The notes beneath the pieces are model-generated. The model ran no database searches. It was not told the DNA's origin and saw only the letters and a list, made by a program, of their open reading frames with translations. Of a stretch of DNA of 44,606 bases, positions 1-44,606 are shown one piece after another; position 1 is the first letter of the stretch, and each line of letters begins with the position of its first letter. The DNA comes from Parvularculaceae bacterium. GTDB lineage: Bacteria > Pseudomonadota > Alphaproteobacteria > Caulobacterales > Parvularculaceae. A program made the position numbers and the translations under genes. Location of the stretch: positions 1-44,606 of the forward strand of contig JAJFFW010000043.1 of assembly GCA_021776435.1 (NCBI GenBank). Reading direction: 5' to 3'.

Positions 1-786
1 TACGCCATGGCGATATTATCAAAATATCCGATCGATACGGCGCGCGTGCGCACCTTCCAAAAGTTTTTGTGGAAAGACATGTCGGGGGCCATGCTGCCCG
101 ACGATCCGGCGACGCCAGCGTCGGCTGACTGGTACGGCGCCGAGGCGATGTCCATATTTCGCCTGTCGTCGAAGAGCCATTGGGACGTTCCTGTTTTGAT
201 CGGCGGCGCTCGGGTTCACGTGCTCGCAGTTCACCCGACACCGCCGGGGTTTGATGGCGAAGAAGATCGCAATGGAAAGCGCAACCATGACGAACTTCGT
301 TTCTGGGCGGACTATATCGCAGGTAACAAAGCAGATTATATTTATGACGATGCGGGCCAATATGGCGGACTGGGCGCTGGCGAACGATTCGTGATCCTGG
401 GTGATCTCAATGCCGATCCCAATGATGGAGGGGCAGTGCCTGGAGCGATAGAACAATTGCTGAATTCGGAGTTTGTTCAGCCGACTTCGACGCCGAAAAG
501 TGCGGGCGGCGCCATACAAGCGGGTTTACAGGCGGGCGCGAATGCGGTGCATGAAGGCGATCCGGCCGAGGATACAGCTGATTTTAATGATGACCCAGAA
601 ATGGGTATTGGGAATTTGCGGCTCGACTATGTGCTGATCTCAAAAGCTGGCCTCAGCGAAAAGGGATCAGGTGTGTATTGGCCCACACCGGATGAATCTC
701 ATTTCGATTTGATCGGTCCGGGCTTTCCGGTTGAGAGTTCAGATCACCGCCTTGTCTGGCGTGATTTGATCGTGAAAGGCGAATGA
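1..786 (+). CDS. Endonuclease/exonuclease/phosphatase family protein, 3' part
   Basis: The frame is open to the left window edge, so this is the C-terminal 261 residues of a longer protein; the first ATG at 7 need not be the start. The motifs are those of the EEP (DNase I-like) fold: an HPTPP segment, RNHDELR, the metal-site motif GDLNADPNDGG, LRLDYVLIS and the terminal SSDHRLVW, whose Asp-His pair is the usual catalytic end of the family. These enzymes cleave phosphodiester or phosphomonoester bonds with a divalent metal. The HPTPP and NHDE(I/L)R pattern is typical of secreted alphaproteobacterial members, but the N-terminus where a signal peptide would lie is missing. The substrate cannot be told. 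An inverted-repeat element follows the stop codon. Confidence 0.85.
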   Translation, partial: YAMAILSKYPIDTARVRTFQKFLWKDMSGAMLPDDPATPASADWYGAEAMSIFRLSSKSHWDVPVLIGGARVHVLAVHPTPPGFDGEEDRNGKRNHDELRFWADYIAGNKADYIYDDAGQYGGLGAGERFVILGDLNADPNDGGAVPGAIEQLLNSEFVQPTSTPKSAGGAIQAGLQAGANAVHEGDPAEDTADFNDDPEMGIGNLRLDYVLISKAGLSEKGSGVYWPTPDESHFDLIGPGFPVESSDHRLVWRDLIVKGE

Positions 787-827
787 TCTGATTGAGGCGC
801 AATTTTGAATCTCAACAAGCCTTAGGT

Positions 828-997
828 GTTTGCTGAAAAACCCCATCGTACAGCCCATCCTTCGAGGCACGGACTTCGTCCGTGCACCTCAGGATGAGGA
901 AATTTAGTGGGTTACCTCATCCTGAGGTGCGAGGCCGGGCTTGATCCGGCCGAGCCTCGAAGGACGAGGTAACCCTGAAAAAAGTTTTTCAGCAAAC
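828..997. repeat. Inverted-repeat element with perfect 14-bp ends
   Basis: About 170 bp bounded by GTTTGCTGAAAAAC (828-841) and its exact reverse complement (984-997). Inside are CCTCAGGATGAGG (887-899) and CCTCATCCTGAGG (915-927), a small CACGGACTTCGTCCGTG hairpin, and further pairing arms. The whole can fold into a long stem. It ends 2 bp before the stop codon of the convergent peptidase gene and may act as a transcription end for both neighbours. It has no coding content and looks like a MITE/REP-type element. Confidence 0.75.
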
Positions 998-999
998 TG

Positions 1000-1896
1000 C
1001 TAAAACGTCGCAGCAAACAAAGGCTGGTCGTGGCTGAAGCCTGCGCGCTTCATGCCGTCCGAGTTCCAGGCGAAGGCGATGCGCCCGTCGCGGGAAACTG
1101 CGATGACGCCGCCATCGCCGCCAAGTCTGGCGACATCGCGAATAAGTTCATTGGCGGCCAGTTGAAGGTCGGCGCCCTGATACCGCACACGGCTGGCGAC
1201 ATCCTGCGCGCCGCCGGCGAGGATGAAATACTCGCCAAGACCGGTACAAGACGCAGCGCAGAATTCATCCGCCCACGTGCCGGCGCCAATGAGCGGCGTG
1301 TCGCCCACGCGCCCTTCGAGTTTACCGAACACGCCGCCCGTAGACGTCGCGGCCGCGAGCCTGCCGGAAACATCCAACGCGACGGCCCCGACAGTGCCGT
1401 GCCCGAGTTCAGGGGCGGTCATTTCATCCGGTCTTACGCCTACTGGGGTTATGTAATAATTTTCAGGATCTGTAATGAATTCGAAGCTCTGGGCGCGACA
1501 GAAATTCTCGGCGCCAAGTCCCGCCAGCATAACGTGGGGCGTTCTCTCCATGACCGCCCGCGCTGCACGGATTGGGCTTTTGAGATGCGCAACAGCCGCA
1601 ATCGAGCCTGCATTTCGCTTGAGGGGGCCGGATTCACTCGCCATGATCGATGCGTCGAGTTCGGCGTAGCCAGCCCGGTTTGGCGGGGCGCCCTTGCCGG
1701 CGATATAAAGGCCGGACTCTTCCATCTTGGCGACCATTGTCTCGACGACATCCAGTGCTGATGCGCCATCGTTCAACAGGCGCTCTCCATTTCCGGCAAG
1801 ATCAAGAAGGTGGGCCTCCGCCTTTGAATAGTCCCGGTCTTGCCTAACGCCGGCGCCGCCATGAAGGGCGAGCGCGCAATTGGGGTGTTTGGTCAT
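1000..1896 (-). CDS. Isoaspartyl peptidase / type 2 (plant-type) L-asparaginase
   Basis: A 298-residue Ntn-hydrolase that hydrolyses isoaspartyl dipeptides and L-asparagine. The precursor normally cleaves itself just before a catalytic threonine. What is seen: the N-terminal ALALHGGAG motif near residues 8-16, NAGSIAAV around 95-102, and the cleavage/catalytic motif [11 protein letters not shown], with Thr168 as predicted nucleophile. This is followed by AATSTGG and a [13 protein letters not shown] segment, the usual substrate-pocket region. Length fits the family (about 300). No signal peptide is visible, so it is probably cytoplasmic. It is a single gene, convergent with the phosphodiesterase gene and divergent from gpmA. 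The symbol iaaA could apply but is not certain. Confidence 0.9.
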
Positions 1897-2010
1897 TTTC
1901 CACCTGTTGGGACGTTAAAATTCGGACGATGACGGTATTCTAACGCTTTTCGAAGTCTAGCCAACTGCAGCGCTGCGCCTTAAGACGACGCGATTGAAAG
2001 GGTTATGAAT

Positions 2011-2736
2011 ATGTCATCGCTTGTCCTTATCCGCCATGGCCAGAGTGAATGGAATCTTCAAAATCGATTTACCGGTTGGGTTGATGTGGATCTCACAGAT
2101 AAGGGGTGCGCCGAGGCTGTAAAGGCGGGCCTTTTGTTGAAGGAGTCCGGTGCAGAATTTTCCGCCGCCTACACGTCGGTCCTCAAGCGCGCCATTCGTA
2201 CACTCTGGTTCACACTCGATGAAATGGACCGGATGTGGCTGCCGGTGACCCGAGACTGGCGGTTAAACGAGCGTCATTATGGCGCCCTCACCGGGTTGAA
2301 CAAAGCTGAGACGATGGAAAAGCATGGCGCTGATCAAGTGAAGATTTGGCGTCGCAGCTATGATACGCCGCCGCCGCCTCTGAGTGCGGAGAGTGTCTAC
2401 AATTCCGCAAATGACCTCCGTTACGCCGGGCTTGATCGGGCTGATTTGCCACTCACGGAATCGCTCAAGACGACACTTGAGCGCGTCACCCCCTGTTGGA
2501 TGGCGGAGATTGCGCCACGCATTCTTGCAGGTGAGTCCTTGATCATCGCCGCTCACGGCAATTCCATTCGTGCGATCGTGAAACTTCTTTTGAATGTCGC
2601 CGACGATGACATCGTCCACGTTGAAATTCCTACCGGCAACCCGCTGGTCTTCGAATTCAGTCGGGGCGCGCTTACGCCTCGCTCTGCGCGTTATCTCGAC
2701 GAGAGCCGCGCCGAGAACCTGCCGGCGCTGGCGTAA
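2011..2736 (+). CDS. gpmA: 2,3-bisphosphoglycerate-dependent phosphoglycerate mutase
   Basis: Interconverts 3- and 2-phosphoglycerate in glycolysis and gluconeogenesis through a phosphohistidine. The N-terminus reads [12 protein letters not shown], with the RHG phosphohistidine about residue 8, followed by [11 protein letters not shown]. Later come the [16 protein letters not shown] motif with the acid/base Glu and [12 protein letters not shown] with the second catalytic His. The length, 241 residues, is normal. An in-frame ATG exists at 2005, but GAAAGGG (1996-2002) is ideally spaced (8 nt) from the ATG at 2011, and that start matches known GpmA N-termini. It stands alone; a short hairpin lies downstream. 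Confidence 0.95.
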
Positions 2737-2780
2737 CAGACTCCGTTAATTTTGACCCATGCGGTGAACACGGACCTTCA

Positions 2781-2801
2781 CCTCTCCCCGATGGGGAGAG
2801 G
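2781..2801. terminator. GC hairpin after gpmA
   Basis: CCTCTCCCC and GGGGAGAGG form a perfect 9-bp stem with a 3-nt loop, in the gap between the convergent gpmA and CoA-transferase genes. There is no T-run directly after it, so termination is only a guess. The sequence resembles a dispersed REP-like palindrome also seen, in variant form, between kbl and tdh. Confidence 0.4.
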
Positions 2802-2861
2802 GAATCCGGCCGTCTGTTTGGCATTTTCTGTTTGGCGAATTGAGTCCGAATTCTGAGGACT

Positions 2862-4106
2862 TCAATCGACAGCGATGACACCCGCGGCTGTCAGAGCTTC
2901 GATCTCTTCGTCCGATAACGACAACCGCGTCGACAAAATTTCAACTGTTTGCGCGCCTAATCGTGGCGGCGCCAGATCGTAGCGAGACGGTGTTTTAGAA
3001 AATTTTACCGGATGCGCCACATAGTTCTGGTTTGGCGCATCGTCGCGTGACATCGCCACAGTCATATCGCGGGCTTGTATATGAGGGTCGTTGAAGATCT
3101 GCTCAATGTCGTTGATAGGGCCAGCGGGCACACCAGCTTTTTCCAGTTTCATGAGCCAGTGGGCGGCCGGTTCCTTTTCAAGGATGGGGATCAAAATTGC
3201 CTCCAAAGCGTCGTAATTTGAAACTCGGTTACTATTGTTTTTGAATCTGTAATCAGTATGAAGATCGGTTACTTCAAGCGCCATGCAGAAATTGTAAAAC
3301 TGATCATCATTGCCGACAGCGACAATGATATGGCTGTTTGCTGTTTTGAACATCTGATAAGGCGCAATGTTGGGGTGTGCGTTGCCCATACGCTCAGGGG
3401 CTGCGCCAGAAACAAGATAATTCATTGCTTGATTGGCGAGCATGGCGACTTGGCAATCCAGCAGCGATACGTCGAGATGTTGGCCCTCGCCAGTGCGCTC
3501 GGCGTGGCGTAGCGCCGCGAGAATGCTCGTTGTTGCGTACATACCGGAAAATAAATCGGAAACGGCGATGCCGACTTTCATAGGACCGTCGCCTGGATCG
3601 CCGTCGCGTTGGCCGGTGACCGACATCAATCCGCCCATCGCCTGAATTATAAGGTCGTAACCGGGTCGAGCGGCATAGGGGCCTGTCTGGCCAAAGCCGG
3701 TAATGGAGCAGTAGACCAGACGGGGGTTGATGGTCTTTATCGACTCGTAATCGAGCCTATATTTTTTCAGACTGCCGAATTTGAAATTCTCGATAAGAAT
3801 GTCGGACTTTTTGGCTAAGCTCTGAACGATTTTCGCGCCATCGGGATGAGCGATATCAACGGCGACAGATTTCTTATTGCGATTGGCGGCGAGAAAATAC
3901 GCGGCGTCGTTCGTCTGATCTTTTTCGTCGTTGAGAAAAGGCGGCCCCCAACGCCGGGTATCGTCACCTGCGCCGGGTCGTTCGATCTTGATGACGTCTG
4001 CACCGAGATCGGCGAGCAATTGACTAGCCCATGGTCCGGCGAGAACACGAGACAGGTCGAGTACAGTGACGCCCTCAAGGGCGGTCGGCGTGGGTGATTT
4101 CTTCAT
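2862..4106 (-). CDS. CaiB/BaiF (family III) CoA-transferase
   Basis: A family III CoA-transferase moves CoA between carboxylic acids through a covalent aspartyl intermediate. The N-terminus LEGVTVLDLSRVLAGPWASQ and the following LLADLGADVIKIERPG and LAANRNKKSVAVD blocks are characteristic. GQHLDVSLLDCQ carries the expected catalytic Asp. Length 414 residues is typical. A GTG at 4136 would add 10 residues; the ATG at 4106 matches family N-termini better, though neither start has a clear ribosome site. The acyl substrate is unknown. It is divergent from an acyl-CoA ligase with about 100 bp between them, suggesting a shared role in activating and exchanging a carboxylic acid. Confidence 0.9.
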   Translation of the reverse strand: MKKSPTPTALEGVTVLDLSRVLAGPWASQLLADLGADVIKIERPGAGDDTRRWGPPFLNDEKDQTNDAAYFLAANRNKKSVAVDIAHPDGAKIVQSLAKKSDILIENFKFGSLKKYRLDYESIKTINPRLVYCSITGFGQTGPYAARPGYDLIIQAMGGLMSVTGQRDGDPGDGPMKVGIAVSDLFSGMYATTSILAALRHAERTGEGQHLDVSLLDCQVAMLANQAMNYLVSGAAPERMGNAHPNIAPYQMFKTANSHIIVAVGNDDQFYNFCMALEVTDLHTDYRFKNNSNRVSNYDALEAILIPILEKEPAAHWLMKLEKAGVPAGPINDIEQIFNDPHIQARDMTVAMSRDDAPNQNYVAHPVKFSKTPSRYDLAPPRLGAQTVEILSTRLSLSDEEIEALTAAGVIAVD

Positions 4107-4196
4107 GACGCAACGATAACGCGGGCGTTGAGCCACGCAAACTGCAAAGGTGTTTGACCTATCGTATCGAAAACGATTGTATACGCGAAACCAAAC

Positions 4197-4209
4197 AGGA
4201 GGGTGGCGA
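4197..4209 (+). promoter_or_regulatory. Strong ribosome binding site deciding the ligase start
   Basis: AGGAGGG at 4197-4203 lies 5 nt before the ATG at 4209. An upstream in-frame GTG at 4203 would overlap this site, so the ATG at 4209 is the likely start of the acyl-CoA ligase. Confidence 0.75.
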
Positions 4210-5825
4210 TGAAGGGTTTGATGATGGATCGACCGTTATTAACAACGGAAATCCTCAAACATGCCGTGAGAAACTATCGACATACCGAGATTATTACGCG
4301 CACGGTCGAAGGCCCTATTCATCGGTATACCTTCAGCGATTCCGAAAAACGAATCAAGAAACTCGCCAACGCCCTGGTGAAGATGGGCGTGAAGCCGGGC
4401 ATGCGGGTGGGGGTGATCGGATGGAACACCTATCGTCAATTTGAACTTTATTACGCAATCGGTGGTATTGGCGCCGTTTGTCACACCATTAATCCCCGCC
4501 TCGGCCCTGAAAACGCGCTCTATGTGATCAATCACGCTGAAGATGACATTCTCTTTTTTGATACGACTTTCACAACGCTTGTCGCTCAATTGGCGCCCAA
4601 TCTTAATACTGTGAAGACTTTTTTTGCGTTGACCGACAAACACCACGCCCCGGATTTTGATGCGCCATTGCTCACTTATGAAGAACTGATCGCACCGGAA
4701 AGCGATCACTTCGTATGGCCCGAATTCGATGAGAACACGGCCGTGGCGCTTTGTTATACGTCTGGCACGACAGGCTTGCCGAAAGGCGTACTTTACAGTC
4801 ATCGCGCGCTCGTGTTGCAAACCCTGGCGACGAGTTCCGCGAGTATTCTCAGTTATCGAGAGGGCGATGTTATTTTGCCTGTTGTGCCGATGTTTCACGT
4901 TAATGCGTGGAACATGCCGTACTCATGCCCGATGATCGGTTGTAGCCTGGTGTTTCCAGGGCCCGGGCTCGATGGGGAAAGCCTGAGCGAATTGTTCGAA
5001 ACCGAAAAAGTCACCCATGCTCTAGGTGTGCCGACTGTTTGGCTTGGGCTTCTTCAATATCTTGAAAAAACCGGAAAATCATTACCGCATCTAAAGTCCG
5101 TTTTAGTTGGTGGTTCTGCTCTTTCTGAAGCTCTTATTCGCGGGTTTGAAAAACATGACGTTGAAATGATCCAGGGTTGGGGCATGACAGAAATGTCGCC
5201 AGTCGGGACAATCAATGCATTGTCGCAAGAATCAAAAAAGCTTCCGGATAAAGAACGCTATGCGCTCCAGTTAAAACAGGGCAGGGCGCTGCCATTTGTC
5301 GATATGCGTATCGTTGGCGACGATGGCGCAGTTCTTCCCAATGATGGCGAAACGACTGGAAATCTCCAGGTTCGCGGGTTTTGGATCATTGCTAATTATT
5401 ATAAAGCCGACAAGGAGACCGTAACCGAGGATGGTTGGTTTGATACCGGTGACGTCGCTGCGATTGACGAAGACGGATATATGCAGATTACGGATCGATC
5501 GAAAGACGTTATAAAATCTGGTGGCGAATGGATTTCTTCCATTGATATAGAGAATGCCGCCTTACTCCACCCCGGCGTGGCGCAGGCCGGTGTTATCGGC
5601 GTCTATCACCCGAAATGGCAGGAGCGACCACTTTTGGTCGTCGCGAAAAAAGAGGGACAAAACCCTTCAGCCGAGGACATCAGCGCATTTGTCAATGAAC
5701 GTTTGGCCAAAATTGCTTGGCCGGACGCCGTAGAATTTGTTGATGAAATTCCGCTCGGGGCTACGGGAAAAATTTTAAAGACACGATTACGAGAAATGTT
5801 CAAAGGGTATGAACTGCCAGTTTAG
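4209..5825 (+). CDS. Acyl-CoA synthetase (AMP-forming), medium/long-chain or DmdB-like
   Basis: An ANL-superfamily ligase: carboxylate + ATP + CoA give acyl-CoA + AMP + PPi. The P-loop motif is [19 protein letters not shown] (about residues 181-199), followed by [12 protein letters not shown], the GWFDTGDVA adenylate-binding motif, and [15 protein letters not shown] before the mobile C-terminal domain. The conserved catalytic Lys lies in GATGKILK near the end. At 538 residues it matches the subgroup that includes 3-methylmercaptopropionate-CoA ligase (DmdB) and medium/long-chain fatty acyl ligases; sequence reading alone does not choose among these. The divergent CoA-transferase supports a fatty or organic acid activation role. 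Confidence 0.92.
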
Positions 5826-5842
5826 GTCACAACCCATGAACC

Positions 5843-6030
5843 GTCATCCCGGAAGCCAATTTGCCCCAAATCTTTGATTTGGTTGGTGAATTGAGCTATC
5901 CGGGATCCAGAGCAGCGTGCACTTCGGCCGCGGCCCTGGATCCCGGATCTAACAACCATTGGCCGAATGCCTGCGGAATTCGGACGGTTGTAACAGCCTG
6001 TCCCGGACTTGATCCGGGGTCCGGGATGAC
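5843..6030. repeat. Intergenic inverted-repeat element (GTCATCCCGG family)
   Basis: The 340-bp gap between the ligase and the TipN-like gene contains an element bounded by GTCATCCCGG (5843-5852) and its exact complement CCGGGATGAC (6021-6030). An inner palindrome pairs CCGGGATCCAG (5900-5910) with CTGGATCCCGG (5936-5946). It has no gene content. A second element with the same ends lies at 35589-35829. The remaining bases 6031-6166 hold the leader of the next gene; no clear promoter was identified. Confidence 0.7.
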
Positions 6031-6166
6031 ACGCGTTCCGGGTTTATGAGTCGGTGACCTAAGCCGAAACGTAAGTCTTGCCGTGAGGACATTCTTCTTC
6101 TCGCCTTCGATTGGCGCGGCGCTCGAAATCCGCTATGCGGGATGAAAATCAAGGTATAGTAGTTAC

Positions 6167-8548
6167 GTGAACGACTCTCGACCGATCCCAGGCATAAGAA
6201 ATCAACGGCGGGCGCCCTCTGACGGAACCGCGGAGGTTCCGTTGCGTTTTCAAGGCATCGTAGAATCTGACGCAGATCACAAATTGGTGGCGGAAGACCC
6301 ATTTGGCAGGAATAACACCTACCCAATCGAGCCCAGTTTCGATTCGGGGTCCCGTGACTGGAACGCGACCAGCCGCCAAGTTTGGCAGGTCTCACGTTTA
6401 GCAGCGGTTTTTATTTTCTTCGCGATCGTCGTGGGTTGGCCGCTCGGGGATTATCTGGCCTTCATGAAAACAGCCGCCCCCGCACAGACGTGGTCTCCGT
6501 TTTTATCCTTCCCTGCTGGCGCGCTGATGCTGGCCGTAATCGCACCGGTATTAATCCTGCTATGTGGATACTTCCTGTCTCACACAATGACTATGATGAA
6601 TGCCGCAGAGTCGATTGCCTCCGCTGCACGTCAATTCATCCAACCCGAAGAAAGCGCGACCCAGAATGTAAAAATTGTCGGCTCTGCCGTCCGTGGCCAG
6701 ATGGATGCGCTAAATATTGGTCTCGACGGCGCTCTCACCCGGCTCGCTTCAGTAGAAGCAATGATCCGCCAACACGTCGAAGCTATTGAAATTGCAGGCG
6801 CAGCGATTGAAAGCCGCGCCGTTGGCGCAGTCGAACGCGTCGCTAGCGAACGTTCACGTTTGATGGAGCTCACCGAAAGCCTCAACGCCCATGCAGACTC
6901 ATTCGCCGCAGCGATTGCAGAAAAAGCACAAGCGAGCATCGAAACCCTGCAATCAGCCGATAGCCTTTCCATGCGAGCCGAGACAGAGTTTGATGACCGC
7001 CTTACGCGTTTAGAAGCTGCCGCACAAAGGGCGTTGAACAGTTTCGATACGTTAAAAAACGCCTTACGCGGTGCGGACGAGACCGTCCGTGCGTCCAGCA
7101 TCGCCCTAGAAACTTCCGCCCATCAATCACGCGAGGCATCGCAACAAGCGACTGAGGCCGCCGAAGCCGCCATTCGCGCCTCGGATGAAGCGAAGCAGGC
7201 GTCGAAAATTGCGATCGAATCCACCGCCAGAGAAACGGAGCGGATCGCTGACGCTGCCATTGAAGCAACCTCACGAGAGGCCGCCAAGATTTCTGACGCT
7301 ACAGGAAAAGCAATTGAAGAGGTGAAACGGAGCACGGCCAGCGTTGTCGCTTCCGCCGCCGAAGACGCAACAAAAGCGACGAGAGCCGCAGAGTTTGTCA
7401 CACACGCAGCCCGCAAGGCTTCAGATGCAGCCGCCAGAGCATCAGCCGAAGTGGATGAGGCAAACCTTCTCGCTCAAGAGCAAGCGACCGAAGCAGCCGA
7501 TCGGATAGAAAAACGTGGCGCCGCCTTACTGAAAGCCCGCCAAGCCCTAGAAAATGAAAACGCGCGCCTGGAAAGTTTGATAGATGAACAACGCCAGCGC
7601 GCTGATCGCCTGGCCGGCGCCATTGCAACTCAGACTGGACGACTGAGCAAGCTGGCGGAGACGCAGCAGCGTGAAAAGATCGCGAGCGAGAAACCGGCTG
7701 ATCGCCAAACGTCATCGGAACAAGGGAAGAGCGCAAAGTTCGACGCCAGTAACGTTCAATCTCAAGAGAGTGTTAAGCATACGCCCATCGCGAATAAGCC
7801 GCCTTCTTCACACAGAAAATCCAAAAAGCAGGATTCAGCACCGGTAAAAGACAACGATGTTCTAGACCTCACTACCAGCAATCGAGCGCATGCCGATGAA
7901 GGGGACAAAGTTAGAGAGAATCGTAAAAAACCGAATCCTGATCAAGATGTTCAATCTGAAATTTCACGTTTGGATGTTCTGGCGCGCGATATCGCTGAAC
8001 GGCGAAAACGCTCTCGCCAGGAGCCTCCCCTGAGTGCGTCCAAGTCAGACCCTAAGAAAGCCCCCCCCAGTCGCGATAAACAAAATATATCATGGCGGGA
8101 AATTCTAGACGCAGCCGAAGACGCTGAACCGTTGGACCTTGCCGGCGCCTCAAAATCCAAACCGGTGAAATCCACACATGAAAGCGCTGCAGCCGATGCA
8201 ATTCAAATTATCGGCAAGCTTCAAAACTTTACTCTGGATCTCGAAACACGCCTTTACGGCGCCCCTCCTCCGGCCCTTCGTGAACGTTTCGACACCGGCG
8301 ACAGAAATGTCTTCGCCAATCGGCTATTACGTCTTAATGAAGCAGATGTGAAACGCCGCATACGGACAGAATCCAGTCGAGACAAGACGTTCGATCACGG
8401 TATTCACGAGTTTCTCCAGCGTTTCGAAAATCTTCTCGAAGACGCAACAACTTCAGAAACGGTTGATGAAGATCTAGAGGAATATCTCAGCTCGCCACTT
8501 GGTCGGGTATACTTATTGATCGGAGCGACGGTAGGTTATTTCGCCTGA
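6167..8548 (+). CDS. tipN: TipN-like polar coiled-coil membrane protein
   Basis: 793 residues starting at a GTG. After about 75 polar residues come two hydrophobic segments (about 77-97 and 117-137). A very long Ala/Glu-rich helical region follows (about 145-510), rich in AIEATSREAAK-like heptads, then a charged low-complexity linker (about 510-680) and a compact C-terminal domain (about 685-793) ending ATVGYFA. Two N-terminal membrane spans plus a large coiled coil is the architecture of Caulobacter TipN, the new-pole 'birth scar' marker that orients division and flagellar placement. The name rests on architecture and general resemblance, not on an alignment; another polar scaffold or a methyl-accepting-like coiled coil is possible. 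No HAMP or chemoreceptor signalling hairpin was seen. The 3' end overlaps the convergent lipoprotein gene by 13 bp. Confidence 0.6.
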   Translation: MNDSRPIPGIRNQRRAPSDGTAEVPLRFQGIVESDADHKLVAEDPFGRNNTYPIEPSFDSGSRDWNATSRQVWQVSRLAAVFIFFAIVVGWPLGDYLAFMKTAAPAQTWSPFLSFPAGALMLAVIAPVLILLCGYFLSHTMTMMNAAESIASAARQFIQPEESATQNVKIVGSAVRGQMDALNIGLDGALTRLASVEAMIRQHVEAIEIAGAAIESRAVGAVERVASERSRLMELTESLNAHADSFAAAIAEKAQASIETLQSADSLSMRAETEFDDRLTRLEAAAQRALNSFDTLKNALRGADETVRASSIALETSAHQSREASQQATEAAEAAIRASDEAKQASKIAIESTARETERIADAAIEATSREAAKISDATGKAIEEVKRSTASVVASAAEDATKATRAAEFVTHAARKASDAAARASAEVDEANLLAQEQATEAADRIEKRGAALLKARQALENENARLESLIDEQRQRADRLAGAIATQTGRLSKLAETQQREKIASEKPADRQTSSEQGKSAKFDASNVQSQESVKHTPIANKPPSSHRKSKKQDSAPVKDNDVLDLTTSNRAHADEGDKVRENRKKPNPDQDVQSEISRLDVLARDIAERRKRSRQEPPLSASKSDPKKAPPSRDKQNISWREILDAAEDAEPLDLAGASKSKPVKSTHESAAADAIQIIGKLQNFTLDLETRLYGAPPPALRERFDTGDRNVFANRLLRLNEADVKRRIRTESSRDKTFDHGIHEFLQRFENLLEDATTSETVDEDLEEYLSSPLGRVYLLIGATVGYFA

Positions 8549-9165
8549 GTAGCGATTTCCCCGTTCTCAAGAACCCACACGACAATCTCTCCGAATTGCG
8601 CCTGTAAGGCGCGGTCAAAAGCTGCGAGCACGGTGTCAACGTCGTCCCTTGAAACGTCTTCGATATTATCAAACAGATGCGCGGCGTACACGGTCCCCTT
8701 CCCGTCCGTAAGCCGCGCGAATACCGACGCTCTTACTACCCGAGTGCTTCCTATATATTCGGCCTGCAACGCCCGGATATCCGTCTGGAGGACGATGTCT
8801 CCAACCGGAATGGCGGATCTATCCCCTACGCCCAATATACGCCCCGAATTTTCAAGGCTTTGGATCAAACCAAATTGATAGAGACTCGGCGCCCGATCCG
8901 CCCATTCCGCTCCCGCGAAATACTCGATCCGTGCGCCGCCACGCGTCATGGCAACTCCCGTCGTATCGTAAACGCGCGTAGTCGCCGGATCGCCAACAAT
9001 CAGGCTCCAGTCGACGACAGACCCATCTGTTGTCGGTGTCACCGGTGTCATCGTATAGCGCGCAGCCGGAGGGGCGCCCTCCGGCAAAATGGACACGCAC
9101 CCGGAAACCAGCATAGCAGCTGTTGCAATCGCCGAGATCATCGGTTTTTTTCGAATACTATTCAT
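8536..9165 (-). CDS. ABC-transport auxiliary lipoprotein (PqiC/ABC_trans_aux type)
   Basis: 209 residues. The N-terminus is a lipoprotein signal with lipobox LVSGC (Cys23), then VSILPEGAPPAARYTM, the usual opening of the family that accompanies MCE transporters. It probably sits in the periplasm or in the inner leaflet of the outer membrane, and connects the MCE ring to the outer membrane. It is the last gene of a four-gene minus-strand operon; its start overlaps the MCE gene by 4 bp, suggesting translational coupling. The family's sequence is weakly conserved, so the call rests on the signal, the size, the N-terminal motif and the context. Confidence 0.85.
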   Translation of the reverse strand: MNSIRKKPMISAIATAAMLVSGCVSILPEGAPPAARYTMTPVTPTTDGSVVDWSLIVGDPATTRVYDTTGVAMTRGGARIEYFAGAEWADRAPSLYQFGLIQSLENSGRILGVGDRSAIPVGDIVLQTDIRALQAEYIGSTRVVRASVFARLTDGKGTVYAAHLFDNIEDVSRDDVDTVLAAFDRALQAQFGEIVVWVLENGEIATQAK

Positions 9166-10079
9166 TGAGCCGGCTCATATTTGGGCGCAGATTCGCCAAG
9201 GAAATACCCGCGGGGGTCCCGATCAACTTCACGCAACACATTATCAAGCGAACGTACGAGACGCCGGACCTCAGAAACTGCCGGACCGACCTGACTCAAT
9301 CCCTGTTCTGTGAAAACTCGCAATGCAGCGCGGTTCTCATCCGCAATTGTACGTAACTCAATGGCAAGGGCTTTCGCTTCCGCCATTGTTGCTTCCGCTT
9401 CATGAACAGCCAACGGCGCGTCTTCGCCAAGCAACTGCTCCAGATTATCGGCGATGCCGGTTAATCTCTGAGACGCTTCGGCAAGATTGCCGGTAATCTG
9501 CACCGTATTATTTAGGATCTCCGCTACTTGCGCATCATTTTCTGAGAAAACACCGGTCAATGTCTCGACATGCGCGATGATTTTGCTGAAGCCTTCAACA
9601 TTATCTTTACCCAGAAGGCGGTTTGCCGACGCAATAATGTCGCCGCTTCCTTCCAGGAATTGACTGAAGTCAGAGGCATCGGCTTCTATCGGCGGTACGC
9701 CGCGCGTCACATCCTTCAAGAAAGGAAGGTCTGGACTTCCGCCAACAAACTGGATGATTGCAAGGCCCGTAAACCCAACGAGTTCAAGCTCCGCCCTGGT
9801 GTCAAGTTTGATGGGCGTATTTTTATCTACCCGCACACGGGCGATCACAACGGATGGGTTGTCTTCCGCGAGCGTCAGCGCCCGGACTTCACCTTTTTGA
9901 ATACCGTTGAAACGAACAGCGGCGCCGACAGAAAGGCCAGATACACGTTCGTTGAACACAACATCATATTCATCGAATTCTCGTTGCGTCTGCCCCAACC
10001 AGAGAATGAACAGAAAAGCGAGCGCCACCGTGCAAAGTACGAACGCCCCAATTAATACATAATGTGCCCGCGTTTCCAT
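9162..10079 (-). CDS. MCE-domain protein (MlaD-like substrate-binding subunit)
   Basis: 305 residues with one N-terminal membrane span (about 9-29) and a single MCE domain (about 40-118) containing GLSVGAAVRFNGIQKGEV and the GLAIIQFVGG segment. A long helical tail follows (about 160-290, with many Ala/Glu/Leu and NTVQITGNLAEAS-like heptads). MlaD-like proteins form a hexameric ring in the periplasm and carry phospholipid between the membranes. The long C-terminal helix is longer than in E. coli MlaD and could build a tube, as proposed for other single-MCE proteins. The gene lies between the ATPase and the lipoprotein genes. Confidence 0.92.
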   Translation of the reverse strand: METRAHYVLIGAFVLCTVALAFLFILWLGQTQREFDEYDVVFNERVSGLSVGAAVRFNGIQKGEVRALTLAEDNPSVVIARVRVDKNTPIKLDTRAELELVGFTGLAIIQFVGGSPDLPFLKDVTRGVPPIEADASDFSQFLEGSGDIIASANRLLGKDNVEGFSKIIAHVETLTGVFSENDAQVAEILNNTVQITGNLAEASQRLTGIADNLEQLLGEDAPLAVHEAEATMAEAKALAIELRTIADENRAALRVFTEQGLSQVGPAVSEVRRLVRSLDNVLREVDRDPRGYFLGESAPKYEPAQ

Positions 10080-10098
10080 ATTATCTGCCTAAACCACT

Positions 10099-10905
10099 TT
10101 AACCTGAGCCTGTTTTGTCCGCCACAGTGGATGCGTAAGCTGCGCGACCGCGAGGTCCTGAAAAATATTCACGAATCCACGGATGATCAGCGTTGCGCAC
10201 ATCTTCAATTGGGCCACAAACGATAACCCGCTTTTCAGCAAGCACAGCAACCCGGTCACACGCAGCATGAAGGGTATCAAGGTCATGAGTAACCATAAAC
10301 ACTGTTAACCCTAAGGATTCCTTGAGATTCACGATCAATTCATCAAAATTCGACGCGCCAATAGGATCAAGGCCAGCCGTAGGCTCATCGAGAAATACAA
10401 TTTCCGGGTCGAGCGCCAGTGCGCGCGCAATCCCAGCCCGTTTATTCATACCGCCCGATAATTCTGACGGAAATTTATCCCCAGCGTCCGCCGATAGGCC
10501 AGACATGGATATTTTAAGAGCGGCAATGTCTTCGGTAAGCAATTTTGGCAAATGTAGATGCTCGTTAATCGGCGCCATTACGTTTTGCGCCACAGTCATC
10601 GAAGAAAATAACGCACCGCCTTGAAACAACACACCCCAGCGTTGCTCTATCGCTCGCCGCTCAGCCTCATTGGCGCGATAATAATCTTCTCCAAAAATCT
10701 TTACAACACCAGCGCTTGGCCTCTTCAGTCCAATGATTGCACGCATCAGGACGGATTTCCCCGATCCCGAACCTCCAACCACACCGATAATCTCGCCTTT
10801 ACGAACATCGAGGTCGAGATTTTCATGTATCACGACATCGTCGAACTGCGTTTTCAATCCGCGAACTTCGATCATGTTTTCCGCTGTTTGGCCGCCAAGG
10901 GTCAA
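10099..10905 (-). CDS. ABC transporter ATPase (MlaF-like)
   Basis: 268 residues. Walker A is GGSGSGKS (Lys50), the signature motif is LSGGMNKRAGIARAL, Walker B is EIVFLDEPTAGLD, and the switch His is in VTHDLD. The LSGGM(N/Q)KR variant is typical of MCE-associated ATPases rather than importers. It energises the permease encoded just upstream. The frame begins at a TTG (10905) overlapping the permease stop by 4 bp; an ATG at 10875 (MIEVRGL) is an equally likely start. Confidence 0.93.
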   Translation of the reverse strand: MTLGGQTAENMIEVRGLKTQFDDVVIHENLDLDVRKGEIIGVVGGSGSGKSVLMRAIIGLKRPSAGVVKIFGEDYYRANEAERRAIEQRWGVLFQGGALFSSMTVAQNVMAPINEHLHLPKLLTEDIAALKISMSGLSADAGDKFPSELSGGMNKRAGIARALALDPEIVFLDEPTAGLDPIGASNFDELIVNLKESLGLTVFMVTHDLDTLHAACDRVAVLAEKRVIVCGPIEDVRNADHPWIREYFSGPRGRAAYASTVADKTGSG

Positions 10906-12038
10906 AAATCAATCTCCAGAAAAAACATCGCGAAAAATGCGTCGATAACGATAACCAGGAAGAGCGCTTGAACTACAGAAAGCGTCGTATGCTTACCAAG
11001 TGATTCCGCACTTCCTTCTACCTGCATTCCTTGAAAACAGCCAATGACAGCAATGACAAAAGCGAAGAATGGGGCTTTGATAATTCCTACCCAAAAATTA
11101 TTCAACTCGATCATCTCTTTTGTTCGGGACAGAAATAACGCGGGAGAAATATCCATTGTCAACCAAGTGACCAACCCACCTCCAATCAACCCCAGCATAG
11201 CCGCCATGAAAGCCAACACCGGTAAAACAATGACTAACGCTATGACACGCGGCAATACGAGCACTTCCATGGGATCAATCCCAAGCGTTTCCATCGCATC
11301 TATTTCTTCGCGAATTTTCATTGAGCCAATCTGTGCGGTATACGCACTACCTGATCGGCCCGCAATCAAAATCGCCGCAAGTAATACGCCAAACTCACGC
11401 AACACAGCAAGGCCGACCAGTTCAACAGAGAAGATCTCAGCATTAAATTGACTTAGAATTTTCGCGCCCATAAACGCGACCACCGCACCAATGAGAAACG
11501 ACATGAGGCCGACAATTGGCACGGCGTCGAGTCCTGCTTCTTCCATATGATGAACAATAGATTTCATCCGCAATCGTTGTGGCTGGGAAAAAACGTAAAA
11601 TGCTTTCGACAGCGTAAAACCGATGAAGCTCAAAATCTCAAGCGCTGCATAATAGGCATTCACCGTACCCCTTCCGAGACGATTGAGCATCATAAGAAAA
11701 GCGTTCGGATGTTCTCGCTCAATCGCACACGGATCTAGATGCGGCATCACCTGCGCAAGAAGCGCGGCATGTAAGTCAGACGCCCCGATAATTTTCGAGC
11801 CGCCGGAACGCTGTTCACACGAGAGGAAGGTTCTCTGGATGACCATCGCACCGGCAGTATCCATCTGCTCCACATCCGTGACGTCGATTATGAGATCATA
11901 GCCCATTGATTCATCTGAAAAATGCCGCAGTTGAGCGTCGATTGAGCCAAGGTAACGCGCGCGCCATTCACCCGATGCATTCAGGCGGAAGACTGATCCA
12001 TCAACATCCACATCGATTTTCGCTGCGGATTCCCGCAT
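10902..12038 (-). CDS. MlaE-type ABC permease with N-terminal STAS domain
   Basis: 378 residues from the ATG at 12038; a frame extending to 12143 would add 35 residues unlike any domain. The first ~95 residues form a STAS-like domain (LIIDVTDVEQMDTAGAMVIQ). The MlaE permease follows, with GAVVAFMGAKILSQFNAE, GRSGSAYTAQIGSMKIREEIDAMETLGIDP split by the family's coupling helix, and five or so membrane spans. In enterobacteria the STAS protein (MlaB) is a separate subunit that stabilises the ATPase; here it is fused to the permease, a common alphaproteobacterial arrangement. First gene of the MCE operon; it is divergent from the CHASE2 gene. Confidence 0.92.
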   Translation of the reverse strand: MRESAAKIDVDVDGSVFRLNASGEWRARYLGSIDAQLRHFSDESMGYDLIIDVTDVEQMDTAGAMVIQRTFLSCEQRSGGSKIIGASDLHAALLAQVMPHLDPCAIEREHPNAFLMMLNRLGRGTVNAYYAALEILSFIGFTLSKAFYVFSQPQRLRMKSIVHHMEEAGLDAVPIVGLMSFLIGAVVAFMGAKILSQFNAEIFSVELVGLAVLREFGVLLAAILIAGRSGSAYTAQIGSMKIREEIDAMETLGIDPMEVLVLPRVIALVIVLPVLAFMAAMLGLIGGGLVTWLTMDISPALFLSRTKEMIELNNFWVGIIKAPFFAFVIAVIGCFQGMQVEGSAESLGKHTTLSVVQALFLVIVIDAFFAMFFLEIDF

Positions 12039-12202
12039 GATTATGACTTTCTTTACGTTCTCAACAGGACGGCGCAAAGCTTGCAGTGTTATGGTGTATA
12101 TAAGGATAATAGACTGATCCTTTCCGGGTCGCGAACGCCTCATTTCGTTACAGCTAGCGTGAGAGGACCAGTCGAGTGAGTATCAAAACGGGAGCGCTCT
12201 AA

Positions 12203-14458
12203 TTGGCCAATACTATGTTCGCAAGGCGCTTTAGATGGCTTTCAGCGCTGCCGCTTTTTTTGATCATAGCGGCGCTGGCGATTATTGCGCTGGGAACGCT
12301 CTCGGGCGCGCATTCGCCAAATGCCCACAGCCGGGAACAACTTTTCGATTTTTATCAACGACTTAAACCGGCGCCCATTGATTCAGCATCATCTTTTCAT
12401 CTGATTGTCATTGATCGCGAGAGCCTGAACGCGATCGGCCCATGGCCATGGCCGCGCACGATATTAGCGCAACTCGTCGATGCCGCTCAGGCGGCAGGGG
12501 CGAAGGGTGTCCTTCTGGCGGAACCTGTGGATTCTCCTGACCCCCTTTCCCCTGAGGTGATCGGAGAATTCTGGCTGAGTGGCGCACAAGATGAAGAGCT
12601 TGGACGGCAGTTGGGTTTATTGCCCAGTACCGATGCCATGCTTGCGACCGCTCTGATGAAAGGCCCGAGCGCCATCGCCGTATCGCAATTGCCGCCAGTT
12701 GATCAGTTTTTGGATGACAGCTTTGAAAGGGTCGATATTCGCGACCTCGACTGGCTCAATTACCACAGTGCAGCGGGCGACTTCCTGGCGCTGCCAGCTG
12801 GCCGACTGCAAAACGCACTTCATGACGCCCTGAAGAAAGCCTCACAGCTCACCGTTTCTGCACTCCAACCGGACGGTGACGGCATTGTTCGACGCCTTCC
12901 TCTCTTATGGTCATTGGACGGTGTAGCGACCCCGGCTTTGGCTCTTGAAGCTGCACGCCTTGCTGCCGGAAGCGACACAAAAATCAACGTGATCGCAAGC
13001 AAAACATCCGTTTCTTCGCGAGGACAATTGCCCGACCAGATCTCACTGGACGACCAGCCGCCACAACTTGCTAGAAACGGTATATTACGCCTCTACCAAC
13101 CGAAGGGAGCGGTGACCCCCTCAACCCCGGCTTGGCGTATTCTTTCCGGCGCCGGAAGCAATAGCCAGCTCGATGGTGCGGTAGTTATTATCGGAAGCGA
13201 AGTCAGCCCAACTTCCATCGTTAAGACTTCGCGGGGCGCGTTTTCAGCCGCTGCGGTGCACGCGCTCGCCGCCGAACAAATCCTCTCAGGCGTTTCTCTG
13301 AGCCGCCCAGTTTGGGCGGGTTACCTGGAGGCCATCACAGTCATGCTTTTTGGTGCAGCCGCAATCATGGCGGCGCAAAGGATGAACTTCTGGGGGACGC
13401 TCGGCTTGGCGGCTCTATTTTCAGTTGTTCTTCTTGTCATTTCCTTCGCTGCATTTTCGTTGCAGGGCCTGCTGTTAAATCCTTTGCCACCGGCATTATC
13501 GCTTTTTATCGGCGCCTTTTCGATCGCTGGCGGTAAGTCACTCGGCGTTGCCTTACGCGATGATTCTTTGCGCGGATCATTCCATGACTCATTTCCGGAA
13601 CCCGTCATGAAGCGGTTACGTGAGGGAGACTCAGCGACAATTCTCAACGGTGTGGCGCGCCCAATCACCATTCTCGCCTGTGACTTGAGGCTCCTAGACG
13701 AAGATTTAAAACGCCTCGCGTCAACGCCAGACGACGTAGCCAAGATTATGGCGGCTGCGAGCATTAATTTACGCCGCACAATCATCAACAGTGGCGGGGC
13801 CGTTGATCAGGCCGAAGGAGGAAGACTCTTTGCATATTTCAACGTGCCGACAGAAACCGCAAATCATATCGAAGCTGCGTGTTCAACGGCATTGCGCCTC
13901 ATCGAGAGCATGGACAAAGTCAACACCGAACTGGAATCCAGCGCCCATACGCGTGACGTACAAGTCCACTTGGCGATTGGGATCGCTACGGGTGAGTGTT
14001 TCGCAGGCCCCATGGGGCATGGCCGTCATAATCGCTATTCAGCCATCGGGCCGGCCATAGACATCGCCGCATTCCTTCGGCGACAATCTGAATTCTACGG
14101 TCCGGCCATTATTTGTGACGAAGCCGTTTATCGGGACACTCATCACCACTTTGCATTCCTCGAGCTGGATCGCCTGCGTACCAATAAATCAGAAAGGCCC
14201 GTTAGCATCCACGCGTTAATTGGTAATCCTTTTATCAAATCCAGCAAAAGCTATCGCGAACTCGACGACGTCCACCGTCAATTGCTGACATCGTATCGTT
14301 CAGGCGACTGGGCGCAAGCACGCGCCATGCTGACAAAAGCAAAAGCATCGCCAGGCGCCAAAATCGCGCTATTCGATATTTATGAGGAACGGATACAGAC
14401 GATGTCTGAACAGGAAACGCCGCCCGATTGGGATGGAAGCCATCTAGTGAAAATCTAA
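12203..14458 (+). CDS. CHASE2 sensor protein with degenerate class III cyclase domain
   Basis: 751 residues. A TTG start at 12203 is chosen because GGGAG (12190-12194) is 8 nt upstream; an ATG at 12215 is the alternative. One membrane span (about 12-33), an extracytoplasmic CHASE2 domain (about 40-360, with PWPWPRTILAQLV), and about three spans (about 370-445) precede a class III nucleotidyl cyclase homology domain (about 485-680). The first metal Asp is kept (Asp494). However the second metal Asp is Gly540, the base-recognising Lys is Gln536, and the transition-state Asn and Arg are Asp620 and Phe624. The family makes cAMP or cGMP; this copy is probably inactive and may be a regulatory pseudo-enzyme. 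The locus is divergent from the MCE operon. Confidence 0.88.
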   Translation: MANTMFARRFRWLSALPLFLIIAALAIIALGTLSGAHSPNAHSREQLFDFYQRLKPAPIDSASSFHLIVIDRESLNAIGPWPWPRTILAQLVDAAQAAGAKGVLLAEPVDSPDPLSPEVIGEFWLSGAQDEELGRQLGLLPSTDAMLATALMKGPSAIAVSQLPPVDQFLDDSFERVDIRDLDWLNYHSAAGDFLALPAGRLQNALHDALKKASQLTVSALQPDGDGIVRRLPLLWSLDGVATPALALEAARLAAGSDTKINVIASKTSVSSRGQLPDQISLDDQPPQLARNGILRLYQPKGAVTPSTPAWRILSGAGSNSQLDGAVVIIGSEVSPTSIVKTSRGAFSAAAVHALAAEQILSGVSLSRPVWAGYLEAITVMLFGAAAIMAAQRMNFWGTLGLAALFSVVLLVISFAAFSLQGLLLNPLPPALSLFIGAFSIAGGKSLGVALRDDSLRGSFHDSFPEPVMKRLREGDSATILNGVARPITILACDLRLLDEDLKRLASTPDDVAKIMAAASINLRRTIINSGGAVDQAEGGRLFAYFNVPTETANHIEAACSTALRLIESMDKVNTELESSAHTRDVQVHLAIGIATGECFAGPMGHGRHNRYSAIGPAIDIAAFLRRQSEFYGPAIICDEAVYRDTHHHFAFLELDRLRTNKSERPVSIHALIGNPFIKSSKSYRELDDVHRQLLTSYRSGDWAQARAMLTKAKASPGAKIALFDIYEERIQTMSEQETPPDWDGSHLVKI

Positions 14459-14506
14459 TCCTGCTCGTCGCACCAGACTTTTATTTGAGGAAGAGCGGAG
14501 TATCTC

Positions 14507-14893
14507 ATGCGCCTGGAACTGATTGCTGCGGGGAGCGTAGGCGCGACAGCCGTCGGTTTTGCAGCGTTCGGCGCACACACTCTGGACCCAGCTTTAGCCG
14601 AGAATTTACGCAATGCCTATTTTTCAGGCTCGGATATGCATCTTGTGCATGCGCCAGTTCTATTGGCAATCTCGCTTGCAAAAAGGGAAAATCAGATGCG
14701 TACCGCATTCTGGTTGTTATTCGCCGGCGTCTTTTTGTTTAGTGGGTCGCTTTATGCGATGAGCCTATTCGATTGGCGCGGATGGGGGATGGTAACGCCG
14801 CTAGGCGGAACACTTCTCATTTCCGGGTGGCTCTTTACAGCCTATGCCGGATTGAAGAAATCCTCATCTGTCGAACGCAATCAGAAAAATTAG
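14507..14893 (+). CDS. DUF423 family small membrane protein
   Basis: 128 residues with about four hydrophobic segments. The N-terminus has the family pattern of a first span followed by GFAAFGAHTL, and a later SGSLYAMSL and GWGMVTPLGGTLLISGWL, which match DUF423 (YgdD-like) proteins. Function unknown; inner membrane. It starts 48 bp after the CHASE2 gene and may be co-transcribed. Its end overlaps the convergent lipoprotein gene by 4 bp. Confidence 0.88.
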   Translation: MRLELIAAGSVGATAVGFAAFGAHTLDPALAENLRNAYFSGSDMHLVHAPVLLAISLAKRENQMRTAFWLLFAGVFLFSGSLYAMSLFDWRGWGMVTPLGGTLLISGWLFTAYAGLKKSSSVERNQKN

Positions 14894-15573
14894 CGGCGTC
14901 CCTGTTGGTTGGTGGCGGCTGCGTAAGTTTCCGTTCGGTCGTCATCAATACGAGCAGCCAGACGGTCCGCAGCCTCCCCAATCGATTTAATCGCGTCGTT
15001 AAAAGACGATTTCAGAGTATCACCCGAGTGATCTCCTACAAGCACACCGTCTTTTTCCAACGCTTTTAAGGCGGCGATATAGATATCGCGGTTTTCACGC
15101 ATATCACTGATCGCATTTTCGACAATCGCGATGTCGCCAACCGTTGGCCGGATCGAATAGGACGCGGCGACAGCGGCTGCAGTAAGCGATCGAGCGGCGA
15201 TGAGGTGATGGTCAGCATCGGCCAGCAACGTCGGGAATGACATGGCCTGTTCAGAGAGGCTGGCCACATAAACGTCGACAGCATCGTCCTTACTGACGCG
15301 ATCACGATCGCCATCACTGCCGATGAATCCTGTCAACAGCGCTCCAATGGAGATTTTTTCCGGTTTCGGCCACGATGTCTGATTGATGGCCGCTGCTGCA
15401 ACCTTTAGAGCTTCACGTTCCGCTGCGGGCCCGTTCACGGCGGTCGCATGCCGCGACGGTGACATGGTGGCGCAGCCGCTCAATAATAATCCTGCAATCA
15501 ACGCAATAGCGATATCACGCCGCTTAAAAATGCTGGTCACGGAACCCCGACTCCCGCAAGAAGTTAAACACAT
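14890..15573 (-). CDS. Putative lipoprotein, unknown function
   Basis: 227 residues from the ATG at 15573, preceded by AGGGG 7 nt upstream; a GTG at 15540 would give a shorter, more standard signal peptide. The signal IAIALIAGLLLSGC carries a clear lipobox, then CATMSPSRHATAV. The mature part is helical, Ala/Asp-rich, with no motif recognised. It probably lies in the periplasm, attached to a membrane. It is divergent from the iminopeptidase gene (54 bp gap), so the two may share a promoter region. No related gene nearby suggests a role. Confidence 0.7.
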   Translation of the reverse strand: MCLTSCGSRGSVTSIFKRRDIAIALIAGLLLSGCATMSPSRHATAVNGPAAEREALKVAAAAINQTSWPKPEKISIGALLTGFIGSDGDRDRVSKDDAVDVYVASLSEQAMSFPTLLADADHHLIAARSLTAAAVAASYSIRPTVGDIAIVENAISDMRENRDIYIAALKALEKDGVLVGDHSGDTLKSSFNDAIKSIGEAADRLAARIDDDRTETYAAATNQQGRR

Positions 15574-15627
15574 AAACCGACCCCTGTTAATCGATAACAT
15601 ACCTTACCTAGGAAAGTCAGCCGCCAA

Positions 15628-16584
15628 ATGACTGATCGTCTAAATTTTTATGAACTCATCGAACCATTCGAGACCGGTTTTCTAAGAGTTTCCGAACTTC
15701 ATGAGATTTATTATGAAGTCTCGGGGCGTCCAGATGGGAAACCCGTCATCGTTTGCCATGGCGGGCCGGGTGGCGGCTCTACGCCTTCAATGCGGCGATA
15801 TTTTGACCCTGAGCACTATAAAATCATCATATTTGATCAACGTGGATGTGGCCATTCGCGCCCTCACGCAGAACTTCGTGAGAACAACACATGGCGCCTC
15901 ATTGACGATATGGAAGCCCTCAGGCGCCATTTTCAAGTTGATCGCTGGCAAGTCTTCGGCGGGTCATGGGGATCGACGCTGGCGCTGGCCTACGCCCAAA
16001 CACACCCGGATCGTGTCACAGAATTGGTGCTACGAGGCATTTTCTGCCTCCAGCGCAAGGAGCTCTTGTGGTTTTATCAGGAGGGCGCCAGCTGGATGTA
16101 TCCGGACCTCTGGGAGGAATTTCTTGAGCCGATTCCTGAAGAAGAACGGGGGGACTTGATGGCGGCCTATTATCGCAGATTAACAGGCGATGATGAGGCC
16201 GAGAAAATCAAGGCTGCTAAAGCCTGGAGCCGCTGGGAAGGCGGAACCGTCTCTTTGCTTCCTTGCGAAGAGCGGGTCAAAAGTTTCTCTGATGATGCTT
16301 TCGCGACAGCTTTCGCACGCATCGAATGCCATTATTTCGTCAATAAGGGTTTTTTCAAACGCGAAGGCCAGGTGCTATTGGATGTCGAAAAAATCCGCCA
16401 TATCCCAGCTGTCATTGTTCAGGGGCGCTATGATGTCGTCACCCCGCCAGTCACCGCCTGGACGCTTCATAAGGCCTGGCCGGAATCGGAACTTTGTATT
16501 GTCCAGGACGCAGGGCATGCGGCAAGCGAACCCGGCATCATCGACGCCCTGGTCAGGGCGACGAACAAGTTCGCGGCGGCGTGA
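15628..16584 (+). CDS. pip: Proline iminopeptidase
   Basis: An alpha/beta-hydrolase that removes N-terminal proline from peptides (family S33). HGGPGGG (residues 44-50) is the oxyanion-hole signature, FDQRGCGHSRPH follows, and GGSWGS holds the nucleophile Ser113. GRYDVVTP supplies the Asp and QDAGHAASEP the His. Length 318 is usual for Pip. There is no signal peptide, so it is cytoplasmic. Single gene. Confidence 0.93.
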   Translation: MTDRLNFYELIEPFETGFLRVSELHEIYYEVSGRPDGKPVIVCHGGPGGGSTPSMRRYFDPEHYKIIIFDQRGCGHSRPHAELRENNTWRLIDDMEALRRHFQVDRWQVFGGSWGSTLALAYAQTHPDRVTELVLRGIFCLQRKELLWFYQEGASWMYPDLWEEFLEPIPEEERGDLMAAYYRRLTGDDEAEKIKAAKAWSRWEGGTVSLLPCEERVKSFSDDAFATAFARIECHYFVNKGFFKREGQVLLDVEKIRHIPAVIVQGRYDVVTPPVTAWTLHKAWPESELCIVQDAGHAASEPGIIDALVRATNKFAAA

Positions 16585-16640
16585 TCTGAAATCAAGGAAT
16601 CGACGACCGAACTAGGGTTTGTTGAGATTCATCCAATGCG

Positions 16641-18260
16641 TCATCCCGGACATTTCGACCAGAGCTCGAGCTGTTCAGGTGTTTCGGAGCCCGCTTCGAT
16701 TGCAGCCTGCGCCTGCTCACAATGCGCTTGCTCGCGCACCGCAATCCATGGCGCAATGATCGTGGAGTAAACGATCACGATGAAGATCCCCGTGGGGCAA
16801 ACGTAGCGGATCAAGAACCGCCAACGCTGAAACCAGACTTCGGACTTAAAGCCAATCGCTTCTCGCGCCGTTGAAGAGGACACGACCCAACCCGCGAAAA
16901 CAGCTGTGATAAAGCCTGCAACCGGCAGGATTATATCTGTTGTGGCGCTCAGGAAATCGAGGAGAACCAGGCCTTCAAACAACGCTATCGCGCCGAGCGG
17001 CTCCCAGGTGTTCCAGAACATGGCCTGGTCTTCACCATTCGTCCCAATCGTTGGCACCTGAGACAGAGCATTCAATGCGCCAATCGCAAAAATAACGAGC
17101 CCCAGAATGCTGGCTGATATGAGCCGCTTGTCTGACTTCGTCTGCTCATCAACCCATTTTGTCGATGTTTCCAAAAGGGCAATTGACGACGTAATCGCCG
17201 CAAAGAATGCCAGTATAAAAAACATCGTTCCAAATATCCCCCCGAAAGGCATGCCATGAAACGCCAGAGGCAAGGTTTGGAACATCAATGTTGGGCCCGA
17301 ACCGGGCGCTAACCCCATGGCGAAGACGATCGGGAATATGGCGAGCCCCGCAACAATACCCACGCCCGTATCTGCGACAGCGACGAGGCGAGAGGAATGC
17401 GGTAAATTCTGGTCTGAACGCATATAAGCGCCGTAGGTCGCCATCAGCGCCGAACCAAGCCCTATGGAAAAGAATGCTTGGCCAAGGGCGGCGGAAATCA
17501 CCGACCCGTCTTTTATACCATGGAAAAGGCCGTGCCGGACAGATCCGTCTTCTAGCAGTGTATCGCCAAGACGTACGCCGAGCAGAAAATCGATTCCTTG
17601 AGCAGCGTCACCGCGAACCATCGCAAAGCCCAATACAATAATGAGAAGGACAAAAAATGCTGGCATCAAGATCGTCACCGCAGATTCAATGCCGCTTTTG
17701 ACGCCCCGAGCCACAATCGCAACTGTCAGGATCATGAAAACCGCATGGTAAATGATCATCCGGCTGGGGTCGTTGAGGAGATCAATAAGCTTGGCGCTGA
17801 CCTGTTCCTCACTTTGCCCGTCAAAAGCGCCCGACGCCAGCCCGGCGAGACCGTCGCGCCCGACCGCCGCGAACAGATCCGCGCCGATCATCACCACATA
17901 GGCCATCACCCAGCCGGCGATCACCGAATAAAAAGTGAGAATGATGAACGAGCCGATCATCCCGAACCAGGACTGAAGCGCCCAGATTGAGGAACGTCCT
18001 TCGGATCGAGCAATTTTGACGACGCTTCCCACCGCCGACATGCCGCCTCGTCGCCCGATAAACAGCTCAGCGACAAGCACCGGAAGGCCGATCAAAACAA
18101 CGCAGATGATATAAAAGACAACGAATGCGCCGCCGCCATTTTCACCGGCGACATACGGAAATCGCCACAGATTGCCGAGCCCAACAGCTGAACCAATGGC
18201 GGCCAAGACAAACGCCGCCCGCGATGACCAATGGTCTGTAGCATTTTCTTCTACCTGCAT
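16641..18260 (-). CDS. Sodium-dependent transporter, NSS (SNF) family
   Basis: 539 residues, about 11-12 membrane spans. The opening HWSSRAAFVLAAIGSAVGLG then NLWRFPYVAGENGGGAFV is the NSS signature covering the Na+ and substrate sites of TM1, and the unwound part of TM6 is in the GQAFFSIGLGSALMATYGAY region. Members bring amino acids or related compounds into the cell with sodium; the substrate is not predictable here. The ATG at 18260 has a GGAGGGG ribosome site 9 nt upstream. It is divergent from the Hpt gene. Confidence 0.92.
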   Translation of the reverse strand: MQVEENATDHWSSRAAFVLAAIGSAVGLGNLWRFPYVAGENGGGAFVVFYIICVVLIGLPVLVAELFIGRRGGMSAVGSVVKIARSEGRSSIWALQSWFGMIGSFIILTFYSVIAGWVMAYVVMIGADLFAAVGRDGLAGLASGAFDGQSEEQVSAKLIDLLNDPSRMIIYHAVFMILTVAIVARGVKSGIESAVTILMPAFFVLLIIVLGFAMVRGDAAQGIDFLLGVRLGDTLLEDGSVRHGLFHGIKDGSVISAALGQAFFSIGLGSALMATYGAYMRSDQNLPHSSRLVAVADTGVGIVAGLAIFPIVFAMGLAPGSGPTLMFQTLPLAFHGMPFGGIFGTMFFILAFFAAITSSIALLETSTKWVDEQTKSDKRLISASILGLVIFAIGALNALSQVPTIGTNGEDQAMFWNTWEPLGAIALFEGLVLLDFLSATTDIILPVAGFITAVFAGWVVSSSTAREAIGFKSEVWFQRWRFLIRYVCPTGIFIVIVYSTIIAPWIAVREQAHCEQAQAAIEAGSETPEQLELWSKCPG

Positions 18261-18413
18261 AATTAAGGACCCCTCCGAGATATATTGCCCTTATGGCAAT
18301 CAAAATTTTAATGACTTTAGACGAATTTTTACACTTATCAGCAATTCTTGTTTGAGGAGAACCTGGATTATCTCGTATCACGTGAGGAATTGTGGTGCGA
18401 AAGCTGCTGAAAA

Positions 18414-18794
18414 ATGGAACCATACGTGAATAATCAGCCTTTCAACCCGCCTGCGATCATCGAAGAAGACCAACTCAACGGGTTGGTCAATGCCGCAGGT
18501 ATTGAAGGCACTCAAGACATTTTGACGGCATTCTGGAATTCGACTGAATCGCTGATGGCCGCCCTTAAGTCTGAAATCACAGCGAAAGATTATGATCTGG
18601 CTTCCAAAACAGCCCACGCAATAAAAGGCTCCGCAGCAAATGTCGGCGCGAAGCGTCTGGCTGCGGTCGCTCATCGCATCGAAGAGTGCTGCAAAATTGA
18701 CGACATGCCTGGCGCGATTGAATGTCTAGAGCGCGCTGAACAAGCCTACACAGACACCCGTTCTGCGTTCGACGCCCACTTGGCGGCCGCTTAA
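18414..18794 (+). CDS. Hpt domain phosphotransfer protein
   Basis: 126 residues, a single four-helix Hpt domain. The phosphoacceptor is His68 in KTAHAIKGSAANVGAKRL, followed by a CKIDDMPGA helix turn. Such stand-alone modules shuttle phosphate between response regulators and hybrid kinases in the cytoplasm. No kinase or regulator gene is in the window, so partners are unknown. It is convergent with rodA (19 bp gap). Confidence 0.88.
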   Translation: MEPYVNNQPFNPPAIIEEDQLNGLVNAAGIEGTQDILTAFWNSTESLMAALKSEITAKDYDLASKTAHAIKGSAANVGAKRLAAVAHRIEECCKIDDMPGAIECLERAEQAYTDTRSAFDAHLAAA

Positions 18795-18813
18795 TTTCCT
18801 CTCCCGGTCTCTC

Positions 18814-19962
18814 TCAAAAGAATTCCCGCGACCGCATGATCTCTTGGTCGTGGTGAACGTGGGCGCTCATCACAAGGCCAAAGCCCGCCATGATGGTGAC
18901 CATCACTGAACCGCCATACGAGACCAGCGGCAAGGGCACACCGACAACCGGCGCCAATCCCATAACCATTCCCGTGTTGATAAACACGTAAAGCGCGAAT
19001 GTAACCACGACCCCCATCGACATTAATCGAGCGAAATGGGATTTTGCACGCAACGCAACCCCCATCGCCATGATGATGACACCAAGATATAGCGCCAATA
19101 GACCAACCGCGCCGACAAATCCGAACTCCTCGCCAAATATTGTGAAAATAAAATCTGTTTGCATTTCAGGCAGGAATTTGAGCTGACTCTGCGTTCCCTC
19201 CATATATCCTTTGCCGTCAAGTCCACCGGAACCGAGTGCAATCTTAGACTGTAGCAAATGATAACCCTGCCCTAACGGATCACGATCAGGATTGAGAAAC
19301 GTAAGAATTCGTTCGATTTGATAGGACTTGAGAATTTCATAACGATAGGCGCCATACCCCGCCACGACTGCGCTCACGATACCGAGAAACCCGATCCTCC
19401 AACTCAATCCGGCCAGAAAAACAATCGCCACCCCCGTAGCCCCGAGTAAAAGCGCCGTACCCAGATCTGGTTGCATAAATACGAGCCCGACGGGGACGCC
19501 AATCATCAGCAATGGCGGTATGAGATATAAAATGTGTGAGACCTGCTCTGCACGGAGTCCATGATAATAGCGCGCAAGCCCCATCACGAGTCCGATCTTC
19601 ATCGCTTCAGAAGGTTGGATTTGAAACCCACCAAGTTCTATCCAACGCTGAGCCCCCATATGGGATTCGCCGATAAGCGGTACAGCGATTAAAGCCGCAA
19701 GCGCTGCGAAGTAAATGGGGTAAGCAAGCGCCTTCCAAAATCTGATCCCGATGAGACCCATAGCGACGAGTAGGATCAATGCGGCGCCATAACGGGTGGC
19801 ATGTTTCAAAGCCCATGGATTCCATGACCCTTCCGCTACGGAGTAGAGCGTAACCACACCCGCACCGGCGATCATCGTCAACAAAATAAGCAGCGGAAAA
19901 TGCAGACGCGAAACTCGGTCGCGAAAACCACGCCGACGACTGGAAAGGATCATCGGGGACAT
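18814..19962 (-). CDS. rodA: Peptidoglycan glycosyltransferase RodA
   Basis: A SEDS-family polymerase of lateral-wall glycan, 382 residues and about 10 spans. Family motifs are QPSEAMKIGLVMGLARYYHG, FMQPDLGTALLL with the catalytic-region Asp, GYHLLQSKIALGSGG, and the C-terminal PLPLVSYGGSVMV. It works with PBP2 encoded immediately upstream. The ATG at 19962 is preceded by GGGAGGG 7 nt upstream, just after the mrdA stop. Last gene of mreB-mreC-mreD-mrdA-rodA. Confidence 0.96.
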   Translation of the reverse strand: MSPMILSSRRRGFRDRVSRLHFPLLILLTMIAGAGVVTLYSVAEGSWNPWALKHATRYGAALILLVAMGLIGIRFWKALAYPIYFAALAALIAVPLIGESHMGAQRWIELGGFQIQPSEAMKIGLVMGLARYYHGLRAEQVSHILYLIPPLLMIGVPVGLVFMQPDLGTALLLGATGVAIVFLAGLSWRIGFLGIVSAVVAGYGAYRYEILKSYQIERILTFLNPDRDPLGQGYHLLQSKIALGSGGLDGKGYMEGTQSQLKFLPEMQTDFIFTIFGEEFGFVGAVGLLALYLGVIIMAMGVALRAKSHFARLMSMGVVVTFALYVFINTGMVMGLAPVVGVPLPLVSYGGSVMVTIMAGFGLVMSAHVHHDQEIMRSREFF

Positions 19963-19966
19963 CCGT

Positions 19967-21892
19967 CTACCCTCCCTGTGCGGACAGCGCCGAATTCAAG
20001 GCGAGTGAACGAGGATCAATTGCGGGACGAGAGGCGGGGTCTTTTTTCATCACAGCGCGCATGATTTCCCGCGCTTTCGGTCCAGCGATTCGAGAGCCGC
20101 CGCCGCCATGTTCAACGACGACCGCACATGCATATCGTGGATTATCGACGGGCGCGAAACAGATAAACAAAGCATGATCGCGACGATCCCATGGAAGATC
20201 TTCATTCTTGACCACACCTTGTCTGCGCTCTTCCGCGGTGATGCGCCGTACCTGGCTGGTGCCTGTCTTGCCGGCGAGCCTCCACTCGGGTTCGGTAAGC
20301 CTCGATCGCCATGCCGTTCCGCCAATTTCGTTGGTAACGGCATCCATGCCTGCTCGCGCAACATCAAAATATGACGCGTCAATGTCAATCAGCGGCGCAT
20401 CAGGGGTTGGAGGCGCCAGATCGCCTATCGCGCGGACAATTCGTGGTCGAATTGCTTTTCCGGTCGCAATGCGAGCAGCCATTACGGCGAGTTGAAGCGG
20501 CGTAGATGTAACTGCACCCTGCCCGATAATCGCTGATAGCGTTTCGCCCTGAAACCAAGTCTGGTTTTCTGGTTGCCCAGCATAATATTGACGCTTCCAT
20601 TCCCGACTCGGGAAAATGCCTGCTTTTTGACCAGGAATGCCCAATTCGTAGGTCTGCCCCAGCCCCAGCTTGCGAGCGGTATTCGCTAAGATATCTACAT
20701 CCAGGGTCTTGGCAATTTCCCAATAATACACATCACAGGAGTGCTTAATGGAATTGCGCATGTCCATCACGCCGTGTCCGCCACGTTTCCAGCAATTAAA
20801 ATATCGGTCCCCAAACCATGTTTTTCCCGTACACCGCACACGGTGTGTGGTAGTAAGGCCAGCGATTTGCGCCGCGATGGCGCTAACGGGTTTTAAGGTC
20901 GACCCCGGCGGATAGACACCTGAAAGCGGCTTATTCATCAGCGGTTTGTAGGGATTTTGATTAAGCTCCTTCCAAAGAGTAGGGTCGACGCCGACATTGA
21001 ATGTGTTTGGATCGAAAGCCGGCGTTGAAGCAAGAACCAGAATATCGCCAGTCACAGCATCAAGCACGACGGCCGCAGCACTCTCGCCCTTTAATTCTTC
21101 CATGGCGGCGAGCTGCAAATCAGCATCGATGGTCAATGCAAGAGGCTTACCTTTCACCGGTGGGGTAGCCTCATCCTTAAGTTCTTCAATAACTCGGCCG
21201 TGGGCGTTGACTTTAACCTGCATCTGGCCCGCTTTGCCGCGTAATTCCTCATCGTAAGTGCGCTCAAGACCATCGCGACCAACTTTAAATCCAGGTTGGC
21301 GCAAGAGAGTCCGTTGACTGTTATTCTCTTGCGACGAGAGATCTGTTTCAGTAGCCGAGCCGACATACCCAATCACGAATGCTGCGGCTTCGCCGTATGG
21401 ATAATCGCGCGTATCCCCAACATCAGGCTGAGCGCCCGGTAATTGGGGAAGTTCGAAATTCAGTTTCGAAAATTGACTCCAAGATAAGTTGTCCTGAATT
21501 TCGACAGGCACGAAAACGCCTCGCCGCCGAACTTGACGCAAAATTCGGGCGCGTTTGTCTTCACTGATCTCTATATGTTGCCCGATCCGATCAATGGCGT
21601 CTTCAAGATCTTTCGTTCGCTCTGGGACAAGCAAAATTCTAAAATTTTGTCTGTTCGAAGCGAGGACCTTACCAAAACGATCGACAATCTCTCCTCGCAA
21701 GGGAGTAAGGATGCGTCGATTGAATTGATTATCGATCGCGAGTTGAACGTATTTATCATGATCAATGACCTGGAGCTGATACAGCCGAGCAGCGAGCCCA
21801 GCAAAAATCAACCCAGCGCCGCCGCCGAAAAGCACGGTGCGCCGTGTAAACACTTTCTGTCGCTCTGGATCTTGAGCATTAATGCGCATCAC
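19967..21892 (-). CDS. mrdA: Penicillin-binding protein 2 (transpeptidase)
   Basis: 641-residue monofunctional class B PBP for cell elongation. One N-terminal span (about 19-37) is followed by the dimerisation domain with TPLRGEIVDRFGKVLA. The transpeptidase domain has the active-site tetrad STLK (Ser331), the second motif SCD (385-387) and the KTG triad (542-544). It forms peptide crosslinks in the periplasm and pairs with RodA. The start abuts the mreD stop codon (no gap); two Met codons in a row make the exact start ambiguous by one residue. Confidence 0.96.
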   Translation of the reverse strand: MMRINAQDPERQKVFTRRTVLFGGGAGLIFAGLAARLYQLQVIDHDKYVQLAIDNQFNRRILTPLRGEIVDRFGKVLASNRQNFRILLVPERTKDLEDAIDRIGQHIEISEDKRARILRQVRRRGVFVPVEIQDNLSWSQFSKLNFELPQLPGAQPDVGDTRDYPYGEAAAFVIGYVGSATETDLSSQENNSQRTLLRQPGFKVGRDGLERTYDEELRGKAGQMQVKVNAHGRVIEELKDEATPPVKGKPLALTIDADLQLAAMEELKGESAAAVVLDAVTGDILVLASTPAFDPNTFNVGVDPTLWKELNQNPYKPLMNKPLSGVYPPGSTLKPVSAIAAQIAGLTTTHRVRCTGKTWFGDRYFNCWKRGGHGVMDMRNSIKHSCDVYYWEIAKTLDVDILANTARKLGLGQTYELGIPGQKAGIFPSREWKRQYYAGQPENQTWFQGETLSAIIGQGAVTSTPLQLAVMAARIATGKAIRPRIVRAIGDLAPPTPDAPLIDIDASYFDVARAGMDAVTNEIGGTAWRSRLTEPEWRLAGKTGTSQVRRITAEERRQGVVKNEDLPWDRRDHALFICFAPVDNPRYACAVVVEHGGGGSRIAGPKAREIMRAVMKKDPASRPAIDPRSLALNSALSAQGG

Positions 21893-22405
21893 CTACGCCT
21901 CCACCAGAACGCGCCGATGAAGGTGCGAAAACGCAAAACCAAAAGCAGGATAAATCGCTACTGTCGCAAGCATCTGCAAGGCAAGACTGCGTATGGGAAG
22001 CAAAACTCCTGACATCAGACTCATAATGAGCCACAAAATTATTCCCGCCCCAGCCGCGGCCAACGCAAAGCCCAGCCAGACAACGCGTTGTTCGCGCCCT
22101 AAAAAATAGAACCGTTGAGAAAGTACGATGTATTGTGTGATCAGATACACTGCGGGCCACAAACCCAATGGCCCACCCGATAACAGGTCCTGAAGCAGAC
22201 CGACAAAGAAGACGCTGAGCGCTGGCAAATAGTTGGGCGCATAGACTGACCAGAAAAACACGACGGCCAACGGAATGACCGGCATCGGTAAATGCCCTTC
22301 AAACAAGCGAACAGGCAATGCAAGCGCAATAACCCCAAACAGACCCAGCGCCGTTGGCGTTGCCGCCTTAGCCAAACGTGAAAGACCTTCCGCTCGAGCG
22401 CCCAT
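21893..22405 (-). CDS. mreD: Rod shape-determining protein MreD
   Basis: 170 residues, about five membrane spans, no catalytic motifs. MreD is an inner-membrane member of the elongasome bridging MreC and the PBP2/RodA pair. The FVGLLQDLLSGGPLGLWP block is characteristic of MreD. The gene sits 12 bp after mreC and directly before mrdA, in the standard order. Confidence 0.92.
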   Translation of the reverse strand: MGARAEGLSRLAKAATPTALGLFGVIALALPVRLFEGHLPMPVIPLAVVFFWSVYAPNYLPALSVFFVGLLQDLLSGGPLGLWPAVYLITQYIVLSQRFYFLGREQRVVWLGFALAAAGAGIILWLIMSLMSGVLLPIRSLALQMLATVAIYPAFGFAFSHLHRRVLVEA

Positions 22406-22417
22406 ACCTACCTTACT

Positions 22418-23311
22418 TCAACCGTCCAGCGCATCGGTTGAAGATATTGTCGTATCTTCTGTCGGCGCCAGCTGCGGGAATTCATAATTCATAACACGGA
22501 CCATACGTGTGCGGGCATAATTTGCATAGAGATTAACCGCCATCTCATTTTGCTCTCCATCAGAGATGACGCCGACTGGAAGACCGCGCGGTAGCACACC
22601 GCCAGCGCCCGACGTCAACACACGTTGGCCCCTCAAATCAATTCCCTGGACGTCTTTCTCAATAAAGCTGATTTCCGGGTGCGCTTTCGTCCGTCCAACG
22701 AGAATACCTTCGACTTCGGCCCCTTCGATGTAAACGGGCACGCGACTTTGAATGTCGGTCAACAGCAAAACCCGTGACGCATGCGCACCGGTTTCAACAA
22801 TTCTTCCGACAAGGCCTCGGTCATCGATAACCGCCTGCCCCCTTTTAATATTCTTTTGCATTCCGGCGTTGACCAGCATCGAGTGGGCGAAAGCGTCATT
22901 GGTTTCGCCAATTACGAAAGCATCGACAGGGCGCGCATTTGGCGGCGCTTGATACGTCTGAAGCTGTTCATAAGCAGCAATCGTTTCGCGCAGAGCAAGC
23001 GCCTCATCCATCCATTGGCGCAACTCGGCATTTTCCTGACGTAAGGCGTCATTTTGCTCCAACACTCTAAAATAATCACCGATTTTACCGACCATGCCAT
23101 CGACATAGGTGATGGGACCCGACAAAAACGAAAGAATTGGAGCCGCAGCGTCCATCGCATTCTCACGGGCTTTGCGGAAGACCGAGGCTTGGGCTGAGTA
23201 AAGGCTTGAAAATAGTAAAAGCACCGCCACTGCGGTTAGCAAAAATAGGCTAAACCGAGAGCTCGCCTTACGCCCAAGCCCTTCTCGCCGGTCCTGACCG
23301 AGTATTTCCAT
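22418..23311 (-). CDS. mreC: Rod shape-determining protein MreC
   Basis: 297 residues: a cytoplasmic N-terminus, one span (about 21-42), a coiled coil (about 80-118; DALRQENAELRQW) and the two beta-domains seen in MreC structures, with GLVGRIVETGAHASRVLLLTD split across the first. It controls the activation of PBP2. It lies 24 bp downstream of mreB in the operon. Confidence 0.94.
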   Translation of the reverse strand: MEILGQDRREGLGRKASSRFSLFLLTAVAVLLLFSSLYSAQASVFRKARENAMDAAAPILSFLSGPITYVDGMVGKIGDYFRVLEQNDALRQENAELRQWMDEALALRETIAAYEQLQTYQAPPNARPVDAFVIGETNDAFAHSMLVNAGMQKNIKRGQAVIDDRGLVGRIVETGAHASRVLLLTDIQSRVPVYIEGAEVEGILVGRTKAHPEISFIEKDVQGIDLRGQRVLTSGAGGVLPRGLPVGVISDGEQNEMAVNLYANYARTRMVRVMNYEFPQLAPTEDTTISSTDALDG

Positions 23312-23335
23312 GCCTTACTCACGCGCTTTGCGCCA

Positions 23336-24385
<1,050 letters not shown>

Positions 24386-24524
24386 CTATCGCCGGGGGTT
24401 TTCCTGCCGACGTCTAATTTAACCTTAAGGCGTTCCTAAATCGTCAACAAAGCCCAAACGAATAAAGGCGTCGAAATAATTTCTAAGGAAATAGACTAGC
24501 GAGATTCTCTTCGCTTTGGCCACT

Positions 24525-25295
24525 TTATAGGCTTTCCATATCACGTTTGCGCATGCGCAGATAAATCCAACGAATAAACAGAAGAAAAGCCAACCAGGAT
24601 ACGATAATCAGGCAAAGAATCACAAGATGCGTCGGCTCTCGACTCGTGAAGAATTCCACTACTCCGCTGACACCATCGCGTAGAGATGATTGATCGGGCG
24701 CAAACAGTGCCAGGGCTGCAACCAGAAGGATTTTCGGGATGATCCCGACACCGCTTCCCAGCCAGAATTTCCATATTGGAATATGGGCGGCGCCCGCAGT
24801 TGCATTAACCACGATGAAGGGAGCTGATGGAACCACCCGCACCAAACCGCTCGCCAGAACGCCGTGACGGCCCAAGAATCCAATCGTGTTCTGCACACGC
24901 TCGCCCCCGAAACGCCGAACCCAACCGCCACCCAGCAAATGGCCAAGACCAAAAGTGAAAGTCGCGCTCACCATCGTCGCAATCCACGCATAAAAAGCGC
25001 CGTCACGTGGACCAAAGGCAATGACAGTCGCCGCGATCAAGAGAATCTGTGGAAACCCGGATAGGGCCAACAGAAAATAAACGGAAATCACAGCGACAAT
25101 TGCCCATGGTGAATTCGCGGCGCGGTTCATGATTTCGGCAAGCGCGCCCTCTTCATTCAGATGAAGCCATTGCTGGCCATAGAAAAACATCAAAATCACG
25201 AAGATGAGCAAAATGAGCGACACGCAAAGCGACGTTATCGCTTTCGCGTCCATTTCGTTGAGAAAGCGCCCTAATTGACGCAAGAACTCGATCAT
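24525..25295 (-). CDS. TVP38/TMEM64 family membrane protein (VTT domain)
   Basis: 256 residues from the ATG at 25295; an upstream GTG at 25313 adds six residues and neither start has a strong ribosome site. About five or six spans. FLLALSGFPQILLIAATVIAFGP-like and FGLGHLLGGGWVRRFGG segments and SGLVRVVPSAPFIVVNATAG are the VTT (DedA-related) signature. The family is linked to lipid scrambling or membrane homeostasis, but the role here is not known. It lies between the ilvC remnant and mreB, all on the minus strand. Confidence 0.88.
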   Translation of the reverse strand: MIEFLRQLGRFLNEMDAKAITSLCVSLILLIFVILMFFYGQQWLHLNEEGALAEIMNRAANSPWAIVAVISVYFLLALSGFPQILLIAATVIAFGPRDGAFYAWIATMVSATFTFGLGHLLGGGWVRRFGGERVQNTIGFLGRHGVLASGLVRVVPSAPFIVVNATAGAAHIPIWKFWLGSGVGIIPKILLVAALALFAPDQSSLRDGVSGVVEFFTSREPTHLVILCLIIVSWLAFLLFIRWIYLRMRKRDMESL

Positions 25296-25487
25296 ACGCA
25301 GAGGGACCCACAATCCGTGGCGCTCAATACATCACCGAACGCCGTCTCCGTGCCGCCGACTGTACGACGACTCGTCCCGGCAATCTCAATAGGATCGTGA
25401 TCACCCCCCGCCCGATCCGACGTGATTTAATAACGGCTGATGACAGGAAATGCAACGGTTCCACTCATTATTGGCCTAAAAATTAAC

Positions 25488-25892
25488 TTAGTTTCGGTCG
25501 CAGTCGAGGCGTTTTTTTGACGCCAGGAAGGGCATGAGCGCACGCAGTTTTTCGCCGATATCTTCGATCTGATGGCTGGCGTCGATTGCCCGCTTGGCTT
25601 TAAAACTCGGTAAGCCAGCCTGATTTTCGAGCATCCAGTCTCTCACAAAACGACCCTTTTGGATGTCATCAAGAACGCTTCTCATCTCTGCTTTTGTTTC
25701 GTCCGTAATGATACGTGGACCCGTGCGATATTCTCCGTACTCGGCGGTGTTAGAGATGGAATGATTCGTAGTGGATATCCCATGCTCATAAATGAGGTCG
25801 GCGATAAGCTTCACCTCGTGAAGACATTCGAGATAAGCCATTTCGGGGACTTGTGAACCGGCCCGGATCAACGAAACATCGGCCCAAGACAT
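25488..25892 (-). pseudogene. ilvC: ilvC 3' remnant (ketol-acid reductoisomerase C-terminal domain)
   Basis: 134 residues that match the C-terminal part of ketol-acid reductoisomerase from about residue 8 onward: [50 protein letters not shown] and the [15 protein letters not shown] end. The NADPH-binding Rossmann domain and the first metal-binding Asp/Glu helix of a full ~339-residue enzyme are absent. No homologous coding was found in the 130 bp upstream, and no ribosome site precedes the ATG. It cannot make the branched-chain pathway enzyme. The two helix Glu residues and the SISNTAEYG motif are kept, so decay is recent or the fragment is constrained. It lies downstream of miaA on the same strand. 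Confidence 0.85.
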
Positions 25893-26021
25893 ACAAACAA
25901 GTCACAACGGAGTCATCAATTCAACGCTGTCGATTGTTACACAATGACCGTGGTGGAGGATTAACCCGACAGAACACTCATATCTCTACTATTTGCTAAG
26001 ACACATGAAAATAGTGGCCTA

Positions 26022-26945
26022 TTATCTCGCAATAGCATTTGTAATGAGACGAATAGCTTCATCACTCCCTATCGCACGTGACCAATTCACAGCTTGCCCC
26101 CGAAACCAAGTAAGTTGACGTTTGGCAAAACGTCGGGTGTTTTGTTTTGCGCGGTCCACGGCTGCCTCAAGGGTCATTTGACCTTTTATATGCTCAATCA
26201 GTTCGGCCGCCCCGAGCGCTTTCATCACCGGTAAACCCGGATCGAGTCCGCGTGCAGCTAAATTGCGCGCCTCTTCGAGCGCGCCCTGCTCCATCATATG
26301 ATCAAAACGGGTGTCGCACGCTGAATAAAGAGCCTCACGCGGCGGTTCGATCACCACCCGCGCGACAGGCTTTGCGATGAGTGGTACACGCGGCTCAGCC
26401 TGGAACAACGATAAGGGTTGACCTGTTGCCTCAAAAACCTCCCATGCGCGCAAAAGCCGTTGGGTGTCGCTTGTGTGAAGCTTTTCCATAATCGGATCGC
26501 GGGTGATGACTTCGTCATAAAAGGCGTCAGGCCCTATTGCCTCAAGGCGTGCGCGTGCGGCGGCGCGAATCTCTACGGTCGTTTCGGGTATCGGCGACAG
26601 TCCTTCTTCCAGCGCCCGGAAATATAATCCGGCGCCTCCAACGACGAAAGCGAGCCTGCCGGCCGCTGCAATCTGCTCAATGCGTATCGTCGCCGCCCGC
26701 GCCCAACGCCCAGCCGAACAGCGCTCTTGTCCATCAAAACACCCGAAAAGATGGTGGGGAACGCGTCGCTCTTCTTCAACACTCGGGCGCGCCGTGATGA
26801 TGCGAAGGTCGCGATAAACAGCACTGGCGTCAGCATTGATAATCTCGCCGCCAAGGCTTTCGGCGAGCGTCAACGCAGCTGCGGACTTGCCGCTTGCCGT
26901 CGGGCCTGCGATAAATACAACGGTCGCTTCCAAGGCGTTTTTCAT
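26022..26945 (-). CDS. miaA: tRNA dimethylallyltransferase
   Basis: Adds dimethylallyl to the N6 of A37 in tRNAs reading U-starting codons. 307 residues from the ATG at 26945; the longer open frame up to 27101 would run into serB and encodes nothing MiaA-like. The P-loop GPTASGKS lies at about 14-21, followed by NADASAVYRDLRI, HHLFG and the RLLRAWEVFEATGQP block. The C-terminus has RFAKRQLTWFRG, the usual tRNA-contacting segment. It is divergent from serB with only 10 bp between start codons. Confidence 0.95.
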   Translation of the reverse strand: MKNALEATVVFIAGPTASGKSAAALTLAESLGGEIINADASAVYRDLRIITARPSVEEERRVPHHLFGCFDGQERCSAGRWARAATIRIEQIAAAGRLAFVVGGAGLYFRALEEGLSPIPETTVEIRAAARARLEAIGPDAFYDEVITRDPIMEKLHTSDTQRLLRAWEVFEATGQPLSLFQAEPRVPLIAKPVARVVIEPPREALYSACDTRFDHMMEQGALEEARNLAARGLDPGLPVMKALGAAELIEHIKGQMTLEAAVDRAKQNTRRFAKRQLTWFRGQAVNWSRAIGSDEAIRLITNAIAR

Positions 26946-26955
26946 CCGTTTACGT

Positions 26956-27849
26956 ATGGCACATATTCTATCATTGATCTCTAACCCGGCGAACCCGTCG
27001 CTGGATCCGTTATTAATCGAACGCGTCCGCAAAGCGGTCAAGGGCGGGGAGGCGAAAATCCTGGCGCCGGGCCTAGCCTGTGATTTGCCAATACCGGGCA
27101 CTGAGGTCGACAGCGCAGAGCTTATTCAGCGAGCGAGGGAAGCCGTCGGCGAGCCTCCTCTCGATATCAACCTCGTCAACAACAGGATGCGTCGAAAACG
27201 CCTTCTGATCGCGGATATGGATTCAACCATCATCGGTCAGGAATGCGTTGATGAACTTGCCGAATTTGCTGGTAAACGCGCTGAGGTGTCCGCCATTACT
27301 GAACGCGCAATGCGCGGCGAGTTGGATTTTGAAGCCGCGCTGAAAGAGCGTGTCGCCATGATAAAAGGATTGCCCACATCAGTTCTGGAAGAGACTTTCA
27401 AAACCCGCATTACGCTGACGCCCGGCGCGATAACGCTCGTTCAAACAATGAATCATCAAGGGGGAATAACAGCGCTCGTTTCTGGTGGTTTCAGTTTTTT
27501 TACAGCTCGCGTCGCTCAAGCAGCTGGTTTCACCTTGACCCAGGCCAATGAGCTTCTCATTGAAAATGACTTACTCTCAGGCAAAGTCGCTGAACCTATT
27601 TTAGGACGCACCGCAAAGCAAAATGCACTCTTGCGTATTGCGGCGGAGAACGACATTTCCCTTGAAGAAACGCTCGCAGTCGGCGACGGCGCCAATGATC
27701 TCACCATGCTGGAGAGCGCGGGTCTCGGCGTTGCCTTTCACGCAAAGCCTGATGTTGCAAACGCAGCCGCTGCGCGAATAGATCACGGCGACCTCACCGC
27801 TCTTTTATACCTTCAAGGAATTCAGCAAACAGAATTTATAACCGGCTAG
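26956..27849 (+). CDS. serB: Phosphoserine phosphatase
   Basis: Last step of serine synthesis, hydrolysing phosphoserine. 297 residues, HAD fold. The nucleophile motif is ADMDSTIIGQECVDELA, motif II is ALVSGGFSFF, and motif IV is VGDGANDLTML. The ~75-residue N-terminal extension resembles the small regulatory/ACT-like part of long SerB forms. The open frame starts further upstream at 26836, but the ATG at 26956 (MAHILSLI) matches SerB and avoids a large overlap with miaA. The TAG stop codon is the first three bases of an inserted repeat element. Confidence 0.94.
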   Translation: MAHILSLISNPANPSLDPLLIERVRKAVKGGEAKILAPGLACDLPIPGTEVDSAELIQRAREAVGEPPLDINLVNNRMRRKRLLIADMDSTIIGQECVDELAEFAGKRAEVSAITERAMRGELDFEAALKERVAMIKGLPTSVLEETFKTRITLTPGAITLVQTMNHQGGITALVSGGFSFFTARVAQAAGFTLTQANELLIENDLLSGKVAEPILGRTAKQNALLRIAAENDISLEETLAVGDGANDLTMLESAGLGVAFHAKPDVANAAAARIDHGDLTALLYLQGIQQTEFITG

Positions 27850-28052
27850 AGCATTTCCGGTCTTAACCGGGTCATCATTAACCCTCATCCTCATCCTGAG
27901 GCGCCCTGACGGCGAGAAGCCGACAGGGCGTCGCGAAGGATGGGCCATACGCTCTGAGCCCGCCGTCCATCCTTCGCGACGCCTTCGCCACTTTCGCGGC
28001 GAAGGCTCCTCAGGATGAGGGAGGTGATTCAATCGAGACCGGAAATGCGCTA
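27847..28052. mobile_element. 206-bp MITE-like element, copy A
   Basis: Bounded by 17-bp terminal inverted repeats TAGAGCATTTCCGGTCT and (reverse complement) TAGCGCATTTCCGGTCT, with one mismatch. Inner arms pair CTCATCCTGAGG with CCTCAGGATGAG, and GGCGTCGCGAAGGATGG with CCATCCTTCGCGACGCC. A second copy of the same length and about 96% identity (8 differences counted by eye) is at 43782-43987. It carries no gene; a small open frame inside is an effect of the palindrome. The left TAG is the stop codon of serB and the right CTA gives the stop codon of the convergent protease. Confidence 0.85.
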
Positions 28053-30470
28053 GAACCCGAAACCAGAACGTATAAGGAGTGTTGTGGCGCCTTCACCACT
28101 CGGTCCCGCAGAAAACTGGCGAAGCAGATTGAGTTCCAGCCCCGCGCCGAACGGTCCCGCAATGGAATATCGGGCTTCGAGATCGATTTCTCGCTCACCC
28201 GCGCCCAGGGGCACACTCATATTCGAAAACGTCAAGGTTTCCGTCCGCTTATCGAATCCAGTCGGTAAAATCAGATCCAAAGTGCCGCTTTCAACGCGCA
28301 GCGGTTGGGTCGCCGAGAGCGTCAATCTATCGCCGGCGGCGAATAGTCCCTGATTCGAAAGAGCGACCGAAACCTGGGATGTAACGATATCGGAAAGTCC
28401 ATCGTAGAATCCGACCCCCTTCCCGCCAGCGCTCCGTGTCAAACCAATTGAATATCGGCCCTGGAGGCGCCAATCATTCGAAAGCGCCCAAGCGCCTGCA
28501 ACAGCATTATAAAATGTCATCGAATCAACCCGCTCAGCAAAGGCTGAGCCAAAGCGGGCGCCAAGAACACCGCCGCGCTCATATCGCAGACCGCCCTCTA
28601 CTCGCAGGAACCCTTTGTCGAATGAACGCGTCGCGCCTGCTCGCAGAGAAGTAATCTGCTCTGAGGATAATCCATCGCGATCAAAACCAGAGACATCCCT
28701 TTCCCCATTCTCATTTTCGTCACCAAACGAATGTGACATCAAAATGTCATAATGGAGAAGGGCATCTGCACGACCGATGGCAATCACACTCGTCAGGGCC
28801 TCATCCGTTTTTGCAAGATAAGCATCCGCAAAAGCGTCGCGCGCCAAAAGCCTTCCTTCATTCTGCTCGCCAGTAAGCGTATCGATTTCAACAGGCGTAA
28901 ATCCGTTTCCGACGGTCACATTCACTGTGTTGCTGAGCGGTTGCGTAAGGGCGATCGCGAGGGTTCGGTCTAGCTCTTCTTCCTGAGTAGATAAACCAAA
29001 ACGATCCGAACGCGCCGCAAGGTTTGCATCGAAAAATGTCAGATCACGACTTTCGAGGCGCAACCTTAGCGCGCCCTCACCCACTCTTTTGGCAGCGGAT
29101 TGATAGGCGGTAAAGGGATGAATTTGAGCAATCGGATTGGCGCGCTGATCTCCTGCGGGTTTAACAAGTCCGTTGAAATTCGCACTAAAATCGCGGTTAA
29201 AAGAATCCAAGACAATAAGATTACCGATATTGAGTGTGGCGTTACCAAACGGCGCCGACATTGAAACACTGGCGTCAGCGATACTGCTGGTATTGCCATT
29301 CACGCTGCTCGTCGTGGTCGGACCGAGCGGAGCAATGGCGGCGCCTATGTTTAACAGACCTCGTCCAAAAATGAGATCCGTCCCCGGAGCGCCAAGATCT
29401 GTCGCCGAGGTTAAAAGAATATCCACAACCTCCGCCGCCGTGAGTTGGGGCCAAAGCTCGCGGATGAGAGCCGCCGCACCTGATACGTGCGGCACCGCGG
29501 CGCTGGTGCCGCTAAATGTCTCTAATCCACCAGGCCCTCCGGCGATAGAAACTGTAGGTATCAGACGCCCAGGCGCGACAATAAAAAAATCAGCTCCAAT
29601 GCCCGCGCGATTGCTGAACGAAGCAATTTGGTTATTGAAGTCAACTGCGCCGACAATAATAACGGAGCCACGCGCCTCAGGATCTAACGCTGCAAGAGAA
29701 GATGGTTCCGGATCATCCAACCCGTCATTACCAGCGGCGATCGCCACCAACAGGTCGTTGATTGAAGTGAAATCAAAAATATTTTGAAAATCAGCTCGTG
29801 CTAGAGGATCATCCGAACCCAAGGACAGATTGAGAACGTCAGCACCGAAATTAACTGATCGAGCAATTCCTTCGACGATTGGGTCGCCTAGAATCACCAA
29901 TGTGTCGGTCTCATCGTCACCGCGGAACACCAAGAGTTGGGCTTCCGGTGCAACGCCGTGAATACCCAGCCCGTCTTTCGCCGCGCCAAGGATGCTCGCA
30001 ACTGACGTGCCATGACCATCAACATCCTGAAGATTGGGTCCGCCAGGGCGCAAATCCGCAGCATCAACAATACCGCTATCAACAAGATCGGCGCTACGCG
30101 AATCGATCCGGCCGGCGAATTCAGGATTGTTGACGTCGATACCTGTATCGATGATCGCCACAAGGGCTCCCGCCCCAAACGCTCCCTTTTCAAAGGCTGG
30201 CACGACATTGATTTGAGCGAGGCCGGGCTGCCGTTGAAATTCAACTGTATCGAAGTTCGGCGGTGGCGGTGGCGGTGGAGGTGGTGGTGGAGGTGGTGGA
30301 GGCGGCGGAGGAGGAGGTGGCGGCGAGACGGTGGGGCGACTCGATCCGCCACTCGAACAGGCAACCAAAAAGCTTGAACTCAATACAAAGCTTGTAGCGA
30401 TCAGAAGTTTCGCGAGCACTTGCAGTTTTCGTCGATGAGACGAAATACGAAACAATCGATACGGCATCAA
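28050..30470 (-). CDS. Subtilisin-like (S8) serine protease with C-terminal barrel-like region
   Basis: 806 residues. The N-terminus has an export signal with a lipobox-like FLVAC (Cys38), a short Ser/Gly linker and 22 consecutive prolines (50-71). The S8 domain carries the triad Asp108 (AIIDTGID), His153 (DGHGTSVAS) and Ser323 (FSGTSAAVPHVSG), with oxyanion Asn248. From about 400 to 806 the sequence is rich in alternating polar/hydrophobic strands and ends in SGFGF, a terminal Phe typical of outer-membrane barrels. This suggests an autotransporter-like subtilase exposed at the cell surface. The barrel assignment is inferred from pattern, not from a recognised motif. It is the second gene after the amidase on the minus strand; its stop codon is supplied by the inserted repeat. 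Confidence 0.85.
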   Translation of the reverse strand: MMPYRLFRISSHRRKLQVLAKLLIATSFVLSSSFLVACSSGGSSRPTVSPPPPPPPPPPPPPPPPPPPPPPNFDTVEFQRQPGLAQINVVPAFEKGAFGAGALVAIIDTGIDVNNPEFAGRIDSRSADLVDSGIVDAADLRPGGPNLQDVDGHGTSVASILGAAKDGLGIHGVAPEAQLLVFRGDDETDTLVILGDPIVEGIARSVNFGADVLNLSLGSDDPLARADFQNIFDFTSINDLLVAIAAGNDGLDDPEPSSLAALDPEARGSVIIVGAVDFNNQIASFSNRAGIGADFFIVAPGRLIPTVSIAGGPGGLETFSGTSAAVPHVSGAAALIRELWPQLTAAEVVDILLTSATDLGAPGTDLIFGRGLLNIGAAIAPLGPTTTSSVNGNTSSIADASVSMSAPFGNATLNIGNLIVLDSFNRDFSANFNGLVKPAGDQRANPIAQIHPFTAYQSAAKRVGEGALRLRLESRDLTFFDANLAARSDRFGLSTQEEELDRTLAIALTQPLSNTVNVTVGNGFTPVEIDTLTGEQNEGRLLARDAFADAYLAKTDEALTSVIAIGRADALLHYDILMSHSFGDENENGERDVSGFDRDGLSSEQITSLRAGATRSFDKGFLRVEGGLRYERGGVLGARFGSAFAERVDSMTFYNAVAGAWALSNDWRLQGRYSIGLTRSAGGKGVGFYDGLSDIVTSQVSVALSNQGLFAAGDRLTLSATQPLRVESGTLDLILPTGFDKRTETLTFSNMSVPLGAGEREIDLEARYSIAGPFGAGLELNLLRQFSAGPSGEGATTLLIRSGFGF
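30258..30323 (-). repeat. Proline-codon tract (22 prolines)
   Basis: 66 bp on the minus strand read as 22 CCN codons with CCG, CCA and CCT mixed, so the tract is kept at protein level rather than by a pure DNA slippage repeat. It separates the putative lipid anchor from the protease domain. Such runs usually need translation factor EF-P to avoid stalling. Confidence 0.9.
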
Positions 30471-30596
30471 ACACCTATACTTTTACGACGCATACCTTCA
30501 GAGCATTGGTCACCAACGCAAATATGATCATCACTTCTAATTTTTGGTGAGATTAGAGATGAATCATCGACCTTTGGTTAACCCCTACTTTTATGG

Positions 30597-32342
30597 CTAA
30601 AATCCGGGAGGACGCTCATCCGAGACCCCGAGCTTTTCTTCCAGAGCACGACCGAGCGCGATGATTTTTCCTTCTTCGAATAGATTTCCCCAAAGGCTGA
30701 CACCGCGCGGCACGCGAAACATCTCCGCATCCTCCTGGTCATCACCGCCGAGGGTGCGATTCGGTTTTTGAGCGTAACCAGCGCGCAGCGCCAATTGAGG
30801 ATGCCCCGTGCAATTGGTGGCGAGTAGTACACCGCCAGCGTAATGGGGCCCTATCAGCGCGTCGAATCCTTCAAAGGCATTACCGAGCTCTTCCATTAAT
30901 CGCCGACGCAAGCGATCGATTTGAACATAATCAACAGCAGATAAGAGCCGCGCCGCACGCCATGTATTCGGCCATGCCTGCGGCTCCTGCCAGGCCAGCT
31001 CATCATCGCGGTCAGTGAGGGTTAAATCAGCAAAAGCGGCAGCGGATTCAACAAGAACGATTTGAATCAAAGAATCGAATGAAATATCCGGCCACGGAAA
31101 TTCTTTAAGCGTGACCCCTAACGAACGCATAGCCTCAAGAGCAGCGCGATCGGTTTCATCACCTTCTTCAAACCAACCCGGAACATAACCAACCGTCATG
31201 CCGGCAATATCAACGCCGCCGTCGTAGGTGAAGCCAACCCGACTGGTCCCTGGATCGTCTCTGTCATAGCCGTTGATTTCGGAAAGCACGATGGCCGTGT
31301 CTTCCACGCTGCGGCATATGGCGCCGGCTTTATCGAGGGACCAACAAAGCGCCATCAAGCCAGCCCGTGAAACGCGTCCGAATGTTGGACGCAGGCCTGT
31401 CGCCCCGCAGCGCTCCGAGGGTGATACGATCGACCCCAAGGTTTCGGTGCCAATTGCAAACGCGCAAAGCCCGGCGACTGTCGCTGACGCAGAGCCTGCA
31501 CTTGATCCTGACGATCCTTCTTTCGGATTCCATGGGTTGCGGGTGCGTCCGCCAAACCACTGATCACCGTAAGCAATAGCGCCGCACGTTGTCTTTCCCA
31601 GCAGGACAGCGCCAGCCTTTTCCAGTTTTTCAAAAACCTTGGCGTCTGTATCAGGCACCCGGCTCTTATAAGGCTCGGCGCCCCATGTCGTCAGCACCCC
31701 CTTGGTGTCAGCGAGATCTTTGAGGCCAAACGGAATTCCATGAAGCGGGCCGCGATCGCGACCCCCGGATAATTCCTCATCCGCTTTGGCGGCCTGGCTG
31801 CGCGCAATTTCCGGCGTTACCGTGACGAAACATTCGAGCGTCGGCGCCAAGCGCTCAATGCGCGCCAGATAAATCTCGGTCAAGCGCGCGCTCGTAAGAG
31901 CCCCGCTGCGGATCCAGCGACCAAGCTGCGCAACCGAAGCAAACGCAATGTCATCATCATTATCGGGGAGGTTTGCATCATACGAGCCGCCAAGCGACAG
32001 GGTGTTCTTTTGTGACGCAATGGACCGCCCCGGAAGCCTGGGGTCGAAGACAAGCGCTGGGGCAAGATCGTTTGGCATGTCAGTCGCGCGCAATCGCGCC
32101 AGGGTCTCGAGGTTGCCCTCAAGGTCTTCCAGCATCATCGCACGTTCAGCTGGCGTATAATGAATGCCTTGTATCTTCTCGGCTTCAGAAATCGTCCGTG
32201 TTGTGATTTTTCCGCCAACGTCATCACGAACGCCCCCGGCGTCGCCTGTGGGCGGATTATCACAACCGGAAAGAACCCCCACACCGGCGACGACGCTCGT
32301 CAAAGCGGCCCCGCGCAAAAGATCGCGCCTGCTCGGTTTCAT
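30597..32342 (-). CDS. Amidase (amidase signature family), exported
   Basis: 581 residues from the ATG at 32342, preceded by AGGGGG 7 nt upstream. The longer frame to 32393 is rejected because it hides the signal. The N-terminus SRRDLLRGAA is a twin-arginine signal and VLSGC a lipobox, so the enzyme is probably an exported lipoprotein. The catalytic Lys is in FGLKDLADTKG, the cis-Ser in GSSGSSAGSASATVAG, and the nucleophile Ser in GTETLGSIVSP, where the usual GGS reads LGS. It hydrolyses amide bonds; the substrate is unknown. The subtilase gene follows on the same strand after a 126-bp gap. Confidence 0.9.
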   Translation of the reverse strand: MKPSRRDLLRGAALTSVVAGVGVLSGCDNPPTGDAGGVRDDVGGKITTRTISEAEKIQGIHYTPAERAMMLEDLEGNLETLARLRATDMPNDLAPALVFDPRLPGRSIASQKNTLSLGGSYDANLPDNDDDIAFASVAQLGRWIRSGALTSARLTEIYLARIERLAPTLECFVTVTPEIARSQAAKADEELSGGRDRGPLHGIPFGLKDLADTKGVLTTWGAEPYKSRVPDTDAKVFEKLEKAGAVLLGKTTCGAIAYGDQWFGGRTRNPWNPKEGSSGSSAGSASATVAGLCAFAIGTETLGSIVSPSERCGATGLRPTFGRVSRAGLMALCWSLDKAGAICRSVEDTAIVLSEINGYDRDDPGTSRVGFTYDGGVDIAGMTVGYVPGWFEEGDETDRAALEAMRSLGVTLKEFPWPDISFDSLIQIVLVESAAAFADLTLTDRDDELAWQEPQAWPNTWRAARLLSAVDYVQIDRLRRRLMEELGNAFEGFDALIGPHYAGGVLLATNCTGHPQLALRAGYAQKPNRTLGGDDQEDAEMFRVPRGVSLWGNLFEEGKIIALGRALEEKLGVSDERPPGF

Positions 32343-32420
32343 AAGCCAGCCCCCTCCCATAATTTTTTTCTTGCGCACCAACGCGGCGCGCATGTTGGCA
32401 AATAAATTGAGCCTCCGAAA

Positions 32421-32470
32421 GTCCAGTTTACTGCTTATTTTCAGGACGCCTTGCGGTATTCCACTATAAT
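32421..32470 (+). promoter_or_regulatory. Putative promoter/operator of the XRE-cupin gene
   Basis: A perfect -10 box TATAAT lies at 32465-32470, 18 bp before the ATG. GTCCAGTTTA at 32421-32430 recurs, inverted with one mismatch, in front of kbl, and may be an operator. No strong -35 box is visible. Confidence 0.4.
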
Positions 32471-32488
32471 GGATTATTGTCGATCATT

Positions 32489-33052
32489 ATGACCATACCC
32501 GCACCCGCCATCGGTCCGCGTCTTAAGGAAGAACGCAAAGCCCGCGCGATGACGCTCACGGATCTCGCGTCAGCATCCAACGTATCCCGTTCCATGCTCT
32601 CTCAGATCGAGCGCGGAGAAGCCAATCCGACATTCGCCACCTTGTGGAGCCTCACTCAGGCCTTGGGACTGAAGCTTGAGGATCTCACTCATGTCGGCGC
32701 GCCTATTTTGCCAATCAGCGCCATTAAGATTGCGCCAGCCCATTTCACACCTGAAATCCGCTCTGAAGATGGGCTGTGCACGCTACGAATTTTAAGTCCG
32801 GCTGAGAGCGTCGGCGCCCTGGAATGGTATGACATACAGATGAATCCGGGCGGCGCCCTCATCTCCAATGCCCATAGACATGGCGCATGCGAACACTTGA
32901 CGGCATTGGACGGAGACTTTGAGATTGAGGTCAATCAGATCGTCGAAACTGTGTCCCCAGGCGCGACCGCGCGATACCCCGCGGATGTGCCGCATTCCAT
33001 TCGGAATCGGGGAGCGAGAGCGGCGCGGGCCGTGCTGGTTGTCCGATTCTAA
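32489..33052 (+). CDS. XRE-family regulator with C-terminal cupin domain
   Basis: 187 residues from the ATG at 32489; a TTG at 32477 is a poorer alternative. An N-terminal helix-turn-helix (about 8-65; MTLTDLASASNVSRSMLSQI) joins a cupin domain (about 110-187; HGACEHLTALDGDFEIEVN, then the DVPHSIRNRG strand), which usually binds a small ligand. Such proteins often control amino-acid or polyamine catabolism. Here it lies directly upstream of kbl and tdh on the same strand, which suggests it responds to threonine or a product. The ligand is an inference. It is divergent from the amidase. Confidence 0.88.
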   Translation: MTIPAPAIGPRLKEERKARAMTLTDLASASNVSRSMLSQIERGEANPTFATLWSLTQALGLKLEDLTHVGAPILPISAIKIAPAHFTPEIRSEDGLCTLRILSPAESVGALEWYDIQMNPGGALISNAHRHGACEHLTALDGDFEIEVNQIVETVSPGATARYPADVPHSIRNRGARAARAVLVVRF

Positions 33053-33058
33053 TTCTAA

Positions 33059-33090
33059 TATACTGGACGTTATTTCCGGTATGCTATAAT
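33059..33090 (+). promoter_or_regulatory. Putative promoter/operator of kbl
   Basis: TATAAT at 33085-33090 lies about 23 bp before the kbl ATG. TATACTGGAC at 33059-33068 is the inverted form of GTCCAGTATA, near-identical to the site before the regulator gene. The GGAGGA ribosome site (33099-33104) is 9 nt from the ATG. Confidence 0.45.
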
Positions 33091-33113
33091 CGCAATTTGG
33101 AGGAAGTCGTTTT

Positions 33114-34316
33114 ATGACCGAAGCCTTTTACGCCCGTATTTCGAAGACGCTGGAAGACATCAGCACCCAAGGGCTTGAAAAACGCGAGCGTGAAATCACC
33201 TCACCGCAAGGCCCCGAGATCAATGTCAATCATAACGGCAGAACCGTGCGGGCCTTAAATTTCTGCGCCAATAATTATCTCGGCCTGGCTGATCATCAGG
33301 CGCTGATCGACGCCGCCAAAGCAACCATGGACGCGTATGGTTACGGCATGGCGTCAGTGCGCTTTATCTGCGGAACGACGGATCTGCATCGCAAAGTCGA
33401 AAGAGAGATCGCCAGTTTTCTCGGTTATGAGGATTCTATTTTGTTCGCCGCCTGCTTCGACGCCAATGGAGGGGTTTTTGAACCCCTGCTGGACGCTGAA
33501 GATGCGATTATTTCGGATGCGCTCAACCATGCCTCAATCATCGACGGCGTGCGCCTGTGCAAAGCCAAACGCTATCGCTACGCCAATTCCGATATGGCCG
33601 ATCTTGAAACCCAGTTAAAACAGGCCGACGCCGATGGCGCCCGCACCAAGATGATCGTCACTGATGGTGTTTTCTCCATGGACGGGTATATCGCCAAGCT
33701 TGATGAAATTTGTCGGCTTGCTGACCAATATGCCGCATTGGTCATGGTCGATGACGCCCACGCCACCGGTTTTATGGGGCCTGGCGGCAAAGGCGCACCG
33801 GCTCATTGCGGCGTGGCGGATCGCATCGACATTTTGACCGGTACCCTCGGTAAGGCGCTCGGCGGCGGCATGGGGGGCTATATCTGCGCATCCAAAGATG
33901 TGGTTCATCTGTTACGAAACCGTGCGCGGCCTTATTTGTTCTCCAACGCGCTGACGCCGGCGCTTCTTGGCGCCAGTTTGAAAACTTTTGAGCTTATTCG
34001 CGATGGCGATGGGCTGCGGGCGCAACTCTTCCGCAACGCCGAGCGTTTTCGCGCGCAGATGACCGAGGCTGGATTTGACCTGTTGCCCGGCGAGCACCCG
34101 ATCATCCCGGTGATGCTCGGCGACGCAAAACTGGCTGGTGAAATGGCCGCGGCGCTGATGGAGGAAGGGGTTTATGTGACCGCCTTTTCCTTCCCTGTCG
34201 TGCCGAAAGGCCTGGCGCGTATCCGCACCCAGATGTGCGCAGCGCACACGGACGAACAGGTCGACCGCGCGGTGACGGCGTTTGTGAAAGTTGGAAGGTC
34301 GCTAAGCATTGTATAA
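33114..34316 (+). CDS. kbl: Glycine C-acetyltransferase (2-amino-3-ketobutyrate CoA ligase)
   Basis: PLP enzyme that splits 2-amino-3-ketobutyrate with CoA into glycine and acetyl-CoA, the second step of threonine breakdown. 400 residues, as in E. coli Kbl. Seen: NNYLGLADH at about 53-61, [12 protein letters not shown] around the substrate region, [17 protein letters not shown], and the PLP lysine Lys247 in [10 protein letters not shown]. The C-terminal [11 protein letters not shown] is standard. Its substrate is made by the product of tdh downstream. Confidence 0.96.
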
Positions 34317-34366
34317 CTTATATCATACGGGATCGACAAAACCCCATGCCGGCGATGCAGTAAGTT

Positions 34367-34389
34367 CCTTCTCCCCTTCGGGGAGAAGG
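34367..34389. repeat. GC hairpin and palindrome cluster between kbl and tdh
   Basis: CCTTCTCCCC and GGGGAGAAGG form a perfect 10-bp stem with a TTC loop. It is followed by GGTCCGAAGGACC and by further CTTCCCT/AGGGAGG arms up to about 34494. The 199-bp gap between kbl and tdh is mostly this dispersed palindrome. It could lower tdh expression or protect the upstream mRNA end. Confidence 0.55.
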
Positions 34390-34515
34390 TGGTCCGAAGG
34401 ACCGGAGGGGGCTAATTTTGTCCGCCTCACAATCTTCCCTCCGCCCGCTTCGCGGACACCTCCCCCGCAAGCAAGGGAGGAAGCCGATCTCGATTTTGAA
34501 TAAAAGGTGTTGCCC

Positions 34516-35550
34516 ATGAAAGCCCTGACGAAAGCAAAACCTCAAGAAGGCATCTGGCTCGCTGACACCAAGCGGCCAGACGTCGGCGTCAATGACGTGC
34601 TGATCAAGGTCAACCGCTCGGCGATTTGCGGCACCGATGTGCACATCTATAATTGGGATGAATGGGCGCAGAAAACCATTCCCGTACCGATGATCGTCGG
34701 CCATGAATTCGCTGGTGAAATTATCGAGATCGGTTCGGAAGTCCACCTAGACCATTTCAACATGAAGATCGGCGACCGGGTTTCAGCCGAAGGCCATGTC
34801 ACCTGCGGTTATTGCCGGAACTGCCGCGCCGGTCAGCGCCATTTGTGCCGCAACACGGTCGGCGTCGGCGTCAATCGCCCGGGCTCCTTTGCGGAATATG
34901 TCGCTGTCCCCGCTTTTAATGTCTACAAATTGCCCGAAAATGTTTCTGACGAGATGGGCGCGATTTTCGACCCTTTTGGCAACGCCATCCACACCGCCCT
35001 CGCCTTTGATCTTGTCGGCGAAGATGTGTTGATCACCGGCGCCGGACCAATTGGCGTGATGGCGGCGGCGGCGGCGCGGTTCGTGGGCGCCCGCAATGTT
35101 GTCATTACCGACATCAACGACTATCGCCTCGATCTCGCTCGACAGATGGGCGCTACGCGGGCGGTGAATGTTGCGAACAAAAACCTGCGCGACGTGATGG
35201 CGGACCTCAACATGACCGAAGGCTTCGACGTCGGTCTTGAAATGTCGGGCGTGCCCAGCGCTTTTTCTTCGATGCTCGACACCATGAATCATGGCGGCAA
35301 GATCGCCATGCTCGGCCTGATGCCCAATGGCGCTGGCATCGATTGGGACAAGGTGATCTTCAAAGGTCTGGAGATTCACGGCATTTACGGACGCCGGATG
35401 TTCGAGACCTGGTACAAGATGGGCGCGCTTTTGCAGGCCGGGCTCGACCTTGCCCCGATCATCACCCACCGTTTCCCGATTGATGATTTCCAAAAGGGGT
35501 TTGATGTGATGCGCTCTGGCCAGTCGGGCAAGGTTATTTTGGAGTGGTGA
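34516..35550 (+). CDS. tdh: L-threonine 3-dehydrogenase
   Basis: Zinc-dependent medium-chain dehydrogenase that oxidises threonine to 2-amino-3-ketobutyrate with NAD+. 344 residues from the ATG at 34516; a GTG at 34507 is rejected because the ATG start puts the catalytic Cys at position 38 and His63/Glu64 at the E. coli positions. The structural zinc cluster is Cys97, 100, 103 and 111 ([15 protein letters not shown]). The nucleotide-binding stretch is [16 protein letters not shown]. It works with Kbl encoded upstream. Confidence 0.96.
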
Positions 35551-35588
35551 GGGGTGGTGGCGCCATTCTGTAAATGCGACCGCCAGCC

Positions 35589-35829
35589 GTCATCCCGGAT
35601 GCGTTGCAGCGTGAAACGCTGCTGCACTAATTGTGGAGTCTCAACAGGTTGTCCTAGTTTATATTGACTCCGTCAGTCACTTCCACCTCCGCTCATCCCG
35701 GCGAAAGCCGGGACCCAGAACTGAGTCCGCACTGGGTCCCGGCTTTCGCCGGGATGAGCGGAATTAAGAGGCTAACACCCGGACCAATCAAGACAACCTA
35801 TCGAAAGACCCCGGCTAATCCGGGGTGAC
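35589..35829. repeat. Composite palindromic element with 30-bp perfect arms
   Basis: Ends GTCATCCCGG (35589-35598) and CCGGGGTGAC (35820-35829) resemble those of the 5843-6030 element. Inside, 35689-35718 and 35732-35761 are perfect 30-bp inverted arms around a 13-nt loop. AGGTTGTC (35646-35653) and GACAACCT (35792-35799) form an intermediate pair, suggesting one palindrome nested in another. It fills the 299-bp gap between the convergent tdh and peptidase genes and would form a strong RNA hairpin. No gene is seen. Confidence 0.75.
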
Positions 35830-35849
35830 GCTCGTCCTTAACTCGCCCC

Positions 35850-38015
35850 TCAATCCACCGGGAAACCACGATCGCGCATCAGTGCATCGACATTCACATC
35901 ACGACCGCGAAACGCGCGAAACCCGTCGGCTGGGTCAACTGTATCCCCCACCGACATAATGTTCTTGTAGAGACGGTCCGCCGTTTTCCGATCATAGAAG
36001 CTGCCGGCCTCCATAAACGCTTCAGCGGCGTCTGCGGTTAATGTGTCAGCCCAAAGATAGCTGTAATAACCGGCCGAATACCCGTCGCCCGCAAACACAT
36101 GAGAAAAATGCGGCGACCGGTGACGCATAACGATTTCCTCCGGCATACCGAGTTCCTCAAGCGCTGCGCGCTCGAACGCGTCAGGGTCGATATCACCGCC
36201 GCCCGCGAGATGGTATTTCATATCGACAAGCGCCGCAGACAGATATTCGACCGTCCCGAAGCCTTGATTAAATGTCGCCGCCTTTTCAATCTTCTCGACG
36301 AGGTCAGCCGGGATTGGTTCGCCTGTTTCATGATGGACCGCGAACTGCGTCAGCACCTCCGGCGTCGACAGCCAGTGCTCGTTAAGCTGCGATGGAAACT
36401 CAACGTAATCACGTGCAACAGCCGTGCCCGCCTGACCGGGATAAGTGACGTTGGAATTCAACCCGTGTAAGGCGTGGCCGAATTCATGGAACAGGGTTTC
36501 AGCGTCATCCCAGGAAATCAAAACGGGTTCGCCGGGAGCGCCTTTCACAAAGTTCGAATTGTTTGAGACAATCGGTTTGATATCGCCGATGAGTCTCTGT
36601 TGACCGCGATAGGCGTTCATCCAGGCGCCGGAGCGCTTGCCGGCCCGCGCATAAGGGTCGAAATACCAGAGACCGACCAGATCCCCTTTTCGGTTTGCAA
36701 CCGTCCACACGCGCACATCCGGATGATAGACGGGCACGTCATCAATCAGCGTGAATTGAAAACCGTAAAGTTGACCAGCCGCCCACATCATCCCTTCACG
36801 AAGCTTTTCAAGCTGCATATAAGGTTTGACGCTATTCATATCGAGATCATATTTGGCCTTGCGAACCTTCTCGGCGTAATAGCGATAATCCCAGGGTTTT
36901 ATAGTGATGCCTGCGCCTTGCTCGTCAGCAATCGCCTGCATGTCGGCGACTTCCTCAGCGGCGCGCGCAACCGCTTTTGGCCAGATCGCCTCCATCAGAG
37001 CCATCGCGTTTTGTGGGGTTTTCGCCATTTGCGGCTCAAGACGCCAATGCGCGTGACTTTCATATCCTAAAAGATTCGCGCGCTCAAAACGGAGCTTGAG
37101 AATTTCAGAAATAATGGCGTTGTTGTCGTTCTCATCGCCATTATCACCTCGGTTGTAATACGTTCTCCAGACGGTTTCGCGCAAATCACGGTTGTCCGCA
37201 TAGGTAAGAAATGGAGACATCGACGAGCGCGTATTCGTTACGCCCCATTTGCCTGGATGATCACGTTCCTCGGCAGCCGCCGCCATGGCGGCAACGATGG
37301 AATCGGGAAGGCCGGCCAGATCGGCTTCGTTATCAATCCAGGTGACGTAATTTTGTTCGTCATTCAACACATGTTGGCTGAACTCATTATAGATAGTGGC
37401 AAGGCGCTGATTGATTTCCGATAATCGCGCTTTTTGCGTTTTGTTCAGTTTGGCGCCCTGACGCACAAAGCTTTTATAATAATCTTCGACGAGCCGTTTT
37501 TGCGCATTGTTAAGCTTCTTCATTTCACGGCCGGTATAAACAGCCTCGATCCGTGCAAAGAGCGCTTCGTTTTGCGTAATCTCATCGCCATAGGCGGCGA
37601 ATTTTGGCGAAACGTCACGCAGAATATCCGGCATCGAACCGACGTTCAGGTTCGAAGCGTGCACGCCAAAGATCGATCCAAAACGATCGAGCGCCGCGCC
37701 TGCCCGCTCCATCGCAGCGATTGTATTGTCAAAGGACGCCCGCGCCTTATTGTTCGCGATCGCGGTGATTTCAGCCCTCCCCAGAGCCATCGCAGCATCG
37801 GCCGCGGCAATGAAGTCCTTAGGGTCAATTTGATCCCAGGGCGGCACCCCGCCATAAGGACCGGCCCAGGATGCGAGCAGCGGATGGGTCGCGGATAGCG
37901 CGGTTATCATTTCTGCCTCTTGGTTAGCATTTGCTTCTTTCTCTGCAAAAGCGGGTTGCCCTGATGCAAACGCCGTCACAAGCGCCACTATGGACGCGGC
38001 AGTAGTCCTGCGCAT
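35850..38015 (-). CDS. dcp: M3 family peptidyl-dipeptidase (Dcp-like), secreted
   Basis: 721 residues. A signal peptide (about 1-24, cleavage near AFA) sends it to the periplasm. The zinc motif is LFHEFGHALHGL with the further ligand Glu in ARDYVEFPSQLNEHW, the Dcp-type pattern, which distinguishes it from oligopeptidase A. The long helical N-terminal part covers the active site. It removes C-terminal dipeptides from short peptides, probably for nutrition. E. coli Dcp is 681 residues; the excess is mostly the leader. The DUF805 gene upstream on the same strand is 157 bp away. Confidence 0.92.
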   Translation of the reverse strand: MRRTTAASIVALVTAFASGQPAFAEKEANANQEAEMITALSATHPLLASWAGPYGGVPPWDQIDPKDFIAAADAAMALGRAEITAIANNKARASFDNTIAAMERAGAALDRFGSIFGVHASNLNVGSMPDILRDVSPKFAAYGDEITQNEALFARIEAVYTGREMKKLNNAQKRLVEDYYKSFVRQGAKLNKTQKARLSEINQRLATIYNEFSQHVLNDEQNYVTWIDNEADLAGLPDSIVAAMAAAAEERDHPGKWGVTNTRSSMSPFLTYADNRDLRETVWRTYYNRGDNGDENDNNAIISEILKLRFERANLLGYESHAHWRLEPQMAKTPQNAMALMEAIWPKAVARAAEEVADMQAIADEQGAGITIKPWDYRYYAEKVRKAKYDLDMNSVKPYMQLEKLREGMMWAAGQLYGFQFTLIDDVPVYHPDVRVWTVANRKGDLVGLWYFDPYARAGKRSGAWMNAYRGQQRLIGDIKPIVSNNSNFVKGAPGEPVLISWDDAETLFHEFGHALHGLNSNVTYPGQAGTAVARDYVEFPSQLNEHWLSTPEVLTQFAVHHETGEPIPADLVEKIEKAATFNQGFGTVEYLSAALVDMKYHLAGGGDIDPDAFERAALEELGMPEEIVMRHRSPHFSHVFAGDGYSAGYYSYLWADTLTADAAEAFMEAGSFYDRKTADRLYKNIMSVGDTVDPADGFRAFRGRDVNVDALMRDRGFPVD

Positions 38016-38172
38016 AAATCTTCTCCTCTTTAAGCTTGCCCCTGCACTGACGGCTATGGATTGATCACAACTGAACGCGGCGCGATGGTGCGCTGCGCTC
38101 GACCGGAGTGCAAGCGCAGCCTAATCGTTCTGTCGTAAAATTCGCTCGCCTTGTCGCCCTGTTGGCTCAGGT

Positions 38173-38664
38173 TCAAGCCAGCGGATCGGGCCCATGAATA
38201 TTGTCGCCGCCGTCGCCTTTCATGAACCCAAGTTCCACAAGCGCCCAGAGGCCGATAATAACCGCTGCGCCGGTGAAAATATAACCGATACTATTCGGTG
38301 TGAACGCCTCCTGCGAAACGCCAAACACTTCGACCGTCGTTATCCCCCCAGAAATTCCCAACATTTGAAGGATCGGTGAGAGAACGGATGGCGCGATAAA
38401 TATCCAGACCAAGATATCAGGTCGACCGCGATCATGCAGGCGCTTGGTTGTGAGGGCAAAATAAGGAAAAATGATAATCGCCGTCGTAATCAGCCCCAAC
38501 AAACCGAGGCCAAAGGTGCTTCCCGCCAGGCCCATGGCCGCCCCGACTACGCCCATGACGAGCCCGACAATAATACTGATGATGATCAGCCCTATGGCGC
38601 CAAGCCACCACGTCTTACGACTGATACGACCCTTAAGACTTGTATAAAGAAATCCTAAATCCAT
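38173..38664 (-). CDS. DUF805 membrane protein
   Basis: 163 residues from the ATG at 38664, preceded by GGAG 7 nt upstream; a TTG at 38679 is rejected. The opening FLYTSLKGRISRKTWWLGAI is the DUF805 N-terminal pattern. About four spans, with the TTKRLHDRGRPD loop (family RLHD.G motif) between them. Function unknown; inner membrane. It is divergent from purB. Confidence 0.9.
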   Translation of the reverse strand: MDLGFLYTSLKGRISRKTWWLGAIGLIIISIIVGLVMGVVGAAMGLAGSTFGLGLLGLITTAIIIFPYFALTTKRLHDRGRPDILVWIFIAPSVLSPILQMLGISGGITTVEVFGVSQEAFTPNSIGYIFTGAAVIIGLWALVELGFMKGDGGDNIHGPDPLA

Positions 38665-38736
38665 CTTTTCGCTCCACAAATAAATCGGGCAGTTCTGGCC
38701 TGATTGAATGTATCAATCTGATCTCACACTGATTCG

Positions 38737-38789
38737 TTGACAAGCATCGCCTTCCGGCCTTTGACAAGGCGCTGTAGCGGGCGTACCTG
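38737..38789 (+). promoter_or_regulatory. Possible purB promoter, tandem TTGACAAG boxes
   Basis: TTGACAAG occurs at 38737-38744 and again at 38761-38768, 24 bp apart. Either could be a -35 box for purB, but the matching -10 positions (for example TACCTG at 38784) are poor. The region is shared with the divergent DUF805 gene. Confidence 0.3.
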
Positions 38790-38812
38790 CGCACGCGAAT
38801 AAGGAGCGCAAG

Positions 38813-40117
38813 ATGATCCCCCGCTATAGCCGACCTGAAATGGCTGCGATCTGGTCACCGGAGAGCAAATTTCGCATCTGGTTCGAAATCGAGGCCCACG
38901 CCGCCGACAAAATGGCGGAGCTCGGTGTCATCCCAAAAGAAGCGGCGACAATTCTCTGGGAAAAAGGCGCCAATGCCGAATTTGATGTTGATCGCATCGA
39001 CGCCATCGAACGCGAGGTCAAACATGACGTTATCGCTTTCCTCACTCATCTGGCGGAAATCGTCGGACCCCAAGCCCGCTTTGTTCATCAGGGCGCGACG
39101 TCATCGGATATTCTCGACACTTGCCTTTCTGTACAACTGGCGCGCGCCGCAGATCTATTGATTTCAGGCGTTGATCGTGTACTCGCCGCTCTTAAAAATC
39201 GGGCCTATGAGCATAAAGACACAATCTGCGTCGGACGCAGCCACGGTATTCACGCTGAGCCAACAACATTTGGGCTGAAGCTCGCTGGTTTTTACGCCGA
39301 ATTCGCCCGCGCCAAAACCAGACTTGAAACGGCGCGCGAGGAAATCTCGGTCTGCGCCATGTCTGGCGCCGTTGGAACATTCGCGAATATCGATCCAGCA
39401 GTCGAGGCCCATGTCGCCGACAAACTCGGACTGACCGTCGAACCTGTTTCAACCCAGGTTATCCCCCGCGATCGACACGCAGCTTATTTTGCAGCACTTG
39501 GCCTTGTCGCATCCTCAATCGAACGGTTGGCGACAGAAATTCGCCACCTTCAGCGGACGGAAGTTCTTGAAGCCGAAGAATATTTTTCGAAAGGCCAAAA
39601 GGGGTCTTCAGCTATGCCGCACAAGCGCAATCCAATATTGGCGGAAAACCTTACCGGCCTCGCTCGACTGGTTCGGATGTGCGTTCTGCCGGCGATGGAA
39701 AACGTCGCGCTTTGGCATGAGCGCGACATCTCGCATTCCTCCGTCGAGCGGGGAATTGGGCCGGACGCAACAGTTCATCTTGATTTTGCCCTTCAACGCC
39801 TTGGCGGCGTTATTGAAACACTCGTTGTTTACCCTGAGGGCATGCAGGAAAATCTTGATCGCCTGGGCGGCCTCATCCATTCTCAACGCGTGTTGCTCGC
39901 CCTCACTCAGGCGGGTTTTTCGCGCGAAGACGCCTATCATCTGGTGCAGAAATGCGCGATGCCGGCTTGGCGCGGAGAAGGTCGATTTCTGGATAATCTG
40001 AAGGCGGATAAAGATGTAACCGAGAAACTATCCGCCGAGATTCTCGATTCCCTTTTCGATCTTGGCTATCACGTCAAACACGTTGATTTTATTTTCGCTC
40101 GCGTTTTTGGTGAATAG
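38813..40117 (+). CDS. purB: Adenylosuccinate lyase
   Basis: Catalyses two fumarate-releasing steps of purine synthesis (SAICAR and adenylosuccinate). 434 residues, the short form common in alphaproteobacteria. The signature loop is GQKGSSAMPHKRNP (261-274), containing the catalytic Ser. GRSHGIHAEPTTFG (141-154) holds the acid/base His and VHQGATSSDILDT lies around 91-103. Start ATG preceded by AAGGAG. Single gene with its own terminator. Confidence 0.97.
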   Translation: MIPRYSRPEMAAIWSPESKFRIWFEIEAHAADKMAELGVIPKEAATILWEKGANAEFDVDRIDAIEREVKHDVIAFLTHLAEIVGPQARFVHQGATSSDILDTCLSVQLARAADLLISGVDRVLAALKNRAYEHKDTICVGRSHGIHAEPTTFGLKLAGFYAEFARAKTRLETAREEISVCAMSGAVGTFANIDPAVEAHVADKLGLTVEPVSTQVIPRDRHAAYFAALGLVASSIERLATEIRHLQRTEVLEAEEYFSKGQKGSSAMPHKRNPILAENLTGLARLVRMCVLPAMENVALWHERDISHSSVERGIGPDATVHLDFALQRLGGVIETLVVYPEGMQENLDRLGGLIHSQRVLLALTQAGFSREDAYHLVQKCAMPAWRGEGRFLDNLKADKDVTEKLSAEILDSLFDLGYHVKHVDFIFARVFGE

Positions 40118-40128
40118 CGACTGAGTAG

Positions 40129-40158
40129 AAAAAAAACCCGCCAACCGGCGGGCTTTTT
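40129..40158. terminator. Bidirectional rho-independent terminator
   Basis: CCCGCC (40137-40142) and GGCGGG (40147-40152) form a stem with an AACC loop. A run of eight A (40129-40136) lies before it and five T (40154-40158) after it. It serves purB on the plus strand and the DoxX gene on the minus strand. Confidence 0.92.
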
Positions 40159-40179
40159 CAATACCGTAATTTTCGAAAT

Positions 40180-40644
40180 TTATGCGCGGCGCTGCAAGAG
40201 CAGGTTAACGACAGCCAGAGCCAGCATCACCGACGCCATGATGAAGAGCGTCGGCGCGACTTCAGACGAAAAGTCCCCTCTGACAAAACCACCGCCAGCG
40301 GCGAGCGGTTCCATTGGTTTTGGGTCGCTGAAATCCGTCGGGGTGACGATGCCAAGATAAGGCGAAAGGTGGAATATGACCGCTCCAAGTAAAGACGCCA
40401 CCGATAACAAAGCGCCAAGTCCACGCGTCAACGGAAGGATCACGAGAACCCCTGCGACGACTTCAAGCGCGCCCGTTGCGTAACTCAAAAACGGAAAGAA
40501 TAGCTCAGCGAGAGGTAATCCCGCCGCGCCTGCTTTGTACTCAATATAGGGAAAGATAAACGCCATCCCTGCGAATTTCATAACACCAAACATAATGAGG
40601 AAGCCCCCCACCGCGAGCGATAACACCCATCGCAATATCACCAT
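40180..40644 (-). CDS. DoxX-like membrane protein
   Basis: 154 residues, about four spans, start ATG at 40644 with GGAG 8 nt upstream (a GTG at 40650 is the alternative). The pattern FGVMKFAGMAFIFPYIEYKA, then ATGALEVVAGVLVILPLTRG matches the DoxX/YkgB-like family. These are inner-membrane proteins of unclear biochemical role, some linked to redox stress. It is convergent with purB and shares its terminator. Confidence 0.82.
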   Translation of the reverse strand: MVILRWVLSLAVGGFLIMFGVMKFAGMAFIFPYIEYKAGAAGLPLAELFFPFLSYATGALEVVAGVLVILPLTRGLGALLSVASLLGAVIFHLSPYLGIVTPTDFSDPKPMEPLAAGGGFVRGDFSSEVAPTLFIMASVMLALAVVNLLLQRRA

Positions 40645-40650
40645 CTTCAC

Positions 40651-41227
40651 GTCTCCACTTTCCTTAAAACCACACAGTTTTTCTTACGCGAGCGTGCTTA
40701 AAACGCCGCGTATTGTCGATCGAGCTATATCACGGTCGCCAGTAAAACCATCAATCTCAATGACCCGTCCTCTCCAGATTGCGGTGATATGCCTGCTGCA
40801 GGGGACACTTTATTGTGAAACCCGCACCACGCGCGTGCTTCTCAAGCTAACACGCAGAGAGTGAATTTTCAAAAAGCGAAGCAATCTTCATCTGAAACCA
40901 CTAATTATTGCGCGATATTATTTCTATATTTCTATTTTTTTGACCATAAATCGCGGCAGCTTACTCTCCGACGGGATAACCCAGCAGGTGTTCGGCGCGA
41001 TTCTTCACCGTCATGCCTGAACTGTCGTGACATCACCCGAAAACCGAAACTTAGACGGCGCTCCTAGTGGCGATGATCGATTTGACCTGTCGCACCGGAT
41101 CCATGTGAAAATCACGAATGCCTCTTAAACACCCAAATCACCCGCAGCCGTCTCCCGAAAAACAGGCAGAGTTTCCAGGCTCCTGGGCGATTAACAATAA
41201 TTTACCAATCCTCTTTTAAAGTCTGGT
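40651..41227. other. Long gene-free stretch
   Basis: About 580 bp with no open frame that resembles a protein. It includes an AT-rich patch (about 40895-40950) with several T-runs, and otherwise unremarkable sequence. No tRNA, repeat or long hairpin was recognised. It must contain the promoter of the minus-strand DoxX gene, which was not located. Confidence 0.6.
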
Positions 41228-41253
41228 GGAATAAAGCGTCGGGGTCACACGTC
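41228..41253 (+). promoter_or_regulatory. Candidate ECF-type sigma factor promoter
   Basis: GGAATA at 41228-41233 and CGTC at 41250-41253 are 16 bp apart, the layout of several ECF sigma promoters (GGAAT-like -35, CGTC -10). The start codon of the repeat protein is 39 bp downstream. It is a short motif and could be chance. Confidence 0.4.
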
Positions 41254-41291
41254 ATCTTTCCAGCAACCCGCGTAACCCATGGAGAAATCCC

Positions 41292-42401
41292 ATGTCGAGA
41301 TTTATGGCATCCGCAAGTACATTCGCCCTGTCCGCCACACTCTTTTTGAGTGCGCCCCTCAGCCCGGCGCATGCAACCTCAGCACAACACGCACCCCTGC
41401 CAGCCATCAGCACCATGATGCTTCTGCAGGCTAGCGATGACAATCAGCCTGGTGCTGATGATGACGATGATGATTTAGACGAAGACGGCGTTAAGCGCCG
41501 CGGTGATGGCACGGTCGATGACGATCAGCCCGGCGCTGACGACGACGATGATGACGATGATTTAGATGAAGACGGCGTTAAGCGCCGTGGTGACGGCACG
41601 GTCGACGACGATCAGCCCGGCGCTGACGACGACGACGATGATGATGATCTAGACGAAGACGGCGTTAAGCGCCGTGGTGACGGCACGGTCGACGACGACA
41701 ACCCAAACCTGACATCCGAAGAACGCGCCGCGCTGAGAGCCGAGCGTAAATTGCTGAAGGCTGAACGAGACGCGGCCAAAGACGCTGAGAAGGCAGCGCG
41801 CGACGCGGCCAAAGACGCTGAGAAGGAAGCCCGCGAAGCGGCCAAAGACGCTGAGAAGGAAGCCCGCGAAGCGGCCAAAGACGCTGAAAAGGAAGCCCGC
41901 GAAGCGGCCAAAGATGCAAAAGAAGCCGCCAAAGACGCTGCTGACGAAGCTGATGAAGCTGCCAAAGACGCCGCTGACGAAGCTGATGAAGCTGCCAAAG
42001 ACGCCGCTGACGAAGCCGAAGAAGCCGCCAAGGACGCCGCTGACGAAGCCGAAGAGTCCGCCCGCGAAGCCGCTGACGAAGCCGAGGAGTCCGCCCGCGA
42101 AGCCGCTGATGAAGCCGAAGAGGCCGCCCGCGAAGCTGCCGACGAAGCCGAAGAAGCCGCCCACGAAGCTGCTGACGAAGCCGAAGAAGCCGCCCGCGAA
42201 GCCGCTGACGAAGCCGAAGAAGCCGCCCGCGAAGCTGCTGACGAAGCCGAAGAGGCCGCCCGCGAAGCTGCCGACGAAGCCGAAGAAGCCGCCCGCGAAG
42301 CCGCTGAAGAAGCCGAAGACGAAGCCCGCGAAGCTGCTCGCGACGATGTCGAGGACGAGGCCGATGATGAGGCTAAACAAGGCGGCAAGGGTAAAGGTTG
42401 A
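41292..42401 (+). CDS. Secreted Asp-rich / 11-residue-repeat helical protein
   Basis: 369 residues, no enzyme domain recognised. A signal peptide (about 1-29) is followed by three acidic repeats (49-75, 76-104, 105-133) of the type DQPGADDDDDDLDEDGV then KRRGDGTV. These recall calcium-binding DxDxDG motifs. After a short linker (TSEERAALRAERKLLKAE) come 17 in-register eleven-residue units (159-345): five of the REAAKDAEKEA type, then KDAADEADEAA, then REAADEAEEAA. The tail is acidic then KQGGKGKG. Eleven-residue Ala/charge repeats form near-straight helices and are typical of LEA-group-3 proteins. A periplasmic or extracellular rod is likely. Ribosome site GGAG is 7 nt before the ATG. An outer-membrane barrel gene follows 93 bp downstream. 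Confidence 0.8.
   Translation: MSRFMASASTFALSATLFLSAPLSPAHATSAQHAPLPAISTMMLLQASDDNQPGADDDDDDLDEDGVKRRGDGTVDDDQPGADDDDDDDDLDEDGVKRRGDGTVDDDQPGADDDDDDDDLDEDGVKRRGDGTVDDDNPNLTSEERAALRAERKLLKAERDAAKDAEKAARDAAKDAEKEAREAAKDAEKEAREAAKDAEKEAREAAKDAKEAAKDAADEADEAAKDAADEADEAAKDAADEAEEAAKDAADEAEESAREAADEAEESAREAADEAEEAAREAADEAEEAAHEAADEAEEAAREAADEAEEAAREAADEAEEAAREAADEAEEAAREAAEEAEDEAREAARDDVEDEADDEAKQGGKGKG
41436..41690 (+). repeat. Three tandem acidic-repeat units
   Basis: One 81-bp and two 87-bp units encode the Asp-rich repeats (27, 29 and 29 residues). The last two units are almost identical at DNA level, pointing to recent duplication. The first has two Asp codons fewer. Confidence 0.9.
41766..42326 (+). 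repeat. Seventeen tandem 33-bp units (hendecads)
   Basis: 561 bp of 33-bp units encoding eleven-residue helical repeats, all in register. Neighbouring units are more alike than distant ones (Lys-rich first, Glu-rich last), which fits stepwise tandem expansion. The copy number may vary between strains. Confidence 0.9.
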
Positions 42402-42403
42402 TA

Positions 42404-42447
42404 AACAATAACCCGACGGGCGGCCTGCGGCCGTCCGTCTCATTGTT
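42404..42447 (+). terminator. Hairpin between the repeat protein and barrel genes
   Basis: AACAAT (42404-42409) pairs with ATTGTT (42442-42447) around a GC-rich inner stem (GACGG..GGCC and GGCCGTCCGTC, TGC loop). Only a weak T-run follows, so it may be a partial terminator that reduces expression of the downstream gene. Confidence 0.55.
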
Positions 42448-42494
42448 TGGGGGTGTTTCACCCTTTAATTTGAACGAAAAACGAGGCAGAAAAC

Positions 42495-43415
42495 ATGAAG
42501 ATGAAGCCCATTTCGACGATCGGCGCGCTCGCCTTCATCGTCACGCCAGCCGCTGTTATTAACGGGGCTCAAGCGAAGGACAGTCCTGTCAGCATCGAGG
42601 TTTCTACAGGCGTCGAATATGACGACAATCTATCCGTCAACGAAATTGACCAAAACTCCAGTCAAGATGACTATTCTGCTCTTCTTGATGCAGAAATAGA
42701 GTTCAAACACGAATTAAGCGATGGAACCAGTTTTTCAGCTGGTTATAACTTTTCCCAAAGCTTGCATTTCGATCGCACCGAGTTCGACATTCGTTCGCAC
42801 CGAGGGGCGGTTGGCGTAACCCATGACTTCGGCGATTTTGATTTAGGCATCGATTACACCTATGTCTATTCCACACTCGATGAAGCCGGTTTCCTGACCT
42901 ACCAGCTACTGTCTCCCTATATCGCATCCAGCCTTACAAGGAAAATATATGTGCGCGCGGCCTATTCGTATGCGGATAAGGATTTCAAATCCCGCCCGAC
43001 TCGCGATGCAGAAGTAAACGCCGGCGGCGTCGATGTTTTCTATTTCCTCAATGGCACAAAGACCTATCTCCTGTTGGGCTATAAATATGAAAATGAGGAT
43101 GCCGTTGGGCCTGAATTCGATTTCAATGCTCACAATGTCAAGGTGCGCCTGACGCAGAAGTTTCCAATCTACGGGCGCGACGCCGCTTTGAAAATTGGTT
43201 GGCGCTATGAGAATCGGAATTATGATTCGATCACGCCATCAATCGGCGTCATCAGAGATGACGAGCGGCAACGGTTTCAAGTTGAGTTAGAGGTTCCACT
43301 TTCGGAGCATTTTTACGCCTCGGCGGAATACGAATACGCCGACTTTGACTCCAATCTTCAGTCAGTGAATTATACGCAGAATCTCGCTACTATCCGACTC
43401 GGGGCAAAATATTAG
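42495..43415 (+). CDS. Outer membrane beta-barrel protein, unknown function
   Basis: 306 residues with a signal peptide (about 1-27, cleavage near AQA). The mature part begins VSIEVSTGVEYDDNLSVNEI and is built of alternating strands such as FSAGYNFSQSL, LGIDYTYVYS, YVRAAYSYADKDF, YLLLGYKYENED, LKIGWRYENRNYDS and YASAEYEYADFD. It ends TIRLGAKY with a terminal aromatic residue, as expected for barrels inserted by BAM. About 12-14 strands can be counted. The opening resembles barrels of the surface-lipoprotein-assembly or DUF560-like type, but no family is certain. It may be co-transcribed with the repeat-protein gene. Confidence 0.82.
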   Translation: MKMKPISTIGALAFIVTPAAVINGAQAKDSPVSIEVSTGVEYDDNLSVNEIDQNSSQDDYSALLDAEIEFKHELSDGTSFSAGYNFSQSLHFDRTEFDIRSHRGAVGVTHDFGDFDLGIDYTYVYSTLDEAGFLTYQLLSPYIASSLTRKIYVRAAYSYADKDFKSRPTRDAEVNAGGVDVFYFLNGTKTYLLLGYKYENEDAVGPEFDFNAHNVKVRLTQKFPIYGRDAALKIGWRYENRNYDSITPSIGVIRDDERQRFQVELEVPLSEHFYASAEYEYADFDSNLQSVNYTQNLATIRLGAKY

Positions 43416-43420
43416 CCCTG

Positions 43421-43448
43421 GCTTATAGCATCGGGCTTATAGCATCGG
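43421..43448. repeat. Tandem duplication of 14 bp
   Basis: GCTTATAGCATCGG occurs twice in a row directly after the barrel gene. The second copy supplies the left arm of the terminator stem. Confidence 0.85.
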
Positions 43449-43486
43449 GCGATAAATCAGGATCGCCCGATGCGATCGTTTTCTTT
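43443..43486 (+). terminator. Rho-independent terminator of the barrel gene
   Basis: CATCGGGCGAT (43443-43453) and ATCGCCCGATG (43462-43472) form a perfect 11-bp stem with an 8-nt loop. A T-rich stretch (TTTTCTTT) follows a few bases later. Confidence 0.8.
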
Positions 43487-43516
43487 GTCGTCGCGCCGGT
43501 TTCGCGAAAAACTGGA

Positions 43517-43540
43517 CCTCATCCTGAGCTTGTCGAAGGG
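43517..43540. repeat. Single half of a dispersed CCTCATCCTGAGC repeat
   Basis: CCTCATCCTGAGCTTGTCGA and the following AGGG match a repeat core widespread in alphaproteobacterial intergenic DNA. Only one arm is present here. Confidence 0.5.
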
Positions 43541-43560
43541 CCGCTTTTTCGCCCGGCGCT

Positions 43561-43636
43561 CTAGTGTCCCGAATCCGAAGTTCGTTACATTATGCAGCAC
43601 GCTCAAGACGAACTTCGGATTCGATAAGGACACTAG
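43561..43636 (+). repeat. 76-bp palindromic element, copy 1
   Basis: CTAGTGTCC and GGACACTAG are the outer ends, GAATCCGAAGTTCGT and ACGAACTTCGGATTC the inner arms. A 22-bp unpaired centre carries an asymmetric sequence, which sets an orientation. It lies in the 800-bp gap between the barrel gene and the last gene. Confidence 0.8.
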
Positions 43637-43649
43637 CAAGTTTATGATT

Positions 43650-43726
43650 CTAGTGTGGTTTTGGATTTAAAGTTCGTTGTGAGCAAGCTGCGAATTATGT
43701 ACCGAACTTCAAATCCACCACAATAG
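43650..43726 (-). repeat. 77-bp palindromic element, copy 2 (inverted, diverged)
   Basis: Ends CTAGTGTGG and CCACAATAG, inner arms TGGATTTAAAGTTCG and CGAACTTCAAATCCA. Its centre (GAGCAAGCTGCGAATTATGT) resembles the reverse complement of the copy 1 centre, so it is an inverted, diverged copy of the same element 13 bp away. Confidence 0.7.
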
Positions 43727-43781
43727 ACTTGCGCAATGTAATTCTGCGTTCGTCAAGTTCGGTAAGTCTTTTGCAGCGAAT

Positions 43782-43987
43782 TAGAGCGTTTCCGGCCTAA
43801 ACCGGGTCATCATTACCCCTCATCCTCATCCTGAGGAGCCCTGACGGCGAGAAGCCGACAGGGCGTCGCGAAGGATGGGCCATACGCTCTGAGCCCGCCG
43901 TCCATCCTTCGCGACGCCTTCGCCGCTTTCGCGGTGAAGGTTCCTCAGGATGAGGGAGGTGATTCAATCGAGACCGGAAATGCGCTA
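43782..43987. mobile_element. 206-bp MITE-like element, copy B
   Basis: Same length, ends and internal hairpins as 27847-28052, with about 8 differences by eye. It is fully intergenic here. The left end reads TAGAGCGTTTCCGGCCT and the right end is identical to copy A. Bases 43988-44216 after it hold the leader of the next gene, with no clear promoter recognised. Confidence 0.85.
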
Positions 43988-44216
43988 GGCCATCATCGTG
44001 TGACACAAAGGCGCACCGGTTCTCTCGGTAATTCAGCAATGAGCTTGTTGAAAAAGGGTTTTCGACGATGGTTGGGTGGAAGTAACGCCCTGAAAAGTCT
44101 GCACTTTGCGAAAACTTATCCCCGGCCTTCGGTAAGGGGGTTATACTGCTTTTCGCGTCAACAGATCGCCCAACAGCATTCATCGAGATCAGACGAAAGC
44201 GACGGAGGGAGCGACC

Positions 44217-44606
44217 ATGAGGAAAGTGATCATCGCATTTGCGGCGACGGTGTTGTTCGCTTGTGCGCAAGAGGAAGCAGCGCCGGATCAGCAGACGCAA
44301 TCCGACGTGGGAGAAATCATTGCGCAGCCAGATCGACTTCGCGAGAGGCAGCAAGAGCTGCTGGATCGCTATTTCGCAATCTACAAAGCCAAAGATGTCG
44401 CTGCCATGCTGGCGCTTTTCGATGATGACATTATGGGTGTTTTTTATCCCACGACATTGTTCGGGCGAGGAATTGAAGCGGCTGAATCGGGGCTTCGCGG
44501 GGATTTTGAGGGGCGCCCGAACGCCTGGGCTGAGATGCCGCATCGTTTCCGCATTGGGACCGACAAATGGGCGACTTTCGGAGAATCGATCAATGGGGAT
44601 GAGCGC
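44217..44606 (+). CDS. NTF2/SnoaL-like lipoprotein, 5' part
   Basis: An ATG at 44217 with GGAGG 8 nt upstream opens a frame that runs off the window (130 residues seen). The N-terminus MRKVIIAFAATVLFACAQEE is a lipoprotein signal with lipobox LFAC (Cys16). The region RYFAIYKAKDVAAMLALFDD followed by GRGIEAAESGLRG resembles the start of an NTF2-like (SnoaL/DUF4440) domain, a small cone-shaped fold with binding or enzymatic roles. The function is unknown and the C-terminus is not in the window. Confidence 0.75.
   Translation, partial: MRKVIIAFAATVLFACAQEEAAPDQQTQSDVGEIIAQPDRLRERQQELLDRYFAIYKAKDVAAMLALFDDDIMGVFYPTTLFGRGIEAAESGLRGDFEGRPNAWAEMPHRFRIGTDKWATFGESINGDER

Follow-up and report, generated by a model that had tools for sequence, protein, structure and literature searches.

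The window, i.e., the whole analysed stretch of 44,606 nucleotides from a Parvularculaceae bacterium (contig JAJFFW010000043.1), contains a gene for a secreted protein of acidic and helical repeats, and the question is what such a protein could do and with which genes it belongs. This marine bacterium seems to export a strongly acidic repeat protein of rod-like shape, apparently not a desiccation protein of the plant type, as one member of a five-gene set (an alternative sigma factor, an anti-sigma factor, a subtilisin-type protease (S8), an outer-membrane barrel and the repeat protein) that is found in two bacterial classes.

Architecture of the repeat protein

41292..42401, + strand: secreted acidic repeat protein, 369 aa (single open reading frame, homologues)
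41292..41375, + strand: putative Sec signal peptide, aa 1-28 (by-eye reading)
41460..41720, + strand: three 29-residue acidic repeats, core DG[VL]KRRGDGT[VI]DDDQPG (repeat finding, alignment)
41772..42332, + strand: 17 in-register 11-residue helical units (counting, AlphaFold2 helix)

The signal peptide, the three acidic repeats and the 17 eleven-residue units noticed in the sequence-only reading are all present in this frame. The N-terminus, read by eye, resembles a Sec signal peptide ending in ...PAHA before TS, and the signal regions of relatives are similar in the alignment. Cys is absent from the protein, which is therefore not a lipoprotein. Homologues with 57-64% identity across the aligned part are encoded in three genomes (Marinicaulis sp. 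MAGs). The long open reading frames on the opposite strand of the array (258 and 270 aa) reflect its repeats and were not taken as genes.

The acidic repeats are detected by Tandem Repeats Finder as three 87-bp copies at 41460-41698. The 29-residue units are DDDDDLDEDGVKRRGDGTVDDDQPGADDD, with the third unit diverging toward its end, and the differences among the copies are distributed over codon positions 1:2:3 as 6:2:20. An RGD triplet (within KRRGDGT) lies inside each repeat, at 41499-41507 and at the equivalent place in the other two; in the first two repeats it is invariant across four aligned sequences.

These repeats had been likened to DxDxDG loops, which could bind calcium. The likeness holds in the window, where the three repeats contain DLDEDG, and is lost in the three relatives, where five of the six aligned copies read DIGxDG, so that the third Asp is not conserved; the three close homologues retain DG[LV]KRRGDGT[IV]DDDQPG. 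The acidic part gave neither a TSP3 or EF-hand match nor any other Pfam match up to E 10, and its PDB sequence matches were none up to E 1. AlphaFold2 modelled it with low confidence and no confident fold. A calcium-binding repeat rod of the TSP3/EF-hand type, suggested by DLDEDG, is extremely improbable in view of these profile results and of the reading DIGxDG in relatives.

The hendecad array comprises exactly 17 consecutive 11-mers (aa 161-347). At a lag of 11, 164 of the 217 residue pairs in aa 142-369 are identical, versus 53.6 on average (sd 5.8) and at most 73 in 2000 shuffles, and the hydrophobic period is 3.66. The 33-bp units differ mostly at third codon positions (210:112:746 for positions 1:2:3), and the protein sequence is therefore apparently kept; judged from the sequence, the array looks coding-constrained. 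Slippage of a simple repeat free of function was set aside because of this third-position bias and the conserved gene association described below.

The earlier expectation of an exported, helical, rod-like protein is backed by prediction, namely by the by-eye signal peptide and by the AlphaFold2 model, in which residues 142-364 form one helix (block pLDDT 93-97 over residues 161-330; the run had 4 sequences in the alignment and a pTM of 0.29). At 1.5 Å per residue such a helix would be about 33 nm long. The net charge of the protein after aa 30 is -92.

Assignment of the array to the LEA group 3 desiccation proteins, which the 11-residue repeat (17 units) had suggested, was not borne out by the profile searches. 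LEA_4 was unmatched both by the hendecad part at E<=10 and by the whole protein up to E 1, in searches where the HMMER filters may lose weak matches. The top Pfam match of the hendecad part was Apolipoprotein (E 0.0071; 16.5 bits, the cut-off being 90), and searches with the whole protein and with its parts yielded nothing above any cut-off. Eleven further matches, mostly designed helical proteins together with apolipophorin-III and apolipoprotein A-IV, were taken as composition matches.

The downstream barrel and the repeat proteins of relatives

42402..42449, + strand: GC-rich stem-loop between repeat and barrel genes (folding z -2.9)
42495..43415, + strand: outer-membrane beta-barrel protein, 14 strands, 306 aa (BBP2_2, AlphaFold2)

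What had been observed in the repeat gene was right, and the decisive clues to its role lie outside it: in a motif upstream, in a barrel gene downstream, and in S8, sigma and anti-sigma genes elsewhere in the genome.

The barrel gene follows the repeat gene on the same strand after 93 nt. Its product matches BBP2_2 (9.1e-10), a sequence family likeness shared with EpsL, but its score of 26.3 lies far under the EpsL cut-off of 275, and exopolysaccharide families are absent among the six window proteins scanned. The AlphaFold2 model (mean pLDDT 86.7) has 14 strands, as in porins of the CymA/OmpG fold, and the closest structural neighbours of this predicted model are CymA (Z 22.9) and OmpG (Z 21.6); the protein differs from them in sequence (11-15% identity) and in its genetic partners. 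A 14-bp tandem repeat lies directly after the barrel gene at 43420-43450.

The barrel is found in 17 of the 62 genomes of the window's family. Its distribution in the order is patchy (14/200 genomes at E<=1e-10), and at E<=1e-15 it is encoded by 4 of 385 genomes in the class and 6 of 398 in the phylum, the own genome being included in each of these counts.

Repeat protein and barrel stand in the same order in the genomes of the three close homologues. The search with the barrel profile uncovered more repeat proteins upstream of barrels, with similar signal-peptide regions and with mature parts consisting of hendecads (period about 3.7), tetrads (period about 4.0) or both (by eye L004, L032 and L055). 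Hendecads are not constant even in the family: 4-residue repeats replace them in some relatives at the same locus, i.e., arrays at one locus switch between 11-residue and 4-residue periods. Some repeat proteins of other families are weakly periodic, and in another family of the same class (G943) a hendecad protein precedes the barrel. Array sequences change quickly, but the signal peptide and the position before the barrel are retained. Barrel loci lacking a repeat protein occur in four genomes of the window's family (G009, G023, G059, G060) and in 7 of 29 of a family of another class. Other-class repeat proteins (L097, L098, L100, L101 and others) often carry a C-terminal GLGI, LGL or IGQ and are nearly devoid of Lys and Arg. 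Ala-rich hendecad proteins such as L007, L009, L011 and L017, found within the window's bacterial family among other hendecad matches, look membrane-anchored or lipoprotein-like and were not counted as homologues.

A periplasmic hydration or chaperone shield, acting in an LEA-like manner and induced by envelope stress, would be consistent with the very hydrophilic Ala-rich 11-mers, with their predicted helix and with the stress-type sigma motif described below. LEA group 3 proteins share Ala-rich charged 11-residue repeats with the array; the protein here differs from them in being apparently exported and strongly anionic. With LEA_4 unmatched, the net charge of -92 and the hendecads abandoned for tetrads in same-locus relatives, such a shield is quite improbable.

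The gene pair could also be read as an export system, in which the barrel would export the repeat protein, the latter would form a polyanionic surface layer, and a protease would trim this layer. The persistence of the signal peptide and of the place before the barrel despite array turnover agrees with this, as does the same-strand arrangement with its 93-nt gap and an intergenic hairpin possibly favouring the first gene. Folding z values of this region range from -0.6 to -4.1 in 12 stretches including the window; at least 9 of the 12 have a stem of about 9 bp or more shortly downstream of the repeat gene, with differing sequence, which could lower read-through or stabilise the first transcript. 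Against it, the barrel model is porin/CymA-like with an extra domain absent, and by a rough in/out rule the lumen is not net positive (net charge -5 for the barrel of the window, and between -12 and +4 among the 15 barrels examined), so that a charged lumen is unsupported as an argument for an export channel. A secreted matrix of this kind is unlikely.

Promoter motif, S8 protease and sigma factor

41228..41253, + strand: ECF-type promoter motif GGAATA-N16-CGTC, starting 64 nt before the start codon

The motif GGAATAWN{14,15}CGTY has a single match in the window (0.21 expected; at least one match in 18 of 100 shuffles). Across the 2.96-Mb genome there are 21 matches, versus 9 for the reversed control. 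Three of the 21 sites lie in front of genes of the set (the repeat gene, sigma and S8), and this common motif ties the repeat gene to the unlinked sigma locus. Three other sites (L154, L157, L162) precede open reading frames of at least 250 aa, so the motif is not unique to the set. A dyad scan of 52 upstream regions placed GGAA-N17-CGTC among the top pairs, with 13 regions versus at most 5 in five letter shuffles.

In the form GGAA[ACT], the motif was found upstream of 15/17 repeat genes, 14/18 sigma genes and 13/17 S8 genes; the 13 S8 hits comprise 8 GGAATA and 5 GGAATT at varying distances. Among the 54 barrel loci scanned, 39 have a repeat gene in view, and at 34 of these the motif lies 41-91 nt before the start; the motif-bearing loci of the preceding counts are largely the same as these, and the two scans are not independent tests. 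The 39-locus set was assigned by hand and excludes G003, whose repeat gene is cut by the contig end; for G061 and G498, about 120 nt were searched. In shuffled controls of the 39 loci, 0-15 per 100 shuffles match anywhere in the stretch. All 22 repeat loci of the other class have the motif (the division into 22 loci with and 7 without a repeat protein was likewise made by hand). It is absent at five of the 39 loci, of which G048, G342 and G445 have a sigma gene, and G040 and G943 have neither S8 nor sigma nearby. At L092 and L093 (two genomes), where the ECF motif is absent, a gene for an OmpR-like response regulator (by eye) immediately precedes the repeat gene. As far as sequence can tell, sharing of the motif is well supported.

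The S8 subfamily at E<1e-110 is encoded in 15 of the 62 family genomes, all of which are barrel-positive (Fisher 1.5e-12); this line was set after the scores had been seen, and the next genome (G012, 1.4e-104) is barrel-negative. At E<=1e-40, 16 of 23 S8-positive family genomes are barrel-positive (Fisher 1.3e-8). For these family statistics the related genomes are not independent, and the match is partly by construction, since profile rows had come from 10 of the 15 genomes with S8 and from 12 of the 17 with the barrel. S8 lies near the barrel on one contig in 14 of the 15 family genomes. G023 and G040 have a barrel and no close S8 relative, and in G943 neither S8 nor sigma is near the hendecad protein and barrel.

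The test in the family of another class, for which both profiles were built solely from sequences of the window's order, is cleaner than that in the window's family. There, the barrel and S8 are each found in 29 of 147 genomes, and these 29 genomes are identical. The two genes are close on one contig in 28 of the 29; in G1020 they are on two contigs, each hit near a contig start. Chance co-location was set aside because of this co-occurrence and the motif at repeat loci. At the level of sequence, the association of the repeat protein, barrel, S8 and sigma genes is well supported.

The sigma/anti-sigma pair was surveyed in wider stretches of 22 loci, 19 of them with S8, among which is the locus of the window's own genome. 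An ECF sigma gene is divergent from S8 at 18/19 S8 loci and an anti-sigma gene is present at 17/19, the misses being at contig ends (the G033 contig starts inside S8, leaving sigma out of view); 6 and 8 of the scanned loci had supplied the sigma and anti-sigma profiles, respectively, and those match by construction. The barrel loci lacking a nearby S8 (G943, G040, G023) have neither sigma nor anti-sigma within the stretch examined. In the window's genome, sigma/anti-sigma and S8 are located on a different contig, C91 (29552-32933 of 54311), at a distance of over 20 kb from either end. The genome's own sigma factor exceeds the TIGR02937 ECF cut-off, and Sigma r2/r4 matches are strong in the three sigma proteins scanned. 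The anti-sigma matches to zf-HC2 and RseA_N are weak and below cut-off, and the genome's own anti-sigma protein is only weakly matched. Leaving aside the G838 protein, three of four scanned anti-sigma proteins match RseA_N below cut-off; two of these three and the G342 protein reach E 0.01. The G001 protein matches zf-HC2 only and the G838 protein neither. By eye, the anti-sigma proteins contain a TM segment, and two Cys are conserved in their C-terminal part.

Repeat arrays also occur on the protease. In barrel-positive genomes, the N-terminal arms of the 13 complete S8 frames are 224-462 aa long, with a hydrophobic period of 3.98-4.04 in 12 and an Asp+Glu fraction of 0.35-0.54 in 9. The arms of seven S8 relatives away from barrels (six from barrel-negative genomes and the distant G040 copy; two more loci had no frame) measure 77-135 aa, with Asp+Glu at most 0.15. 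In the other class, long S8 frames (584-695 aa) occur at 6 of the 7 loci lacking a separate upstream repeat protein and at none of the 22 loci having one (maximum 509); this trade-off comes from three genera (g513, g510, g452). Acidic arms with a period near 4 occur in G838, G1008 and G970; the G1040 arm is acidic, and those of G973 and G1010 are only weakly periodic. G1040 and G970 have a further acidic-repeat gene divergent from the barrel. An array can reside on S8, on a protein of its own, or on each of the two, and the arm lengths, composition and trade-off suggest, on balance, that array and protease belong together.

Known systems and possible functions of the gene set

According to PMC6180224, the ECF26 group comprises sigma factors with TM anti-sigma factors and the promoter consensus GGAATA (-35) / GT (-10); in Sinorhizobium meliloti, RpoE6-EcfR6 is divergent from the serine protease SMa0142 in an arrangement called widely conserved, and the functional role of RpoE6 is given there as undefined. 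The genes considered here resemble that description (PMC6180224): the GGAATA/GT motif is found upstream of the repeat gene at 41228-41253, and the ECF sigma and anti-sigma genes are divergent from a serine protease gene on contig C91. Plasmids of Sinorhizobium medicae and Aminobacter have S8, sigma and anti-sigma genes in the same order. What differs is that the promoter set considered here additionally includes a barrel and a secreted acidic repeat protein. The regulatory core thus looks like the already known ECF26 arrangement, which the repeat protein and barrel seem to extend in a way not described before; no paper on the repeat-protein/barrel/S8 module was among the matches listed from the open-licence PMC literature.

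The explanation given about an even chance is that the repeat gene is an output of an ECF26-like circuit, and that its product acts in an envelope response at the outer membrane together with the barrel and S8, likely as a scaffold or tether. The membrane anti-sigma factor would release sigma, which would transcribe the genes of the repeat protein and barrel, the sigma operon and the S8 protease gene from GGAATA-N16-CGT promoters. The repeat protein would be exported, form a long and highly acidic helical rod, and act alongside the barrel and S8 in the outer membrane region, where it would most likely hold the protease at the barrel or the cell surface. The export signal, the predicted helix, the shared promoter motif and the conserved gene association lend sequence-level support to these steps; we infer in addition the recognition of the motif by sigma, contacts among the proteins, anchoring or passage of the rod by the barrel, and a stimulus. 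An orphan low-complexity protein would in this way become a likely member of a sigma-factor regulon, and the ECF26/serine-protease arrangement of the RpoE6 type would acquire outer-membrane partners that are conserved across two classes, which opens its role to direct genetic testing.

Alternatively, S8 could be more than a product of the circuit. The set resembles RpoE-RseA-DegS in having an ECF sigma factor, a weak RseA_N match, a serine protease and an outer-membrane protein, and differs in that the protease is a subtilase instead of HtrA/PDZ, the barrel and repeat protein are gene-linked, and cleavage is hypothetical. S8 might serve as the site-1 protease cutting the anti-sigma factor, tethered by the acidic arrays to the barrel; a change in the outer membrane would free S8 and start the response in the OMP-DegS-RseA manner. 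The divergence of S8 from sigma/anti-sigma in the 18 S8 loci with sigma in view, the TM segment and two conserved C-terminal Cys of the anti-sigma proteins (by eye), the strict barrel-S8 co-occurrence in the other class and the occurrence of arrays either on S8 or on a separate protein are consistent with such a relay. However, three rhizobial plasmid loci have S8, sigma and anti-sigma with neither barrel nor repeat protein annotated within 7 kb, in gene tables that may be incomplete, the barrel is unmatched by tblastn in the plasmid collection, and regulon products are not necessarily its sensors. This relay, the boldest of the rival readings, is possible, though doubtful, and the same holds for the view that acidic helical arrays, separate or on S8, couple the subtilase to the barrel and so control both anti-sigma cleavage and their own synthesis; if true, this control would represent a new outer-membrane signalling architecture.

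Another S8 protease is encoded in the window at a separate locus (28050-30470, - strand); it has a proline run after a Cys-containing leader, and its C-terminal part, judged by eye, may be an autotransporter barrel.
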